From Henriciella sp. (lineage in GTDB: Bacteria > Pseudomonadota > Alphaproteobacteria > Caulobacterales > Hyphomonadaceae): 64,000 nt of DNA. The translations under genes were made by a program, and so were the position numbers. The notes beneath the pieces were generated by a model, which saw only the letters and a program-made list of their open reading frames with translations, had not been told where the DNA came from and did no database searches. Numbering within the stretch: position 1 is the stretch's first letter; the number at the start of each line of letters is the position of its first letter. Below, in pieces: positions 1 to 64,000 of this stretch. Where the stretch lies: positions 1 through 64,000 of the forward strand of contig JABSPZ010000007.1 in NCBI GenBank assembly GCA_013213785.1, in the 5' to 3' direction.

Positions 1-773
1 CCATCGCCCCCTCGTTTAGCCACTGAGTCCAGGCTTGAAGTGACCGCCTGCTTAATCTCTTCGCCTCCATAGCGCATTCTCGCGGACACATCATGGGCGA
101 CGGCGGATAACATGAAGTATTCACCGAGACCTGTGCAGGAAACGGTCACAGTTGCGTCCGCCCACGTGCCCAGCCCGATCAGCGGCGTGTCGCCGATCCG
201 GCCTTCACGTTTGCCGAACAAGCCGCCGGTCGATGTTGCGGCGGCGAGTCGACCTTCGCGGTCCATGGCCACAGCGCCGACCGTGCCATGTACAAGTTCA
301 TCCGTTGTCGTCTCGTCAGCTTCCACGCCAACTGGCAGGCGATACCAATTGTCGGGGTCTTCAACTTGATCCAGTCCGGCTTGTTTGCAGAAATGGTCCG
401 CGCCCGACCCTGAGAGCAAGACGTGAGGCGTATACTCCAGTACGGCCCGCGCCGCCTGGATTGGACTCTTGAGGTCGCGAACACCTGCGACCGCACCAGC
501 GCGGTTAGCGCTGCCATCCATGATCGCAGCGTCCATCTCGACATAGCCGGCGGCGTTAGGCGCTGAACCGCGTCCGGCCACATAGAGACCGCTCACTTCG
601 AGCGCACTCACCATAGCCTCAACCGAGTCGATTGCCGAAGCGCCGGCATCGAGCATGGCTTCGCCTTCCTTGATCAGGGTCGCAAGGTGAACCTCAACCT
701 CGCTATAGTCGCGGCCAGGTTTGGCGCCTGCACCGCCATGAATGGCCAGCGCATAATCAGGTCTGCTTGTCAT
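1..773 (-). CDS. Isoaspartyl peptidase / plant-type L-asparaginase (3' end outside window)
   Basis: N-terminal nucleophile hydrolase that splits beta-aspartyl dipeptides or asparagine in the cytoplasm; no signal peptide is visible. The protein opens with the family signature AIHGGAGAKPG at about residues 10-20. It contains HGTVGAVAMD, whose Thr (residue 164) is the expected autoprocessing site and nucleophile, followed by ATSTGG. The ATG overlaps the stop of the upstream cyanophycinase gene by four bases (ATGA), so the two are probably translationally coupled. About 257 codons are present and the frame is still open at base 1; the family is usually 300-330 residues, so only the C-terminus is missing. 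Next to a cyanophycinase, the natural substrate is most likely beta-Asp-Arg (inference). Confidence 0.9.
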   Translation of the reverse strand, partial: MTSRPDYALAIHGGAGAKPGRDYSEVEVHLATLIKEGEAMLDAGASAIDSVEAMVSALEVSGLYVAGRGSAPNAAGYVEMDAAIMDGSANRAGAVAGVRDLKSPIQAARAVLEYTPHVLLSGSGADHFCKQAGLDQVEDPDNWYRLPVGVEADETTTDELVHGTVGAVAMDREGRLAAATSTGGLFGKREGRIGDTPLIGLGTWADATVTVSCTGLGEYFMLSAVAHDVSARMRYGGEEIKQAVTSSLDSVAKRGGD

Positions 774-2029
774 TTGAGCGTCTCTATTGTGAGCTGAACA
801 GGGAGAATGTCGAAACGAATATTGGAGATGGCATAGCGCCCTTCCCCATCCGGGCCGCGGCCCCAATAACCGGCGGACTCTGGCAGCTGCGTAAACACGT
901 AGGCCACACCGCGGCCGCTGCCATCAAAGCTGACCCGCTCGATCGATTGGCTTTGCGCATTATCGGTCAGACCATCACCGATGACATTGGCAAGCGCCTG
1001 ACCCGGGATTGCCATGCCGCCACCGCCAGGCTGCGCATTTGAAAAATACTCCGCACCAACAGTTACCTGTTTCCAGTCAGCCGGGGCGAGACCGGGCAAG
1101 CTTGCATCAAACCGGTCCCCTTGCGCCATTAGGTGCAGAGTGAGCCCGGTAATCTGCGCAGCGCCGGATGCGGTTGTTTTCTGGCGCGCGCCACGGGCGT
1201 CAACGATCGTGACATAGCCATTGCCTTCAACGCCGACCCAGCCATCAGACTGTGCGATCAGCGCTGTATCTTCATCGACGCCAAACCCGACCCGGGCAGC
1301 CGGCTCGTCGAGGTCCATCAAGGCTACCACAAGGCGGCCAAGCCGCGCCCGCTCGCCGAAATGCTGATCGACCAGACCATAATGGAAGAAGCCAAGCCCA
1401 TGCCCCAGGCCAATCGGTTCGCCCGACTGTGATCCCGTGAGTGCTGTCAGCGAGTCCCCCTGTGTGATCATCGGGTCAGACATGATCGCCGCCCCAGCAC
1501 TGGTGCCACCAATCGGCATGCCGTCGGAATTGGATCGACGAATAGCCTGTAAGGCAGCTGTTGCGCCGCCGTCGCGATTTAGAAAGAGCTCCGTCGTGCG
1601 CGACTGATCTCCGCCCGTAAACCAGACCGCAGCCGCCTGTTCAAACAGCGCGGCGGTTTTCGGTCTATCAATGTTTGCGCGCCACTCAGATTCATCCACG
1701 TCAGGCGTTGAGCGGTCGTCCATGACGGCGAGCTTCGCCACTTCAATACGATCTGGAGCAACGCCGTAACGCTCTAGCGTCTCCCGCACCGACTGCGCAG
1801 ATTCAACGGGCGCGCCCGAAGCAGACGGCACAATCACAATTGACCCTTCGTCTTTGGCGGCGGTGATAAAGCTCGTCCAGACAGCCTCTGTGTCGGCGGA
1901 CAGTCCGCCACCAGCGATCACGAGAGCCCCTTTGGGCAGTGGCTCCATGGCACTGGAATCCGGAACGCCAGCGCAAGCGGCGATCACGAGACCAGCAGTC
2001 AAAGAGAGCAAGTTCGAATGTGTTTTCAT
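770..2029 (-). CDS. Cyanophycinase-type S51 serine peptidase, lipoprotein (CphE-like)
   Basis: Exopeptidase family that releases beta-Asp-Arg dipeptides from cyanophycin. Family landmarks are all present: FTGGDQ (137-142), GGTSAGA with nucleophile Ser177, DQHFGERARLGRL (221-233) and GVDEDTA (250-256). The N-terminus has a lipoprotein signal with lipobox IAAC (Cys19). The +2 residue is Ala, which favours the outer membrane. Length is 419 residues, against about 270 for the intracellular CphB enzyme; the secreted CphE type is of similar larger size, and the extra part is C-terminal. An in-frame upstream extension exists, but the ATG at 2029 shares one base with the preceding stop (TGATG) and immediately precedes the signal peptide, so this start is preferred. 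Substrate assignment is by family and context. Confidence 0.88.
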   Translation of the reverse strand: MKTHSNLLSLTAGLVIAACAGVPDSSAMEPLPKGALVIAGGGLSADTEAVWTSFITAAKDEGSIVIVPSASGAPVESAQSVRETLERYGVAPDRIEVAKLAVMDDRSTPDVDESEWRANIDRPKTAALFEQAAAVWFTGGDQSRTTELFLNRDGGATAALQAIRRSNSDGMPIGGTSAGAAIMSDPMITQGDSLTALTGSQSGEPIGLGHGLGFFHYGLVDQHFGERARLGRLVVALMDLDEPAARVGFGVDEDTALIAQSDGWVGVEGNGYVTIVDARGARQKTTASGAAQITGLTLHLMAQGDRFDASLPGLAPADWKQVTVGAEYFSNAQPGGGGMAIPGQALANVIGDGLTDNAQSQSIERVSFDGSGRGVAYVFTQLPESAGYWGRGPDGEGRYAISNIRFDILPVQLTIETLK

Positions 2030-3489
2030 CAACTGTATCCGATAGAAATAGCGATTAGAATGAAGACCGCGCCGAGCAGCATCAGGGCGACGAACGGCTT
2101 CCAGAAAAACTGGAACCATAAGCCCCACCCGACACGGGCAGCGGCGAGGCAGCCCATCAGAGCGGCAGACGATGGGACAATCAGGTTCATCAAACCATCA
2201 CCCAATTGGAAGGCGAGCACAGCGCTTTGTCGCTCCACCCCAATCAGATCAGACAAGGGTGCCATAAGCGGCATGGTCAGTGCCGCCTGGCCTGACCCTG
2301 AAACGACAAAAATATTGGTGATGGCTTGCAGGATAAACATGCCGAGGCCGGCTATATGCGCGGGCAATCCTTCGGTCAGCGTTGCCATGCTATAAAGCGC
2401 CGTGTTGAGCACGCTCGCATCGCCAGCCTTATCCCCGCCGAGCAGCAAGACGGTGCCTTTGGCAAACGCAATGATCATGGCCGCCGGGGCGAGTTGTACC
2501 GCACCGTCCCGAAACGCCTCGCCGCAGGCATTCAAGTCCATACCGTTCAACCGAAAAACGCGGGCGATGATCGCAGCCACCAGCCCCATGGCGAAGAACT
2601 GAGCCGCCAGCTCAGGGAAATAGTATTGGTGAACTGCGACGCCCCACGCGACCCAGGCGATCCCGATCAGGATGGTCAGAAGGATCAGAAGATGCCCGGA
2701 GCTAAACTTCTGAGATTCCAGCTCATCATGCTGAGCATCGTGCAGCCACTCGTCCGACGCGCGGGCGAGCGACGAGTCTGGTGCCAGCCGGACCCGCCGG
2801 GCATAGCGATACGTGTAGGCGGCTCCAATAGCGGTGAACACGGCCCACATGCTGACCCGCAAGCCTGCGCCGGACATGGTGTCGAGCCCGGAAATCCCTT
2901 GCGCAACAACGACCGAGAACGGGTTCATCCACGAGGTCGCAAACCCGACCTGCGTGGCCACGTACGTGACCAGCAGAACCGTCAGCGTGTCGTATCCTGC
3001 CCGGGCAAAAGCCGGGACCAGGATCATCACAAAGACGATCGCCTCTTCGCCCATACCAAAGATCGCGCCCCCTAATGAGAACAGGACGAACAGGATGGGC
3101 ATCATCACATCGCCTTGCGATCCAGGCTTAGCGATGGCTTGTTTCAACGCCGCTTCCATCGCCCCGGTGCGCATAATGATGCCGAACGCACCGCCGACGA
3201 TGAGCAAGAAGGCGAGGAGGCCGATGGTCGAGGAATAGCGATCCCCGGCAATAATGCCTTCGAACAGGAAGTTCAGAAACCCGACCTCTTCGCCGGTCCC
3301 GAACAGCGGTGCGGGTTGGCGCCCTACCCCTTCAAAGGCATCGATGCTGAATTCACCTGTCTCGCTGACGAAGCGCCCGGCAGGCACAAGCCAGGTCGCT
3401 GCCCAGGCGATCAGAGCAACAAAGAAGAGAATGATGAATGTGTCAGGCGCTTTGAAGCCGGTTGATGAAGGCGCAGATTTTTGAGTCAT
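2029..3489 (-). CDS. YfcC/DcuC-family inner-membrane transporter
   Basis: Polytopic membrane protein of the C4-dicarboxylate/YfcC ion transporter superfamily. The start matches the family pattern (FKAPDTFIILFFV, then WLVPAGRF), and about a dozen hydrophobic segments follow. Members carry amino acids, peptides or dicarboxylates; the exact substrate cannot be read from sequence. Placed between a TonB receptor and a cyanophycinase, import of beta-aspartyl dipeptides or released amino acids is the likely role (inference). The gene stops at TGATG, sharing a base with the cyanophycinase start. The ATG at 3489 is taken as the start; a GTG two codons upstream (3495) is possible. Confidence 0.82.
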   Translation of the reverse strand: MTQKSAPSSTGFKAPDTFIILFFVALIAWAATWLVPAGRFVSETGEFSIDAFEGVGRQPAPLFGTGEEVGFLNFLFEGIIAGDRYSSTIGLLAFLLIVGGAFGIIMRTGAMEAALKQAIAKPGSQGDVMMPILFVLFSLGGAIFGMGEEAIVFVMILVPAFARAGYDTLTVLLVTYVATQVGFATSWMNPFSVVVAQGISGLDTMSGAGLRVSMWAVFTAIGAAYTYRYARRVRLAPDSSLARASDEWLHDAQHDELESQKFSSGHLLILLTILIGIAWVAWGVAVHQYYFPELAAQFFAMGLVAAIIARVFRLNGMDLNACGEAFRDGAVQLAPAAMIIAFAKGTVLLLGGDKAGDASVLNTALYSMATLTEGLPAHIAGLGMFILQAITNIFVVSGSGQAALTMPLMAPLSDLIGVERQSAVLAFQLGDGLMNLIVPSSAALMGCLAAARVGWGLWFQFFWKPFVALMLLGAVFILIAISIGYS

Positions 3490-3559
3490 AACCACTCGTC
3501 ACTAGGAGAGCATGCAGGGGCGGACAAGTGACCGCCCGCCCCAGCTGCCAGGCCCCAGC

Positions 3560-6388
3560 CTAGAATGCGTGCCCGAAGCGCAGCGTTACGAAACGCCCCA
3601 AGCTGTTATGATTGAAGTGATCGACATTCGCGCCGGTGCCCAGCGCGAGTGGCGGGTCTTCATCGAACACATTGTCTACGGTGAGCTGGACAAAGCTGTT
3701 CTCGAGGAAGTCATATGAGACAGATGCATTGAAGACCGTCCAGGCTTCGACATCCTCGTACTCGGCATCGACCAGACCGCTATCAATCGCCGCTTGTAGG
3801 GTGCGTGAACTTGGATCGTCGCGATAGCTGGACGTGTAACGCGCCGCGACAGAGGTCCGCCAAGGGCCCTTGCTCCAGCGCAAGCGTGCAGTGGCGGTGA
3901 GCTCTGGATAGGTGAACTCACCAGCTTCCTCGACCACAGGAGAAGCTGGAGAGGCTTGTCGATCAAACTCGAACAGGTAACCCGCATCTGCCAGGATCGC
4001 GAGGTCGCCGTGCTTGCCGAGATCAACATACTTCGTCGCTGTCAGGTCGAGGCCGCTGGTTTCCTGGAAGCCAAGATTGGTCAGCGGAATGTGCGCATCG
4101 GTGACAAAGCCGCGATCGATTTCGAGGCCAGGCGTGCCGGTTGCCAGCGCGCCATTGGCGACATCAATGACCGTAAACTCGCCCGCCAAAGCGCGGCGGA
4201 TGAAATCATCTTCGTCAATCCCGACCAGGTCCTCATGGCGAATGTTCCAATAGTCGAGGCCGAGGCTGAAATCAGCATTCGGTTCGAACACCACACCAAG
4301 ACTCCAGCTTTCTGCATCCTCAGCCTGCAGATTCACATTGCCGAGTTCCTCAGACAGGAGCGACTCGCCGTCCGCGGTGGCGTCGCCATCACAAGCTTCT
4401 GGTGTGATTGAACAATCAACTGAGAAGCTGGTCAGACGCACCCCTGCCCCGGTCTGGGCCAGCGAAGGCGCACGGAAGCTGGTGCTCCAATTGCCGCGGA
4501 AGATCAACGACTCGATCGGTTGGTAGCGGAAGGCCACTTTCGGATTGAAATCGTCGCCAAAGTCCTCATCGCTATCGAAGCGACCGGCGAGCTGCACATC
4601 GAACTGGTCAGTGATCGGGACATAGAGTTCCGCAAATGCCGCCCATTGGGTCCGCTCTGCGTCGGCTGAAGTCGACGAGAAGCCGACGATTGGGTCCGGA
4701 TTTGCATTGGTGGCAACCGCATCGCCGGACGGGATGTCGGTCAGCTCTTCAGAGCGGAACTCGGCCCCGAACGCGCCTTTGACCTGATTGCCATTGAAGG
4801 TGAACAGGTCGCCGCTCGCCGAGACATCGAACTGGAACAGCGAAGACTCCCCATTGCGTTCAGCCTGGGTGACGATGGCGTCCAGTACCGCTTGGTCCTG
4901 GCTGGTCTGGCCACCAAATGGATTGTACCAGAGCGTGGTCAGCCCGCCATCTTCGCAAGCCTCACCACCAAGCGCATCCACGCGGCTGCCATCAGAACAG
5001 AGATTGCCTTGCAGCGCGTCTTCGAACTCAGCCGTACGATAAAGACCGGAAAGCCCGCTCTGCGTGGACTCGTTCTGGCCGTAGACGAAAGCTGCTTCAT
5101 AGGTCCAACCATTGTCGGCTTCGAAGGTCAGGCCAGATGTAAGCCGCAGCGTCTCGCTTTCGACAGTCACCGCCCGCGGCTCTGGAACTTTGCCCCAGGC
5201 AAAAATCGGGAAGCCGAAGAAGTCGCTATATACGGTGCCTGGATTGTCGAAGTTCGCTTCTTCCACAATGTCATCAATCAGCGCTTGCGAGAAAAACGGG
5301 TTCTCAGGATTGACCGGAATGCGCGAGAAGTTCGCTGGCGAAGAGGTGCCATTGCTTTCATTGGTCGACCAAAGGACATCATTGAACCAGGTCAGCTGAT
5401 CATTGATCTGGAACGTATACGCCCCCATCAAGCCGATCGATTCCAGCTCGTCATCTGTGGCGACAAAGGCATTGGTGTTGACTTCACAAAACTCACCAAA
5501 ATTGCCGAAACCGAAATCATCAGCGGCGCAACCACCATCAGCTGGTTCTTCGGTCTGATCAAAGAACATTAGAAACAGGTCATTGAAGCTCGGGAAGAAC
5601 CCTTGCTGACTCGGACGCACTGAGGTCGCAGTGAAGTCCCGGTCACGGTCGAACAGTGCCTCACGCTTGTAATAGTCAGCGACGAATAGAAGCGACTGGC
5701 GATTATCGGAATGGCCCCACACCGCGTTGAGATTGAGCTTTCCTTCGTCCGTCCCAGCCGTGGAGTTGCCATAGCTCGCTTGGACTTCGAAGCCATCGAA
5801 ATCATCGCGCAGAATATAGTTCACAACGCCAGCAACCGCGTCCGCGCCATACACCGCCGAGGCGCCGCTTGGCAGAACATCGACGCGTTCAATCGCGGCG
5901 AGTGGAATTGCATTGACGTCGATAAAATTCTCCTGGCCTTGCGCAAAAGATGTGATGCTCGCGCGGCGGCCATTAATCAGCGTCAGCGTCGAGCTGGCGC
6001 CAAGTCCTCGCAGAGAAACTGACGCCGCACCCGGCGGTGTATCGCCGGAAAGCGCGCCGGCGGTGGAGGTTGAGAATGTACCGCGGCCGCCACCCGTTTG
6101 CGGCAACTCCTTGAGCACTTCGATGAGCGAGCCCGCACCGGTTTCGTTGATCGCTTCGCGATCAATTGAAAGGGCTTGCACGGCACCATCTTCGGCGAGC
6201 CCGCGGATACGCGAACCGGTCGTGACAACCGTTCCGAGCGTCATTCCAGCATCGGTTTTCGTTTCTGTGGTGGTTTCGATTGTGTCGTCCACTGGCGCAT
6301 CCTGTGCGTTGGCCAGCGGGGTCGCCATAAGCGCGAGTCCAAGCGGCAACGCTGACGCGCGCGCGAGTTTAAGTGTCTTGAATGTCAT
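3560..6388 (-). CDS. TonB-dependent receptor
   Basis: Outer-membrane energy-coupled importer of 942 residues. A signal peptide ends near ANAQD (about residue 29). The plug domain runs from about 50 to 190 and includes VVTTGSRIRG and the closing signature SGASAVYGADAVAGVVNYIL. The rest is beta-barrel and ends in an aromatic-rich strand (TLRFGHAF). Several cysteine pairs lie in predicted loops (for example CAADDF...FCEV and DCSITPEAC), which could lock extracellular loops. The transporter gene begins 71 bases downstream on the same strand, so this is probably the first gene of the cyanophycinase/isoaspartyl peptidase operon. Substrate is inferred from that context only. Confidence 0.92.
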   Translation of the reverse strand: MTFKTLKLARASALPLGLALMATPLANAQDAPVDDTIETTTETKTDAGMTLGTVVTTGSRIRGLAEDGAVQALSIDREAINETGAGSLIEVLKELPQTGGGRGTFSTSTAGALSGDTPPGAASVSLRGLGASSTLTLINGRRASITSFAQGQENFIDVNAIPLAAIERVDVLPSGASAVYGADAVAGVVNYILRDDFDGFEVQASYGNSTAGTDEGKLNLNAVWGHSDNRQSLLFVADYYKREALFDRDRDFTATSVRPSQQGFFPSFNDLFLMFFDQTEEPADGGCAADDFGFGNFGEFCEVNTNAFVATDDELESIGLMGAYTFQINDQLTWFNDVLWSTNESNGTSSPANFSRIPVNPENPFFSQALIDDIVEEANFDNPGTVYSDFFGFPIFAWGKVPEPRAVTVESETLRLTSGLTFEADNGWTYEAAFVYGQNESTQSGLSGLYRTAEFEDALQGNLCSDGSRVDALGGEACEDGGLTTLWYNPFGGQTSQDQAVLDAIVTQAERNGESSLFQFDVSASGDLFTFNGNQVKGAFGAEFRSEELTDIPSGDAVATNANPDPIVGFSSTSADAERTQWAAFAELYVPITDQFDVQLAGRFDSDEDFGDDFNPKVAFRYQPIESLIFRGNWSTSFRAPSLAQTGAGVRLTSFSVDCSITPEACDGDATADGESLLSEELGNVNLQAEDAESWSLGVVFEPNADFSLGLDYWNIRHEDLVGIDEDDFIRRALAGEFTVIDVANGALATGTPGLEIDRGFVTDAHIPLTNLGFQETSGLDLTATKYVDLGKHGDLAILADAGYLFEFDRQASPASPVVEEAGEFTYPELTATARLRWSKGPWRTSVAARYTSSYRDDPSSRTLQAAIDSGLVDAEYEDVEAWTVFNASVSYDFLENSFVQLTVDNVFDEDPPLALGTGANVDHFNHNSLGRFVTLRFGHAF

Positions 6389-6759
6389 TGGTCGTTTCCT
6401 GAAATAGTCTATCTCGAGCAGCGCGCGGCTGCTCCGTCAGGCAACGTTTCACAAAGGGTTGTTTGTCATGATTTCATCCCCGCTGTGGGTAACCGTTGCC
6501 AGTCCTCCTCGCGGGCGCAAACTATTCGTCGAACCACTCGCTCAGCTGATAATCAGCCGAGGATCGTCCGAACACTTGCGAATTGGGCATCCAACCAAGC
6601 ATTCGAATTGGTTACCACGGCTGGCGCCGAAATCAAAGCACGTTGATCAATTTTGGTCTCTTGCGGGCTCTCTGCGCTCCCTCACCGACGCGCGACAAGC
6701 ATAGAGGACCCAATCGATCGGAGTTTGCAACACATTTGCCTAGCGCAAACTAAAACTGT
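6389..6759. other. Intergenic region upstream of the TonB receptor
   Basis: This 371-base gap separates the 3' end of the HxlR gene from the TonB receptor start; both are on the minus strand. It should hold the receptor promoter. I see no convincing gene in either direction: a short plus-strand open frame of about 80 codons has no recognisable family features. The one clear structural element is the inverted repeat listed at 6541-6561. Confidence 0.5.
6541..6561. promoter_or_regulatory. Inverted repeat, candidate operator for the TonB receptor locus
   Basis: The core GCTGAT-A-ATCAGC is a perfect 6-base inverted repeat around one base. CTC and GAG flank it symmetrically after one mismatch. 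It lies about 150 bases upstream of the TonB receptor start. No run of T follows, so an operator is more plausible than a terminator. The binding protein is unknown. Confidence 0.3.
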
Positions 6760-7134
6760 TTAAGCATCATCTGCAAAATTGCTGGGCAGCGATTCGCTCC
6801 ATTTACGAAGCTCATCGAGAAAACCGAGCGCGCTCTCACCGAACGGAGTGATAGAGTAATGAACGGAGACTGGCGACGTATCGACAACTTGGCGGTGAAC
6901 AAGCCCCTGTTTTTCGAGTTGGCGCAATCGTTCGGTTATCATTTTCTTGCTGGCGCCGCCAACCAGACGCGCAAGATCGTTGAATCGCACTGGCTCGTCC
7001 TGGAGATGCCACAGAATCGATCCAGTCCATTTGCCGCCAACGATCCGCATGCCGCGCTCTATGGCGCACGGTTCACTGCAAGGGTCTTCAGCCATGCGTC
7101 TGCCTTGCTCATCTTGGTGTATTTTTGCGCGCAT
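6760..7134 (-). CDS. HxlR-family winged-helix transcriptional regulator
   Basis: Protein of 124 residues with the HxlR pattern: Cys-rich N-terminus (DPCSEPCAIERGMRIVGGKW), then RFNDLARLVGGASKKMITERLRQLE as the recognition part, then YSITPFGESA. The N-terminal cysteines are typical of HxlR proteins that sense electrophiles or quinones. The start at 7134 has GGGAG seven bases upstream. It is transcribed away from a quinone reductase gene that starts at 7249, so it probably controls that gene and itself from the 114-base region between them (inference). Confidence 0.88.
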   Translation of the reverse strand: MRAKIHQDEQGRRMAEDPCSEPCAIERGMRIVGGKWTGSILWHLQDEPVRFNDLARLVGGASKKMITERLRQLEKQGLVHRQVVDTSPVSVHYSITPFGESALGFLDELRKWSESLPSNFADDA

Positions 7135-7248
7135 TGAATTTCTCCCAAGCGGTTACCAAAAGTATACTGGTTGATATTTGTTTCTCCTGATCCGAGTTAC
7201 AGGCCGAAGCCACAAAACGCAAATCCACTTCTTCAAGGCCCCTTAATC

Positions 7249-7854
7249 ATGAGCAACATCTTCATCATCAACGGACACCATCCTTATCCCTTCGCGAAGG
7301 GTGAGCTTAACGCAGCAATTGTCGATCGCATCGCAGCCTACTTGACCAAAACCGGGCATGATGTGCGCCACTCAAAGCCCTCCGAGGGATACGACGTCGA
7401 ACAGGAAATCGAAAACCATATCTGGGCAGATACCGTCATCATGCAATTTCCAGTCAATTGGATGGGCGTTCCATGGTCGCTTAAGAAGTACATGGATGAG
7501 GTATATACCGCAGGCATGGACGGACGCATGTGCGCCGGCGATGGGCGCTCTGTAGAGGCGCCTAAAGCCAATTACGGAATGGGCGGAACGCTGAGCGGCA
7601 CCAATTACATGATTTCGACCACGCTAAATGCGCCGCAAGAGGCCTTCCTCGATACATCCGAGCCATTCTTTGACGGCATAAGTTTGGACGATTTGCTGAG
7701 ACCCGTTCACTTGAACGCAAAATTCTTTGCTATGGAACCGCTTCCCACATTTGCTGCATATGATGTGATGAAAAATGCTGACGTTGAGAGCGATTTTGAA
7801 CGCCTCGATCAGCATTTGAACCTTATCTTCCCAGCTTCTGTGGCAGCACATTAA
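7249..7854 (+). CDS. MdaB-like NAD(P)H quinone oxidoreductase (flavodoxin fold)
   Basis: A 201-residue protein of the NAD(P)H dehydrogenase/MdaB family. It begins IFIINGHHPYPFAKGELN, a phosphate-binding loop type start, and carries FPVNWMGVPWSLKKYMDEV, typical of the two-electron FAD quinone reductases that detoxify quinones in the cytoplasm. The frame extends 26 codons upstream, but that part is not family-like, so the ATG at 7249 is used. The divergent HxlR regulator and the downstream GST suggest a response to electrophilic stress. Confidence 0.85.
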   Translation: MSNIFIINGHHPYPFAKGELNAAIVDRIAAYLTKTGHDVRHSKPSEGYDVEQEIENHIWADTVIMQFPVNWMGVPWSLKKYMDEVYTAGMDGRMCAGDGRSVEAPKANYGMGGTLSGTNYMISTTLNAPQEAFLDTSEPFFDGISLDDLLRPVHLNAKFFAMEPLPTFAAYDVMKNADVESDFERLDQHLNLIFPASVAAH

Positions 7855-7920
7855 GGCAGATTCGCCGCTGCCGGTTGTTTCCCTCTTTTCTGCTTCACTC
7901 AAAATCCTTCGGAGATCCTG

Positions 7921-8640
7921 ATGAGCCAGCCAGATATCCACCTCTACACCGCCGCCACGATGAATGGGTACAAGCCCGTCATTTTCTTGGAAGAGGCAGG
8001 CGTTCCTTACGACCTCACATTTGTCGACTTCTCGAAAAATGAGCAGAAGGCGCCTGACTATTTGAAACTCAATCCAAATGGAAAAATTCCAACGATCGAG
8101 GACCGGTCTGAACGCCGCGCGATCTTTGAGAGCGGTGCCATCCTTTGGCACCTAGCGACGAAGTATGGAAAATTTCTTCCGACCGAAGAAGTCGCAAAAT
8201 CAGAAGTCATGCAATGGATGTTTTTCCAGGTTGGCCATGTCGGCCCGATGATGGGACAAGCCATGTATTTTCAGCACATCGCTGCGCCGAACGGCCAGGT
8301 CGAGCCGTTCTCGATCAAGCGTTATTTGGATGAAAGCCGCCGACTGCTCGAGGTGATGAACACCCGTCTCGAAGGCCGTGATTGGATCGCGGCGGATGAA
8401 TATACTATCGCTGACATGATGCTCTATCCGTGGGCGCGGGCGTATGTCTGGGCGCGGGCGAGCGTCGATGGCCTGCCCCATCTGAAAGCCTGGTTTGACC
8501 GGATTGACAAGCGTCCGGCCGTGCAGAAGGCGCTGACGATCCCAAAGGCGAACCCGCAATTCTGGGATGAAAAAGCTGATGCCAGCATCTTTGCCAAAGA
8601 AAATGCCGCGCGCTTTTCGGGTGATGTAAAGAAGAGCTAA
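7921..8640 (+). CDS. Glutathione S-transferase (Nu-class-like)
   Basis: A 239-residue cytosolic GST. The N-terminal thioredoxin-like domain has YTAATMNGYKPVIFLEE and NPNGKIPTIED; it is followed by the Glu-Ser glutathione site (IFESGAILWHLA) and an all-helical C-terminal domain. The TxNG motif near the start resembles YfcG/YghU Nu-class enzymes, which have peroxidase or disulfide reductase activity. A ribosome site (CGGAG) precedes the ATG. It follows the quinone reductase by 66 bases and is probably co-transcribed. Confidence 0.9.
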   Translation: MSQPDIHLYTAATMNGYKPVIFLEEAGVPYDLTFVDFSKNEQKAPDYLKLNPNGKIPTIEDRSERRAIFESGAILWHLATKYGKFLPTEEVAKSEVMQWMFFQVGHVGPMMGQAMYFQHIAAPNGQVEPFSIKRYLDESRRLLEVMNTRLEGRDWIAADEYTIADMMLYPWARAYVWARASVDGLPHLKAWFDRIDKRPAVQKALTIPKANPQFWDEKADASIFAKENAARFSGDVKKS

Positions 8641-8645
8641 CCCTG

Positions 8646-9209
8646 ATGACGGATGCGATCCAGATCATCGACCACAGCGACCGGGTCGAGCAACTGCTTG
8701 AACCTTTCCGTGAGGCGCTCGGCGGTGACTTTGAAGCCTATCGCGGCCACGTCTACCGGACGATCACTTATGCCATGCACATTCTCGGCAATGATGAACG
8801 TCACCGCAAAATGATCGAAACCGTGTTTGCCTATCATGACATCGGCCTGTGGACCGATCGGGAATTGGCTTATCTGGAACCATCCGAAGAGATCGCGCTT
8901 CGTGACAATAAAGCGCTCGGGCTCGGTCTGGACCCCGATATATTGCGCGAGGCGATTCACTGGCATCACAAAATTACGCCCTATCCTGGTAAACATGCCG
9001 ACATCGTCGAAGCAGTTCGCCGGGCGGACTGGATTGACGCGACTGAAGGTCGAATGCGCAAAGGCCTGAGCAAGACGCAGGTTCGGGCTGTCCGTCATGG
9101 TGTTCCTGATCCGGGCTTCACCGGTGTGTTGATGCGGCTGGCTAAGGAATTAGGCGGCAATATTGTCAGCGGAAACCTTCGAGTCCTGCGCCGCGTGATC
9201 AAATTTTGA
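8646..9209 (+). CDS. HD-domain protein, putative phosphohydrolase
   Basis: A 187-residue soluble protein with metal-site residues laid out as in HD domains: His35 (RGHVYRT), His64-Asp65 (FAYHDIGLW), a His cluster at 105-108 (HWHH) and Asp128 (RRADWID). This fits a metal-dependent phosphohydrolase or a related hydrolase; the substrate is unknown. It starts five bases after the GST stop and is likely in the same transcript. Confidence 0.72.
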   Translation: MTDAIQIIDHSDRVEQLLEPFREALGGDFEAYRGHVYRTITYAMHILGNDERHRKMIETVFAYHDIGLWTDRELAYLEPSEEIALRDNKALGLGLDPDILREAIHWHHKITPYPGKHADIVEAVRRADWIDATEGRMRKGLSKTQVRAVRHGVPDPGFTGVLMRLAKELGGNIVSGNLRVLRRVIKF

Positions 9210-9281
9210 CTGCCATAAAGGCTCAACCAATCTGAAAGACGCCTTGCAGGACCGTCCCCAATTATAGGCAGCCCCCAACAA

Positions 9282-10472
9282 ATGGCCCTTCACGAACACC
9301 CAATGTGGCGCAAGCCTCAGCACCATGAAGACATTGATCATGCTCATGATCATGTGCACTGGACGGAGCTTTTCTACGACTTGATCCATGTTGTGACAAT
9401 TTTCCTATTGGGAAATTATCTTTCGGCGCACTTGGATGTGAACGGGTTCTTGGTGTTCTCCGGAGTCTTCATAGCGCTGTGGTTGGCTTGGGGCGAGCTT
9501 AGCATGTTCAACTCAATCTATGTGAGCACCGATGTCTGGCACCGGATAATTATGTCCATCATGATCTGTACGGTCATGTTTATGGCTGCTGCTACTCCGT
9601 CCATATCTGGCGGTGGCTGGCCCTATTTTGCGCTCGGGTTCGCCGCCAACCGCGCTATGATGGCGATGCTCTACATTGGGGCGAGACGACACAATGCATC
9701 GAGCGGGTCCATGTGCTCGGTGCAAATGCGTAATTTCAGTATCTTTGCTGTGTTGTTCGCAGTGACGGCTTTTTTGCCTCAGCCTTACGGATACTGGGTA
9801 TTCGGTTTCGGAGTTTTAGCCACTCAGACCGCATATATGTTACCGAGCATTTCGGTACTTTCATTTGGGCGCTTCTCACCGCGCATGGGTCATATGGCCG
9901 AGCGATTTGCTTTGCTTACGCTGATTGTCCTCGGCGAAGGCTTTTTCAAATTGGTCGTTACGCTGGCAGAGAAAGGCATCTACAAAGTATCGCCGGATGT
10001 GCTGCTGAATTTCATCATTGGCGGCGTGTCAATGTTTGTGATGTGCTGGATTTACTTCGACTTTGTCGGCAATGGAAAACCTAAGGATGATCGTCCGCGG
10101 ACGCTTATCACATGGTGGCTCGCGCATCTCGTTTTGATGCTTTGCGGTGTCATGGTTGGAGTTGCGTTGGCCGCTGAAGTGAAGGTGGGTTTTTGGGAGC
10201 CCTATCCTACGAAATATGCAGCAATTGGGTGTTTTGGCTTGGCGGGATACATCGCCATGCTTTGGGTTCTCAGGTCCGTAATTGAGCACCGGGTCGCATC
10301 AGACTTTGGTCGCGGAGATGTTCGACTGTTCGGGATAGTTCTTGCCATTGCATGTTTCTACATCGTCCCGCACGTGCCTGCCCTGGTTGGAAATCTCATC
10401 TGGGGAACGGCATTGTTCTCGCAGATCGTTATACCGGTCACACGTGCTTGGTTGAAGTTCCGCCATGAGTGA
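9282..10472 (+). CDS. LtrA-family (low temperature requirement) membrane protein
   Basis: A 396-residue polytopic membrane protein. The LtrA signatures WTELFYDLIHVVTIF (about 27-41) and MAERFALLTLIVLGEGFFKLV are present. The N-terminus is His-rich (EHPMWRKPQHHEDIDHAHDHVH), which could bind metal. Biochemical function of the family is unknown. The 3' end overlaps the next gene, a K+ channel, by eight bases, so the two are coupled. Confidence 0.85.
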   Translation: MALHEHPMWRKPQHHEDIDHAHDHVHWTELFYDLIHVVTIFLLGNYLSAHLDVNGFLVFSGVFIALWLAWGELSMFNSIYVSTDVWHRIIMSIMICTVMFMAAATPSISGGGWPYFALGFAANRAMMAMLYIGARRHNASSGSMCSVQMRNFSIFAVLFAVTAFLPQPYGYWVFGFGVLATQTAYMLPSISVLSFGRFSPRMGHMAERFALLTLIVLGEGFFKLVVTLAEKGIYKVSPDVLLNFIIGGVSMFVMCWIYFDFVGNGKPKDDRPRTLITWWLAHLVLMLCGVMVGVALAAEVKVGFWEPYPTKYAAIGCFGLAGYIAMLWVLRSVIEHRVASDFGRGDVRLFGIVLAIACFYIVPHVPALVGNLIWGTALFSQIVIPVTRAWLKFRHE

Positions 10473-11421
10473 GTTGCTTGCTTCTTCTTCGACAACGCGC
10501 CGGAAATTGTATTGGTGGCTGGAGCGTGAAGAGCGCGATGCGCTCGGACCGAAAGTCTTAGAGATTGCGCTAATTGCTCTGATTACGGCGAACGTTGGCG
10601 CGGTTATTTTAGAGACTGTCGATCCGATTTACGCGCAATGGAAGCCAATATTCGACCTGTTTGAACGCACTTCGCTCGCGATATTCACAGTAGAGTATGC
10701 CGCGCGGTTGTGGGTGTCGATTGAAAACCCAGATCATAAGTCCCGGTGGGCCTGGGCTAGATCACCTCAGGCGATTATCGACCTCCTGGCAATTCTGCCC
10801 GCACTTTTGGTCTTCATCATCCCGATTGACCTTCGCGTCCTCAGAATTTTCAGAATGCTTCGCTTATTAAAACTGACGAGGTATTCAGCGGCGCTCGGTA
10901 TGCTATTGGCAGTCTTCGAAGAAGAAGCTGGTGCCTTTTTCGCTGGGTTTTTCATTTTGATGTTGATGATGGTTTTGGCAGCGAGCGGGGCTTGGCTCGC
11001 AGAACATGAAGCGCAACCTGAAGCCTTCGGGTCTATCCCGGCATCTATGTGGTGGGCAGTCGCCACCCTCACGACAGTTGGATACGGCGATGTAGCGCCA
11101 GTGACCGTTGCCGGTAAAGTTTTCGGCGCGATGATTACCGTCATTGGCATTGGGATGGCCGCGCTTCCCGCCGGCATTATTGCAAGCGGACTCAATGACC
11201 AGTTGCATCAACGCCGCGCCAGTTTGCGGCGCGAGTTCAAAAAAGCGCTTGAAGATGGTCAGTATTGCTCTGACGACGAAGCAGAGATTGAGATTATAAG
11301 GCGTCAGCTTGGCTTGTCGCGCAAAGATGCGGCAAATATTCTTGAACAGCTTCAATCCGAACATCTCATACCACGCCCGCTTTGCTCACATTGCGGTCAG
11401 CCACTTCCGTTAAAGGAGTAA
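10465..11421 (+). CDS. Voltage-gated potassium channel with C-terminal Cys pair
   Basis: A 318-residue six-transmembrane K+ channel of the ion transport superfamily. The S4 voltage sensor has regularly spaced Arg/Lys (DLRVLRIFRMLRLLKLTRY, about 122-140). The selectivity filter is TTVGYGD (203-209). The cytoplasmic tail ends in CSHCGQPLP, half of a zinc-ribbon-like motif, which is unusual and could dimerise around metal (inference). It overlaps the LtrA-family gene by eight bases and is followed nine bases later by a FrnE-like gene. Confidence 0.9.
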   Translation: MSELLASSSTTRRKLYWWLEREERDALGPKVLEIALIALITANVGAVILETVDPIYAQWKPIFDLFERTSLAIFTVEYAARLWVSIENPDHKSRWAWARSPQAIIDLLAILPALLVFIIPIDLRVLRIFRMLRLLKLTRYSAALGMLLAVFEEEAGAFFAGFFILMLMMVLAASGAWLAEHEAQPEAFGSIPASMWWAVATLTTVGYGDVAPVTVAGKVFGAMITVIGIGMAALPAGIIASGLNDQLHQRRASLRREFKKALEDGQYCSDDEAEIEIIRRQLGLSRKDAANILEQLQSEHLIPRPLCSHCGQPLPLKE

Positions 11422-11429
11422 GGAAATTC

Positions 11430-12098
11430 ATGTCTCAAACCTCAAAACCAATCCGCGTTGATATTGTTTCCGATGTCGTCTGCCCTTGGTGTGTGATCGG
11501 TTATTATCAACTAATCGCGGGCGCGCGTCAGGCGAGGATCGAACTTGAAACCCATTGGCACCCGTTTGAGCTCAACCCGAGCATGGTGGCGGGCGGTGAA
11601 AATCTACGCGAACATTTGGCTGCCAAATATGGCACGACTCCTGAGGGCAGCCGAAACGCTCGCGCGCGGCTTACGGCTATGGGTGCCGCGCTAGGCTTCG
11701 CGTTCAACTATGCCGATGACATGCGTATGTATAATACCTTTCTTGCACATCAATTGATCGATTGGGCGGAGACCCAAGGATTTGGTCATCCGGTGAAGCT
11801 TGCCTTGTTCGAAGCCTATTTTACCCATCGCAGTGATGTGTCTCAAATTGATGTTCTTGTTGAAACGGCCGGACGCGTTGGGCTCGACAAAAACGATGCG
11901 CGAAACGTTTTAGAAGCTGAAGAGCGCGCTGCAAATGTGCGGGCGCGTCAGGAAACCTGGCGAGCGCGCGGGATTAGCGGTGTGCCTGCGATGATCTTTG
12001 ATCAAAAATACTTGGTCACCGGCGCACAAGGTGAGTACAACTACGCTGAGATATTGAAAAAGGTAGTGTCAGAAAAGATGACCGAAACAGTCAATTAG
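11430..12098 (+). CDS. FrnE-like DsbA-family dithiol oxidoreductase
   Basis: A 222-residue thioredoxin-fold protein with active site CPWC (Cys18-Cys21) in VSDVVCPWCVIGYYQL, and ISGVPAMIFD containing the cis-Pro near the C-terminus. There is no signal peptide, so it acts in the cytoplasm, as in FrnE/polyketide-type DsbA homologues. The ATG at 11430 has a strong AAGGAG about ten bases upstream; a longer frame begins inside the channel gene but is not family-like. Confidence 0.9.
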   Translation: MSQTSKPIRVDIVSDVVCPWCVIGYYQLIAGARQARIELETHWHPFELNPSMVAGGENLREHLAAKYGTTPEGSRNARARLTAMGAALGFAFNYADDMRMYNTFLAHQLIDWAETQGFGHPVKLALFEAYFTHRSDVSQIDVLVETAGRVGLDKNDARNVLEAEERAANVRARQETWRARGISGVPAMIFDQKYLVTGAQGEYNYAEILKKVVSEKMTETVN

Positions 12099-12436
12099 GC
12101 CGAGCTCATCGGTTTATCTATCATCAAACCAGGATTGACCTTGGTACGGTCGGACGAAAACTTCCGCAGACTGGATCGCATTAGATTGATGCGGTGGTCG
12201 GCGCCTCCGATGGGCATCGCAATGTCCCAGATTATCGCTGTCACCGTGCGAACAGATAGGGAGCCGTCCAAAAATGACGGCACCGAGACGATCGTCTATT
12301 GTCTTGATCGAGTTCGGCGCGCGCGTTCGGAGACTAGCTGTAAGTTCTTTTTAGAAAATTCGTCCGAACCGATATGCGTTCAATCAGGCATCAACGCCGC
12401 AGGCAAAAGCGACATGCGTGACTAGCCAAACTCGGG
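12099..12436. other. Non-coding stretch between convergent genes
   Basis: This stretch lies between the FrnE-like gene and the terminator of the convergent TonB receptor remnant. Open frames up to about 96 codons occur on both strands, but none has family features or a good ribosome site. I see nothing I can name in it. Confidence 0.4.
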
Positions 12437-12480
12437 AAAAAAGGGCTCTCGCACATCACCTGCATGATCTGCGAGAGCCC
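12437..12480 (-). terminator. Rho-independent terminator of the TonB receptor remnant
   Basis: Read on the minus strand, GGGCTCTCGCA and TGCGAGAGCCC form a perfect 11-base-pair stem around a 16-base loop, followed directly by six T. It lies 58 bases beyond the stop of the truncated receptor at 12539. The terminator is intact although the gene is not. Confidence 0.85.
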
Positions 12481-12538
12481 AAGATTGATCCAACCAGGGT
12501 GGGTCGGAAGAGAAGTCCCAGCTGGTCGGATCCGGAGG

Positions 12539-13930
12539 TTAGAATTCGGCCTTAAGTGTCACGCCGTAAGTTCTTGGTGGAGACAAAAAAGCTGCGATCG
12601 CGCTTCCATTGCTTCCTTGCAATGGCGTATCGAACGCAACTTGTGCGTAGTCTTCATCGGTAAGATTTTGTGCCCAAAGCTCAACTGAGAAGGGCGAGTC
12701 ATCGTTGTAAATGGCTACCCGTCCGTTCAACAATACCAGTTCGTCGACATCTTTCTGGGGATCAAGATTCGATCCGGTGTTGTAGCGCGACGTATAGCGA
12801 CCTGAAAGATTCCAACGGGCGCTCCAGTCTGCGATGAAGTCGGCATCGATTGTCGCCGCAAGCGTGCCTGTCCAACGCGGCGCAAATCCTAGAGCTCCAC
12901 CGGATAGACGAGAAGACAGGCCGAGGGCAGCCGCGTCAAACTCGCCATACTCGGTTTCTGCAAATGTGATTCCACCTTGAAGTGTTAGATACTCTGCAGC
13001 CTCTGGTAGATACCTGAAGTCAACGTCAACCCCTTGAGATTTCAGTTCCGGAATAGATTCAACCACAAAAACCGTGCCGAGGAATGTATTCAGTTGGAAG
13101 TCGGCATAGTCTTGGTAAAATGCTGCGCCGTTAATGAAGAGAGAGCCGGCAGAATTATTCCATTTTGCTCCCAGCTCATAGGCGTCCACTGTTTCCGCAT
13201 CAAAGCTCGTGTCTGCAATCGGCGTAACTCCCGAAGCAGCGCGATCGAGATTGAAACCTCCGGCTTTATAGCCTCGCGCATATGAAGCATAGGTGAGGAG
13301 GTTCTCGTTGGGACGATAGCTCAGCTTGAATGTGCCCGAAACTTCTTCGTCGGTTCGGGACTGTTCTGTCGTTAATCCATCAAACAGATCATTTTGCCAA
13401 GACAGGCAAGAAAAGCCAATCAGCGAAGTCGGGAATCCCGGCGTTGTCACCGCGGTGGTGCAAGATCCAGCATTGTTCGAGAAACTGGATGAAAGATCTT
13501 TTTCGTCAGAAGTGAACCGAACACCAATGGTGGCGTCAACGACGTCATTCAACTGAATTGTGTTATGAGTAAACACGGCGAACGTGGTGGCTTCTTGTTG
13601 GTAAAGATCGTCATTCGCCGCTGCGCCAGGAGTCCAGAATTGCCCCGCGAAAGAGGTGAACGCACCACCAAACAAAGTATTCCAGTAGGCGAAATAGTCG
13701 TTGCCATATCTGAGGCGGCTTTCGCGTTCGAGGTCTTCAGTTGCGGCGTACAAACCGACTAACCAGTCGAGATTGTCGGTTTGACCACTCAGCTTTGGGT
13801 GCGTAACAACAAGGTTGGAATTCGGAAGGTTAGAGACACGGAAGGCTTCGCCTGCTGACAGAAACTGGCATGCACTCATTGTATTGCCGTCACAGGATGT
13901 GTTCGGATCGGCGATACAGCCCGCCCCCTC
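12539..13930 (-). pseudogene. 5'-truncated TonB-dependent receptor (barrel only)
   Basis: Beta-barrel portion of a TonB-dependent receptor, about 460 codons, against 700-900 for a whole receptor. Barrel features include NLLTYASYARGYKAGGFNLD, ELGAKWN and LWAQNLTDEDYAQ, and it ends TYGVTLKAEF, a normal last strand. Receptor-like sequence continues upstream of the first ATG (GCIADPNTSCDGNT) to an in-frame TAA at 13931-13933. No signal peptide, TonB box or plug is encoded, and a divergent VOC gene starts 30 bases away. So the first half was lost by deletion or rearrangement. A product could not insert or transport normally. Confidence 0.82.
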
Positions 13931-13959
13931 TTACTCTAAAAATCGAGAGAAGCTCGGCA

Positions 13960-14340
13960 ATGAAGATGAACTATTTCGTTCTTGGAACGAATGATATGGA
14001 AGCATCGGCTCAATTCTATAACGCGCTGTTTGAATCCAAAGGAATCAGACAAACATATTCAACTGAGAGAATGACGTATTGGCAGGGCGCGGATTTCACG
14101 TTCGCGATCGCCGAGCCATTTAATACCGAACCTGCAACCTATGGTAACGGAACAATGGTCGGCTTCCGAGCCGACTCAGTTGATGATGTGCAATGGCTTC
14201 ACGCGAAAGTTCTGGAATTAGGTGGGTCGTGTGAAGGCCATCCCGGTCTTCGGGGACCAATGTATTCAGCCTATGTCAGAGATTTAGACGACAACAAGTT
14301 GGCGTTTTACATTGAGAACCCGCAAGGCGCTCACGCATAG
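13960..14340 (+). CDS. VOC-superfamily protein (glyoxalase/bleomycin-resistance fold)
   Basis: A 126-residue protein with the two-repeat VOC pattern: MNYFVLGTNDMEASAQFYNALFE at the start and YSAYVRDLDDNKLAFYIENP at the end. It resembles small lactoylglutathione-lyase-like proteins; the substrate is unknown. GAGAGAAG about nine bases upstream supports the ATG at 13960. It is transcribed away from the truncated TonB receptor, and the breakpoint of that receptor lies just in front of it. Confidence 0.83.
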   Translation: MKMNYFVLGTNDMEASAQFYNALFESKGIRQTYSTERMTYWQGADFTFAIAEPFNTEPATYGNGTMVGFRADSVDDVQWLHAKVLELGGSCEGHPGLRGPMYSAYVRDLDDNKLAFYIENPQGAHA

Positions 14341-14453
14341 ACATTTTGTTTGATGACGGTCCGTTTGTCGGTACAAGCGCGGTGTCTAAAAATCGCGGCA
14401 AAACGGGCTCTCACAAATGACGCTCAAGTCCGCCCGGTTCCAAATTAAGCACG

Positions 14454-15233
14454 CTACAATAACGTTGCGCCGCCATCGATATTCACAATTTGTCCTGTGA
14501 TAAATGCACCGGCCTGACTCGCGAGCAAAAGTGCAACACCCATAATGTCCGGATCACTCCCCCATCTGTGTAACGGAATAGCTTTCACTTCTGCCTGATA
14601 CATTTCATCCGGGACAGATTCGGTCATCTTTGAATGAAATCGTCCCGGAGCAATCGCATTGACGCGGATATGGTCGTCCGCAAGTTCGTGGGCGAGATTG
14701 CGAGTTAGCTGGTGAATCGCAGCTTTACTGGTTGTATAGCTGAATGCGTTGGCAAAATTGCCGACGATGCCAGCGACTGACCCGATATTAATCACGGAAG
14801 CCATTTGCTCTTTCTGAGCCGCGGCGCGTAGCAGCGGCAGCAATTTCTGGACCAGGAAAAAGGGCGACTTCACATTCAAGTCGATCACCTTGTCCCACCC
14901 CTTCTCAGGGAAGTCTTCAATCGAGCTGCCCCAAGCGGTTCCCGCATTGTTGACCAAGACATCGATCTTGTCTTCTCGTTCAGAAAGGACCGCAGCGAAT
15001 TCGCTAAGCCCGTCCAACGTTCCGATATCGCCGACGAGCGCCTGGCAATCTCCAAGCTCAGATAGTTCTTTAGCGGCGTTGGTGCAGGCCTCCTCGGATC
15101 GACCATTCACATAAACGCGCTTTGCGTCTGCCAACAAAAACGCCTTCGCAATCGCACGTCCTAAGCCTCTATGCCCGCCCGTAACAACACAAGTCTTTCC
15201 CCGCATTGAGAATAATTCATTTGGGTGGGGCAT
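14454..15233 (-). CDS. SDR-family oxidoreductase
   Basis: Classical short-chain dehydrogenase of 259 residues. It shows the TGGHRGLG nucleotide loop (18-25), NNAG (95-98), catalytic Ser152, and Tyr166-x3-Lys170 (SYTTSK). It ends with FITGQIVNIDGGATLL. The acidic or basic residue pattern after beta-2 (VNGRSEE) favours NADP(H). The substrate is not evident; gluconate 5-dehydrogenase-like enzymes have a similar start. It stands alone, with no operon partner visible. Confidence 0.88.
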   Translation of the reverse strand: MPHPNELFSMRGKTCVVTGGHRGLGRAIAKAFLLADAKRVYVNGRSEEACTNAAKELSELGDCQALVGDIGTLDGLSEFAAVLSEREDKIDVLVNNAGTAWGSSIEDFPEKGWDKVIDLNVKSPFFLVQKLLPLLRAAAQKEQMASVINIGSVAGIVGNFANAFSYTTSKAAIHQLTRNLAHELADDHIRVNAIAPGRFHSKMTESVPDEMYQAEVKAIPLHRWGSDPDIMGVALLLASQAGAFITGQIVNIDGGATLL

Positions 15234-15520
15234 TTGGCGTCTCCTATGTGATCCAAAAGGTGGTCTAATAATTGATTTGTCGGTGCACGCCAGTCCTTAT
15301 GGACTATAAGTCCAAAGTGACCTGCGCCCGTTCTGCTCTCACGAGTTTGAGACGGCGATGTAGCGTGGCTCGAACACCAATCTCGCCCCTTTTCGCCCCT
15401 GCCTAGCCTACAAAGAAAAGTGCCCCAAAGTGGTTCCTCCTGCGATTTGGTCAAAGACCAAATTCCGTTGAAGATGCATTTCAAAGGGACAGAGTAATTT
15501 GAACACTAAGGGCATTCGAT

Positions 15521-15949
15521 TCAAACAATTTCCGTCACGACGTCCACATTGCCGCGGACCGAATTTGAGTAAGGGCAGATCGTATGTGCTGTTTCAGTTA
15601 GGCGCTCTGCGTCGGCTTTCTCTACACCCGGTAGGGACACTTTGAGCGTTACCGTCAATCCAAATCCTCCAGCATCACGTAGGCCGATACCTACAGCAGC
15701 CTCAACGCTGACATCGCTAGGGACTGTAGGGAGGTTTTCATCCTGCGAGGCAGCGAACTTCATCGCGCCAATATAGCAAGCAGAATAGCCGACGGCGAAT
15801 AGCTGTTCAGGGTTGTAGCCCTGGCCACTGCCGCCCATTTCTTTGGGAGAGCCTAGTTCCAAGATTAGGTCAGTTCCTTCGACTAGGCCTTTGCCATCGC
15901 GGCCACCAGTTGCAGAACCATGAGCTGTGTAGAGAGGGGAGACGGACAT
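15521..15949 (-). CDS. ohr: Organic hydroperoxide resistance protein Ohr
   Basis: Thiol peroxidase of the Ohr/OsmC family that reduces organic and fatty-acid hydroperoxides. It has 142 residues with peroxidatic Cys58 (GYSACYIGA) and resolving Cys125 (HTICPYSNSVRGN), and it begins PLYTAHGSATGGRDG as Ohr proteins do. The ATG at 15949 is preceded by AAAAAGGAGG, a near-perfect ribosome site; a longer frame upstream crosses the operator region and is rejected. It is divergent from ohrR, which it shares operators with. Confidence 0.95.
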   Translation of the reverse strand: MSVSPLYTAHGSATGGRDGKGLVEGTDLILELGSPKEMGGSGQGYNPEQLFAVGYSACYIGAMKFAASQDENLPTVPSDVSVEAAVGIGLRDAGGFGLTVTLKVSLPGVEKADAERLTETAHTICPYSNSVRGNVDVVTEIV

Positions 15950-15966
15950 AATATCCTCCTTTTTAA

Positions 15967-15993
15967 ATCGCATTCGATAAAATCGCTTGCGAT
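15967..15993. promoter_or_regulatory. OhrR operators, copies 1 and 2
   Basis: Two matches to ATCG-N4-CGAT, at 15967-15978 (ATCGCATTCGAT) and 15982-15993 (ATCGCTTGCGAT), begin 15 bases apart. Copy 2 is the centre of a longer perfect repeat, AAATCGC-TT-GCGATTT. They lie 18-44 bases upstream of the ohr start, where a repressor would cover the promoter. OhrR as the binding protein is inferred from position. Confidence 0.7.
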
Positions 15994-16037
15994 TTAATTC
16001 AGCTAATTGCTTCAGCAAGTCAACCCCTTGCGACTTA

Positions 16038-16049
16038 ATCGTGCGCGAT
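16038..16049. promoter_or_regulatory. OhrR operator, copy 3
   Basis: ATCGTGCGCGAT is a third match to ATCG-N4-CGAT in the same divergent region. It lies 15 bases upstream of the ohrR start codon, which suggests autoregulation of ohrR separate from the two ohr-proximal copies. Confidence 0.6.
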
Positions 16050-16063
16050 GTAAAGTGTTTTCG

Positions 16064-16504
16064 ATGAGAAAACGTGCGTTACCCTTGGACCAGCAACTTT
16101 GTTTTGCGCTCTACTCTGCCAACAATGCCATGGGACGATGGTATAGGCCGATGCTCAAAGAGCTGGGAATAACCTATGCCCAATATTTGGTTTTGCTCGC
16201 GCTGTGGGAGAACGACAATCAGACGGTCGGTGTTTTGGGCAATGTGCTATACCTTGAGAGCAATACGCTAACGCCGTTGCTCAAGCGATTGGAAGCGGCT
16301 GGATTCGTCACCCGCAAGCGCCGGCCTGAAGATGAAAGAAATGTTATTGTATCGCTAACTGAAACCGGAAAGCGATTAGAAGCGGGCGCCTATGATATTG
16401 CCCTTTGCGCTGCCAAGGCCCTAGATGAAGGCGACGAAGAAATTGCTTCACTGCGAGAACAAATTGCGGTTTTGGCAGATCGCCTACGGACCAGTGCCAA
16501 ATAA
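16064..16504 (+). CDS. ohrR: MarR-family hydroperoxide-sensing repressor OhrR
   Basis: A 146-residue winged-helix repressor. It has the OhrR hallmark LDQQLCFALYSANN, in which Cys13 corresponds to the reactive cysteine of known OhrR proteins, and then TYAQYLVLLALWE and the recognition segment ESNTLTPLLKRLEAAGFVTRKRRPEDERN. Oxidation of the Cys by organic peroxides releases the operator. A second Cys (IALCAAKA) in the C-terminal helix could form the intersubunit disulfide of two-Cys OhrR proteins. The start at 16064 is chosen because the protein pattern begins there. Confidence 0.93.
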   Translation: MRKRALPLDQQLCFALYSANNAMGRWYRPMLKELGITYAQYLVLLALWENDNQTVGVLGNVLYLESNTLTPLLKRLEAAGFVTRKRRPEDERNVIVSLTETGKRLEAGAYDIALCAAKALDEGDEEIASLREQIAVLADRLRTSAK

Positions 16505-16556
16505 CTCGCATGCCAAGGGGTATTGTCAGCGCAAACCGCCCTGCCCCGTCGGATTG

Positions 16557-16573
16557 AATCGATCTGATCGATT
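16557..16573. repeat. Perfect inverted repeat downstream of ohrR
   Basis: AATCGAT-CTG-ATCGATT, a 7-base perfect inverted repeat about 50 bases after the ohrR stop. No T run follows on either strand, so it is not a standard terminator. The half-site shares ATCGAT with the OhrR operators but the spacing differs. Role unknown. Confidence 0.35.
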
Positions 16574-16630
16574 TCATTGAGCCAAAAATCCTCCTTAAGC
16601 AAAACTACCAAAGTGTCTCACGGTCGCTGA

Positions 16631-17835
16631 ACCGCTACAACCGCTGGTGCGGGCCTCCTGTCCGGATTTGTGCCGTGGCAAACGTCTGCAGATGCGTCCA
16701 AGTCCCCGATCGGATATCTTCGCACCAATTGGAGCCAAGATCCGTTTAGCTTTGGATCCTACTCATACATCGCTAAAGGTGCGCTCCGCCGTGACTATCG
16801 TACGCTTGGCCGTCCGATCGAGAACCGGCTTTTCTTCGCAGGCGAGGCGACCCACCCGAGACGCAACAGCACAGTTCATGCGGCCTATGAATCCGGGTTG
16901 CGCGCTGCCGACGCCGTTCGCAAAACGCCAGCCACGCGGATCGCAATCATCGGGGCTGGCGCAAGCGGTCTCGCGGCGGCCAATGAGCTGAAACAGTCGG
17001 GCTTAGACGTCACGGTGATTGAAGCCAGAGACCGGATTGGTGGTCGAGTCTGGACAGATGACAGCCTCGGTCTGCCACTCGATCTTGGGGCGAGTTGGAT
17101 CCATGGCGTTCGGGGCAATCCCCTTACCGAGCTCGCAGATCAGCTCGATGTCGAACGTATACGAACGGATGACAGTTACGTGGTGCGTGGCCGTGATGGA
17201 CGTGAGATCAGCGATCGTGACAGCCCCGATTGGTTGAGCGATGTCACAGAGATCCAACACAGCGCGGGCGCTGGTCGCTCTGAACTTAACTTCACAGCGT
17301 ATTGGAACGATTCCGATTATCCTGGGCACGATGTCATTTTTCCGGATGGCTACACCCAAATGTTCGCAGGCCTGGATGACGACCTACAGATCCACCTCAA
17401 CATGCCGGTGACGGAAATCGCTCAAACCGACAGAGGCGTCGCGGTGAGCGTGAAAGATTCCGAAACGCCGTACGAGTTCGATGCCGTTATCGTCACCGTC
17501 CCCTCGGTGTTCTGAAACAGGGGGGCATTCGTTTTTCACCCCCTTTGCCTGAGAAGAAACAAGCCGCGATCCGGCGCCTCGGAATGGGCATTTTGGATAA
17601 GGTTTATCTTCAGTTCGCCGACGTATTCTGGGATGCTGATACGACTTGGATTCTGACACCAGAAAATGACCTGCCGCCAGGCCAATTCAATCAGTGGCTC
17701 AACCTTGCTAAGTTTGTCGATCAGCCGGTGCTCGTGGCATTCACTGGCGGTCCACCAGCGCTCGACCTCGCAGACCTTTCAGATGAAGCGATGGTAGAAC
17801 GGGCGATGCAAACACTGAAGCTTGAATACGAATAG
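16631..17835 (+). pseudogene. Flavin amine oxidase mosaic remnant
   Basis: The frame open from 16631 first encodes the C-terminal end of a flavin amine oxidase (YLRTNWSQDPFSFGSYSY, then LFFAGEATHPRRNSTVHAAY). It runs in frame, through about six residues, into the N-terminus of an amine oxidase (RIAIIGAGASGLAAANEL, then VIEARDRIGGRVW). A one-base loss at about 17501-17505 breaks the conserved VPLGVLK motif, giving TGA at 17513. The correct frame resumes (GVLKQGGIRFSPPLPEKK) and ends at TAG 17833-17835, long before a complete enzyme. This is decayed DNA. Either two tandem genes were fused by deletion, or a two-domain amine oxidase lost both ends. Confidence 0.8.
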
Positions 17836-18060
17836 CGCACCTCTGATCAATTCACGGCGAATGTCAGCGACGTTGTGCAACTCCGAATATCTGTGTCCGC
17901 CGCTTCAGGCACGGGCGGCTTCACCATGCAAGACGAACGCGACAGCTATGTCGTGGTAGATCTCTACGCTACCTATCGGCCTGACTTTGTTGAAGGCCTA
18001 CGCTTGGACGTCGGCGTCGATAATGTATTCGACGAAGAATATGAGCGCGGGGCTTTTTAA
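17836..18060 (+). pseudogene. TonB-dependent receptor 3' remnant
   Basis: Directly after the amine oxidase remnant, and in the same frame, the translation becomes that of the end of a TonB receptor barrel: DSYVVVDLYATYRP, then GLRLDVGVDNVFDEEYERG. It stops at 18058-18060 without the usual last strands. There is no start codon of its own with a ribosome site. It is a different receptor from the truncated one at 12.5-13.9 kb, which keeps its own C-terminus. Confidence 0.72.
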
Positions 18061-18187
18061 AGACTCCGCATACGGCTGTCCCTTTGAAAACATTAACGAT
18101 ATTCGCAAGAATCGACCGGTCTACATTAATCATAACGAAAACCACTTGTGGTAGAAGCTCAGTTAACAATCGAATTGAGATTTCGCT

Positions 18188-19264
18188 ATGACCGCACCGC
18201 TGGCTTCGAGCCAAGCCACTGATACGGAGTTTGACGACGGGCGGCGCGATAAAGCGATCTATCGCCTTGCGGGCACAGCTTTCGATTTGATCGAGAAGCA
18301 CGGCACGCCTCCAAGCCCGATGACGTATACGATGTGGTATGCCTATGCCGCTCAGTCACCAGATATTGTCTCACGCGAGGTCGATGAAATCCTCTCTGTG
18401 CATGGTAAAATCAGCCATGAGCAAATCGAGGACGTGTTTGAAGCGCATCTTTCCGCATCTTACTTTCAAGACAGCAGCGAACGGGTCAGCCAAGCGATTG
18501 AAACGTCGCTCAATGATGTCAGTGAACTGATCGCGCATACAAGCTCAGAGACAGATCTCGTGCGCGCCCAATTAAACGTCGTAGGCTCCAACATCCCCAA
18601 GCGGCCAAAGCGCCGAGATGTGGTCGCGATCTTCGAACAGTTGATGACGACCAATGCGCAAATGTCGACCATGACAGACACGTTGGCGATGCAACTGGAG
18701 CATTCTCGCGAACAGGTGCGCCAGCTCAACGAAGAGTTTCAGGAAATCAAAAAGCAAAGCCGCACCGACACCCTGACGGATGTCGCAAATCGGCGGGCCT
18801 TCAATGAGCGTCTTTCATACATTCACGAAAAGGCCATGCGGTCTGGCGATACGTTCGCGCTCGCTTTGATCGACCTGGATAAGTTCAAGTCCATCAACGA
18901 TACGTTTGGGCACCCGATGGGCGATGAAGTCCTCGCTCACTTCGCAAAACTGATCATCGGCACGATCGAGAAGGACGATTTCGCAGCCAGAATTGGCGGT
19001 GATGAGTTCGCCGTGATTTTCCCAGGTCAAAATGCACAGACAGCATATAGCTCTCTTGTCAGCCTTAAGCTGCGACTAGAGCGTGCCGATATTCACGAGG
19101 AGCTCTCTCGCGATAGTCAGCACCAAGTGACCTTCTCTTGCGGCATCTCTCAATGCGGCAGAGGTCAGTCCATGGAGGACCTGATCGCAGCGGCAGATGA
19201 CGAATTATTACGGGCGAAACGTAAGTCGCGAAACTTTATCGCTGTCCAAGGAAAGCGTCGCTAA
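18188..19264 (+). CDS. Diguanylate cyclase (GGDEF), soluble
   Basis: A 358-residue protein that would make c-di-GMP from GTP. The N-terminal 180 residues are a soluble helical region without transmembrane segments, ending in a likely coiled coil (QLEHSREQVRQLNEEFQEIKKQ). The GGDEF domain starts at DTLTDVANRRAF and includes LIDLDKFKSINDTFGHPMGD and the intact active site GGDEF at 270-274. The inhibitory I-site position reads EKDD (261-264), not RxxD, so product inhibition at that site is probably absent. It faces a broken diguanylate cyclase on the other strand. Confidence 0.92.
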   Translation: MTAPLASSQATDTEFDDGRRDKAIYRLAGTAFDLIEKHGTPPSPMTYTMWYAYAAQSPDIVSREVDEILSVHGKISHEQIEDVFEAHLSASYFQDSSERVSQAIETSLNDVSELIAHTSSETDLVRAQLNVVGSNIPKRPKRRDVVAIFEQLMTTNAQMSTMTDTLAMQLEHSREQVRQLNEEFQEIKKQSRTDTLTDVANRRAFNERLSYIHEKAMRSGDTFALALIDLDKFKSINDTFGHPMGDEVLAHFAKLIIGTIEKDDFAARIGGDEFAVIFPGQNAQTAYSSLVSLKLRLERADIHEELSRDSQHQVTFSCGISQCGRGQSMEDLIAAADDELLRAKRKSRNFIAVQGKRR

Positions 19265-19321
19265 AGGCGGGGCTACGCGCTCGCAATCTTTTCAGGACGG
19301 TCGGTAAGGAACAGCTCCATA

Positions 19322-20224
19322 ACCCGCAGCATGCCCCAGCGTGTCATTAATTTGTTTAAAGCGATCCAGGTCGACATGAAGCACGCTAAGAGTGCCCTCA
19401 GAATCCTAAGCCAGCGATTTGAGCTTCGCCATATGCGATTCCAAGGCGCGCCGATTAGGAAACTCCGTTAGACTGTCATGCATAGCCTCATGCTCGACGC
19501 GGTCTTTCAAGAGCTCCAATTCTTGGTTGCGCTTAACCGCCTCGACCTTCGCGCACGTCACAATCTTTGACTGAGTTTCCAGATTTGAAATTGAGCGCCT
19601 CACGACGCGCTGTGCCGGCACAAAGATCAGCAATCCTTCGAGCAGCAAGATGACGAGCGCTGCGTAAAAAGACGCGTTCTGGATCAATTCTAGTCGACTA
19701 GCATCATCTGCGGCCTGCGCTTCAAACAGTGAAACGGCTTTGTTTAGGTCTCCCAACAATGCCTCGCTATCGAGGGCCAGCAACTGCATAAGCGCCGCTT
19801 CAGACAGTGACGGGTTCAGAGCGATTTGCCCTGCGATCTCGGAAAACTCGTAAACGCGTACATTCAGGTCCCGCTCCCCCAGGTACAGATCGACGAGGTT
19901 TTGTGACAGGTGAGGATCGGTGGACAGTGCACGCTGGGATTCTGTGAGTAAGTCGATACTCTGCTCCAGGCGGTCCCTCACACCGTCTTCATTGTGGTCC
20001 GTCGCTTGAAGGCTAAGAAATAGAATTCGCTGACTAAGCATCCGCTGACGACCACTCATATTGATCAGCTCAGCATTCCTCGCATTGGCCTCCAAAGCGA
20101 GTGATGCTGCAATATGGGTTGTGCTCAGCAAAGCAGCGATCAAAAAAACCGCCGCTGCATATCTCTTCCAGAGATGCTTTGGATTCCCTATCCAAAAAGC
20201 CTTTTTGAAAGCGGATGGCATCAA
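19322..20224 (-). pseudogene. Broken membrane diguanylate cyclase with PilJ/NarX-type sensor
   Basis: The first 271 codons encode a membrane anchor, a periplasmic sensor with the PilJ/NarX-type motif INMSGRQRMLSQRI, a second membrane helix (ALVILLLEGLLIFV), a linker, and the start of a GGDEF domain (HDSLTEFPNRRALE). A TAG at 19406-19408 then interrupts it. The same frame continues beyond the stop with unmistakable GGDEF sequence (LHVDLDRFKQINDTLGHAAG) to about 19322, where homology ends. The GGDEF signature itself is absent. So there is both a nonsense mutation and a 3' deletion; a cyclase is impossible, though the truncated sensor may still be made. Confidence 0.85.
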
Positions 20225-20361
20225 GAAATCCTCAGACCGAAAAACAACTTAGACTTGTATTTGTTGATTATTCGTTTCAGATTTTTTTGCGCTAGTCTTG
20301 CCTTTATCGTTGAGCTGAAGGCTCATCGATTTTATTTTGGCTAGGTCTTCGCGAGAAGCGT

Positions 20362-21033
20362 CTAGCTAAACCTGCGGATCATGTTTGAGAGGATCTTGGC
20401 GGAGATCAGCATTTCAGCAGATTGCGCCGAGTATTGCTTCGAGAGCTCCGACTTCAGATTGGTCATGTCGAACAGAAGCTCGCGGTCTTCACTGCGCTTG
20501 ATCCGGCTCTCGATCCACCCAACGCAAGCGAGCCGTATGCCGGATGTAACTGGTATAACCTGGTGCAGGCTCGTTGAGGGGTAGAGCACGAGATCGCCTG
20601 CCTGTGGCTTCATTTCAATTGATTGCCCGGCATGCTCAATTCGTAGCTCTCCGCCCTCATATTCGTCCCGATCAGTTAGAAAGAGCGTGAAGGAGAGGTC
20701 CGTTCGCATCTTATCTGCGCCGTGTGGCATGAGGGCATTATCGATGTGCAACCCATAGCCGCCGCCAGGCTCGGTCTTGCTGACGATCAATTTGGAGTAA
20801 CGCAGCGGTTGTGCCGCGGCTTGGACAACCGGGTGATCTTGGATCGCTGCAGTCAGTAGATCGCGAAGCTGGACGCCTGATCTAGACGATAGATCCGCCT
20901 GAAGATTTTGCTTCACCTCTCGCGCCGTAGGTCCTGCGGTTTCTGCCCCATCTGCCCAACGCAATAATTTGGTGAGCCCTCGCGCCTGCTCAAGCGCGTC
21001 TTTGTCCAAAACACCAGCAATCGTAATAAGCAT
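20362..21033 (-). CDS. PKHD-type Fe(II)/2-oxoglutarate dioxygenase (PiuC/YbiX family)
   Basis: A 223-residue hydroxylase with iron ligands His96 and Asp98 (YGLHIDNALM) and His157 (STSLHQVIPV), and Arg167 (GIRLACVGW) as 2-oxoglutarate contact. This family is commonly iron-regulated and lies beside siderophore receptors; here no receptor is adjacent. A Fur-like box lies 14-32 bases upstream of the start. Its substrate is unknown. Confidence 0.92.
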   Translation of the reverse strand: MLITIAGVLDKDALEQARGLTKLLRWADGAETAGPTAREVKQNLQADLSSRSGVQLRDLLTAAIQDHPVVQAAAQPLRYSKLIVSKTEPGGGYGLHIDNALMPHGADKMRTDLSFTLFLTDRDEYEGGELRIEHAGQSIEMKPQAGDLVLYPSTSLHQVIPVTSGIRLACVGWIESRIKRSEDRELLFDMTNLKSELSKQYSAQSAEMLISAKILSNMIRRFS

Positions 21034-21046
21034 TGAATTCCTACTT

Positions 21047-21065
21047 GCGAATGATTATCAATACG
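21047..21065. promoter_or_regulatory. Fur-like box between divergent genes
   Basis: GCGAATGATTATCAATACG matches the classic 19-base Fur consensus at 13 positions, including the central ATGAT and ATCA. It lies in the 75 bases between the starts of the PKHD hydroxylase and the lipoprotein gene, so it could control both. Alphaproteobacteria also use Irr and Mur, so the binding protein is not certain. Confidence 0.55.
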
Positions 21066-21108
21066 GTCATAGAGAGTGTGAGAAAAACGTAAACCTTGTA
21101 GGAAACCC

Positions 21109-21942
21109 GTGATGACAACAAGACTTAAACGCTGGACCCAGCTCGGACTCAGTGCAGCGCTCGCCAGCGGGACACTTGTTGCATGCGGCGCCCCAGAAAC
21201 GACGGCAGATCAATCAGAAGCTGAACTCGCCGCCCCGACACCGCCGATTGAAGCGGATGAACCCGCCGCCGCAGAAGCGGGTGAAGGCGAAGGTGGCGTG
21301 GTCTTCGCGAACGCTGTGACAGATCCCGTCGCGTTCCTATCAATCCTCGCGATCACAGAAGCGCATATTATTGCGGCGCGTGATGCGCATGCGCTTGGCG
21401 AGAACGAGGCCGCCGCTGAAATGTTCGCACACCCCGTATCCGAAGTCCTGTTCGAAAGCCAGTCGGTGTTTGAACAGCTCGGCGTTGTAGATTTCAGCGA
21501 TCTTCTGACGGAGACATCAGCCGCCATTTTTGCAGGCGAGACGCCCGAGCAAATCAACGTGCGCGCCGACGAAATCATCGCGGCTTTACGGACTGCAGCG
21601 ACAAAAGCCCCAGCATCAGATGCGAGTGCAGCCAGCGTTGCCGCTGGTGTTGCCGTCGACCAAATTGAACGCGCCGCGGACATGTACCGCATCGCGCTAG
21701 AGTCTGATGAGTATGAGCCTTATCTCGATGGCTATGGCTTTTTCAAAGCGGGGGAAGCCGTCTTCCTGGAGAGCGCCGAGGCGATTTCCACTGAGGATCA
21801 AGCCGCGGCCTATGCCATCAAAGATGCGATTGCAAAACTGGAAGACGCTTATCCAAGCGCTGTGCGTCCAGACAGTCTGGATGCCGATCTCGGCACGGTC
21901 ACAGTCGCAGCTTCAAACGCGGTGATCGCGGTCCAAAACTAA
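21109..21942 (+). CDS. Putative lipoprotein, helical, iron-linked by context
   Basis: A 277-residue lipoprotein with lipobox LVAC (Cys26), followed by an acidic Ala/Pro/Glu linker and a mostly helical domain (ITEAHIIAARDAHALGENEAAAEMFAHP and similar). The His/Glu-bearing helices recall imelysin or EfeO-like iron proteins, but I see no signature that proves it. It is divergent from the PKHD hydroxylase with a Fur-like box between them. I do not recognise the family; a role in iron handling is an inference from context. Confidence 0.75.
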   Translation: MMTTRLKRWTQLGLSAALASGTLVACGAPETTADQSEAELAAPTPPIEADEPAAAEAGEGEGGVVFANAVTDPVAFLSILAITEAHIIAARDAHALGENEAAAEMFAHPVSEVLFESQSVFEQLGVVDFSDLLTETSAAIFAGETPEQINVRADEIIAALRTAATKAPASDASAASVAAGVAVDQIERAADMYRIALESDEYEPYLDGYGFFKAGEAVFLESAEAISTEDQAAAYAIKDAIAKLEDAYPSAVRPDSLDADLGTVTVAASNAVIAVQN

Positions 21943-22874
21943 CCGTCTCTCAATAGCCACTTATCTAGCATCGCCTGTTTCTCTGCGAATTCGATGAGGG
22001 CGGCTTCGTGTGTCCTGTGCAACAGAGTGACCTGATCCCCAGGACGAATTTGACCGAGCAAATGTCGGTCACAACGGGCTATTGATGCGATCCGGGGATA
22101 GCCGCCCGTCGTTTGCGCATCGCTCAAAAGAACTATGGGCGTGCCAGATGGCGGGCATTGAATGGTGCCTGGAAACACGGGTGCGCTTTTCATCGTCCCA
22201 TCGCTGGCCACGCTCAGAGGATGCCCTTCGAGTGACACTCCCATCCGGGTCGCTTGACGACCAGCCGTGAAGGTTTCGCCAAAAAGAGCGGCGTGAGACT
22301 CCGGTGCTAAGAGTTCGGACTCTGAAGACAGACACGTTCGCAGTGCAAATGCATGCGTGAAGGTCGGGCGCAGCTTGTCGGGCGTTTGCAGAGTTTCGCT
22401 GACCATCGCCGCTCCGTTCGAAGCGAGCACATCACCCGCTTGGAGAGCGCGACCTTCATACCCTCCAAACGCGGCGGGCAGATAAGTCGACCGAGAGCCA
22501 AATAGCTCATCCGCTTTAAATCCTAAGCGGATGGCAAGATAAGTTCGCGCGCCGACATGCGGTGGATCGACTTTGATTTTGTCGCCCTTCCGCAAATGCC
22601 AGGTTGAATGCGGAGCCCTTTCAGCGCCTGACACTGAAAGATGCCCCACAGCGCCGGTGATCGCGACACTGCAATCAGTTTCAAGCTCGGCCTCAAACCC
22701 TCCGAACGTGATCTCTACGCAGGTCGCCTCATCGGTATTGCCAACAAGGCGATTGGCGAGCGCCATGGAAAGTGGATCCGCAGGACCCGCATATGGAATC
22801 CCAAGATGGCGATGACCGATACGCGGCGCGCCTTGAAGCGTGCTCTGCAAGCCGGCTTTCAGAATGCGTAACAT
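21939..22874 (-). CDS. pxpC: 5-oxoprolinase subunit PxpC (KipA family)
   Basis: A 311-residue subunit of the ATP-dependent 5-oxoprolinase PxpABC, which opens 5-oxoproline to glutamate in the cytoplasm. Family marks include LQGAPRIGHRHLGIPYAGPADPLSM near the start and the late segment VLLSDAQTTGGYPRIASIARCDRHLLGQI. The gene follows pxpB without a gap and overlaps the end of the convergent lipoprotein gene by a few bases. Confidence 0.93.
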   Translation of the reverse strand: MLRILKAGLQSTLQGAPRIGHRHLGIPYAGPADPLSMALANRLVGNTDEATCVEITFGGFEAELETDCSVAITGAVGHLSVSGAERAPHSTWHLRKGDKIKVDPPHVGARTYLAIRLGFKADELFGSRSTYLPAAFGGYEGRALQAGDVLASNGAAMVSETLQTPDKLRPTFTHAFALRTCLSSESELLAPESHAALFGETFTAGRQATRMGVSLEGHPLSVASDGTMKSAPVFPGTIQCPPSGTPIVLLSDAQTTGGYPRIASIARCDRHLLGQIRPGDQVTLLHRTHEAALIEFAEKQAMLDKWLLRDG

Positions 22875-23495
22875 CTAAACCGCCTTGAACTTCACACGCT
22901 GACCCGGGTGCAGCAGAAATGACTCGGCCGCGTCGGGGTCAAACAGCGTTTCTTGCGTTCGGCCGATAAGCGGCCAACCGCCAGGACCTGCGAGCGCATA
23001 GATGCCCGTGAATGCGGCGCTGATCCCAATCGATCCGGCTGGTACGCGCGGCCGAGGCGTTCCAAGACGGGGAATTTCGAACGTGTCTGGCAGCCCAGAA
23101 ATGTAGGAAAATCCGGGCGTAAAGCCAATCATCTCAACCAAATGCTCTGCCTCAGCATGCAGCGCTATGAACGCGTCTTCGCTCAGGTCCATCGCTGCAC
23201 ATATGGAGGCGAGGTCCGGGCCGAACGCGCCGCCATATTGAACCGGGATCTCAACGACCGGCAGGTCGATCTTATCCTCGACAGAGATTGACCGGATCCC
23301 TGCAAGCCAAGCTTCAACTTGTGTTGCGCGCGCGGGCGCAAAACGAATGGCGACTCGGTCTAGGCCCGCAACAACATCCTCTGCCATCTCAGCAGATCGA
23401 AGCTCACGCGCAAGCGTTTGCGCCTGTCTTGAAGTCTCGACCTGAAACTCAATCACATCATCTGCGATCCGAACTGGCGTCAGGTCGGCGGGCAC
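22875..23495 (-). CDS. pxpB: 5-oxoprolinase subunit PxpB (KipI family)
   Basis: A 206-residue subunit with the allophanate hydrolase subunit 1 pattern: PVQYGGAFGPDLASICAAMDLSEDAFIALH, then GFTPGFSYISGLP, then RVPAGSIGISAAFTGIYALAGPGGWPLIGRT. It acts with PxpC and PxpA. Its start overlaps the end of pxpA by 16 bases, typical of one translational unit. Confidence 0.93.
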   Translation of the reverse strand: MPADLTPVRIADDVIEFQVETSRQAQTLARELRSAEMAEDVVAGLDRVAIRFAPARATQVEAWLAGIRSISVEDKIDLPVVEIPVQYGGAFGPDLASICAAMDLSEDAFIALHAEAEHLVEMIGFTPGFSYISGLPDTFEIPRLGTPRPRVPAGSIGISAAFTGIYALAGPGGWPLIGRTQETLFDPDAAESFLLHPGQRVKFKAV

Positions 23496-24226
23496 AACTT
23501 TATCCCGTGTCGCTCAAGCGTCGCCTTAATCGATTGCGCCGCTGCAAACGCCCCCGGCGTATCGCCGTGGACGCAGATGGTTTCGACTGGCAAAGCAATC
23601 GTCTCGCCGGGATAGGTCACGACTTCTTTTCGCGTCGCCATTGTCAGCGCTTGATTGGATTGAATATCGGCGTCGTGGATGACCGCGCCGTCTAGGGTTC
23701 GATCGCGCAAGCGGCCGTCAGATTCATAAGCACGATCCGCGAAGCCTTCGGCCACGAAGGATATGCCATGCGCCTCAGCAGCGGTTTGCAGCTTAGAATC
23801 CGGCGGCCCGAACAGCGCTGCTTCGGGTAGCAAGTCGCGCAGCACAGCGACCACGCTCTCGGCCAGTCCTGCGTCGAGGGCCGCCATGTTATAGAGCGCG
23901 CCGTGCGGCTTGAGGTGCGTCAGCGAAACCCCGAGCGCCTCTGCCTCGCGTTTCAACGCAGACACTTGCTCTCGCAAACTCGCTTCGAGCGGCGCACCTG
24001 AAAGCGACGACTTGGTCCGGCCAAAGTTCTCACGGTCGGGAAAAGACGGGTGGGCTCCTGCCGCGACCTGGTTCTCTTTGGCAAGTCTGAGCGCTGTGCG
24101 CATTGAGTCAGCATCGCCTGCATGCCCGCCGCACGCGATATTGCAGCTCGTCACAACTGACATCAGCGGCGCATCAAACGCGCAGCCTTCACCGAGATCA
24201 GCGTTGAGATCTAAGCGCGCACTCAT
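23480..24226 (-). CDS. pxpA: 5-oxoprolinase subunit PxpA (LamB/YcsF family)
   Basis: A 248-residue LamB/YcsF protein. It starts LDLNADLGEGCAFD, followed by SCNIACGGHAGD and AAGAHPSFPDRENFGR, and later HLKPHGALYN and ETICVHGDTPGA, all characteristic of the family. It completes the PxpABC set. The ATG overlaps the stop of the upstream transporter (ATGA). Confidence 0.95.
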   Translation of the reverse strand: MSARLDLNADLGEGCAFDAPLMSVVTSCNIACGGHAGDADSMRTALRLAKENQVAAGAHPSFPDRENFGRTKSSLSGAPLEASLREQVSALKREAEALGVSLTHLKPHGALYNMAALDAGLAESVVAVLRDLLPEAALFGPPDSKLQTAAEAHGISFVAEGFADRAYESDGRLRDRTLDGAVIHDADIQSNQALTMATRKEVVTYPGETIALPVETICVHGDTPGAFAAAQSIKATLERHGIKLCPPT

Positions 24227-25428
24227 GCCATCACACCTGCTGCGCGCAGGATCGAACGCACCCCAAGGCCAAGCGTAATCAGCACAATCGCGCCGCCAGC
24301 AACATTCGCCATCATCGTATTGGTATGCGCGCCGAGAAGATCTTTGCGGTTCATCACATAGAGTAGGAAAGCAGCGATGATCGGCAGAAGCAATCCATTC
24401 GCATATTGCGCGATCAGGATCAGGGAAATGGGCCGAATACCGAGCAGGCTGATCGCCGCGCCGACGACAACCACGAACAAAGCTGTCCCCCGGAACAGTT
24501 TCGATTTGCGATCTTCATCGCCGCCAATGATCTCACTCAATGCAAAGGCTGTCGCCATCGGCGCCGTGATCGCGGACGTGAGCCCGGCTGCGAAGAGGCC
24601 AATCCCGATCAAATAGCGCGCCGCCTCGCCAAACGCAGGTTCAATCGCACGTGCCATATCCGCCGCACTGGAGATTTCCAGCCCGCTTTTGAACAGACTG
24701 CTTGCCGCGGTCGAAAGGATCAGAATTGATACCAAGCCCCCCAGGCCGATGGAGATTGCCGAGTCAGTGCGTGCCGCCCCAGTGTCTTCCCCGTCCGCCC
24801 ATTTGCGCCGGGCCGCAGCCGCATGCAGGAACAAATTGTATGGAACGATTGTGGTTCCGATCAATGCAATCGCCGTCAGAGTTCCACCATCGGGAATGCG
24901 CGGCACTAGGCCTGCGAACAGTGCGCCAAAATCGGGCTGCACAAAGATCACGCTCAAGACGAAGGCGGCGCTCATGATCAAGACGAGCCCAACGAGCAGC
25001 TTTTCCAAGACTTCATAGCGGCCAATGAAAACGATCACGCCGGCCAACACAGCGAGTCCAGCCACCAGTACAGATTGCCCGGGCGAACTTGCACCAAACA
25101 GAGCGTCCAAACCGAGTGCACCCCCGCTCAGATTTCCGCCTTCATAGGCACAATTCCCAATTAATAGAGCTGCGAAGACGAGACCGCCGGTCGCCCATTT
25201 GATCGCAGGCGCGGGCGCGCTTTGCATCAAAGCCTCGCCCAATCCAAGCCGCGCCCCAGTTCCCAAGCGCGCCGCCATATCTTGTAAGATTATCGTTGCA
25301 ATGGTCGCAAAGACTAGGGCCCAAATCAGCGCGAAGCCAAAATTAGCACCAGCGAGCGTGCAGGCTGTGACGGTGCCAGGGCCAATAAAAGCCGCCGCGA
25401 CCAAGACGCCTGGACCAAAATTGCGCAT
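24223..25428 (-). CDS. NRAMP-like divalent metal/substrate transporter (YcsG type)
   Basis: A 401-residue membrane protein with about 11 hydrophobic segments. It begins FGPGVLVAAAFIGPGTVTACTLAGANFG, an NRAMP-like TM1 with the DPGN motif replaced by GPGT. NRAMP relatives lacking the metal-binding motif often sit in pxp operons (ycsG in Bacillus), where substrate import is suspected; this gene overlaps pxpA by four bases. So a role in 5-oxoproline uptake is more likely than metal transport, by context only. Confidence 0.85.
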   Translation of the reverse strand: MRNFGPGVLVAAAFIGPGTVTACTLAGANFGFALIWALVFATIATIILQDMAARLGTGARLGLGEALMQSAPAPAIKWATGGLVFAALLIGNCAYEGGNLSGGALGLDALFGASSPGQSVLVAGLAVLAGVIVFIGRYEVLEKLLVGLVLIMSAAFVLSVIFVQPDFGALFAGLVPRIPDGGTLTAIALIGTTIVPYNLFLHAAAARRKWADGEDTGAARTDSAISIGLGGLVSILILSTAASSLFKSGLEISSAADMARAIEPAFGEAARYLIGIGLFAAGLTSAITAPMATAFALSEIIGGDEDRKSKLFRGTALFVVVVGAAISLLGIRPISLILIAQYANGLLLPIIAAFLLYVMNRKDLLGAHTNTMMANVAGGAIVLITLGLGVRSILRAAGVMA

Positions 25429-25440
25429 GTCGCCCTACCC

Positions 25441-26559
25441 TTATTTTATGCCGCGCTGGGTGGTGAGATAGGTGGCGAAACTGGCGAGCCAGTGGCTGCC
25501 AGAATAATGCTCGTCAGAGACAGCCGCGATCCCAGTTTCCCGATGAAGCGCCGCTGATGCCTGCAAAGCCGCAATGCGTGGATCACCTTCTGGCAAAGCA
25601 CTCGCAATCCCTTCGAGCGCCCAGGCGCGGGACAAGTTCACGCCATCGAGATGGACCAGCTTGCCGTCCGACGCGTCCAAGACAACGCCTGGCGCGAGCC
25701 AATCGGAACTGCCATCCATGGGTATCTGCGGCAAGAACGCCCCGAGCCACGCAGAGAACTCAACACCGCTGAGGACACGGCGCATCAGGTCCGCTTCCAT
25801 CAAACAGGGCGACAGGAAGTCTTCCCCGGACGGCTCGTATGCCAGCGGGCAGTTCACGTCGGCGCGGTGGAAGGCAAGGACTTTGTCTGTCAGTTCTTGT
25901 TCAAACGCTTGATTACCAACGGTGCGGGCATAGTCGATCATCAGGCCGAAGGCGAACGCCGTTTGGTTATGCGTTCCGAGGCGCACCGGGTAAGATAGGT
26001 TCGGCAGCCAAGCCCGTGTCTTCGTAACGATGGCATCTTCGAGCGGGCGCAAAGTCTCTCGCCATACTGTGAGCTGCGCATCCTCGCTCTCTTCGAGCTC
26101 GGCAACGAGTTGCAGATACCAGGCGATCCCATAAGGCCGCTCAAACGCATTGCGACCCGGCGCCATGTAATAAGCCAGCTCGCCTTCGAAGTTTTCGGCG
26201 GTGAAGCTCTGCGCCAGTTTCTCTCTCATTTCATCCGCAAAGACTGTATCAGGCGCCGTGTTCAGCAAGCGTGTTAAAAGCCAGTGTCCGTGCACGGAGG
26301 AATGCCAGTCAAAGCAACCGTAGAAAGCGGGTGTCAGCTGATGCGGTGGACGTGCGTCCTCAGCCGACTGCATCACATGGCTGATCTTGTTCGGATACTC
26401 ACGATGCACGCAGTCGAGTGCCAGAATTGCGAACCGATCTTCGACAGTGACCGGGTCCGGTCGCTCTGTTTGCGTCTCGGTTACAGGCGGTTCGGCATCC
26501 TGCGCGCCAGAACAAGCGGTCAGTGCCAAAACGGCCAATGCCCCAATATAGGATTTCAT
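25441..26559 (-). CDS. DUF2891-family lipoprotein
   Basis: A 372-residue lipoprotein (lipobox LTAC, Cys16). The DUF2891 pattern is clear: DRFAILALDCVHREYPNKI, AFYGCFDWHSSVHGHWLL, LAYYMAPGRNAFERPYG and DEHYSGSHWLASFATYL. The family has an alpha/alpha-toroid look but no established activity. An in-frame extension of 19 codons is not signal-like, so the ATG at 26559 is used. It lies 12 bases upstream of the NRAMP-like gene and may be the first gene of the pxp transcript. Confidence 0.85.
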   Translation of the reverse strand: MKSYIGALAVLALTACSGAQDAEPPVTETQTERPDPVTVEDRFAILALDCVHREYPNKISHVMQSAEDARPPHQLTPAFYGCFDWHSSVHGHWLLTRLLNTAPDTVFADEMREKLAQSFTAENFEGELAYYMAPGRNAFERPYGIAWYLQLVAELEESEDAQLTVWRETLRPLEDAIVTKTRAWLPNLSYPVRLGTHNQTAFAFGLMIDYARTVGNQAFEQELTDKVLAFHRADVNCPLAYEPSGEDFLSPCLMEADLMRRVLSGVEFSAWLGAFLPQIPMDGSSDWLAPGVVLDASDGKLVHLDGVNLSRAWALEGIASALPEGDPRIAALQASAALHRETGIAAVSDEHYSGSHWLASFATYLTTQRGIK

Positions 26560-26651
26560 ATTGGTGATCCCTTTTACCCAACAATCGGCGCGAAGCATAA
26601 AAGATCGGACGAACAAGTCGATGCTATGCGTGAAGTTGTTTTATTGGGTCG

Positions 26652-28412
26652 CTAAGCGCGAGCGCGCCGAACACCCCAACGGACCAATCGAAACACGCCG
26701 TATAAGAAGATCAAACCGATGATCGCAGCGATGACCGGAATGTGTCGATTGTTTTTGTAGAAACGATCGATTGAGTTCTTCATAACCGCTTCAGCTGAGT
26801 TGTAACCCTCTGGCATTTCCAGCACGCCATTCGCGGCTGCATAGGCGTCGTATTCAGCCGTCAGTTCAGCAAGCACATCTGGTAAGCTTGCGCTGAGGTC
26901 CGCTGTCTCACCAGGATCGTTCTTAAGATCGAACAGCTTCCATTGCGCGTCTCCCATAGGCGGCATGGAACGGGTGATCTTGTAGTCGCCTTTGAACAGC
27001 GCGCTGTTCCCTGAAACCTCGATGGCTCGGATATCGCTTGGACCATAGACCGTCTCCACTTCGCCGCGTAAAACCGGAAGGAGAGATCGGCCAGTGATCG
27101 GCTTGGCGCCATCTGGGGCGGCAGGCGCAGTCACCCAGTCCAGGAGAGTTGGGGTGATGTCCGAGACCATAGCGGGTGTATCAATCGTCGCCGGCGAGAT
27201 GTTCGGACCGGCAATAATCAGCGGCGCTCTAATCCCGCCCTCCGTTGCGTAGAATTTGTAGAGCGCGCCTGGCGTGGCAGCCGCGGCCGCCCATTCAGGC
27301 CCGATGAAGCCCCAGCTACCGGGAGCGCCGGCGCGCTCTGGATCAATATTATAGCCATTCATGGACTGCCAGATTTTGAGGCGAACATCCTGATCGCCGC
27401 GATTGTACTCAGGGCCATTATCGGAGGTGATCACAAAGATAGAATTTTCATACTGCCCCTTGGCTTTCAGATAGTCGACGAAGCGACCAATATGATGGTC
27501 CATCGCATCCAACATGGCGGCGTTGACTTCCATCATCGCCGAATAAAGCACGCGATCCTCCTCGCTAAGCTCGCTCCACTTGCGGGCATGCGACGGCATT
27601 TCGGGCTGCGCTACGCCGGGTGCGATTAGCCCTAAGTCTTTCGCCCGCTCGAAGCGAGCTTCACGGAGTGCTCCCCAACCTTCGTCATAGACTCCGTCAT
27701 ATTTCTCAATGAATTCAGCCGGAGCCTGGACCGGGATATGGATGGCTTGAAATGGTAGATAGGCAAAGAATGGCTGGTCCTGATCCGTACCTTCCAGATA
27801 CTCGATCATTTTGTCGACGATGAACTCGGAGGAGTAAAAGTCTTCCGGCAGCGCGGCCTCAACACCATCTTCCCACCAGGGCGCATCCTTATAGTACGGC
27901 ATATAGGATTTATCGTCCCAATTGTCGGCGCCAGATGCCGCCAGAGAAAAAGACCGATCGAAGCCGTGACTGTCGGGCATCTCATCTTTTGTTTCGCCGA
28001 GATGCCATTTGCCGCTCATCAAGGTTCGATATCCCGCCGGGCGTAAACGATCTGCCAAAGTCAGCACGCCTGGCTCAAGCGCCATCGTGTAACCAACCTG
28101 GCCTTTATGTTCAGGCGGAAGCACTTCCGGAATGGTCGAGACACCCGTTAGGTGGTTGTCAAGCCCAGTTAGCAACATAGCGCGCGTAGGTGAGCAGAGC
28201 GGAGACGTTCGATATTGCGTAAACATCGCGCCGCGCGCAGCCAGCGCATCAATGTTCGGGGTCTGCGCCTCGCCGCCATACACGCCGAGATCCATCAAAG
28301 CCGCGTCATCGACGAGAATGATCACGATGTTTGGGGGTTGGACGTCATCTTGTGCCTGCGCGCCCGAAATAGCGAACAAGGTCGATAGGATGGATACAAT
28401 CAGCGTGCGCAC
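26652..28412 (-). CDS. Secreted sulfatase (arylsulfatase type)
   Basis: A 586-residue formylglycine-type sulfatase. After a signal peptide ending SGAQAQ (about 21), it has metal ligands in ILVDDAA (Asp35, Asp36), the modification motif CSPTR (Cys73), SGKWHLGE and VITSDNGPEY. The C-terminus has a hydrophobic helix followed by Arg residues (LIFLYGVFRLVRWGVRRARA), probably a membrane anchor. The GTG at 28412 has GGGAGGG upstream; a longer frame to 28505 lacks a usable start context. The substrate (for example algal sulfate esters) is unknown. Confidence 0.9.
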   Translation of the reverse strand: MRTLIVSILSTLFAISGAQAQDDVQPPNIVIILVDDAALMDLGVYGGEAQTPNIDALAARGAMFTQYRTSPLCSPTRAMLLTGLDNHLTGVSTIPEVLPPEHKGQVGYTMALEPGVLTLADRLRPAGYRTLMSGKWHLGETKDEMPDSHGFDRSFSLAASGADNWDDKSYMPYYKDAPWWEDGVEAALPEDFYSSEFIVDKMIEYLEGTDQDQPFFAYLPFQAIHIPVQAPAEFIEKYDGVYDEGWGALREARFERAKDLGLIAPGVAQPEMPSHARKWSELSEEDRVLYSAMMEVNAAMLDAMDHHIGRFVDYLKAKGQYENSIFVITSDNGPEYNRGDQDVRLKIWQSMNGYNIDPERAGAPGSWGFIGPEWAAAAATPGALYKFYATEGGIRAPLIIAGPNISPATIDTPAMVSDITPTLLDWVTAPAAPDGAKPITGRSLLPVLRGEVETVYGPSDIRAIEVSGNSALFKGDYKITRSMPPMGDAQWKLFDLKNDPGETADLSASLPDVLAELTAEYDAYAAANGVLEMPEGYNSAEAVMKNSIDRFYKNNRHIPVIAAIIGLIFLYGVFRLVRWGVRRARA

Positions 28413-28491
28413 AAAGGCCCTCCCTCTCCGAAATTGGAGAATGGTATCGCCGCATCTGTGCCATCCGATACTGTCAGATATGCATGCGGCT

Positions 28492-28515
28492 TTTCTATCC
28501 TTCAACGGATAGAAA
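28492..28515. repeat. Inverted repeat between sulfatase and gltX
   Basis: TTTCTATCC and GGATAGAAA form a perfect 9-base-pair stem around a 6-base loop. It lies just after the gltX stop and upstream of the sulfatase start. A T run is missing on the gltX side, so a weak terminator or an operator for the sulfatase gene are both possible. Confidence 0.4.
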
Positions 28516-28540
28516 TGGCACGAGAAATGTCAATATCACA

Positions 28541-29878
28541 CTATCCCAAACGCGCGAGAGCGCGGTCGCGTCCCATCAAGACAAGCATGTCGCCGACGCT
28601 TGGGCCCCGCTCCATTCCGGTCAGCGCTTTGCGCAGCGGCATAAACAGGCCTTTGCCTTTTCGTCCGGTCTCAGATTTGAGAGCCGACGTCCAAGCCCCC
28701 CAGGTCTCGGCTGTCATGTCACCTTCAGGGAGCAAACTCGCCGCTTGGCTGATAAAGTCGCGGTCTTCATCTTCAATGATCGGATCGATATCGCCGAACG
28801 CCACCGGGATGAACCGCGCGGCATCTTCTACGGTCTGACAGTTTTCGCGCACCAAGAGCCAGAACGCTTCATTCGCAGCAAGCGGATCAAGCGCTGCGAG
28901 GCGCGGTTCGGCATCTGAGAATGACATGCTGTGCGTGATCGCGGCGTTGAGTGAGGCGAGATCAACTTCATCGAACCGAGCTGGGGCGCGTCCGATTTTT
29001 CCGAAATCGAACTCTTCCGCGAGCTGAGCCAGCGAGTCGCGAATTTCGACATTGTCGCTGGTTCCGAGTTTGGCGAGGTGCGAGCAAATCGCCAAAGGCT
29101 CAATCCCTTGGGACCGAAGCTCGCCCATTCCGAGTGAACCCAGTCGCTTGGATAGGCTTGCCCCGTCCGCGCCGACGAGAAGCGGCGTGTGCGCCATGTC
29201 TGGCGCAGTTCCGCCAAGCGCTTTGAAGATTTCGATCTGAGCGCCTGAATTGGTCACGTGATCCTCGCCGCGTACGACATGCGTGATGCCAGCATCAATG
29301 TCATCCACACAGCTTGGTAGCGTATAGAGGTAGGACCCATCAGCGCGGATCAGGACAGGATCCGAAAGGCTACTGGTTTCGATCGCTTGCTCGCCGCGAA
29401 CAAGGTCATTCCAAACCACGCGCTCGCCGCTGAGCTTGAAGCGCCAATGTGGTTTGCGGCCTTCGGCTTCGTAAGCGGCTTTCTCTTCATCGGTCAGGTT
29501 AAGGCCAGCCCGGTTATAGATTGGCGGTTTTCCGCGGGCGCGCTGCAGCTTGCGTTGCCGGTCAAGCTCATCCGCCGTTTCATAGCAGGCATATAGCAAG
29601 CCCATATCACGCAGCTTGTCAACCGCGGCGTCATACATCTCAAACCGCTCAGACTGTTTGAACGTATCGCCCCAAGTAAGCCCGAGCCAAGTGAGATCAT
29701 CTTTGATGCCTTGCTCGTACTCTGCGGTAGACCGCTCAAGATCGGTGTCGTCGATCCGCAGGATAAACGTCCCCCCCTGCCCAGCGGCAAAGAGCCAATT
29801 GATCAGAGCGGTGCGAACATTCCCAACATGCAAATTACCTGTCGGAGAGGGTGCGAAACGGACGATAGGTTTGGTCAT
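28541..29878 (-). CDS. gltX: Glutamate--tRNA ligase
   Basis: Class I aminoacyl-tRNA synthetase that charges tRNA-Glu (or tRNA-Gln in the indirect route). It has the HIGH-type motif HVGN (17-20) in FAPSPTGNLHVGNVRTALINWLFA and the KMSKS-type motif SLSKR (241-245). Length is 445 residues, at the short end for the family, as in the second gltX of many alphaproteobacteria. The ATG at 29878 is nine bases from an AAGG; another ATG two codons upstream is too close to it. Confidence 0.95.
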   Translation of the reverse strand: MTKPIVRFAPSPTGNLHVGNVRTALINWLFAAGQGGTFILRIDDTDLERSTAEYEQGIKDDLTWLGLTWGDTFKQSERFEMYDAAVDKLRDMGLLYACYETADELDRQRKLQRARGKPPIYNRAGLNLTDEEKAAYEAEGRKPHWRFKLSGERVVWNDLVRGEQAIETSSLSDPVLIRADGSYLYTLPSCVDDIDAGITHVVRGEDHVTNSGAQIEIFKALGGTAPDMAHTPLLVGADGASLSKRLGSLGMGELRSQGIEPLAICSHLAKLGTSDNVEIRDSLAQLAEEFDFGKIGRAPARFDEVDLASLNAAITHSMSFSDAEPRLAALDPLAANEAFWLLVRENCQTVEDAARFIPVAFGDIDPIIEDEDRDFISQAASLLPEGDMTAETWGAWTSALKSETGRKGKGLFMPLRKALTGMERGPSVGDMLVLMGRDRALARLG

Positions 29879-30007
29879 AGCCATGCCTTAGTGAATTTGG
29901 AGCGCTCCTTCCACACGAAAACGCCTCAAATGCCAAGTCATTGCCGCCACAATTGACAGCGAGGGTCGAGTCCGCGCACGACGATTCTAGAGAGAAGTGA
30001 GGAAACA

Positions 30008-30757
30008 ATGATCCGGACTGTATTGTATGCGGCATCTGCCGGAATAGTTTTAACTGCGTGCACCCCATCCGATCCGGAGCCATCACCAGAGGCGCCGACG
30101 CCCGACATCACGGACGAAACTGTTGAAGACGCTGCCTCAGATCCAGTACCGGAACCCGAGGCTGAGCCATCTCCGGAAGATATCCCGACACTTGGTTATC
30201 CAGACGGCTGGGAAATGCAGCTTTATTGGTCGGGCGAATATCCAAATGCATTTTCAGTGACCCAAGAAGGTGTCACGGTCTTGGGCCATGAGACGATCAC
30301 ATATGGCGCAGACGCTTCGATCGCATGCGGGCTACCCCATAAGGCAACTTACAGCCCCTGGAACCGCGATCGTAATGAAAGCGACCGGATCGAATACGTA
30401 TCCATGGTCTTTCCAACGACCTTTACGCTTAAGGAAGATGTCACGCTCGAGGTCTTGGTTGGCGATGGTGAGGAAACACTTTCGCTCACAGCCGACGATC
30501 AAATGGTCTATAAAAGCTATCTCGCCGAAGGCTGGTTCATCGCCGAAAAAGACGGCGTTCAATATGAGATGAATGAGGCCGATCTTCCGCAAAGCACTAT
30601 TTTTGAACAAGGCCCCGAAGATCAAGAATGGGTGCGCATCACTTGCGATAACGCAGACAAAACCCGCGCTTGGGTTCTTTATGAGGACGCGATCGGAACC
30701 CTTGGGGTCGAGCCTTACGAATATACAGGCTTCGCTGAGGCAGCCGACTTGCCTTAA
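30008..30757 (+). CDS. Putative lipoprotein of unknown function
   Basis: A 249-residue lipoprotein with lipobox LTAC (Cys18), a long Pro/Glu-rich acidic linker (about 20-60), and a predicted beta-rich domain with single cysteines in IACGLPHK and RITCDNAD that could pair. I do not recognise the family. The gene is preceded by GAGAAGTGAGG as ribosome site. It is followed by a DUF1499 gene on the same strand after 81 bases. Confidence 0.75.
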   Translation: MIRTVLYAASAGIVLTACTPSDPEPSPEAPTPDITDETVEDAASDPVPEPEAEPSPEDIPTLGYPDGWEMQLYWSGEYPNAFSVTQEGVTVLGHETITYGADASIACGLPHKATYSPWNRDRNESDRIEYVSMVFPTTFTLKEDVTLEVLVGDGEETLSLTADDQMVYKSYLAEGWFIAEKDGVQYEMNEADLPQSTIFEQGPEDQEWVRITCDNADKTRAWVLYEDAIGTLGVEPYEYTGFAEAADLP

Positions 30758-30838
30758 GCGCGCTTATCGCTGCGCAAATGATTTCCTTGTCTCCGTTTAT
30801 AGTCTATCTCGCTTAAATCGGGATAGAGGAGGCACCCA

Positions 30839-31720
30839 ATGAACGATGCGATCGACACCCCAAAAGCTGGCTGGCGGATGAAAGTTGCGATCTTCGCGCT
30901 CGCCGTTTCAATTTTCACTGTGCTTTGGTTCGCCATTGCTGCATTGGGCACCAAATTTGGGCTTTGGCCATGGCAGGTCGGGCTCGGTCAAATGACCATC
31001 GGCATCGGCCCTGGCATCGCAATGGTCGCGTTGGGTCTCGCCATCGTGTCTCAGATCATCGCCCTGATCAAAGCGCCGCGGAAGCAAGCCTTCATTCTGG
31101 CCCTTGCTGCAACCTTGATTGGCGCCTTCTGCATGTTCCGCCTCGCCGGCCTCGGCGCGCAGGCGGGGGCACTTCCGCCGCTCCACGATATCCAAACGAA
31201 TTGGGATGACCCGGTTCAGTTTAGTGAAGCGCTGATGGCGGCGCGCGCCGCGCAAGGCGAGACCAATCCTGTTCTCGATGCCCCAACCGTTCCTGACTAT
31301 GCCGAAGAGCGTTGGCCAGGCACTGCGGGCCGCCTTGTCTCAGAAATCCAGGAAGAAGCCGAAGCCAAAGAGGCGAGCAAAGGGACCGTCTATCCGAAAA
31401 TGGAAACGCTCTATTTCAGCCAATCCCCGCAAGAGGTTGCCGCCGTCGCCGAGCGCATCATGGACAAGAAGGGCTGGGACATTCTCGAGCCTGAAACAAT
31501 TGAGGGCGACGAAGTGCAAATTGAAGCGACCGCCACTTCTGGTTGGTTCGGGTTCAAAGATGATATCGCCGTGCGCTTACGCGCGGTTGGCGGCGCCACA
31601 GCAGTCGATATTCGCTCGACAAGCCGTGTTGGCCTCTCCGATCTTGGGGCCAATTCAACACGTGTCTATGGCTTGATGGTTGAGCTAGAGGATCGCGGCA
31701 ACGGACGGCGCGCGCCTTAA
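30839..31720 (+). CDS. DUF1499-family membrane protein
   Basis: A 293-residue protein. Three or four N-terminal hydrophobic helices are followed by a soluble DUF1499 domain (PPLHDIQTNWDDPVQF, YFSQSPQEVAAVAERIMDKKGWDI, ATSGWFGFKDDIAVRLRAVGGATAVDIRSTSRVGLSDLG). Function is unknown. A GAGGAGG site is located just before the ATG. The stop overlaps the stop of the convergent MBL gene by four bases. Confidence 0.87.
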   Translation: MNDAIDTPKAGWRMKVAIFALAVSIFTVLWFAIAALGTKFGLWPWQVGLGQMTIGIGPGIAMVALGLAIVSQIIALIKAPRKQAFILALAATLIGAFCMFRLAGLGAQAGALPPLHDIQTNWDDPVQFSEALMAARAAQGETNPVLDAPTVPDYAEERWPGTAGRLVSEIQEEAEAKEASKGTVYPKMETLYFSQSPQEVAAVAERIMDKKGWDILEPETIEGDEVQIEATATSGWFGFKDDIAVRLRAVGGATAVDIRSTSRVGLSDLGANSTRVYGLMVELEDRGNGRRAP

Positions 31721-32628
31721 GCGTCGACTTTCGTCAGACGAAACTCGCTTTGAATAACAGGGCGCGCATCGCTTGCGGTAACGCGCCCTTCTTCGATCAG
31801 CTTGAACATATGGCCGAGCAAGCTCATGCACGCAGCTGGGATCAGCCGTTCCTCAAGTCCCACATACATGCTTTTGACCATGTCTGGGATTGAGGTCTCG
31901 CCCGCTTTTAGATGCGCAATCACGCCATCTTCGCGGTCTTGTCTGTGCTGGCGATAAGCTTGGATAAACTCTTTCACGAACGCTTTGCCTTCGATGGGAG
32001 ACCCATGCGTTGGCCACAAAATATCGAACTCTCGGTTTTCAATCTTATCGAGGCTTTCGAAATAGTCGGCCATATTGCCATCTGGTGGCGCAACGATTGT
32101 CGTTGACCAGCCCATAATATGGTCGCCGGACAAGCACGCATTCTCTTCTTTCAGACCGAAACAGATATGGTTGGTCGTATGGCCAGGTGTCTCTATGGTC
32201 TCAAGCGTCCAACCAGGCCCTTCAAATAGATCACCATCGGTTGTGCACTCATCCGGGGTAAAACCTGGATCGTCTTCACTACCCAGCTCACCTTTCGCAG
32301 TGGGCTCACCGCAGCCCTTGGCATAGACTTTACAACCTGCCCAATCTGCCAGCGGCTTTGCGAGCGGGGAATGGTCAGAATGCCCGTGCGTGACGAGGAC
32401 ATATTTGACGGTTTCGCCTTCCAGCGCGGCTTTCAAAGCATCGAAATGCTCTTTTGTGTTCGGGCCCGGATCAATCACGGCGACCTCACCCTGTCCAACG
32501 ATGTAAACACCGGTTCCAACATAGGTGAATGGGCCTGGATTGTTGGCAATCACACGACGCAAAAGCGGAGAGACTTGTTCCACTTTTCCGTATTCAAATT
32601 CGATTTCACGCACAAAAGGTATAGCCAT
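31717..32628 (-). CDS. MBL-fold metallo-hydrolase
   Basis: A 303-residue metallo-beta-lactamase-fold hydrolase. It has the zinc motif THGHSDHSPLA and later ETPGHTTNHICF, CLSGDHIMGWSTT and WPTHGSPIEG, followed by a C-terminal winged-helix region. It resembles the LACTB2/RNase-like group but the substrate is unassigned. The ATG at 32628 matches the family start; an upstream frame of 21 codons is not used. Confidence 0.88.
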   Translation of the reverse strand: MAIPFVREIEFEYGKVEQVSPLLRRVIANNPGPFTYVGTGVYIVGQGEVAVIDPGPNTKEHFDALKAALEGETVKYVLVTHGHSDHSPLAKPLADWAGCKVYAKGCGEPTAKGELGSEDDPGFTPDECTTDGDLFEGPGWTLETIETPGHTTNHICFGLKEENACLSGDHIMGWSTTIVAPPDGNMADYFESLDKIENREFDILWPTHGSPIEGKAFVKEFIQAYRQHRQDREDGVIAHLKAGETSIPDMVKSMYVGLEERLIPAACMSLLGHMFKLIEEGRVTASDARPVIQSEFRLTKVDA

Positions 32629-32703
32629 GGGAGTAACGCTGTCTTGAGTCTTCTTCTTATATCGTCGTGGGCACACCTGCCCTGATTTCACAAGTCCGGC
32701 AAA

Positions 32704-33639
32704 CTACTTACGTTTCGGCGCGAACGCTGCGACAAAGGCTTTCGCCATACGACGGGTCGATTTCAACTTGTGCCCAAGCTTCAACGCAACCGGCGGTCCC
32801 ATATCCGTTTTATTCGCGTCGACAATGTAGATTCGACCAGACGCATTATCGCGTAGCACGTCGACGCCGCCCCATTCCAGACCGATCTCTTCAGCAAATC
32901 GTGAGATCACGCGAATTTCATCTTCAGAATAGCAATTTGCCGGCGTATCGAGCAGGACTTCCGCATTTTCATTGAGGAAGCGACGATCAATCGGACGACG
33001 CTTGCGAAACACAACAGCAGGTTCGCCGCCGCAGATACAGCAGCGCAAATCTTCGATCAGGCCGCCAGGGATCTCATTGTCAACCAAAACTTGATAGGTT
33101 TTGTCTTCAATAGGCTGCTCGAGAGGTCCTTCGAGGATCCGGCCATCATGACAGGCATTCTTTTCAGACTTTTCGACCATCGTGCCGGTAAACGTTCGCG
33201 GATCGACCGCCAAACTATACCCGGCAGCGCGTTCAAATGCGGCGGCGACGTTCGACTTCGAGATGTCTTTACAGTCAAAATTGACCAATTTCGCGCCGGG
33301 CTTCGTCGGCGGCGGCGTGTGGTCTGTTTCCGTCGAGTCGTCGAATTGGAAGACAATATCGGCAACACTCGTGTCTGAAATCAGCTTCGCGCCTGACGCA
33401 TGCATGACCGGCCAGATATGATACCAAGGACGCGGTTTTTCGGGATAGAATGCAATCGTCGGGCGTTTATGCCCGGTGATGCGTCGCCAAGACCGCCAGG
33501 ACTGCGCCAACGTGTAGAATGTCAGCCATGTGAAGATGTCGTTCGCCAGCTCGCGCGTCGCGGGCACCCGGTGCCCGGTCTTTTTGACGAGCCAAGCGCC
33601 ATCTTCATATTTAAAGTCTGCCAACCAGTTTCGTGACAT
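32704..33639 (-). CDS. ATP-grasp-like protein of unknown function
   Basis: A 311-residue soluble protein. The C-terminal third looks like the metal/ATP site of an ATP-grasp enzyme (LEWGGVDVLRDNASGRIYIVDANKTDMGPP: acidic, then DANKTDMGPP). The middle has a cysteine group RCCICGGEP that is unusual for ATP-grasp proteins. The N-terminal half is Trp-rich (FTWLTFYTLAQSWRSWRRI). I do not recognise a named family; a ligase acting on an amino or peptide substrate is a guess. It has no obvious operon partner. Confidence 0.6.
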   Translation of the reverse strand: MSRNWLADFKYEDGAWLVKKTGHRVPATRELANDIFTWLTFYTLAQSWRSWRRITGHKRPTIAFYPEKPRPWYHIWPVMHASGAKLISDTSVADIVFQFDDSTETDHTPPPTKPGAKLVNFDCKDISKSNVAAAFERAAGYSLAVDPRTFTGTMVEKSEKNACHDGRILEGPLEQPIEDKTYQVLVDNEIPGGLIEDLRCCICGGEPAVVFRKRRPIDRRFLNENAEVLLDTPANCYSEDEIRVISRFAEEIGLEWGGVDVLRDNASGRIYIVDANKTDMGPPVALKLGHKLKSTRRMAKAFVAAFAPKRK

Positions 33640-33758
33640 ACTTTACTCCTCAGCCGTTAACTCGGCAGTTTTGTGGTGGATCGCATGCTTAACAAAAGCT
33701 AGCAAGCTCTTTCCGGCACCGAAAGTGAATAAGTGCTCACAATCGAATAACGTCTGCG

Positions 33759-34169
33759 TTACAAGAGTGGCTTGAGCGCGGAGAGATCATAGCCTGCACC
33801 TGCAGCAGCCGCTACGATTTCCTCAGACATGCCTTGTCCTGCATGGGTCATTGCCCAGGCTGTGATGGAACGCGTTCCGGTGCGACAATACGCGAGCACA
33901 GGTGCCGGCGCTTCTGCCAGAGCCGAATTATACCGCTCAAGAATGTCCGGTGTCGGAGCGCCTGAAAACGGAATCGCGACGAACGCTAATCCCAGAGATT
34001 CTGCTTTGGCTCGAATAGCGCCCATGCGCGGTTGATCAATGCCACCTTCACCATCGGGACGGTTGGCGATCAGCGTTTTATAGCCCGCGTCGGCGATCGT
34101 TTGAACGTCAGCCTTACTGATTTGAGAAGCGACTGCAAAACCGTCTGTGACTTTGCGAATTTCGACCAT
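33759..34169 (-). CDS. TIGR01244/DUF442-type DSP phosphatase-like protein
   Basis: A 136-residue protein with the Cx5R phosphatase loop YCRTGTRS and the family pattern FAVASQISKADVQTIADAGYKTLIANRPDGE. Members are called beta-lactamase-hydrolase-like or 'sulfur transferase' proteins and are often next to sulfide or persulfide genes; none is seen here. The ATG at 34169 matches the family N-terminus, and a 32-codon upstream extension is rejected. Confidence 0.85.
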   Translation of the reverse strand: MVEIRKVTDGFAVASQISKADVQTIADAGYKTLIANRPDGEGGIDQPRMGAIRAKAESLGLAFVAIPFSGAPTPDILERYNSALAEAPAPVLAYCRTGTRSITAWAMTHAGQGMSEEIVAAAAGAGYDLSALKPLL

Positions 34170-34297
34170 TCGGTAACTCCGGTGTAGATGGGCGTTGACT
34201 TTGCGTCTTGGGGCGTGAACGTAAGAAGAGTTGAAGGGGCTGCCAAGCCCCGAGCGTTGATTCAATTACACATGCCTCTTTAGGAGCTTGAGACCCA

Positions 34298-35269
34298 GTG
34301 TCAGCCTTGCAGCGTACACTTTCACGAATCCCATGGGCATATACGGCGCGACGCCTGCTCATCGCGATTCCCACTCTTCTTCTCATCATCACAGTTGCGT
34401 TTTTTATGATGCGGATGGCCCCGGGTGGTCCGTTTGATGGCGAGCGCAAGCTCAATGCCGCGACTGAAGCCGCTTTGAACGCCAAGTTCGGCCTCGATAA
34501 GCCGCTTTGGCAACAATACCTCGATTATCTCTGGGGTGTTGCCCAGCTGGATTTCGGACCGAGCATGAAAACGCTCGGCAAGAGCGTGAACGATTTGATC
34601 GCGGATGGATTGCCGATCAGCCTTGCGATTGGCTTCTTGTCGATCTCTCTTGCGATTGTGGTCGGTACGGCGATGGGCATTTTTGCCGGCCTGCGACAAA
34701 ACACGGCGGGAGACTACTCCGTCATGGGCTTCGCAATGGCTGGGATTTCCATCCCGACCTTTGTTACTGGCCCGGTCCTTATCCTGATCTTTGCCCTCAC
34801 GTTTGGGATTTTCGCGGTCGGCGGATTGGGCACCTATCCTAATATTGGCATGAGTTTCCACAATATGACCCTGCCAGTGATTACATTGGCCCTGCCGCAA
34901 ATCGCGATCATCTCTCGACTTATGCGCGCAAGTGTCATTGAGACTATGCGCTCCGGCCATATTCGAACTGCCCGCGCGAAGGGGCTGAGCGAGCGTGAAG
35001 TCGTGATGAAGCATGCCCTTCCATCCGCGATTCTGCCGCTGGTATCTTACGTTGGCCCAGCTATGGCGCGGGTTATGACCGGCTCGCTGGTCATCGAACG
35101 TATTTTCGGCCTGCCGGGCATGGGGTCGTACTTTGTCGATGGCGCCATCAACCGAGACTATACGCTGGTGATGGGCGCGCTGATTATCTACGCGACGCTG
35201 ATCGTTCTGTTCAATTTGATCGCCGATATCCTCTACGCCCTGCTCGATCCAAAGGTGAAGTATGACTGA
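34298..35269 (+). CDS. Peptide ABC transporter permease OppB/DppB type
   Basis: A 323-residue inner-membrane permease. It shows the OppB start (YTARRLLIAIPTLLLIITVAFFMMRMAPGGPFD) and the EAA loop (HIRTARAKGLSEREVVMKHALPSAILPLV). GTG is the start, with AGGAGC 11 bases upstream. The gene overlaps oppC by eight bases. No binding protein or ATPase gene is adjacent; an OppA gene occurs 25 kb away at 61.6 kb. Confidence 0.92.
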   Translation: MSALQRTLSRIPWAYTARRLLIAIPTLLLIITVAFFMMRMAPGGPFDGERKLNAATEAALNAKFGLDKPLWQQYLDYLWGVAQLDFGPSMKTLGKSVNDLIADGLPISLAIGFLSISLAIVVGTAMGIFAGLRQNTAGDYSVMGFAMAGISIPTFVTGPVLILIFALTFGIFAVGGLGTYPNIGMSFHNMTLPVITLALPQIAIISRLMRASVIETMRSGHIRTARAKGLSEREVVMKHALPSAILPLVSYVGPAMARVMTGSLVIERIFGLPGMGSYFVDGAINRDYTLVMGALIIYATLIVLFNLIADILYALLDPKVKYD

Positions 35270-36164
35270 TTCATTGGATCTGACAGGACGCAAGGAAGCG
35301 GTCGAAACTGCCATCCAAGGTGGACGCTCGCTCTGGGACGATGCCAAAGCGCGCCTATTCCGCAACAAAGCTGCCGTGGTCTCCATGTGGGTGCTGGGCA
35401 TGATGGTGTTTATCGCCGTCATCGGTCCCTTCCTGTGGGTGCACGATTACCGGACCATCTCGGCGAATGTCGAACTCGCGCCGACTTTTGAGAACCTCCA
35501 CTTGCTCGGTACAGACACACAAGGCCGCGATAGTCTCGCGCGCTTGATGATCGGCCTCAGAATTTCGCTCGCCGTCGGCATGGTCGCGACCATCGTATCC
35601 CTGATTATTGGCGTCACCTGGGGCGCTGTTGCAGGATTTGTTGGCGGACGGGTCGATAATATCATGATGCGGTTTGTGGACGTGCTGTACGCGATGCCGT
35701 TCATTTTCTTCGTGATCTTGCTGCTGACCGTTTTCGGTCGGAATATCATTCTGATCTTTGCGGCGATCGGCGCGGTGGAATGGCTGACCATGAGCCGGAT
35801 CGTTCGCGGTCAGACCCTGGCGATCAAGAATATGGAGTATATTGAAGCGGCGCGCGCCACAGGCGTTCCCTTCTTTACGATCATTCGCCGCCACATCTTG
35901 CCGAACGTGGTGGGTCCTGTCGCAGTCTATGTCACGCTGACCATTCCGGTTGTGATCTTGGCGGAGAGCTTCCTGTCCTTCCTCGGCCTCGGCGTGAACG
36001 AGCCACTCACATCGCTTGGCGTGCTGATCTCTGACGGCGCGAAAGAGATGCAGGACAAGCCATGGATGCTGCTCGCGCCTGCGCTGACCATGATGATCAC
36101 GCTGCTCTGCCTGAACTTTATCGGTGACGGCCTGCGCGACGCGCTCGATCCGAAAGAGCGCTAG
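35262..36164 (+). CDS. Peptide ABC transporter permease OppC/DppC type
   Basis: A 300-residue permease partner of OppB. It has the OppC N-terminal helix followed by HLLGTDTQGRDSLARLMIGLRISL, and the EAA loop YIEAARATGVPFFTIIRRHILPNVVGPV. It ends against a convergent pseudouridine synthase gene with a four-base overlap, so ATPase genes do not follow. Confidence 0.93.
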   Translation: MTDSLDLTGRKEAVETAIQGGRSLWDDAKARLFRNKAAVVSMWVLGMMVFIAVIGPFLWVHDYRTISANVELAPTFENLHLLGTDTQGRDSLARLMIGLRISLAVGMVATIVSLIIGVTWGAVAGFVGGRVDNIMMRFVDVLYAMPFIFFVILLLTVFGRNIILIFAAIGAVEWLTMSRIVRGQTLAIKNMEYIEAARATGVPFFTIIRRHILPNVVGPVAVYVTLTIPVVILAESFLSFLGLGVNEPLTSLGVLISDGAKEMQDKPWMLLAPALTMMITLLCLNFIGDGLRDALDPKER

Positions 36165-37162
36165 ACAAAAAGCTCTAGCGGATCGCGGCCCGCTTCACTT
36201 TCCCAGAAGCCGAGCGTTTCGAAGGTCTGCTTCATCGTGCCCGACAAAGGCGCCTGTACGGTCAACGGCTTGCCGGATTTGCGCGGAATGACCAAAGCCC
36301 GTGCATGCAGGTGCAGCCCCCGCGCGACGCCTTGCGGGACTTCGCGGCGGGTCTCGTATTTGTCGTCGCCGAGAATGCTTGTGCCTAGCTCATGCATGTG
36401 GAAGCGCAATTGATGCATCCGGCCCGTTAAGGGTTTCAGGGCCACCCACGCCGCACGTCGCGCCGCAGTCGACACAACCACATAATCGGTGATCGCGTGC
36501 TTCGAGATCTTATCGCCATGGGCGCCCAGGATCATCCGCTCGCGGCCCTCTTCATCGGTCCCTTTGCGCATCCAGGAGCGCAGCTGCCCGGCCGGAGGAT
36601 GCGGCACGCCGACGGTCACCGCCCAATAGACTTTCTCCATATCGCGCGAGTGAAACAGGTTTCCAAGCCTCGATGCAGAGGAGGGATGTTTCGCAATCAC
36701 CAATAGACCGGATGTGGCTTTATCCAGCCGGTGCACCAGGCGCGGACGATGTTCTCCATCCGAGAGCGCGTCCAACATGCCATCAATATGACGTCCGCCC
36801 TGCCCGGTGCCGCCTTGCACAGCAATCCCGGCGGGTTTGTTGAGGACGAACATCTCGTCATCCTCATGCAAAATAAGCGGCTTTAAAAAGGCCAGCGCTT
36901 TCGCATTGGGTTTCTTCTCCGCGCTCCACGGGCCATCGCCGTCACTCGCCGTTTTCGAGACAAAGGGTGGCAGGCGGACAGACATGCCTGCTTCGAGGCG
37001 CGTGTTGGCTTTGGCTCGCGAGCCATCGACGCGAATCTGTCCTGAGCGCAGCAGTTTTTCGAGCTCCCCTTGAGTCATCGGCATACGCCGTTTGACCCAG
37101 CGGTCGAGCCGCACCCCGCCTTCTTTTTCAGAGACGGTTTCGGTAATCACTTGTCGGCTCAT
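36161..37162 (-). CDS. RluC/RluD-family 23S rRNA pseudouridine synthase
   Basis: A 333-residue enzyme with an N-terminal S4 RNA-binding domain (VRLDRWVKRRMPMTQGELEKLLRSGQIRVDG) and a catalytic domain with RLVHRLDKATSGLLVIAKH, where Asp is the nucleophile, followed by LKPLTGRMHQLRFHM. It isomerises uridines in rRNA. The ATG at 37162 overlaps the crcB stop by four bases, which fixes the start; the frame is open further upstream within crcB but is out of family. Confidence 0.93.
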   Translation of the reverse strand: MSRQVITETVSEKEGGVRLDRWVKRRMPMTQGELEKLLRSGQIRVDGSRAKANTRLEAGMSVRLPPFVSKTASDGDGPWSAEKKPNAKALAFLKPLILHEDDEMFVLNKPAGIAVQGGTGQGGRHIDGMLDALSDGEHRPRLVHRLDKATSGLLVIAKHPSSASRLGNLFHSRDMEKVYWAVTVGVPHPPAGQLRSWMRKGTDEEGRERMILGAHGDKISKHAITDYVVVSTAARRAAWVALKPLTGRMHQLRFHMHELGTSILGDDKYETRREVPQGVARGLHLHARALVIPRKSGKPLTVQAPLSGTMKQTFETLGFWESEAGRDPLELFV

Positions 37163-37542
37163 GCGAGCAACCTTTTCAAAGCTAGAAGTCCGACCGCAAA
37201 TGCCGCCAGTGCCCCAACCATGTTGAGGCCCGCAAAGAACAAGCCCTTCATCAGCTCGCCGGTCATAAACATATGGATCGTATCCCGTGAGAACGCCGAG
37301 AAGGTCGTAAACGCGCCCATCATGCCCACGCCGAGCAAAAGCCAAAGCGTATTCTCAAGCGCAAATTCGCGGCTCGTGAACCACCCCATCAGCACGCCCA
37401 AAATAAAGCTGCCCACAACGTTCACAAACAAAGTCGCCCAAGCGCCAGAGACTCCGCCATGCTCAGTAAAAGCAAGGCCAACCCCATAACGCATGGAAGC
37501 GCCGATCGCGCCCCCTATGGCAACAAGAAGAAATCCATTCAT
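37159..37542 (-). CDS. crcB: Fluoride ion channel CrcB/FluC
   Basis: A 127-residue, four-helix dual-topology fluoride exporter. Family motifs GGAIGASMRYGV, FVNVVGSFILGVLMG and GVGMMGAFTTFSAFSRDT are intact. I looked for a fluoride riboswitch in the 60 bases upstream and saw none. Its 3' end overlaps the pseudouridine synthase gene. Confidence 0.95.
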   Translation of the reverse strand: MNGFLLVAIGGAIGASMRYGVGLAFTEHGGVSGAWATLFVNVVGSFILGVLMGWFTSREFALENTLWLLLGVGMMGAFTTFSAFSRDTIHMFMTGELMKGLFFAGLNMVGALAAFAVGLLALKRLLA

Positions 37543-37604
37543 ACGCGCCCCTTAGTGGGTTTTAAAGGCGAGCGGAAGGGAGGTAAATCAACGCCGGTCG
37601 CGCT

Positions 37605-38582
37605 CTAGCGACTCCGCCGAAACGCCAGCGGCGTTTTCTGCGTGCGTTGTTTGAAAGCACGATTGAACGGACCTATCGACCCAAATCCGCTTTCCATTGC
37701 GATGGTCAATATTGAAAACTCATCGTACTGCGAATCCGACAACATTCGTCTTGCTTCCGCCGTGCGGTAATCATTGATCATTTGGTTGAAGTTCCGGAAA
37801 CCGAGGTGCTGCGTAATGCATCGGGAAACCTTATAGTCAGGTTGCCGAAGGCGCCGCGCCAAATCGCTGACTTTAATATCTGGGTCCAAGTAAACTCTCT
37901 CTCGGTCGAGCAATTCGGTTAAATCGCTGGCCATTTGTACGAATTCCTGATCGCGGGTTTTGAGGTCTTGTTTTATCACCATAGCTCCCTGGCGATACTT
38001 TAAGGCGAAAAAGGACATCATGAGCGCGGCGACGCAGCAGGCGACTTGTCCGGTATGCTCGATCCCTGTGAGGCTTGGAATCGCGAGGATGATTGCCGTA
38101 CCAAGAATGGCGCCATATCCGAGCATAAACATTGAGCGGAAACGCTTTTCCACCGCATTAGCGCGACCGAATCTATCTATCGCTTCCAGAAACGGTAGCA
38201 TTAAAACCGTCGAACTGATCAACACAGTCGCCTCGCTGAGAACTGCTAAGATTCCATCTCTTTCGAGCCCCATAAGCCTCGTCACGAATAAGGTCGTGCT
38301 GGCTGCGAAAAGGACCATCACAACCACGTACGGCCAAACACCCGATTTCTCACGATGGGCGAACAACTCTCGAGCAAAAAGCCAAGACAAGCCGCAACTG
38401 ACGCAACTCATGGTTTGCAAAAGATAGCTTAGACCGATCGATCGGCTCCCGATTGCATATTCTGCGATAAACGCGGTGAGTGAGGCTACAAGCAAAAGCC
38501 ACAACACGCTTAGCTTTGGAAGGTGCGAGCCTGGGCGACGATTTTCGTTCGCCCATGGCGCTTTCAGAGCCAGAGTCGTCAT
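37605..38582 (-). CDS. AraC-family regulator with membrane-embedded N-terminus
   Basis: A 325-residue regulator. About six hydrophobic helices (for example LSVLWLLLVASLTAFIAEYA) are followed by a C-terminal AraC DNA-binding domain (IKVSDLARRLRQPDYKVSRCITQHLGFRNFNQMINDYR, then ILTIAMESGFGSIGPFNRAFKQRTQKTPLAFR). A membrane-bound sensor-regulator is likely. AAGGAAAAT precedes two consecutive ATG codons; the second (38582) has better spacing. It is divergent from a DUF2306 membrane protein gene, its probable target. Confidence 0.85.
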   Translation of the reverse strand: MTTLALKAPWANENRRPGSHLPKLSVLWLLLVASLTAFIAEYAIGSRSIGLSYLLQTMSCVSCGLSWLFARELFAHREKSGVWPYVVVMVLFAASTTLFVTRLMGLERDGILAVLSEATVLISSTVLMLPFLEAIDRFGRANAVEKRFRSMFMLGYGAILGTAIILAIPSLTGIEHTGQVACCVAALMMSFFALKYRQGAMVIKQDLKTRDQEFVQMASDLTELLDRERVYLDPDIKVSDLARRLRQPDYKVSRCITQHLGFRNFNQMINDYRTAEARRMLSDSQYDEFSILTIAMESGFGSIGPFNRAFKQRTQKTPLAFRRSR

Positions 38583-38747
38583 CATATTTTCCTTACCCGT
38601 CAGCGGATACAATAGCTGTAGTCTGCTCAATATGAACTGACAATTATTGTCGCCATTTCTGGCCGATTTTCAAATCGGCAAGACGATCAGTCTGCAAAAG
38701 TCAAATCCTACTGGGTGCGAAGCAATTCACCACGCAAAGGATCAACA

Positions 38748-39569
38748 ATGCAACTTTCGGCTTCAAGAACCTCACCACATCTTTGGGCAACCGCACTTCG
38801 CCGTTTCGGTGTGTTTTGGTTTACCTGCGTCGCCATCGGGCAAATTGGTTTCATCTGTTTTATTGTTGCATTTTACGGTCCGCGCACAGCGAGCGGAAAC
38901 TATCAAGCTTGGAACGATAAAGCCCTGATCGATGGGCATAAACCTGGGGACGATATTGGGAACTTCATGTTTGCAACACACGTTCTCCTGGCAGCTGTCA
39001 TGACATTTGGTGGGCTTATGCAATTGGTCCCAGCAATTCGAAATCGATATCGTGCACTACATCGCTGGAATGGACGGGTCTTCTTAGCACTCGCGTGTTT
39101 TCTGGCGATTGGTGGACTATGGCTGGGCTGGGTGCGCGGTACTCGATTATCCATAGAGTCCGGGTTGGCTGTATCCCTCAATGGCCTGCTGATTTTATGC
39201 TGTGCGGTTCCGACCATCCTCTACGCGATGCGCCGAAAAATCCGTCAGCATGAGCGCTGGGCTATGCGAACTTTCATGGTCGCGAGCGGCGTTTGGTTCT
39301 TTCGGGTTGGCATCATGGGGTGGATTCTCGTCAATCAGTCCCCTCGCTGGATGAATAGTACGCTCAGTGGTCCTGCAGACATGACCTTGGCGATTGGCAG
39401 CTACATGATCCCACTCCTTGGTTTGGAGCTTTATTATTCGGCGCAAAAAAGCATATCAAATGTCTATCGCACTATCGCATTTGGGGTACTCTTGCTCCTG
39501 ACGGGGTTCATGATCATTGGTATTGCGGGAACAATGCTGATCATGTGGCCCGGAGACCTATTTGGGTAA
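38748..39569 (+). CDS. DUF2306-family membrane protein
   Basis: A 273-residue protein with about eight hydrophobic helices. It has DUF2306 marks: ATHVLLAAVMTFGGLMQLVPAIRNRYRALHRWNGRVF and RKIRQHERWAMRTFMVASGVWFFRVGIM. Conserved His residues suggest a haem or metal role but the function is unknown. AAAGGA upstream supports the ATG at 38748. It is divergent from the AraC-type regulator. Confidence 0.85.
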   Translation: MQLSASRTSPHLWATALRRFGVFWFTCVAIGQIGFICFIVAFYGPRTASGNYQAWNDKALIDGHKPGDDIGNFMFATHVLLAAVMTFGGLMQLVPAIRNRYRALHRWNGRVFLALACFLAIGGLWLGWVRGTRLSIESGLAVSLNGLLILCCAVPTILYAMRRKIRQHERWAMRTFMVASGVWFFRVGIMGWILVNQSPRWMNSTLSGPADMTLAIGSYMIPLLGLELYYSAQKSISNVYRTIAFGVLLLLTGFMIIGIAGTMLIMWPGDLFG

Positions 39570-39622
39570 ACATTGACGAGAGCACGCCGCCTGCGCATCC
39601 ACCCGTCTGGGAGGCAAAAATC

Positions 39623-40285
39623 ATGTTCATTGGGCACTATGGGGCCGCTTTGGCGGCGCGGGCGGTGAAGCCGTCGATCCCGCTTTGGCAGCTTTTCGTG
39701 GCGGTGCAGTTGGTCGATTTCGCTTGGGCGGGCCTGGTGCTGGCCGGGATTGAGAAGTTTGATGTCGCGCCCGGCTTCATGGAAGCGTCGATCTTGGACC
39801 TCCATCAAATGCCCTACACCCACTCCCTCGTGGCGGCGGGGATTTGGTCGATCGCAGCAGGTGTGCTGTGCGCGGCGCTCCGCAAAGGCACCAAAGCTGT
39901 GACCGCGGGCGTGATCATTGGCCTGGCTGTATTCAGCCATTGGATCTTCGACCTGATCGCGCACGGCCCGGATCTGGCACTCTGGTTTGGCGGCCCGAAG
40001 GTTGGGCTCGGCCTTTGGAACAGTTTGCTTTGGACTCAGATCGTGGAGATTGGCCTACTGCTCGTCGGTGGGGCGCTGTATCTCGCGCACACCAAGCCGA
40101 CAGGTCCAGTAGGCCGGGTCGCGCCCTGGCTGCTGATTGGCTTCATGTTGGCGCTGCAGGTCTACAATCACTTGCCGGTGGACCACCCCCCGCCAATTCC
40201 ACAATTTGCGATCATGGCGCTGATTGCGTTTAGCTTGTTGGCCTGTTTGGCTTGGGCGACAGATCGGACACGCGAATCGGCTTAG
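39623..40285 (+). CDS. Multi-pass membrane protein, metal-dependent-hydrolase-like
   Basis: A 220-residue protein with about six or seven hydrophobic helices. The His/Asp pattern (DLHQMPYTHSLVAA, then AVFSHWIFDLIAHGPDLALW) recalls the YdjM/DUF457 membrane-bound hydrolase-like proteins, though the match is not certain. GGGAGGC precedes the ATG at 39623. Its end overlaps the convergent yaiI stop by four bases. Confidence 0.7.
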   Translation: MFIGHYGAALAARAVKPSIPLWQLFVAVQLVDFAWAGLVLAGIEKFDVAPGFMEASILDLHQMPYTHSLVAAGIWSIAAGVLCAALRKGTKAVTAGVIIGLAVFSHWIFDLIAHGPDLALWFGGPKVGLGLWNSLLWTQIVEIGLLLVGGALYLAHTKPTGPVGRVAPWLLIGFMLALQVYNHLPVDHPPPIPQFAIMALIAFSLLACLAWATDRTRESA

Positions 40286-40746
40286 CGCGCGGCACGTTTC
40301 AGCCGGTTGAGCGCTTCATCGAGGGTTGAGAGGTATCGTGACCGATCGGCTTTGGAGAAGGGCGCAGCCCCGCCCAATTGGTCGCCGCCTGCCCGCAGGT
40401 CCGCCATGATGGCACGGGTCGCGATGGCGCCGCCTATGGAGTTTTCCGTAAACGGTTTGCCATTCGGGCCGAGCACGATGGCGCCTTCTTTAAGCGCCCG
40501 CTCTGCGAGGAGAATATCCGCGGTGACCACGACGCTCGCGGCTGTTGCGAGCTCGACCACATGATCATCGGCGGCGTCAAAGCCATCGCTGACCGTGATA
40601 TGTTTGATCAATGGATGCGCCGGGACCCGCAGGAAGCTGTTGCTGACCAGGGTGACCGGCACCTGATGGCGCAAAGCGACTTTGTAGGTCTCGTCTTTGA
40701 CGGGACACGCATCCGCGTCGATCAGGATTTGGATCGGCTCAGCCAC
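40282..40746 (-). CDS. yaiI: YaiI/YqxD-family protein (DUF188)
   Basis: A 154-residue conserved protein with the DUF188 pattern: ILIDADACPVKDETYKVA, VSDGFDAADDHVVELA, VVTADILLAERAL and GPNGKPFTENSIGGAIATRAIM. It has a PIN-like fold; a nuclease role is suspected but not shown. It starts with GTG at 40746, sharing one base with the argF stop (TAGTG), so it is co-translated with argF. Confidence 0.93.
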   Translation of the reverse strand: MAEPIQILIDADACPVKDETYKVALRHQVPVTLVSNSFLRVPAHPLIKHITVSDGFDAADDHVVELATAASVVVTADILLAERALKEGAIVLGPNGKPFTENSIGGAIATRAIMADLRAGGDQLGGAAPFSKADRSRYLSTLDEALNRLKRAAR

Positions 40747-41672
40747 TATTTATAGAGGCACCAGCGCATAATCGCCTTCTGCGCGTGGAGGCGGTTTTCA
40801 GCTTCGTCCCAGACGAGAGAGCTCGGCCCGTCGATGACATCTGCATCGACCTCCTCGCCGCGATGGGCTGGCAAGCAATGCAAGAATTTCGCGCCGCCTT
40901 GAGCGAGGCCCATCAACTCATCGGTGACAGCGTACGTGTCGAGCTCTGCCAGACGCTCAGCGCCGTCTTTGTCGCCCATGGAGACGAAGGTGTCGGTGAC
41001 CACGACGTCCGCGCCGGCAACGGCTTCTTCGGCGGTGTCGTATAGATCCACGCGGCCTTGGAGCTGACGCGCAATCTCGACATCTTCTTCATCAGGCGCA
41101 AAGCGGTCCGGCGTCCCGATCGCGAAGGAAAAGCCGAACTTTGGCGCGGCATGCAGGAAGCTTGAGCAGACATTATTGCCATCGCCGACCCAGGCGAGAC
41201 GTGCACCTTTGAGATCAACGCCGCTCTCTTCAAGCGTCATCAGATCGGCCATGATCTGACACGGATGCGAGCGATCGGTCAGGCCGTTGATCACTGGCAC
41301 TGAGGCGGCTTCAGCGAACAATTCCAGGTCACTGTGATTGTTGGCGCGCAGCATCACCATGTCGACATACCGGCTGAGGACGCGCGCGGTGTCTTCGACC
41401 GTCTCACCGCGGCCAAGCTGCATGTCAGATGCCGTGGCAATGATCGAGTCGCCGCCAAGCTGGCGCATCGCGGCTTCAAAGCTGAAGCGTGTCCGGGTCG
41501 AGTTCTTCTCGAAGATCATTGCCATCGTGTGGCCTTCGAGGGGCGCGTCGGCGTCGGTTTTGCCTTTTGGCCAGCCTTGTCGTGCACGTTTCATCGCATG
41601 CGCTTGGTCCATGATGGCGCGCAGTTCGCTCGCCTCAAGCTGCCATAGATCGATGAAGTGCCGATACGTCAT
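40746..41672 (-). CDS. argF: Ornithine carbamoyltransferase
   Basis: A 308-residue arginine biosynthesis enzyme that makes citrulline from ornithine and carbamoyl phosphate. It has the carbamoyl phosphate motif STRTR (58-62), HPCQ (136-139) and the ornithine motif [10 protein letters not shown] (265-274). It is the first gene of an argF-yaiI pair, with an inverted repeat 27-58 bases upstream. Confidence 0.96.
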
Positions 41673-41698
41673 TTTTGCCTCCGGAATCTCGGAAAAGC

Positions 41699-41730
41699 GG
41701 CGCTCTTAACCTATTTCCGCGTTGAGCGCC
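41699..41730. promoter_or_regulatory. Inverted repeat upstream of argF
   Basis: GGCGCTC and GAGCGCC form a perfect 7-base pair stem. AAC and GTT extend it after a two-base bulge. It lies between argF and the divergent carboxynorspermidine dehydrogenase gene. It could be an operator or a leader hairpin for argF. Confidence 0.35.
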
Positions 41731-41874
41731 ACTCAAACATAGATCATGCGTTATCTGCAGAAATGGCGGTCGATTCATCCTGTCGACGCCGCTGAAAATG
41801 CACTAGCGGACCGCGTCCAACTCAAGTAGAGGCAGAGATGCTATTTCTTGGCTTTGCAAAAAGGGTTGAGGCAC

Positions 41875-43092
41875 ATGGATCGAGTACTGATTATTGGCGC
41901 GGGCGCGGCAGGATCTGTTGTCGCGCAAAAATGCGCGATGGACCGCGAAACGTTTCAACATATCACGCTGGCGTCACGCCGCTTGGTCTCGTGCGAGAAA
42001 GTTGCAGCCCTGTGCGAAACGCCGATCGAGATCGCGCAAGTCGACGCGGACAATGTCGAAGAGACGGTCGCCCTGATCGCGCAAGTCAAACCCGACCTCG
42101 TGATCAATATGGCCCTGCCCTATCAGGACCTGCCGATCATGGATGCCTGCCTCGCGACCAAGACCCATTATATGGACACCGCAAACTATGAGCCGCGCGA
42201 TGTCGCGAAGTTCGAGTATCACTGGCAATGGGCGTATCACGAACGGTTCAAAGAAGCTGGCCTCACCGCAATTCTTGGCTGCGGCTTCGATCCAGGTTGT
42301 ACCAATATTTACTGCGCCTATGCCCAGCAAGAAGGCCTGTTCGACGAGATCGAATATATCGACATTGTCGACTGTAATGCCGGGGATCACGGCAAAACGT
42401 TCGCGACCAATTTCAACCCGGAAATCAATCTGCGCGAAGTCACTCAAGACGGACGCTATTGGAAAGACGGTGAGTGGATCGAGATCCCGGCCCTCTCCAT
42501 CCGGACCATGATCGACTATCCTGAAGTCGGCCCAAAAATGTCCTACCTCATCTATCACGAGGAAGAGGAAAGCCTGGTCAAACACATTAAAGGCCTGAAA
42601 CAGATCCGCTTTTGGATGACCTTTGGCGAGGAATACATCAAGCATTTGGACGTGTTCAAATCGATCGGCCTGATCGGTCTTGAGCCGATCAAACACAAAG
42701 GCATGGACATTATCCCGATGGAGTTCCTAAAAGACTTGCTGCCGGTGCCGAGCACGCTGGCGGAAGGCTATACCGGAAAGACCTCTATCGGCGTCATCTT
42801 GCGCGGCACCAAAGACGGCCAGCCCGTGACCAAGATGATCTACAATGTCTGCGACCACGCCGAAACGAATAAAGAAGTTTCAGCTCAAGCTGTCAGCTAT
42901 ACGACAGGTGTACCGCCCGTGGCAGGAGCCACGATGTTCTTTAAAGGCGAATGGTCTGGCGCAGGCGTATTCAATGTCGAACAATTCCCAGCCAAACCGT
43001 TCCTAGAAGACGTCGCCAAACGAGGCCTGCCTTGGCATGTGATTGATGTGCCAACCGGCAAGCAGGATGAGCTGTTTGAGGTGGAGACTTAG
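41875..43092 (+). CDS. Carboxynorspermidine dehydrogenase (saccharopine dehydrogenase family)
   Basis: A 405-residue NADPH enzyme that condenses aspartate semialdehyde with a diamine to carboxy(nor)spermidine. It opens with the Rossmann loop VLIIGAGAAGSVVAQ and has INMALPYQDLPIMDACL, YMDTANYEP and GCGFDPGCTNIYCAYA, typical of this branch. The matching decarboxylase NspC is encoded 4.5 kb downstream at 47591, which supports polyamine synthesis rather than lysine metabolism. GAGGCAC lies before the ATG at 41875. Confidence 0.92.
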   Translation: MDRVLIIGAGAAGSVVAQKCAMDRETFQHITLASRRLVSCEKVAALCETPIEIAQVDADNVEETVALIAQVKPDLVINMALPYQDLPIMDACLATKTHYMDTANYEPRDVAKFEYHWQWAYHERFKEAGLTAILGCGFDPGCTNIYCAYAQQEGLFDEIEYIDIVDCNAGDHGKTFATNFNPEINLREVTQDGRYWKDGEWIEIPALSIRTMIDYPEVGPKMSYLIYHEEEESLVKHIKGLKQIRFWMTFGEEYIKHLDVFKSIGLIGLEPIKHKGMDIIPMEFLKDLLPVPSTLAEGYTGKTSIGVILRGTKDGQPVTKMIYNVCDHAETNKEVSAQAVSYTTGVPPVAGATMFFKGEWSGAGVFNVEQFPAKPFLEDVAKRGLPWHVIDVPTGKQDELFEVET

Positions 43093-43137
43093 ATCACAGA
43101 GGGCCGCTCAAACCATACGCGGAAAGCTCGCTCCCGA

Positions 43138-43620
43138 ATGCGTGATGCGATCATCGGGCTGTGTATCGGCGGCCTCTTTCTGTTGGTCGGCTCACTGATG
43201 TTGTTGACGGATAAAAATCCGGGGCCGGGCGTTTCACATGATGGTATCTTGTTAGAAGCCACGGGATCGAAGGGCCCGCGAGGGCTGCATAACAACACAA
43301 CACTTCGAATTGAGCGCGCCGACGGTAAGATTGAAAACCACGAAATCGGTTCATCCCTGCGCGTAAGCGACGTGGCTAAGATCCGGAGAACCGCGAACCG
43401 GCATGCCGGAGAGCCCATCGTTTTTTATCGCGAGCGGCGCAATTCAGGGCGTTTCATCTCTGCTGAAACAGTATCAGGAGAAAAGCTCGTAAGCGCAGCG
43501 CATACTCGCGCGGTCGAACAATTCACGGCTTGGGGAATATTTCTCTCAGGTGTGGCGATGGGACTAATAGGAATGCTGATGTTGCCTAAGACAGGCAAAG
43601 CTAGGCGGGATCGCAACTAG
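43138..43620 (+). CDS. Small membrane protein, DUF3592-like
   Basis: A 160-residue protein with one hydrophobic helix at each end (IIGLCIGGLFLLVGSLMLL and WGIFLSGVAMGLIGMLML) around a soluble beta-rich core (NTTLRIERADGKIENHEI, AGEPIVFYRERR). The arrangement resembles DUF3592 proteins. Function is unknown. It overlaps the end of the convergent arsI-like gene by four bases. Confidence 0.65.
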   Translation: MRDAIIGLCIGGLFLLVGSLMLLTDKNPGPGVSHDGILLEATGSKGPRGLHNNTTLRIERADGKIENHEIGSSLRVSDVAKIRRTANRHAGEPIVFYRERRNSGRFISAETVSGEKLVSAAHTRAVEQFTAWGIFLSGVAMGLIGMLMLPKTGKARRDRN

Positions 43621-44054
43621 CAGCACCCTCCGGCTTCTTTCGCGAGCGGTGTATGCGGGATCTCATCACGCAGATCATGCCCATAGGTCGGGATCGTATC
43701 CATCGTATGGAACATTTCCCAGACCACGCCTTGCGGGTCTTTTGCCCAATGCTTGTTCGACGAGGCGTAGCAACACTGTGCGCCGGGTTCCGGCAGAGTG
43801 GTTTGCTCCGCCGCCAGCAAAGCCTCGTTGAGGCTCTCAAGCTCTGCATCGCTGTCGACTTGGATGCCGAGATGGTCGACCCCGCGGGTCGCGCCATCGC
43901 GCTGGCTGACCGCTAAATTGATCTTCGGATCATCGAGCATCCATTTCATGTAATCCGGCTCATCGACCGTCGGTGCTTGTCCAAACAGAGCCGAGTAATA
44001 GCGTTTCGTAGCGTCCAAATCAGCGGCGCTGATGTGAATGTGTAAGCGTTTCAT
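43617..44054 (-). CDS. ArsI/CadI-type VOC dioxygenase (C-As lyase-like)
   Basis: A 145-residue VOC protein of the ArsI/CadI group, which uses Fe(II) to cleave carbon-arsenic bonds of trivalent organoarsenicals. Expected features are present: LHIHISAADLDATKRYYSALFG, His61 (VDHLGIQV), Glu113 (WEMFHT), the vicinal cysteines Cys94-Cys95 (QCCYASSNKHW), and a terminal Cys pair (144-145). Its ATG overlaps the arsR stop by four bases, so it is the second gene of an arsR-arsI operon. No ars efflux or reductase gene is nearby. Confidence 0.87.
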   Translation of the reverse strand: MKRLHIHISAADLDATKRYYSALFGQAPTVDEPDYMKWMLDDPKINLAVSQRDGATRGVDHLGIQVDSDAELESLNEALLAAEQTTLPEPGAQCCYASSNKHWAKDPQGVVWEMFHTMDTIPTYGHDLRDEIPHTPLAKEAGGCC

Positions 44055-44374
44055 GAGAGCTCCATTTGGGTTGAGGATGAGGGTGAAAAGACACCCTGGC
44101 AGCAATCTTCCATCAGGAAACCAATCAGCCCTTGCAGCGCCGCATAGTTTGCGACGGAGACGAGCGTCCGCCCCTGTTTGGATTGCTTGATAAGGTTCGC
44201 CTCCGCCATCGCTTTGAGATGATGTCCGAACGTGGTCGCGGGGATCTTCAAGTGGTCGCGCATTTGTGAAACGCTGAGGCCACCGGCGCCGGCCTGAACC
44301 AAAAGGCGAAGAACGGCAACGCGGCTCGGATGACCGAGCGCGGAGAAAGCGAGAGCAGCAGATGTATCATTCAT
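44051..44374 (-). CDS. arsR: ArsR-family repressor with C-terminal Cys pair
   Basis: A 107-residue winged-helix repressor: FSALGHPSRVAVLRLLVQAG, then SQMRDHLKIPATTFGHHLKAMAEANLI. It lacks the ELCVC motif in the DNA-binding helix; instead it has a vicinal pair Cys91-Cys92 (MEDCCQGVF) near the C-terminus, as in the atypical arsenite/organoarsenical sensors. A perfect inverted repeat lies 10-29 bases upstream of its start. It drives the arsI-like gene. Confidence 0.92.
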   Translation of the reverse strand: MNDTSAALAFSALGHPSRVAVLRLLVQAGAGGLSVSQMRDHLKIPATTFGHHLKAMAEANLIKQSKQGRTLVSVANYAALQGLIGFLMEDCCQGVFSPSSSTQMELS

Positions 44375-44383
44375 AATATCTAT

Positions 44384-44403
44384 ATATCTAGTTTTATAGA
44401 TAT
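44384..44403. promoter_or_regulatory. ArsR operator
   Basis: ATATCTA-N6-TAGATAT is a perfect 7-base inverted repeat just upstream of the arsR start. A further ATATCTATA at 44376-44384 gives a second half-site. Size and AT-rich arms fit ArsR/SmtB operators. Confidence 0.7.
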
Positions 44404-44483
44404 TTCAAGCACGATTTTGTGAGCCTATTGATTGGCGGCCTCAAACAGAGCATTCACGCAGCGAGAGAATTTGAGAGACACCT

Positions 44484-45164
44484 ATGAAAGCACCCATCTG
44501 GAGCGGCCTATTCGCCGCCGTCGCAATGATCGTTTCAGCCTGTTCGCCATCGAACACGTCTGTGGACCCGGCCAAACCGCTCTTCGTCGAAGCCGTAGAC
44601 TATGCCGACTTCACACCGGCCGAAGGATGCGACGCCGATGTTGAGGGCGCCACCTATCGCGCCTGTATCGATCCGAATGCGCTTTACGCGGCTGCGGTTC
44701 AGTCGGCGCAAGAAGCGGACAATCCGCTGATGGTGGTCTGGGGCTTTGAAGAGTGCCCCTATTGTAAGAAGTTCGCTCAAGACGAGATGGACCCAGAGAA
44801 CCCGCGCACGATCCAAGACTTTGTCACCAACACACTGTCTGAGAAACAGCGCGAAAGCCTCGCGGACAAAGGCGCGGACTTCCAGATCAGTGTGCTGCAC
44901 CTGCATGTGCGCGCCCCGGCAGGTGCAGAGCTTGCTGAGCGTCTTGGGGTCACAGACATTGCGCGCGAGCGAGGTTGGCACCGTGTCTGGTCTCCTTTTG
45001 TAAGCTTTACTCGTCCCGGCTCAGATTCATTCGTCGCACAGACGCAGTTCGAACAAGGCGAGAAGCCGTGCAATTATGTCGACGATTTTGCGATCAGCCT
45101 GCAGCAGCTGGGCTACATTCCTGAGGATGCTTCGAAAGAGCGTCCGATGTGCGCAGCGGCTTAA
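44484..45164 (+). CDS. Thioredoxin-fold lipoprotein with CPYC motif
   Basis: A 226-residue lipoprotein (lipobox VSAC, Cys20). A thioredoxin-like domain contains LMVVWGFEECPYCKKFAQDEM, with redox motif CPYC at 91-94. Additional Cys residues (EGC, RAC, KPC, MC) could form structural disulfides in the periplasm. The family resembles SoxW/DsbD-like periplasmic thiol proteins, but the substrate is unknown. It is divergent from arsR; no shared function is proven. Confidence 0.77.
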   Translation: MKAPIWSGLFAAVAMIVSACSPSNTSVDPAKPLFVEAVDYADFTPAEGCDADVEGATYRACIDPNALYAAAVQSAQEADNPLMVVWGFEECPYCKKFAQDEMDPENPRTIQDFVTNTLSEKQRESLADKGADFQISVLHLHVRAPAGAELAERLGVTDIARERGWHRVWSPFVSFTRPGSDSFVAQTQFEQGEKPCNYVDDFAISLQQLGYIPEDASKERPMCAAA

Positions 45165-45199
45165 AGCCTTCCGCCACGCCATAGCTTGAACACGGCTGA

Positions 45200-45245
45200 C
45201 CCGACCCGTACGGTTTAGAGAATTCACCGTATCGGGAGGGTCGGG
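45200..45245 (+). promoter_or_regulatory. Hairpin overlapping the ribosome site of the amidohydrolase gene
   Basis: CCCGACCC (45200-45207) pairs with GGGTCGGG (45238-45245), and TACGGT (45209-45214) pairs with ACCGTA (45226-45231), with a six-base bulge TCGGGA on the 3' side. The hairpin ends one base before the ATG at 45247. The only Shine-Dalgarno-like sequence (GGGAGGG, 45234-45240) is split between the bulge and the lower stem. So translation could be regulated by RNA folding. Confidence 0.5.
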
Positions 45246-45246
45246 C

Positions 45247-46061
45247 ATGAAAATTATCGACGCATGGGCGCAGCACCCAACTTTGCGCCATACGCAAGAT
45301 CCAATTTTCGACTCTCTGCGCCGCTGGACCAAAGGTGAAATTACGAGTGAGCCAATCCCGGTCGCGCTTACTATCGCTGCGATGGATCAAGCAGGCGTAG
45401 GCCAAAGCTTGATCTCCGCCTGGCAAGCGCCCGGCAAAGACATGATCACCAATGATGAAGTCGCAGCTTTCTGCGCCGAGTCTGAAGGGCGCCTGTTGGG
45501 GTGGGATCGGTCGATATCTCGAAACCCATGCAAGCGGTGCGCGAGATCCGGCGCTGCGTGGAGGAGCTTGGCTTTAAGGCGATCCGCGTCTTGCCCTGGC
45601 TGGCAGAGCGCGCACCGACGGATCGGCTCTTCTATCCCGTCTATACCGCGTGCTGCGAGATGGGCGTGCCCTATTGCACTCAGATCGGTCACACAGGACC
45701 TCTGGCGCCTTCTGAAGTCGGACGCCCGATTTATCTCGATCAAGTGGCGCTGGATTTTCCAGAACTCGTGATTGTGGGCGGCCATATCGGCTACCCTTGG
45801 ACCGAGGAAGCCATCGCCGTCGCGACCAAGCATGAGAATGTCTATATCGACACGTCTGCCTATACCGCGAAACGCTACCCGCCGGAGATTGTTCGCTATC
45901 TGAAAACGAATGGCCGCAAGAAAGTCTTGTTCGGCACCAACTATCCGATGATCACGCCTGCAAAAGCCTTAGAAGGGCTGGATGCGCTGGGCCTGGATGA
46001 CGAGACGAAAGATCTGTTCCTTTACCGGAACGCGGCGCGGGTGTTCGACTTGGCGGCGTGA
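45247..46061 (+). pseudogene. Amidohydrolase (PF04909 type) with frameshift
   Basis: The first part (MKIIDAWAQHPTLRHTQDPIFDSL) and the second (AIRVLPWLAERAPTDRLFYPVYTACCEMG, GGHIGYPW, VLFGTNYPMITPAKALEGL) together make one amidohydrolase of about 271 residues, but they lie in different frames. The switch is at about 45495-45503, where EGRLLG is followed by WDRS instead of the expected VGSVDIS. One G seems to be missing from the run TTGGGGTGGG. Either a recent frameshift or a sequencing error; nothing else is degraded. An enoyl-CoA hydratase gene follows 18 bases later. Confidence 0.8.
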
Positions 46062-46079
46062 ACCGCCTAAGCTGGGGTC

Positions 46080-46991
46080 ATGTTCGACACCATCCTTTAT
46101 GAAATTGAGAAGGGCCGTGCGCGGATTACGCTGAACCGGCCGGACAAGCTGAACGCGATGAGCCTGAAAATGCAGGCGGAGCTTTCTGAGGCGTTATGGG
46201 ACGCTGATGCGCGCACAGATGTTCACTGCGCCATCATCAAGGGCGCGGGCCGGGCATTCACGGCGGGCTATGATTTGGCAGGCGGCGACAGCGTGCCGGT
46301 GTCGAGGCTACAAGCTGAAAACCCGGACGCACCTTATCGCGGCTATCGCAGCATTGATGATGATATCTGGCAGCTTGAACGCGCGCAGCGCTACCGCATG
46401 ACCGCTTTTGATATGCACAAGCCGGTGATCGCGCAGGTACATGGTCACTGCAAAGCCGGCGGGACGGACCTCGCTTTGCTCTGCGATATTGTGATCGTTG
46501 CCGACGATGCCGAGATCGGCTTTCCAGCAGGACGAGACTTAGGCGCCCTGCCGAACCAATTCTGGCTCCACAATTTAGGACCACAATGGACCAAGCGCTT
46601 ACTCCTCACCGGCGACACCATTTCAGGCGCGCAGGCCGCAGAGATTGGCTTTGCGCTCAAATCAGTTCCGGCGGATCTTCTAGGCGCCGAAGTTGAGGGG
46701 CTGGCAGATCGCTTTGCTTTGATCGATCCTGATATCCTCGCCGCAAACAAGCGCGCGGTGAATATGGGCCTCGAACTGATGGGCGCACGGACACTGCAGC
46801 GCTATGCCGTCGAGAATGATGCCCGCGGGCACCAAGCCGCGAGCGCGCGAGCTTTTGTAAAACGTGCTGGTGAAGCTGGCCTCAAACAAGCGCTCAAAGA
46901 ACGGGACGCCCCGTTTGGCGGTGGGCGGGTCAATCTTCATGGGCCGGAGAAGCGCGACGCTGACGGCAATCTTCTAGACAACGACGACTAA
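46080..46991 (+). CDS. Enoyl-CoA hydratase/isomerase (crotonase) family protein
   Basis: A 303-residue crotonase-fold protein. It shows ARITLNRPDKLNAMSLKM, the oxyanion segment IIKGAGRAFTAGYDLAGG, and HGHCKAGGTDLALLCDIVIVADDAEIGFPAGRDLG. The second catalytic Glu of true hydratases is not evident in GRDLGALPN, so another crotonase reaction is possible. It lies 18 bases after the amidohydrolase, suggesting one operon for a CoA-linked catabolic route. Confidence 0.87.
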   Translation: MFDTILYEIEKGRARITLNRPDKLNAMSLKMQAELSEALWDADARTDVHCAIIKGAGRAFTAGYDLAGGDSVPVSRLQAENPDAPYRGYRSIDDDIWQLERAQRYRMTAFDMHKPVIAQVHGHCKAGGTDLALLCDIVIVADDAEIGFPAGRDLGALPNQFWLHNLGPQWTKRLLLTGDTISGAQAAEIGFALKSVPADLLGAEVEGLADRFALIDPDILAANKRAVNMGLELMGARTLQRYAVENDARGHQAASARAFVKRAGEAGLKQALKERDAPFGGGRVNLHGPEKRDADGNLLDNDD

Positions 46992-46994
46992 AAC

Positions 46995-47522
46995 CTAGAC
47001 CAGCGCTTTGCGCATCCGTAGGATTGGAACGATCGTTCCGTCTTCGCTCGGTTGAGATAAGTCTTCGATGAACTCATATCCGCACGCCTCATAAAGCGGA
47101 CGACCCGGCGCGGTGGACCCCATTTCCATCGTCTTGAAGCCTTCCGCTCTCGCAGCGTCTTCGCCTGCATCGAGCAAGAACCGTCCAATGCCGCGACGGG
47201 TGAAATCGGGGTGGGTATACATGGCGCGGATTTTTGCAGGCTCAGTCGCAGGATCTGCGAGATCATCATCACGGCCTGTCGTGTGGTTGCCGCCATACAG
47301 CGTGCGCCGCCGCGACCAGCCTCCACATCCAGCCAGCGCATCATCTATATAGACGAGGAAATAGGTTCCATCATCGACCAGCAATGTATCGACGCCCATG
47401 CTTTCGCTGGATCGCTCAACTTGTTTCTCGTCTAAGAATTTCGGCAAGAGCGTCGCCATGGACGCTTCCATAAGCGCTTCAATCGCTGGAATATCATCGC
47501 GTGTTGCAATTCGAAGATGCAT
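46995..47522 (-). CDS. GNAT-family N-acetyltransferase
   Basis: A 175-residue acetyltransferase: LRIATRDDIPAIEALMEASM at the start and the acetyl-CoA loop MYTHPDFTRRGIGRFLLDAGEDAARAEGFKTMEMGST. C-terminal YEACGYEFIEDL is also typical. The acceptor is unknown. It is monocistronic and convergent with the enoyl-CoA hydratase gene. Confidence 0.9.
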   Translation of the reverse strand: MHLRIATRDDIPAIEALMEASMATLLPKFLDEKQVERSSESMGVDTLLVDDGTYFLVYIDDALAGCGGWSRRRTLYGGNHTTGRDDDLADPATEPAKIRAMYTHPDFTRRGIGRFLLDAGEDAARAEGFKTMEMGSTAPGRPLYEACGYEFIEDLSQPSEDGTIVPILRMRKALV

Positions 47523-47590
47523 CTTTTCAACCGTCTCCCTATTTGGGATAGCCTAGCGCAAGGCGCCTCAGCGTCAAAAGGATCCCGTGC

Positions 47591-48721
47591 ATGTCTGATC
47601 AGATTTCGACCCCTTGCTTCGTCCTCGACATGGCGCGGCTGCGTGCCAATCTCGACCTGGCGAAACGCGTGCGCGAACAGGCTGGTTGCAAGGTCTTGCT
47701 CGCAACCAAAGCCTTCGCCATGCCTGCGGCCTTCCCCTTTATGCGCGACTATCTCGACGGGACCACGGCCAGCGGCGAGCAAGAAGCCCAGCTCGGCGCG
47801 GACACGTTTGGCAAGGAAGTTCATGTCTACTCCCCCGCCTATGCCCCTGGCGAAGTAGAGCGGCTCAGCCAAATCGCGCAGCACATCTATTTTAATTCCG
47901 CTGCGCAATTGAAGCGCTTTGGCCACACCGCTCGTGATGCTGGCGCCAAAATTGGTCTACGGGTGAACCCGGGATATTCAAACGCAACCCTCGGCGGCGA
48001 CCTGTATGACCCATGTGCGCCGATGTCTCGGTTTGGCGAGGTCTCCACGAAACTCGATCAAGTGGATTGGTCCGGCGTAGATATTTTCCATGTCCATGCG
48101 CTGTGTGAGAGCATGGCGGATGGCTCGGTCGGGCTGATCGAACACGTGGCGGATCGGTTCGCGCCTTATCTCGAACAGGTCAGCACCATCAATTTTGGCG
48201 GCGGGCACTTTCTCGCAAAACCAGGCTATGACGTGGACGCGCTCATCCATGCGATCAAAGCCTTTCGCGAACGGTTTGATGTGGACGTCGTGCTTGAACC
48301 GGGCGGCGGCCTCGTCGTCGATACTGGCGAGCTGCATGCCAGCGTAATCGACCTACACTGGAATGACGCTGACATCGCCCTACTCGATGCCAGCGCCTCG
48401 ACCCATATGCCCGATGTCCTAGAAGCTCCCTATCGCCCTGGCATTGTCGGCGCGGGTGATGCCGGCGAGAAAGCGCACACTTATCGCCTGGCGGGCCGAA
48501 CCTGCATGACAGGCGATGTGATCGGGGACTATTCGTTCGACGCGCCCCTGAAGCCTGGGGATAAGGTCATCTTCACCGATCAGATGCACTACACGTTCGT
48601 GAAGACCAACACGTTTAACGGCAATCCCCTCGCCAATCTGGCTTTGCGCCATGAGGATGGCTCGATCGAAACCTTGAGCGATTTTGGCTATGACGCGTTT
48701 CGGTCTCGATTGGGCCGCTAA
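47591..48721 (+). CDS. nspC: Carboxynorspermidine decarboxylase
   Basis: A 376-residue fold-III PLP decarboxylase that forms norspermidine or spermidine/homospermidine-type triamines. It has the PLP lysine Lys40 (VLLATKAFAMPA), HVHALCES (His167, His169, Cys172), the phosphate loop NFGGGHFLAKPGYD and LEPGGGLVVDTGEL, and a late GRTCMTGDVIGDYSF supplied to the partner active site. It follows the preceding genes with AAGGA upstream. It pairs functionally with the dehydrogenase at 41875. Confidence 0.94.
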   Translation: MSDQISTPCFVLDMARLRANLDLAKRVREQAGCKVLLATKAFAMPAAFPFMRDYLDGTTASGEQEAQLGADTFGKEVHVYSPAYAPGEVERLSQIAQHIYFNSAAQLKRFGHTARDAGAKIGLRVNPGYSNATLGGDLYDPCAPMSRFGEVSTKLDQVDWSGVDIFHVHALCESMADGSVGLIEHVADRFAPYLEQVSTINFGGGHFLAKPGYDVDALIHAIKAFRERFDVDVVLEPGGGLVVDTGELHASVIDLHWNDADIALLDASASTHMPDVLEAPYRPGIVGAGDAGEKAHTYRLAGRTCMTGDVIGDYSFDAPLKPGDKVIFTDQMHYTFVKTNTFNGNPLANLALRHEDGSIETLSDFGYDAFRSRLGR

Positions 48722-48751
48722 ATCTTCACGAGGAGAGGACATACGGTCGGT

Positions 48752-49621
48752 ATGACAACCACCTTAGACTCCCGCGTCGATGAAACACTCGCTCGTCACT
48801 TACCGCCACTCGAGGCGTGGCTAAGCAAATTCCTGCCGAACCTTGTCACTAAGGGCTTGGTCGAGTTTCTCGTATTTGGGATCAAGCAGGCTTGGGCCTG
48901 CCTGTTCGGTGGATTGCTCTTGCTCGGCATGATCGCAACGAGTCTGGCCTATCCGGAGAATGCGCCGATCGCGCGGTATGATTTCCTCGTCATCTACGCC
49001 GTGGCCATTCAAGCTCTGTTCCTGATCACCAAACTAGAGCGACCGAGCGAGGCCATAGTGATCCTGATCTTTCATGTGGTCGGCACAGTGATGGAGATCT
49101 TCAAAACCGATGCTGGCTCCTGGATGTATCCAGAGGACAATCTGCTTCGGATTGGCGGCGTGCCTTTGTTTTCGGGCTTCATGTATGCGGCGGTCGGATC
49201 CTACTTTGCGCGGGTCGCGCGGGTGTTTGAGTTTCGTTGGAAACATTATCCGCCGCTCTGGGCCACGATCGTTCTGGCGCTTGGCATCTATGTGAATTTC
49301 TTCAGCCACCACTTCGTCTGGGACATCCGATACGGCTTTTTCGCGTTGACCGCAGTCATATTCCTGCGGTGCCAAGTCTATTACCGCGTTTGGCGCTGGC
49401 GCCATCAAATGCCGCTGCTGCTAGGCTTCTTATTGGTGAGCTTCTTCATCTGGATCGCCGAGAACATCGCGACCTTCACGCAGATCTGGCTCTACCCCAA
49501 TCAAGAAGCGGGCTGGCACATGGTGTCATGGCAGAAGCTTGGCAGCTGGTACCTGCTCATGATCGTGTCATGGGTCCTGGTCACCTTGGTGCATAGACCT
49601 CAGGCGGTTGACGACACTTAA
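48752..49621 (+). CDS. DUF817-family membrane protein
   Basis: A 289-residue protein with about eight hydrophobic helices. DUF817 features include FGIKQAWACLFGGLLL, HVVGTVMEIFKTDAGSWMYPEDN, VPLFSGFMYAAVGSYFARVAR and VNFFSHHFVWDIRYGFFAL. Function is unknown. It begins 30 bases after nspC on the same strand with GAGGAGA upstream, so it may be co-transcribed. Confidence 0.88.
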   Translation: MTTTLDSRVDETLARHLPPLEAWLSKFLPNLVTKGLVEFLVFGIKQAWACLFGGLLLLGMIATSLAYPENAPIARYDFLVIYAVAIQALFLITKLERPSEAIVILIFHVVGTVMEIFKTDAGSWMYPEDNLLRIGGVPLFSGFMYAAVGSYFARVARVFEFRWKHYPPLWATIVLALGIYVNFFSHHFVWDIRYGFFALTAVIFLRCQVYYRVWRWRHQMPLLLGFLLVSFFIWIAENIATFTQIWLYPNQEAGWHMVSWQKLGSWYLLMIVSWVLVTLVHRPQAVDDT

Positions 49622-50007
49622 GCCGGATTATGCTGCGGTTCCCAAAGTTGGATCGGGTTGCCTTCCGGATCAGCGAGGTTGGCAAACAGGCCGTTCGGAT
49701 AGGGATTATTCTCGTCCAACGTGACCTCGTTACCGTTCGCTCGCAGCTGCGCGACCATCTTTTCCAGGTCCGCGACGCGGAAATTCAGGATGAACGTCTT
49801 TGACGTATCTTCCCCGAACATGGGCGTATCTTGCGGAAAGGGCGCGAACACGGTTGGGCCTTCATTCTGGTGCCAAGGCAGAGTTTCATAATCGCTTGGG
49901 ACCGGATCAATCCCGAAATTCTCATCATACCACGCCGCCAAAGCAGCGGGGTCTTCGGACCGGAAAAAGAAGCCGCCAAACCCCGTAATTCTTTGTTTCT
50001 CAGTCAT
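49618..50007 (-). CDS. VOC-superfamily protein
   Basis: A 129-residue glyoxalase-fold protein: GFGGFFFRSEDPAALAAWYDENFGIDP at the start and ANLADPEGNPIQLWEP at the end. His/Glu metal ligands are incomplete by eye. The ATG at 50007 has AGGGTGGAG upstream; a longer open frame is not family-like. It is convergent with the DUF817 gene and overlaps its stop. Confidence 0.88.
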   Translation of the reverse strand: MTEKQRITGFGGFFFRSEDPAALAAWYDENFGIDPVPSDYETLPWHQNEGPTVFAPFPQDTPMFGEDTSKTFILNFRVADLEKMVAQLRANGNEVTLDENNPYPNGLFANLADPEGNPIQLWEPQHNPA

Positions 50008-50200
50008 TCGCTCCACCCTCTTTATTGCTGAACTCAGCACTATGATTGAAAAAGAGTTTGACGCAATGCGAGTTTGGGATATCTCGGGCGCAACTAAAAG
50101 GAGCTTTCGAAGAGACATGATTTAAGGGCACCGGACAGTTTGAAAACACCCCGACGCGCGATCCCGCTCGCGCCCTATTCTCTTGACTGAAAGATTTCTT

Positions 50201-50980
50201 ATGCCCCGTTTACAGAACAAAACCGCCCTTATCACAGGTGCTGCCCAAGGCATTGGCGCCGCAATCGCGAAAGCCTTTATCGACGAAGGCGCTCAGGTCA
50301 TCCTAACCGATATCGATGACGAGGCCGGACTGGCCTATGCCGATCAGATCGGCGCCACCTATCATCATCTCGACGTGTCCTCGCCGGAAGACTGGACGAG
50401 CGTCCTTGCCGCACACCCAAAGCTCGACATTCTCGTCAATAATGCCGGGATTACCGGGTTTGAATCTGGCGAACTTGTCCAAGACCCCGAGAATGTTTCA
50501 TTGGATGCCTGGCACGCGGTTCATGCCGTGAACTTGGATGGCGTCCTACTCGGCTGCCAAACCGCGATCAAATCCATGAAGGCCAGCGGTGCCGGCAGCA
50601 TCATCAATATCTCATCGCGCTCTGGTCTGGTCGGCATTCCGGGCGCCGCGGCCTATGCGAGCTCGAAAGCGGCGATCATCAACCACACGCGAACTGTGGC
50701 CTTATACTGCGCGCAGCAAGGCTGGCGGATACGCTGCAACGCCATAGCCCCGGCCGCGATCTTGACCCCGATCTGGGAACCTATGCTCGGTGACGGCCCA
50801 GATCGTGAGGAGAAGATGGCGGCTTTGGTCGCTGACACGCCGCTCAAACGGTTTGGACAGCCAGCCGAGGTGGCAGCGCTCGCCGTGATGCTCGCAAGTG
50901 ACGATGCCGCCTATATGACCGGCGAAATGCTCACGCTCGATGGCGGCTTGCTTGCCGGGTCTGCGGCGAGCCCTGGCTAA
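50201..50980 (+). CDS. SDR-family oxidoreductase
   Basis: A 259-residue classical short-chain dehydrogenase. It has TGAAQGIG (12-19), NNAG (80-83), Ser139, and Tyr152-x3-Lys156 (AYASSKAA), and ends [16 protein letters not shown]. Asp after beta-2 (LTDIDD) suggests NAD(H). The ATG at 50201 precedes the family start; a TTG six codons upstream is less likely. Confidence 0.9.
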
Positions 50981-51885
50981 GACTTTCCGGCTTTCTTAAC
51001 GGCGTCTGCCAAGCTGAACTTACCGCTTCCCGGCTTCAGGGGTTTCGGTTGGTTGGCAGCGGGCGCCCATCCGGAGAGCCAGATAATCTCAAAACTGGCG
51101 CGGACTTTCCCGTCCTCATCGCGGAACCGCTCGAAATAGATCTCCGACATCCGCGCCAGGATCCGGCGGGAGAGCGGCCGTCTTTCTTGCCCCTCGCGCG
51201 GCGCGAAAGCGGCTTGCTCGCCCATGCCCTTAAGATCTTGGAGCAGCTTCATCGGGTGATCGTAACGCACTGTGACCCGCTCGACATCGGCCACCGGAAG
51301 CGCAAATCCGGCGCGCTGAAGGAGGCCCGCCATATCTTGTAGGCTGGGCAGCGGCGACAAGCGCGGACTGACCCCACCGGTGATTTCGCTCTCAGCTTCG
51401 ATCAACGCGCTGCGCAGCTCACTCAGTGTGCCGCCCCCGAACAGAGAGGCGAGGAACAACCCATCCGGCTTCAAGACCGTGCGGACCTGGCTCAGCAGGC
51501 CTGATAAGTCATTCGCCCAGTGGAGCGCGAGAACACTAACGACCAGATCAAATGTGTGCGGTTCGAATGGCAGCTTTTCGTCCGCCATAACGGGCAGGTC
51601 GATGCCGGTATCTGAAATCAAAGCCGACATGGCGAGAGAAGGCTCAAGCGCAGAAATTTTGCGCACGGATCCGCTCTCTTTAAGTGTCTGGATTGCCTGT
51701 CCTGTATGGGAAAACAGGTCGAGCGCATGGTCAAACTCACGCGGGCTATCACGGAGTCTGTCTAATAATTGAGTCGACTCCCTGACCTTAAGGAAGGCAT
51801 ACTGATCAAAATTAGAAGACGCGCGATCCCGATTGCGGATCCAACGCGCGCGATCAAACAGCACTGGGGGTGGAGACGGCGACAT
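50977..51885 (-). CDS. SAM-dependent methyltransferase (BioC/NDUFAF5-like)
   Basis: A 302-residue methyltransferase. The N-terminal [15 protein letters not shown] is characteristic of this alphaproteobacterial group related to mitochondrial NDUFAF5. It has a SAM-fold core with [40 protein letters not shown]. The ATG at 51885 shares the palindrome CATG with the start of comF on the other strand, so the two genes begin back to back with no spacer. Confidence 0.87.
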
Positions 51886-52654
51886 GAGTTCCGATATGCA
51901 CTGGACCGAGCGATCCGCAAGGGCGGGCCTGAGGTCACTTGCGAATTTTGTCTGGCCGCAACGCTCCATTGTGACCGGTGAGCGCCACCATGGCGACGGG
52001 GTCCTGACCGCTGAAGACTTCTCCAAAATTACGTTTTTGAACGGATCCGGGTGCCGGGCGTGCGGCGCTCCGCTTGAAGTCGACTATGGACCGGACAGCC
52101 TTTGCGGGGCCTGCGCCGCCAAAGCCCCGAAATGGGATCAGGCCCGCGCCGCGATTGCTTATGACGATTTCTCGCGCCAAGCGATCCTGGAGCTTAAACA
52201 TGCAGGCCGACGCGATGGCCTCAGTACAATGAGCAATTGGATGGCGATGGCGGGCCGCGATATCCTTCCGGACACAGATTGGCTGGTGCCGGTGCCGCTT
52301 CATTATCAGCGCCTCGCTTCACGCGGGTTCAACCAGGCGGCCTGGCTCGCGCAAGGGGTCGCGCGCAAGACTGGCACACTGGCCCTGGTTGATGCGCTCT
52401 CTCGAAAACGCAACACACAGACCCAAGGCGGCCTGACCGCAAAGCAGCGTCAACGCAATGTCGCGGGCGCCTTCGAGGTTCGAAAATCTCGTCTCGGCCG
52501 CATCAAGGGAAGCACCGTCACCTTAGTTGATGACGTCCTGACCACGGGATCAACGCTCGCAGCTTGCAGCAAGGCCCTCAAAAAGGCTGGGGCCGCCCGC
52601 GTCAATGTGCTGGTGCTGGCCCGCGTTGTAAGAGAAGCCGATCTTACCATATAA
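51884..52654 (+). CDS. comF: ComF-family phosphoribosyltransferase-like protein
   Basis: A 256-residue protein with an N-terminal zinc ribbon (GCRACGAPLEVDYGPDSLCGACAAK) and a phosphoribosyltransferase-like domain ending VTLVDDVLTTGSTLAACSKAL. ComF is linked to natural transformation in many bacteria. The start at 51884 has TGGAG upstream; ATG at 51896 is an alternative. It leads a comF-grxC-DUF1178 gene run. Confidence 0.9.
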   Translation: MSSDMHWTERSARAGLRSLANFVWPQRSIVTGERHHGDGVLTAEDFSKITFLNGSGCRACGAPLEVDYGPDSLCGACAAKAPKWDQARAAIAYDDFSRQAILELKHAGRRDGLSTMSNWMAMAGRDILPDTDWLVPVPLHYQRLASRGFNQAAWLAQGVARKTGTLALVDALSRKRNTQTQGGLTAKQRQRNVAGAFEVRKSRLGRIKGSTVTLVDDVLTTGSTLAACSKALKKAGAARVNVLVLARVVREADLTI

Positions 52655-52687
52655 GGGGCGAACTGACCGCGAAGGACGCCCAAACCT

Positions 52688-52945
52688 ATGGCCCATGTCA
52701 CCATTTATACCCGCGCTTTTTGCCCTTATTGCAGCCGCGCCTTGAGCTTGCTCAAACAGAAAGGCGTCGACATGACCCACATTGATGCGGGCATGGACGC
52801 TAAGAAAAAAGCCGAGATGATTCAAAAGTCTGGTGGCGCTCGAACCTTCCCGCAAATCTTTGTCGGCGACATTCATATTGGCGGCTGCGATGAGATGATG
52901 GCGCTTGAACGCGCTGGTAAGCTTGATCCGCTACTCCAAGCCTAA
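52688..52945 (+). CDS. grxC: Glutaredoxin 3
   Basis: An 85-residue glutaredoxin with active site CPYC (FCPYCSRALSLL), the TFPQIFVGD cis-Pro loop and GGCDEMMAL. It reduces disulfides with glutathione in the cytoplasm. Its stop shares a base with the next start (TAATG). Confidence 0.95.
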   Translation: MAHVTIYTRAFCPYCSRALSLLKQKGVDMTHIDAGMDAKKKAEMIQKSGGARTFPQIFVGDIHIGGCDEMMALERAGKLDPLLQA

Positions 52946-53382
52946 TGATCAAATACGCGCTCATCTGTTCGGATTGTGATTCGGAGTTTGAGGCCTGGTT
53001 CGCCTCCTCCGATACGTATGACAAACAATCTGAGCGCGGACTTGTTGAATGCATTCATTGTCATGGCTCGAACGTGAGCAAGGCGATTATGGCGCCAGCG
53101 GTGTCGGGCACGAAAAAGTCGAGCCCGCCGGACCCGCAAAAAGTCTTCGGCAAGCTCGCCGCCAAGGCACGCCAGCATGTGGCTGAGAACTTTGATTATG
53201 TCGGTGATGGCTTCGCGACCGAAGCCCGCGCTATGCATTATGGTGAGACCGAGCACAAACCCATTTGGGGTGAGACCACGGCCGACGAACGTGAAGCCTT
53301 AAAAGAAGAAGGGGTTCCAGCAGAACCCCTCCCTCCGGCGTTTGTTCCGGCCAAAACTCGCGATGAGGACAAGCTCAACTAG
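52945..53382 (+). CDS. DUF1178-family protein
   Basis: A 145-residue protein. It starts IKYALICSDCDSEFEAWFASSDTYDKQSERGLVECIHCHGSNVSKAIMAP, a zinc-ribbon-like CxxC pair arrangement typical of DUF1178, and later has RAMHYGETEHKPIWGETT. Function is unknown, but it is a conserved alphaproteobacterial neighbour of grxC. A carbon-nitrogen hydrolase that often lies between the two is absent here. Confidence 0.92.
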   Translation: MIKYALICSDCDSEFEAWFASSDTYDKQSERGLVECIHCHGSNVSKAIMAPAVSGTKKSSPPDPQKVFGKLAAKARQHVAENFDYVGDGFATEARAMHYGETEHKPIWGETTADEREALKEEGVPAEPLPPAFVPAKTRDEDKLN

Positions 53383-54428
53383 TTCGCCGCGATGAAGGCG
53401 AGCAAGTGCTGCACGAGCTCTTCTGGCTTATCTTCCTGAATGAAGTGCGCACCGCCTTTAATGATCGTATGAGGCTGATCGGCGGCGCCAGGCACAGTTT
53501 TCTGCCAGACCTTTTCACCGCCCGCCGTGACGGGGTCACTATCGCTAAACGTGGTGAGGAACGGCTTGTCCCATTTGGCAAACACCTCATCCATGACTTT
53601 CTGGTTTTGCCGCAGTTGAGACGGCACCATCATCGGGAAGATGCGTGTCGCGGCGCGGTAGCTTTCATCTGGGAATGGCGCAGCGTATCCCGCCAGTTCC
53701 GCATCTGATAACTCACGTGAGGTGCCACCTTGGAAGACAGTTTCCAGGGTGAAGTTCTCTGAGTGACGTGCGAACGCAATCCAACGCGGGAAGCTAAACT
53801 TGCCATCTTCGCCAACCACTGCGTCAGGCTTTCCTTCACGCCAGGCTATGAACCGCACCATTGGGTAACCGATCCATCCGCGGAGTCCGCTCGCGGCGGG
53901 CAGACCAGTGTTTGAAATCATGATCCGTGCGTAACGGTCTTGATCCTCAGCCACCATGCGCAGCCCAATCAATCCGCCCCAGTCCTGCGCAAACAGAGTT
54001 GCGCCTTGAAGATCGATTTCTCGTGCGAACGCGCTCATCACGTCGACATGCATCTGATAGCTATGATCGGATTGCTTAAGCGGTTTGTCCGACTTGCCGA
54101 ACCCAATCAGATCTGGCGCGATAACGCGGTACCCGGCTTCGACCAAAGGCGGGATCATGTGCCGGTAGAGATAACTCCAAGACGGCTGGCCATGCATCAA
54201 GAGAATGGTTTGCCCATCGCGCGGGCCCTCATCGACATAGTGGATGCGGTAGCCTTCAATCTCCACATAATTGGGCGCAAAGGGATAATCGCTGAGATTT
54301 GCAAACCGCTCATCCGGGGTACGGACCGTCTCCGCGGTTTTCCAGCTCGTGGAGGCCTGAGACGCGATCACCAACATCACGCCCAGTATGAGCAATATGA
54401 GAATGACCCCCAAAATCCACTTTATCAT
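53379..54428 (-). CDS. Haloalkane dehalogenase (HLD-I-like) with membrane anchor
   Basis: A 349-residue alpha/beta hydrolase. It shows HGQPSWSYLYRHMIPPL (oxyanion loop, halide-contact Trp84) and the nucleophile motif FAQDWGGLIGLRM (Asp149 followed by Trp150). The likely acid is in TFSDSDPV and the His in GGAHFIQEDKPEEL. Haloalkane dehalogenases are usually soluble and near 300 residues; this one has an extra N-terminal hydrophobic helix (WILGVILILLILGVMLVIAS), so it is anchored or exported. AGGAG precedes ATG-ATG; the second has better spacing. It faces an HxlR-led cluster. Confidence 0.85.
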   Translation of the reverse strand: MIKWILGVILILLILGVMLVIASQASTSWKTAETVRTPDERFANLSDYPFAPNYVEIEGYRIHYVDEGPRDGQTILLMHGQPSWSYLYRHMIPPLVEAGYRVIAPDLIGFGKSDKPLKQSDHSYQMHVDVMSAFAREIDLQGATLFAQDWGGLIGLRMVAEDQDRYARIMISNTGLPAASGLRGWIGYPMVRFIAWREGKPDAVVGEDGKFSFPRWIAFARHSENFTLETVFQGGTSRELSDAELAGYAAPFPDESYRAATRIFPMMVPSQLRQNQKVMDEVFAKWDKPFLTTFSDSDPVTAGGEKVWQKTVPGAADQPHTIIKGGAHFIQEDKPEELVQHLLAFIAAN

Positions 54429-54631
54429 CATGATCTCCTGCCGATGCGTGTTGGATTGAACATAGCACAGAAGATGACACCTCTGGTGCCAGAATCTAGG
54501 GGCACGCCGCACGGCATCGCTCAAAAGTGAATTGCCGTTTTGAGAATAATCGGAAAGACGAAATCAATCTGGTTGCATAATAAGACTAGTTTTGATAGAT
54601 GTGATGAACTGTCAGACGAGAGCGGCGAAAC

Positions 54632-55120
54632 GTGAAAACGAAATCATTCTCAGACATGCAGTGCTCAATTGCGCGCACACTGGACCTGGTTGGGTCCTGG
54701 TGGTCCCTATTGATCATCCGTGACGCCATGCTCGGCGCGACGCGGTTCAAACACTTTCAAAAATCTCTAGGGATCGCCAAAAACACACTCACCGTCCGTC
54801 TTAATCAACTCGTAGACGGCGGTATCCTTACCAAAGTCGCCGCAAGCGATGGCTCCGCTTATGACGAATACCAGCTGACTGAACAGGGCCGAGAGCTCGC
54901 CCCGATCATCCTCTCGCTCGCGCAGTGGGGAGACAAATGGGCCGCCCATCCAAACGGCCCAACCTTCGAGTACTTTGACCGCCAAACCGGCGACGACCTA
55001 ACCGCAATATGGCCACGGCGCGCAGGCGGCGAAGCCATGGCGCTCGCGGATGTCGGGGTCAAAGCCGCTGGCACGCCGACACCCCCGCCAAACTTTTTAG
55101 AAGGAAAGCCAAACTCATGA
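54632..55120 (+). CDS. HxlR-family transcriptional regulator
   Basis: A 162-residue winged-helix protein: MQCSIARTLDLVGSWWSLLIIRDAMLGATRFKHFQKSLGIAKNTLTVRLNQLVDGGIL, with Cys11 in the position of the HxlR sensing cysteine. The C-terminal part extends beyond the usual 110-120 residues. It begins with GTG and its stop overlaps the next ATG (ATGA). As first gene of the tautomerase/SDR cluster it is probably autoregulated. Confidence 0.9.
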   Translation: MKTKSFSDMQCSIARTLDLVGSWWSLLIIRDAMLGATRFKHFQKSLGIAKNTLTVRLNQLVDGGILTKVAASDGSAYDEYQLTEQGRELAPIILSLAQWGDKWAAHPNGPTFEYFDRQTGDDLTAIWPRRAGGEAMALADVGVKAAGTPTPPPNFLEGKPNS

Positions 55121-55437
55121 TTCCATGCACATGCCTCGTGCAAGAGGGGCAAATCTCTTCCGCAATCGAAAGCGCATTGCGCAGCAAGTTAGACGGCTTT
55201 GCCCATGAAGCCTTTGGCGTCGGTGTTAATATCAACTGGATCGAAGTCCCAAAGACGGGTGGCTTTACGGCCTCTAAGCCGTCCACTTCTTCTCTTGTTT
55301 TGATTCAAGCGCCGGTCGCCGTCGAACAAGACAAACGTGCCGTTCTGCTCGGCGAGCTCTGCAATGGCTGGGCTTCAGAAACGGGCCAAACCCTCAACGA
55401 AGTCGTCGGAGTCATCTCCGACCCCGCTGCCGCTTAA
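55117..55437 (+). CDS. Tautomerase-superfamily-like small protein
   Basis: A 106-residue protein whose layout resembles tautomerase-fold subunits: short beta strand, helix (ISSAIESALRSKLDGFAHEAFGV), strand (NINWIEVP), then ISDPAAA. It begins Met-Ile-Pro, so Met removal would not expose the catalytic N-terminal Pro of the superfamily. AGAAGGAAAG lies upstream. It is coupled to the HxlR gene by ATGA and stands 11 bases before a second, better-conserved tautomerase. A non-catalytic partner subunit is one possibility. Confidence 0.65.
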   Translation: MIPCTCLVQEGQISSAIESALRSKLDGFAHEAFGVGVNINWIEVPKTGGFTASKPSTSSLVLIQAPVAVEQDKRAVLLGELCNGWASETGQTLNEVVGVISDPAAA

Positions 55438-55448
55438 AGGAGTTTCTC

Positions 55449-55850
55449 ATGCCGCTATATTCTTGCAATGCCGCGCCCGGCGCCATCTCCGAAGATGCGA
55501 AACCAAAAATCGCCGTAGACATCACGCGCATCCATTGTGATGTAACTGGAGCGCCGCCAGCTTTCGTGCACGCCTTCTTTTTCGAAGACGCCCCCCACCA
55601 ACCTCTCGATGGAAAAAAGGCCTTTATGTTCGGCAGCATTCGAGCCGGTCGAACCGATGCTCAAAAAGCGCAAATCATCGAAGAGATCACCGCCTCCATT
55701 CACACCCATGCGGGCATACCGCTTGAAGATATTATGATGCTGACATCAGACACGCCCGCTAAATGGGTGTTTGAAGGCGGCGCGGTTATGCCTGAACCAG
55801 GTGAGGAAGCCGAATGGCTGGCGAAACATCACCACGAACCAGCTGATTAG
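55449..55850 (+). CDS. cis-CaaD-type tautomerase
   Basis: A 133-residue tautomerase-superfamily protein. After Met removal it starts with Pro1 (PLYSCNA). Residues known to be catalytic in cis-3-chloroacrylic acid dehalogenase have counterparts: His28 (DITRIH), the Arg pair RAGR (64, 67; Arg70 and Arg73 in cis-CaaD) and Glu108 (WVFEGG; Glu114). The position of Tyr103 appears to be Leu. The C-terminal PEPGEEAEWL also matches. Dehalogenase, hydratase or tautomerase activity is possible. AAAGGAG precedes the ATG. A haloalkane dehalogenase gene lies about 1 kb away. Confidence 0.82.
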   Translation: MPLYSCNAAPGAISEDAKPKIAVDITRIHCDVTGAPPAFVHAFFFEDAPHQPLDGKKAFMFGSIRAGRTDAQKAQIIEEITASIHTHAGIPLEDIMMLTSDTPAKWVFEGGAVMPEPGEEAEWLAKHHHEPAD

Positions 55851-55859
55851 GGTCTCATC

Positions 55860-56585
55860 ATGTCCGGAACCGCGATCGTTATTGGTGCAGGCGCCTCTCA
55901 GGGCGTTGGCGGCGCCCTGTCTCGCAAGTTTGCCTCTGAAGGCTGCCATGTCATTGTCGCGGGCCGCACAGAAGCGAAAGTCTCTGCGCTAGCGGAAGAG
56001 GTCAGATCCGCAGGCGGCTCCGCGGAGCCATTTGTCGTCGATGTGACCTCGGCCGACGACCAAGAAGCGCTCTTCGAACATGCAGCCACAAAAGGCGATC
56101 TCGCTGCCGTGCTCTACAATGCCGGTAACAATGCGATTATTCCGTTCGAGCAATTGGACACTGAGACCTATGAAGCGTTTTGGCGCGTCGGCTGTCTAGG
56201 CGCGTTTTTAACGGCCAAGCGCGCCATCCCAATTCTCAAACAGCAAAGCCAAGGCAGCTTGTTCTTTACCGGCGCTTCTGGGTCACTACGCGGCAAGTCT
56301 AACTTTGCGCATTTTGCATCGATGAAAGCGGGCCTCCGCATGCTGGCCCAATCACTCGCGAGAGAGTTTGGACCGCAGGGGGTGCATGTTGCGCATTTCA
56401 TCATTGATGGCGTCATCGATGGCGACATGGTGCGCAGTCGTTTCGGCGAGTATCTCAACCAGCTCGACGAAGATGGCGGACTCTCTCCGGATGCGATCGC
56501 CGATGCGTATTGGTATGTCCACACCCAACCGCGGTCGGCATGGACGCACGAGCTTGATCTTCGCCCGTTTAAAGAAAACTGGTAA
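55860..56585 (+). CDS. Atypical SDR lacking the catalytic Tyr
   Basis: A 241-residue SDR with IGAGASQGVGGAL (9-20) and YNAGNN (86-91). The YxxxK site reads Phe152-x3-Lys156 (AHFASMKAGLR), as in the SDR_c10-like group with ...HVAHFIIDGVIDGD. So a standard SDR proton relay is missing and the reaction may differ. It follows the tautomerase gene after nine bases, in the same operon. Confidence 0.87.
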   Translation: MSGTAIVIGAGASQGVGGALSRKFASEGCHVIVAGRTEAKVSALAEEVRSAGGSAEPFVVDVTSADDQEALFEHAATKGDLAAVLYNAGNNAIIPFEQLDTETYEAFWRVGCLGAFLTAKRAIPILKQQSQGSLFFTGASGSLRGKSNFAHFASMKAGLRMLAQSLAREFGPQGVHVAHFIIDGVIDGDMVRSRFGEYLNQLDEDGGLSPDAIADAYWYVHTQPRSAWTHELDLRPFKENW

Positions 56586-56648
56586 CCGCCCTAAACGCAC
56601 AGACGCGCTATGCTGGTTCACGGATTTGTTATCACCACTTAGTGTAGA

Positions 56649-57689
56649 GTGACGTTGCAATCCGCGCTCGCGTTAGGTCAGTTGCGGTATGGGAATCGGG
56701 ACACACCATCACTCAAACCACAAGGGCCAATGCCGGGTGCCAAGATCAAGGTACCGCACTTCATGAGTGAGCGTCCGTTTCAGCTTATTCGTACCGGTGA
56801 AGAGGCCTTTGAGTTCGAGGTCATGATCTACGGCGGCGCGCTAACATCCCGCCGCCCACTTCTCATCTTCCATTCGATTGAATTTCCCCTTCCACCTTCA
56901 ACGACGTTTTGCGACGCAATGTGGGAAGAGGGTTTGCAAGTTGTGTTCGTTCGGCGGGCCGGATTTGGAAAATCGTCCCCCCTCCCGCGCGCGATGATTG
57001 TCGATGACGTTGTTCGATCCGGCGCGACAGCGGTGGCCGAAGCGGTGATGATGCGTCAACTGATCGCGACTTTAAACCTGCAAAACATCGTCCTGCTTGC
57101 GATGGGGAGCTCGAATCTCGTGGCTTATCGCTTGGTGAAGCTAGCGCCCGAAATCAACTTTACGATTTTCGCCAACCCCGTCTTCAATCAAGACATATTT
57201 CAAGTGTTCACGCCGCTTTGGTTTCGAACCATGCTCAAACAAATCATGACGAGTAAGAGCGGATTGAGGGTCGCCATCCGAGGCATGAAACTCCTTATCC
57301 GCAAGGATCCGGTCGCTTTCTATAATCACATCTACCACAAGAATGAGCATGACCTGCGCTACATAGAAGAAAACGCCGAGGACTATCGCGAAGCAGGTGA
57401 CTATGCGCTGGCGACAGATCCAGCGCAGCTCTTTTACGATGCCATCATGCTGCTCGACCATGACCCTCTTTTGCGGGATGGATATTTCTCGGACACTTTC
57501 GGGACAATCCTCATCGGGAAAGACTCTGCTGAACACTGGCGGACTCAGATGAGGTTAGAAGCTGACCGATTGGGCTTGCCCATCGTCCAGGCTCCGGAAG
57601 GCGACTTGTCCTGCGCTTACGCATCCCCTGAAACAGTCCTGTCGATCATCGAAGTAAACACCCATCTTTCAGTATACGCGATCACCTAA
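56649..57689 (+). CDS. Putative alpha/beta hydrolase
   Basis: A protein of up to 346 residues with alpha/beta hydrolase features: PLLIFHSIEFPL, VVFVRRAGFGKSSP, and a nucleophile-elbow-like LLAMGSSNLVAYRL (Ser in GSS). A late catalytic His is not clear. I do not recognise the subfamily. The GTG at 56649 gives the longest form; ATG codons at 56730 and 56763 are alternatives and the true start is uncertain. It follows the SDR gene on the same strand. Confidence 0.65.
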   Translation: MTLQSALALGQLRYGNRDTPSLKPQGPMPGAKIKVPHFMSERPFQLIRTGEEAFEFEVMIYGGALTSRRPLLIFHSIEFPLPPSTTFCDAMWEEGLQVVFVRRAGFGKSSPLPRAMIVDDVVRSGATAVAEAVMMRQLIATLNLQNIVLLAMGSSNLVAYRLVKLAPEINFTIFANPVFNQDIFQVFTPLWFRTMLKQIMTSKSGLRVAIRGMKLLIRKDPVAFYNHIYHKNEHDLRYIEENAEDYREAGDYALATDPAQLFYDAIMLLDHDPLLRDGYFSDTFGTILIGKDSAEHWRTQMRLEADRLGLPIVQAPEGDLSCAYASPETVLSIIEVNTHLSVYAIT

Positions 57690-57824
57690 TCCGGCGATAA
57701 AAAGGTCAGCTTTCTCTAGTATTTGTTACAGCATTGAAGAATGTTGCAATCTGTAGTAGTTTCCCCTTGCAAAGCGTCTCGAACCGCAAAATAGTAATGA
57801 TGCGCAAAACTAAAACAAAGAAAT

Positions 57825-58043
57825 ATGGACTGGTCTATGGGGGATCAAAAACTATCAGTTGAAGACATAGAGTATGTCGCCGACATGCTGCGCGCGATTG
57901 CTTGGGTTAAGGACGAACTTGGTCCTGTCTCAAATGAAGCTATCAACGATTTAGAGGACAGCCTAGGCTCCGCTGAATCCGCGCTCCGGCGTATCGCCGC
58001 TGAAATGGAACTCACGGTCGCCGCGGGCGGCCAATCGAACTAA
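57825..58043 (+). CDS. Small acidic hypothetical protein
   Basis: A 72-residue, acidic, helical protein (VEDIEYVADMLRAIAWVKDELG, then EAINDLEDSLGSAESALRRIAAEMEL). No family recognised and no clear ribosome site; ATG at 57837 is an alternative. Its codon pattern looks like neighbouring genes. It lies between the hydrolase gene and abgT without evident linkage. Confidence 0.5.
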   Translation: MDWSMGDQKLSVEDIEYVADMLRAIAWVKDELGPVSNEAINDLEDSLGSAESALRRIAAEMELTVAAGGQSN

Positions 58044-58235
58044 CCAGACCTCGAGACTTGATCATTTGGTCTACGGGTTCGCTATGCACCGGGTGTTCAG
58101 CCCGTTGAGCAGCCTATATTGCTGCCAGATGCGTGAAGCCTGACGCAATTCGCTCTCCATTACAGGTTCGCAATTGCCAGTCTCCCGGCCCCGGTCTAAA
58201 TCGAATGAAAGAACTTAATTCTGGGAGAATGAGGC

Positions 58236-59861
58236 ATGGCAGACGCGGCAGAGGCGGCACCAACAAAAGGATTTCTCGGTTGGGTCGAACGAACCGGCAA
58301 TAAACTGCCTGATCCGGTCTTTCTATTCGCCTACTTCATCATCGCGCTCGTAGTAATCTCAGTTATTAGCGCAATGCTTGGCGTGAACGCCCTCCTCAAC
58401 GACCAGGTCTTAGGCGGAATGCCAGACAGCCAAAAGGCACGTTTTGGAATTGGCGATGATGGCATCATCAGCGCTGTCAGCCTCCTCGCAGCAGAGAACA
58501 TCCAGAAACTCTGGGTCGAGATGCCGAAGACCTTCACTCATTTCCATCCGCTCGGTTACGTCCTTGTTGTGATGCTTGGTGCCGGCGTCGCTGAACGATC
58601 TGGCCTCTTTGCGAGCGCGATGCGCTCTGCGGTACGCGGCGCTCCCGTCTTCTTACTGACGCCCGTCGTCGCGCTCGTGGCAATGGTCGGCAATCACGCT
58701 GCAGATGCCGCCTACGTTGTTCTAATCCCGCTAGCAGGTGTGCTTTTCGCGTCCGCGGGGCGCCACCCATTGGCGGGTATCGCAGCGGCCTTTGCTGGCG
58801 TATCAGGCGGCTTCTCAGCGAACCTCTTCCCTGGTCAGCTAGACGCCTTGCTCTACGGAATTACAGAAGAAGCTGGTGAAATTCTCGATGCCAGCTATGA
58901 CGCAAACATCGCCGGAAACTGGTGGTTCATCGTCGCGCTAATGCTGATCTACCTTCCGATTATCTGGGTCGTTACAGACAAGGTTATTGAGCCGAGACTC
59001 GGCACATGGAAGCCATCAGAAGGCGCAGATGCCGAAAGCTATGGCGACGAAGACAAACCCCTTAGCCCAGAGCAGAAAAAGGGCCTTCGCAATGCTGGTC
59101 TTGCCGTGCTCGGCGTTATCGCGCTTTGGGTTCTGATGACGGCCGGCCCGGGCACACCCCTCTGGTTAGACGGTGAAGGCACAGAACGCTTAGAATGGTA
59201 TCAGCGTGCCGCGCCGCTCTTCCAATCGCTCGTGGGCGGTTTCTTAGTTCTGTTCCTCGCAGCTGGTTGGGCCTATGGCGCGGCTGCGGGCACCATCAAA
59301 AACCATCGCGACTTGGTCGACATGATGTCAGAAGCTATGAAAGACATGGGCTACTATCTGGTCCTTTCTTTCGCTGCGGCCCACTTTGTTGCGATGTTTG
59401 GCTGGTCGAATTTGGGCCTCATCAGCGCCGTGCATGGCGCTGCTGCAATTGAGAGCTCGGGCCTTCCACTACCAATCCTTCTCGGATTGATCGTTCTATT
59501 CTCAGCTATCATCAATCTGTTCGTAGGCTCGGCGTCTGCGAAATGGGCACTCCTCGCCCCGGTGATGGTTCCCATGCTTATGCTGCTTGGCGTTTCGCCA
59601 GATGGCGCCACGGCCGTCTACCGCGTCGGCGATAGTGCGACGAACATCATTACGCCGCTAATGGTCTACTTCCCGCTCATTCTCGTATTCGCACGGCGTT
59701 GGGTCAGCGATTTCGGTCTTGGAAGTTTGACCGCGACTATGCTGCCTTACTCTATCTGGATGCTGATCAGCGGGATCTTACTCGTTGTCGGATGGACGTA
59801 TCTTGGCCTCGATCTTGGACCGGGCGCCCCAATGGCAATTTCACTCGGCGAAGCAGGCTAG
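58236..59861 (+). CDS. AbgT-family transporter
   Basis: A 541-residue polytopic inner-membrane protein of the AbgT family (p-aminobenzoyl-glutamate transport and sulfonamide efflux). It begins GFLGWVERTGNKLPDPVFLFAYFI and has VGNHAADAAYVVLIPLAG, GVSGGFSANLFPGQLDALLYGITEEAG, FVGSASAKWALLAPVMVPMLMLLG and YRVGDSATNIITPLMVYFPLIL. GGGAGAATGAGG precedes the ATG. It is monocistronic. Confidence 0.93.
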   Translation: MADAAEAAPTKGFLGWVERTGNKLPDPVFLFAYFIIALVVISVISAMLGVNALLNDQVLGGMPDSQKARFGIGDDGIISAVSLLAAENIQKLWVEMPKTFTHFHPLGYVLVVMLGAGVAERSGLFASAMRSAVRGAPVFLLTPVVALVAMVGNHAADAAYVVLIPLAGVLFASAGRHPLAGIAAAFAGVSGGFSANLFPGQLDALLYGITEEAGEILDASYDANIAGNWWFIVALMLIYLPIIWVVTDKVIEPRLGTWKPSEGADAESYGDEDKPLSPEQKKGLRNAGLAVLGVIALWVLMTAGPGTPLWLDGEGTERLEWYQRAAPLFQSLVGGFLVLFLAAGWAYGAAAGTIKNHRDLVDMMSEAMKDMGYYLVLSFAAAHFVAMFGWSNLGLISAVHGAAAIESSGLPLPILLGLIVLFSAIINLFVGSASAKWALLAPVMVPMLMLLGVSPDGATAVYRVGDSATNIITPLMVYFPLILVFARRWVSDFGLGSLTATMLPYSIWMLISGILLVVGWTYLGLDLGPGAPMAISLGEAG

Positions 59862-60559
59862 AGCCCAAGCTTAACCTGCATACCTGTAAACATTTCGGGA
59901 GCTGGCGCGTTTAGCGTCAGCTCTTGTCCGTCTGGGCGGGTAATTTGCAGCCCTGCCGCGTGGAGCATCAAACGGGGCGCGCTTTCCGTCCCAGTGCCAT
60001 AAATTACGTCACCTAGTATCGGACAGCCAAGCTGGGCGAGATGGGCACGGATCTGGTGCATCCGTCCGGTCTTGGGGCGCGCTTCAATCAGCGCTGTCCC
60101 GTCGCCGCGCGCCAAGACCCTCCAGTCGGTGCTGGCCGCGTCTGCGCCATCCTGAAGCCGGCCCGGCGTGACCGAGCGCCCGGTTTTCAAGAGCGGCACC
60201 TCTATACGCCCCTGATCCTCATCAGGCAGGTTTCCGGACACCAAGGCGAGATAGGTTTTGCGAACCCGTCGCTCTGCGAACTCTGTCGAGAGGAACGTCA
60301 TGGCAGGTTTGGTCTTCGCCGCCAGGATGAGGCCCGAGGTTCCCGCATCAATCCGATGCACGAGATGTGGTCGTTTGCCGTTAGAGCGCGCGAACGTCCA
60401 CAACAGGAAGTCGAGCGACGTTCCGCGATTGCCGCGAGTTTGAACAGCTAGGCCGGAAGGCTTGTTTAAAGCGAGAACGAACTCATCCTCATAAAGAACG
60501 AGATCGCGGACGTAGGTCTTTTGCGCGTCTGCTATGTTCGGGATCGGTCGATTTCTCAT
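59858..60559 (-). CDS. RluA-family pseudouridine synthase
   Basis: A 233-residue enzyme without an S4 domain. It has VLALNKPSGLAVQTRGNRGTSLD, RPHLVHRIDAGTSGLILAAKT with the catalytic Asp, and EARPKTGRMHQIRAHLAQLG. The RNA target cannot be deduced from the sequence. It is convergent with abgT and overlaps its stop. Confidence 0.92.
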   Translation of the reverse strand: MRNRPIPNIADAQKTYVRDLVLYEDEFVLALNKPSGLAVQTRGNRGTSLDFLLWTFARSNGKRPHLVHRIDAGTSGLILAAKTKPAMTFLSTEFAERRVRKTYLALVSGNLPDEDQGRIEVPLLKTGRSVTPGRLQDGADAASTDWRVLARGDGTALIEARPKTGRMHQIRAHLAQLGCPILGDVIYGTGTESAPRLMLHAAGLQITRPDGQELTLNAPAPEMFTGMQVKLGL

Positions 60560-60598
60560 CCTCGCCCTTCTTGCGGCAATAAAGGCAGCATTCCAGCG

Positions 60599-61555
60599 TC
60601 AGGCCTGAACAGATAGACCGCTAATGATGACGGTTGCGACCATGATCAGCGTAATGAATACGGTCCAAGTGATCAGCATCAGGAAGAAGCGGATCCCGGA
60701 CATAAACACACCTGCCGATCCCGCCACTGCCAAGCTGCGCCAGACATAGAACAAGAACCAGAACAGATACCCATAAAGGAAAATATCCGGCAGCCAGGAC
60801 CCGGCGCTCATGAAGAAGGCGCCGGTCAGATACACCCAAGAGTGCAAGTGAAGCGCGTGGATCGCGTGGTCGTAGACATAGAGGCTACGGCGCCAAATGT
60901 GCAAAATACACAAGGCAAGGATCGTTGCTGGGACGAGCAAAATGCTCAGCCTGGGAAGCCAGTTTTCGAGCTGAGCTGCGAACTGGTCGGGATTGTTTAG
61001 AACCGCGACGACCTGGTTCTCGATATCCTGCCGGAACCACTCATCCGAGGCATTGATTTCTATATTCGCCCGTTCGAGTCGCTCGCGTGCATCCTCGGGA
61101 ATTTCGGCAACCGCCGCCTCTTGGCCTTCGCGAATACTTTGCGTGATCTCGTCTCGCGTCTCATCATCAATGTTGATGTATTGTCCGGGGGGGACGAGTG
61201 CGAAGAGCGCCAGATAGAATGCCAGGCTGGCGATCAGGAACAGTCGAAACGGCGGGACATAGCGTGCCCGTTTCCCCGCCGTATAGTTCGTGGTCAGTCG
61301 CCCCGGGCGAAACAGTAAGACAGGAAGCGTCCGCGCCAAACGTCCGTCCAGTGTGAACATATCGGAGATTGTCTCACCGATCAGGGATGTGATTGGCCGG
61401 TGAAAGCTCGCGGCAAGCTGGCCGCAATTAGGGCAAAACCGTCCCTCGACCATATGCCCGCAATTCTGGCATGGCTGGCCTGACAGGTCTGCTTTCTGAC
61501 GAGTCGAGAGACCGCCTAACGAGGCGGCCCCTGCTGTTTCGAGTTCAATTGACAT
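60599..61555 (-). CDS. DUF3667-family zinc-ribbon membrane protein
   Basis: A 318-residue protein. A zinc ribbon (CQNCGHMVEGRFCPNCGQ, about 33-50) is followed by the DUF3667 segment SLIGETISDMFTLDGRLARTLPVLLFRPGRLTTNYTAGKRARYVPPFRLFL and about five hydrophobic helices. Function is unknown. It is 21 bases upstream-adjacent to the end of the oppA gene on the same strand. Confidence 0.87.
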   Translation of the reverse strand: MSIELETAGAASLGGLSTRQKADLSGQPCQNCGHMVEGRFCPNCGQLAASFHRPITSLIGETISDMFTLDGRLARTLPVLLFRPGRLTTNYTAGKRARYVPPFRLFLIASLAFYLALFALVPPGQYINIDDETRDEITQSIREGQEAAVAEIPEDARERLERANIEINASDEWFRQDIENQVVAVLNNPDQFAAQLENWLPRLSILLVPATILALCILHIWRRSLYVYDHAIHALHLHSWVYLTGAFFMSAGSWLPDIFLYGYLFWFLFYVWRSLAVAGSAGVFMSGIRFFLMLITWTVFITLIMVATVIISGLSVQA

Positions 61556-61576
61556 GGTCCCTCCCCGAACCTGTCC

Positions 61577-63211
61577 CTATTCGCTCTCAGTGGTCTCCGC
61601 ACCTCGATCAGACGGGCATAACCAACGTGATCTGTGATTGTCCTCAGCGTTCTCCGCCCAGCCATCTAGGTTCGGGTTCACCAAGTTCTTTGTGACCTCG
61701 AACCACATTGGCGTGATCGGATAGTCTTGCAGCATGATCTCTTCGGCTTGCGCAAAAATCTCGGCGCGCTTTTCGAGATCCTGTTCCTGGCTCGCTTGTT
61801 CAAGCAAGGCGTCATATTCTGGGTTAGAATAGTTGCCGTAATTCTGCTGTCCCGCATCCGAATCCAGCAGGTACAGATAGTTCAGGGGATCATTGTAATC
61901 CGCGAGCCAGCCGCCATCAGCCACTTCGAAATTGCTTTGGCGCAGATCGGCATAGAGCACTTTCGTATCCTGGCGTAGGATCTGAGCATCGACCCAAGGC
62001 GCAATCTCGTTCCAGTTGGCCTGCGCGACAGGCGCTGCCTTTGGATTGTCGCCAGTAGAGCGGTGCTTGTACTCAAACCGCAGCGGATTGTCTGGGCCAT
62101 ACCCAGCCTCTTCCAGAAGCGTGCGTGCCTCAACCAAGCGCTCTTCGCGACTCATAGACTTCCATTCCACCTGCGGACGATCCGTCTCATAGTTCGCAAT
62201 CCCGGGAGGCACAAAGCCGTAGGCCGGGATGAAGCCTGGGGTCAGAACATTGTCGACCAAGAACTCACGGTCGAGCGCCATCGCGAGTGCTTTACGAACG
62301 CGCACATCGTCAAACGGCGCCTCGCTTGAATTGAAGCTCCAATAGGTCGTGAGAAGGCCTGGCGTCGTGCGGGCCCAACCTGGGAAACGACGGTCGAGCT
62401 CGGCTTTGCGACCCCCGTCAAAGTCATTGTTCACGTCCAGATCGCCAGCTTCCATGCGGCGCTCAACAGCGGCGAGGTCTTCCAGCTCGAAATAGCTGAC
62501 ACGCTCGAAGCAGAGTGTATCGGCTTCATAGAAGAGCGGGTTTGCATCCGCGACCAGCTGGTTTCCGGTTTGCCAGAACATCAGTTTGTAAGGCCCGTTG
62601 ACCTCGATATTCTCTGGCTGAACCCAAGCTTCGCCATACTGTTCCACAATGTGCTGTGGCACTGGGAAAGTCGTGTAGTGAGTGAGCAGGCCCAAGAAGT
62701 ATGGGGCCGGCTCTTCCAGCGTAATCTCAAGCGTCCGATCATCAATGGCGCGCACGCCCAGCTCTTCCGGAGCGACGCGGGTCTCGTTCAGGGCCTGCGC
62801 GTTTTTGATGATGTACAGGAGCGACGAGTATTGCGAGGCGATTGCTGGATCTTGGATCCGTCGCAGCGCGAACACGAAATCATTTGCGGTCACCGGGACG
62901 CCGTCGGACCATGTCGCTTCGATCAGTTTAAACGTCCAAACCAAGCCATCATCGCTGACCGTCCAGCTTTCAGCCATGGCGGGGATCACTTCGCCGTCGG
63001 CGGCGTGCTGCATCAAGCCGTGGAACATGTCGCCAATCACGATGTTTTCCCACGCCGCTGATGACCGGTGCGGATCGAGCGTATCGACTTTCGCAGAGAT
63101 GCCTCTTCGAAGCGTCAGCGTGTCATCGCTGGAACCGCCACCTCCGCTACATGCTGATACGGCGAGTGCGAGTGCCAAGGCAGAGCCCGCGAGTAATTTA
63201 TTCAAACGCAT
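61577..63211 (-). CDS. Peptide ABC transporter substrate-binding lipoprotein (OppA family)
   Basis: A 544-residue SBP_bac_5 protein with lipobox VSAC (Cys21). It shows the family core (RGISAKVDTLDPHRSSAAWENIVIGDMFHGLM, VWTFKLIEATWSDGVPVTANDFVFALRRIQDPA, VRKALAMALDREFLVDNV). It captures oligopeptides in the periplasm. No permease or ATPase gene is adjacent; OppB and OppC genes are 25 kb away, so it may serve them. Confidence 0.93.
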   Translation of the reverse strand: MRLNKLLAGSALALALAVSACSGGGGSSDDTLTLRRGISAKVDTLDPHRSSAAWENIVIGDMFHGLMQHAADGEVIPAMAESWTVSDDGLVWTFKLIEATWSDGVPVTANDFVFALRRIQDPAIASQYSSLLYIIKNAQALNETRVAPEELGVRAIDDRTLEITLEEPAPYFLGLLTHYTTFPVPQHIVEQYGEAWVQPENIEVNGPYKLMFWQTGNQLVADANPLFYEADTLCFERVSYFELEDLAAVERRMEAGDLDVNNDFDGGRKAELDRRFPGWARTTPGLLTTYWSFNSSEAPFDDVRVRKALAMALDREFLVDNVLTPGFIPAYGFVPPGIANYETDRPQVEWKSMSREERLVEARTLLEEAGYGPDNPLRFEYKHRSTGDNPKAAPVAQANWNEIAPWVDAQILRQDTKVLYADLRQSNFEVADGGWLADYNDPLNYLYLLDSDAGQQNYGNYSNPEYDALLEQASQEQDLEKRAEIFAQAEEIMLQDYPITPMWFEVTKNLVNPNLDGWAENAEDNHRSRWLCPSDRGAETTESE

Positions 63212-63322
63212 CGATAGGTCCTTTTCGAAAGAGATATCGGGTAATTTTTCAAATTGTTCCAGACATTTTAGGCTTTGCCTAGGTCAGCTGTGTCGCATTT
63301 GACGCGTTCTTGATCCCCTGCC

Positions 63323-64000
63323 CTATTTGCGGCGGAAAAACCCGACAAAGCCAAACAATCCAGCAAGCAAAGATCCAATACCACCAGCAACGACAGTGAT
63401 CGGGCTAATTGACTGCGCGAGCGCTACGGCCTGACCGATCCGCGAGACCTCAACCTCGACAGAGTCGCGGAACGTGCGCAGAGGAAGCGCCTCCTGGTCC
63501 ATCAACGCGAAGAGCTCGATCACAAGCTCTTGGTTCCCTACGGCCATCGGGGTCACTTTCCAGCGCCAGACGTTTTCAGTTAGGGGCGATATGCGCTGTG
63601 TGGCGGGCGTCACGGCTTCGACATCGAACGCCTCGCCAGACACCAAGGCTTGAACCGTATCTGAAATTTGAGCTTCGCCTTCTACGATGTTGCCCGTGCC
63701 AGGCAGCGACTCCAAGGCATCATCATCACCGGTCGCATCCAATGAAAGCGTGACATAAAATGGACGTCCAAATCGCGCCGACTTCGGAGTTTCATGCGCA
63801 ATGGGGACTGTTCGCAAAGATGCCAGAAAATCGTCCGTCGAGGACGAGGCAACGCCGAACATAGTATCTGTATCAGGTTTTTCGGTGATGCTTCGAACCG
63901 CTTCGCGCACCGGTGTCGATCTGGCCAAGGGCGGCTCTTCCTCGATTGAGGCATCAAAACCGATACTGCCAGGCGGCGGCGCGCTCTGCGTGCTCGTTTC
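63323..64000 (-). CDS. Hypothetical protein with C-terminal membrane helix (5' end outside window)
   Basis: The frame is open from the right edge of the window to the stop at 63323, giving at least 225 residues of C-terminal sequence. It has a beta-sandwich-like stretch (RFGRPFYVTLSLDATG, AQISDTVQALVSGEAFDVEAVTPATQRISPLTENVWRWKVTPMAVGNQELVIELFAL), then a linker and one C-terminal hydrophobic helix followed by RRK. The beta stretch recalls domains attached to TIR, caspase-like or sensor proteins, but the N-terminal domain is not in view. No family can be named. Confidence 0.7.
   Translation of the reverse strand, partial: ETSTQSAPPPGSIGFDASIEEEPPLARSTPVREAVRSITEKPDTDTMFGVASSSTDDFLASLRTVPIAHETPKSARFGRPFYVTLSLDATGDDDALESLPGTGNIVEGEAQISDTVQALVSGEAFDVEAVTPATQRISPLTENVWRWKVTPMAVGNQELVIELFALMDQEALPLRTFRDSVEVEVSRIGQAVALAQSISPITVVAGGIGSLLAGLFGFVGFFRRK

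Follow-up and report, generated by a model that had tools for sequence, protein, structure and literature searches.

A receptor-YfcC-cyanophycinase locus in Henriciella sp. that is probably a scavenging operon for external cyanophycin

Here, we describe a locus at the start of a contig from the marine bacterium Henriciella sp., within a window of 64,000 nucleotides (the whole stretch of DNA that was analysed). Pfam and NCBIfam profiles recover all four minus-strand genes that a first-pass annotation had named: a TonB-dependent receptor (TBDT), a YfcC/DcuC-family transporter, a cyanophycinase, and an isoaspartyl peptidase. The features are as follows.

3560..6388, minus strand: TonB-dependent receptor, 942 aa, with Pfam Plug and barrel domains
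3490..3559, minus strand: receptor-transporter intergenic stretch, holding a GC-rich hairpin that lacks a T-run
2029..3489, minus strand: YfcC/DcuC-family inner-membrane transporter, 486 aa (NF008611 604 bits, PF03606 379 bits)
2027..2031, minus strand: TGATG overlap of the transporter stop and the cyanophycinase start
770..2029, minus strand: putative exported cyanophycinase (CphE-like), 419 aa, with Ser177/His223/Glu253 and a TIGR02069 score over the cut-off
770..773, minus strand: ATGA overlap of the cyanophycinase stop and the peptidase start
3..773, minus strand: isoaspartyl peptidase (Ntn, Asparaginase_2) with Thr164, PF01112 238 bits, 3' end missing

The two coupled junctions of the annotation can be read in the sequence (TGATG at 2031-2027, ATGA at 773-770), and its two catalytic residues lie where it had placed them, Ser177 of the cyanophycinase at codon 1501-1499 within GGTSAGA and Thr164 of the peptidase at codon 284-282 within GTVGAV. 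The locus had also been called complete, but the peptidase gene is cut by the contig end, since base 1 of the window is base 1 of the contig (C3), and compared with complete relatives of 292-300 aa it lacks about 37 C-terminal residues. An HxlR regulator at 6760-7134 was considered as a part of the locus and rejected, having 0 matches in the 27 loci searched (E 1e-8).

The cyanophycinase has the residues, fold, and export signal of its family in silico, from which we infer its activity. It scores 182.8 bits against TIGR02069 (cut-off 126.6), and its alignment to CphB (3en0) retains 9 of 9 positions, namely the triad Ser132/His174/Glu201 together with Gln101, Asp172, Gln173, Arg178, Arg180, and Arg183. 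His174 and Glu201 follow the CphB numbering of the triad, which agrees with the alignment. All nine positions are present in 24 of 27 aligned homologues, and the remaining 3 differ by R178K only; the list of pocket residues used for the comparison comes from a published account (PMC3235067). The predicted structure (pLDDT 81) matches 3en0 with a Z of 30.0 and an rmsd of 2.2 over 259 aligned residues, in a fold match list that is filled by the S51 domain and barely covers model residues ~300-400 (the C-terminal part). The same nine positions also occur in 7uqv, deposited as “pseudo-CphB”, so the residues alone are no proof of cyanophycinase activity. In the same alignment the Ser, His, and Glu are also present in 6nqc (deposited under the name of a cyanophycinase-like exopeptidase), but the Gln, Asp, and Arg of the pocket are not.

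These comparisons bear on another reading, that the locus scavenges beta-aspartyl (isoaspartyl) peptides in general, those of damaged proteins or other beta-linked ones, with cyanophycin as one substrate or none. Isoaspartyl dipeptidases from cyanophycin clusters are described as promiscuous (PMC10206079), and the residues can persist in a pseudo-CphB; against this, the TIGR02069 score is over the cut-off and the CphB pocket residues missing from 6nqc are kept in the window enzyme, and we regard general scavenging as unlikely.

The window cyanophycinase begins with a hydrophobic signal and an IAAC lipobox (Cys19, both by eye) and is a probable lipoprotein. The word “lipoprotein” in the annotation suits the window copy and does not extend to the family, where the signal peptide of several relatives looks ordinary. 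CphEal of Pseudomonas (PMC3235067) resembles the window enzyme, as far as it is described there, in its 1260 bp gene, Sec-type signal, GXSXG/His/Glu triad, and pocket Gln, Asp, and three Arg, but the Gln173 shared by CphB and the window enzyme is Thr in CphEal, and the lipobox is a feature of the window enzyme. Among plasmid records, 26 have a match, every one at <60% identity.

The cytoplasmic enzyme belongs to the Asparaginase_2 family (PF01112, 238 bits), with the nucleophile Thr following HG; Thr164 aligns with residue 1 of the beta chains of solved peptidases (best PDB match 2zak). Because it scores 176.8 bits against the 567-bit cut-off of the E. coli IaaA equivalog NF007589 (with the gene cut by the contig end), it is filed in the wider Ntn family and not as an IaaA equivalog. 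A second Asparaginase_2 gene is present elsewhere in the genome. From its family, the peptidase would be expected to split beta-Asp-Arg. With an exported cyanophycinase and a cytoplasmic isoaspartyl peptidase, a beta-aspartyl dipeptide would have to pass through the inner membrane.

The candidate for that step is the YfcC-type carrier, which scores 604.2 bits against NF008611 (cut-off 500). The family presumably lies in the ion transporter superfamily with an elevator-type fold, and the structural model, of low confidence (pLDDT only 60), matches LaINDY with a Z of 20.2 over 398 residues, with YdaH ranked first by Foldseek; by fold, the carrier is probably a secondary transporter of the elevator type. 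In NCBIfam the family bears the name putative basic amino acid antiporter, and in symbionts a YfcC protein has been reported to be an arginine/ornithine antiporter (PMC9636832). Both favour an import of free arginine (or its exchange for ornithine), with the dipeptide split outside the inner membrane or entering by another carrier. In the 15 of 15 loci having the peptidase, however, no signal peptide is seen by eye at its start, and there is no room for one on IadA, the enzyme that replaces it elsewhere (below), so that the cell interior would be the only place where arginine is set free. An arginine carrier is for this reason improbable.

The arrangement itself is conserved. Of 299 genomes sampled from the order, the same 12 have orthologues of the receptor and of YfcC, and the cyanophycinase adjoins them in 12 of 12; the next YfcC matches fall from 53% to 35% identity. 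Altogether the receptor-YfcC-cyanophycinase order is found in 16 distinct loci in two orders (window included), 15 of which have the peptidase, the exception being L026. An ATG at the same -1 offset as in the transporter/cyanophycinase junction is present in 10 of the 16, again counting the window. Because the order recurs in 16 distinct loci, arrangement by chance is excluded, and the annotation's own test, whether receptor and transporter are conserved beside the enzyme in relatives, came out in its favour. The flanking gene families of the loci are nearly all unshared, and the gene-tree distances of the locus genes correlate (r 0.67-0.94). On the other side, receptor and YfcC are absent from 7 of 19 genomes having the cyanophycinase and from 4 of 9 named loci. 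Class-wide, 1 of 385 sampled genomes was positive, namely the window's own, in a sample with few genomes per genus (277 genera) that missed Sphingomonadales loci found by name. Relatives with the full set of four genes include Qipengyuania vesicularis, Qipengyuania sphaerica, and Aurantiacibacter odishensis.

Outside the class, in a phylum sample, the cytoplasmic enzyme is a different one. At 7 of 9 places with a distant receptor there is a YfcC (45-48% identical), together with an IadA that scores above its cut-off and a divergent homologue of the cyanophycinase, with receptor and YfcC adjoining IadA and lying opposite the cyanophycinase homologue. IadA is an enzyme unrelated to the Ntn peptidase that carries out the same reaction, and in these loci its model match begins at residue 1-5, which leaves no room for a signal peptide. 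The three distant cyanophycinase homologues scanned all fall below the TIGR02069 cut-off, and the seven distant loci have Thr at the position of CphB Gln173, as does CphEal. The best evidence that YfcC may import beta-Asp-Arg is this association of one importer lineage with two unrelated beta-aspartyl dipeptidases; the case for a dipeptide crossing the inner membrane is strengthened because IadA replaces the peptidase in seven loci while the transporter stays.

The wider clade also has three YfcC proteins (44-46% identical) with no adjoining cyanophycinase, which speaks against the proposed role; two lie by an AstE/AspA-family enzyme and one by PanF, and in the tree the three form the sister group of six YfcC proteins from the IadA loci. 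CphZ is the name of the aspartoacylase-family dipeptide hydrolase of storage clusters. The two AstE/AspA enzymes are 22-31% identical to storage-cluster proteins and were rejected as CphZ, so they do not add a third hydrolase of beta-Asp-Arg. For the one searched (L154), the best solved match is 3na6 (aspartoacylase family), then 6twm (N-acetyl-diaminobutyrate deacetylase); the protein from the L039 storage cluster instead scores 356 bits against 8ein.

The receptor has a signal peptide and a TonB-box-like GTVVTTGSRI (both by eye), a plug, and a barrel, and 11 other genomes of the order have orthologues at 55-73% identity. For its cargo there is a second reading, compatible with the main one: the receptor would take up nothing larger than the dipeptide, or else an unrelated co-nutrient (a metal chelate, for example), and the lipoprotein would cut the polymer at the cell surface. 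The probable lipoprotein nature of the window cyanophycinase, NCBIfam matches to siderophore, heme, and vitamin receptor models (all below cut-off), and the 2 of 9 distant receptor copies without a cyanophycinase speak for this; the constant adjacency of the cyanophycinase to the receptor orthologue in the 12 genomes of the order speaks against it. We hold it to be possible, with the balance leaning the other way. Acidity of the receptor was considered as a sign of an Arg-rich ligand and rejected: among the 30 loci measured, out of 35 matches listed in its own genome, the receptor is third most acidic and inside their range, and net charge among orthologues runs from -1 to -12 per 100 residues.

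Cyanophycin is a nitrogen-storage polymer of cyanobacteria. The genome contains no cyanophycin synthetase over the family cut-off (best 54.6 bits, cut-off 850), so the polymer should come from outside. We propose, with considerable confidence, that the four genes form an operon for scavenging cyanophycin, or close relatives of it (beta-Asp-Arg/Lys polymers, oligomers), from outside the cell. The outer membrane would be crossed through the receptor, by cyanophycin in soluble form, by oligomers, or by dipeptides already released; the exported cyanophycinase, probably anchored to the membrane in the window strain, would act on the aspartate backbone and give beta-Asp-Arg; the YfcC-type carrier, judged by its fixed partnership with two unrelated dipeptidases, would move this across the inner membrane; and the Ntn peptidase would yield Asp and Arg, the latter of which can enter the route whose first enzyme, AstA, is encoded in the genome (395.8 bits). 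The functional reading of the first-pass annotation is thereby supported by genome comparison, through the fixed receptor-YfcC-cyanophycinase order and the IadA swap with the transporter kept. It also seems fairly likely that this YfcC clade is a dedicated elevator-type beta-aspartyl dipeptide importer, fixed to one lineage of cyanophycin/oligomer receptor, with the cytosolic enzyme swapped (Ntn in Alphaproteobacteria, IadA outside the class) and the transport pair kept.

The concept of a cyanophycin-scavenging locus is already published. A “cyanophycin utilization locus” with a transporter is credited to Ben Hania et al. 2017 (cited in PMC10206079 and PMC6243061); as cited there, it likewise clusters a cyanophycinase, an isoaspartyl dipeptidase, and a transporter in a cyanophycin-scavenging genome, but with iadA in a Bacteroidetes strain, whereas the window has the Ntn peptidase and a fixed TonB receptor and YfcC in the Alphaproteobacteria. 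Those three kinds of gene, clustered in a genome without CphA1, are what is found here. In Citromicrobium sp. JLT1363 a TBDT adjoins a cyanophycinase and cyanophycin was proposed as its substrate (Tang et al. 2012, PMC3400609); the likeness is one of gene adjacency as described, and the passages on this pair, unlike the window, name no inner-membrane importer or peptidase. Storage clusters (CphA1, cyanophycinase, and an aspartoacylase-family dipeptide hydrolase) share the cyanophycinase chemistry, but the window genome has no synthetase, and the two storage-type loci found in this order, L039 and L040, lack both a receptor and a YfcC of the type described here. Hence the annotation's view of receptor and importer as the new parts stands in part: a receptor beside a cyanophycinase and a locus with a transporter were already on record, and the novelty lies in the fixed pairing of receptor with YfcC, in the swap of enzymes, and in the proposed assignment of the importer. 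The portions of the literature surveyed hold no protein-level assignment of cyanophycin uptake by other bacteria. The receptor-importer pair offers concrete candidates for both membranes and a metagenome marker for cyanophycin eaters, and it gives the YfcC family a testable function; if the proposal is true, the YfcC clade supplies the inner-membrane step so far missing from cyanophycin scavenging.

A consensus scan for promoters and terminators gave nothing above chance. The receptor-transporter gap folds better than shuffled sequence in 16 of 16 loci (z < -1.64, mean -3.5). As a special regulatory element the hairpin was rejected, since of the genome's 29 other receptor genes 21 also have one within 75 bases after the stop codon.

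Four minus-strand genes at one end of contig C3 of the Henriciella sp. genome (3.36 Mb, 50 contigs; the window covers bases 1-64000 of C3) are a real locus, running from 6388 to 3, and its predicted role, uptake and digestion of cyanophycin or another beta-aspartyl polymer as put forward in the first-pass annotation, is well supported by genome comparison.

3560-6388, minus strand: TonB-dependent receptor, 942 aa
2029-3489, minus strand: YfcC/DcuC transporter, 486 aa
770-2029, minus strand: S51 cyanophycinase, 419 aa
3-773, minus strand: Ntn-type isoaspartyl peptidase, 257 residues readable up to the contig end

Both junctions described as coupled are present, with TGATG joining the transporter stop to the cyanophycinase start and ATGA the cyanophycinase stop to the peptidase start, and Ser177 (cyanophycinase) and Thr164 (peptidase) were correctly named. 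This kind of locus is already known: for Citromicrobium sp. JLT1363, PMC3400609 reports a TonB-dependent receptor near a cyanophycinase, and it counts cyanophycin among the likely substrates of such receptors. The most interesting part is the specific, predicted assignment of a receptor and an importer, which is testable. A search of mainly open-access literature found no paper naming a beta-Asp-Arg importer, though an earlier assignment may exist, nor, among the matches listed, yfcC in literature on isoaspartyl enzymes or cyanophycin.

What might each protein do? By eye, the cyanophycinase has an export signal and the peptidase has none, which makes a beta-aspartyl dipeptide the expected cargo across the inner membrane. 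YfcC, the sole inner-membrane carrier in the unit, would import the dipeptide made by the exported cyanophycinase, and the cytoplasmic peptidase would then split it; the TonB receptor is a candidate outer-membrane entry for polymer, oligomers or dipeptide. A low-confidence model of YfcC (pLDDT 60) matches elevator-type carriers, including LaINDY (Z 20.2), with the AbgT-family YdaH first in Foldseek. The genome has AstA, for arginine breakdown, and a second Asparaginase_2 gene elsewhere; neither a cyanophycin synthetase above cut-off nor a match to the isoaspartyl dipeptidase IadA was found in it. The cyanophycinase had been called a lipoprotein, and by eye the window copy does carry an IAAC lipobox, but related copies mix lipoboxes with ordinary-looking signals, so the common trait is export, not lipidation.

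Against TIGR02069 the cyanophycinase reaches 182.8 bits (cut-off 126.6) and, aligned with the Synechocystis cyanophycinase CphB (structure 3en0), it has the whole triad Ser132/His174/Glu201 (CphB numbering). Also present are all the pocket residues Gln101, Asp172, Gln173, Arg178, Arg180 and Arg183, as listed in PMC3235067. All nine positions are kept in 24 of 27 aligned homologues (window included), the other three having Lys for Arg178. The predicted model (pLDDT 81) matches 3en0 with Z 30.0 and rmsd 2.2 over 259 residues. Tied for best structural match is 7uqv, deposited as 'pseudo-CphB', which carries the same nine residues; the activity of the window enzyme thus stays predicted from residues. 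Its last ~110 residues (770-1130, minus strand) are a conserved, strand-rich part beyond the Pfam S51 match.

Among 299 genomes of the order, the cyanophycinase was matched in 19 (E limit 1e-30), the receptor in 12 (1e-120) and YfcC in 18 (1e-60). YfcC is at least 53% identical in 12 of these 18, exactly the 12 receptor genomes, and 33-35% in the remainder. Reading the cyanophycinase surroundings in all 18 other genomes having the enzyme bore out the claim that receptor and transporter are conserved beside it: the order receptor-YfcC-cyanophycinase, on one strand, recurs in 11 of 11 other receptor-bearing genomes (the receptor of L027 is split across two contigs), and the peptidase comes next in 10 (absent in L026). 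In L026 (15979-18483) the module is followed by a reverse gene and an 834-aa protein with weak, below-cut-off similarity to the lasso peptide isopeptidase Atxe2 and to Dpp5.

The other seven of the 19 carry the cyanophycinase but neither this receptor nor this YfcC. Two contain storage clusters, within the window's own order: tandem-S51 proteins adjoin a cyanophycin synthetase family gene, scanned at 1061.7 bits in L039 and placed with it by similarity in L040. The fused cyanophycinases have 734-736 aa (L039:8009-12966, L040:6739-11797), and an aspartoacylase-family neighbour, checked in L039, matches 8ein. Another of the seven has a lone cyanophycinase (L024:6237-13156), close to the window's (53%) and with an export-like start by eye, flanked by SAM synthetase and rimM genes.

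A single scan across named genome contigs turned up nine loci. All four genes are present in 5 (L041, a Henriciella MAG; L042 and L045, Qipengyuania; L043, Aurantiacibacter; L044, a Croceicoccus MAG), and the cyanophycinase lacks this receptor and YfcC in L046 and L047 (Alkalimonas) and L048 and L049 (Parasphingopyxis). NCBI taxonomy places Qipengyuania and Croceicoccus in Sphingomonadales and Henriciella in Hyphomonadales. Counting the window, and counting L041 once since it duplicates the locus of genome G026 in the order sample, 16 distinct loci hold receptor, YfcC and cyanophycinase, 15 of them with the peptidase. Neighbours outside the four families are almost all unshared, which marks the borders of the module. 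Distances in the four gene trees are correlated for all six pairs of trees (r 0.67-0.94; 14-15 taxa; permutation p 0.001 each), which fits either shared inheritance or joint transfer. Horizontal gain of the window locus would be compatible with its GC of 58.9%, where other equal-length stretches of the window average 55.3% (sd 1.8, maximum 57.7%), and with absence of the receptor from at least 20 sampled congeners.

Among 385 genomes sampled from the class, only the Henriciella genome gave a match. In a phylum sample of 398 (receptor E up to 1e-100), eight genomes matched, this one and seven outside the class, in which nine receptor places were read. At seven of the nine, the receptor, YfcC (identity 45-48%) and a 375-393-aa ORF share one strand, with a cyanophycinase homologue in divergent orientation; neither YfcC nor cyanophycinase was seen at the other two, second receptor copies in their genomes (L140, L144). 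All seven ORFs are IadA (TIGR01975, 455-498 bits; cut-off 331.25). IadA, a metal-dependent amidohydrolase, and the Ntn peptidase belong to unrelated families. Isoaspartyl dipeptidase activity is common to both (PMC10206079). One YfcC lineage therefore goes with one or the other of two unrelated dipeptidases, which is best explained, on these genomic associations, if YfcC brings in their common substrate. The seven distant cyanophycinase homologues keep eight of the nine positions and, like the proven extracellular CphEal of Pseudomonas (as reported in PMC3235067), have Thr in place of Gln173; the three scanned fall below the TIGR02069 cut-off (98-110 against 126.6 bits).

A YfcC search across 299 genomes from the phylum found eight places outside the Henriciella genome: four IadA loci already found, L156, two with an AstE/AspA-family enzyme and one with PanF. 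At L156, tblastn found an IadA homologue (52% identical) and a cyanophycinase homologue just short of the Pfam S51 cut-off (23.2 against 23.9). L156:7659-15180 encodes, all in one direction and in this order, a 1022-aa CarboxypepD_reg protein, the cyanophycinase homologue, YfcC and the IadA homologue; its genome holds a divergent variant as well. No cyanophycinase was seen at the two AstE/AspA-family places (L153:8875-11504, L154:7850-10536), and the L154 enzyme resembles, below cut-off, N-acetyl-diaminobutyrate deacetylase. In the YfcC tree, one clade unites the window-type proteins (support 0.94); the three proteins from places without cyanophycinase have their own (0.999), sister to six from IadA loci. 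The two AstE/AspA-family neighbourhoods suggest that the wider YfcC clade carries amide-linked amino acid compounds.

The window holds a second TonB-dependent receptor ORF (12539-13879, minus strand, 446 aa), which matches barrel positions 120-436 only, has an open frame too short for a plug and looks like a truncated or broken gene. After 21 of the 29 TonB receptor genes that this genome has besides the one in the locus (L097-L126) there is a hairpin, in 15 cases without a run of five T, that is stabler than shuffled sequence.
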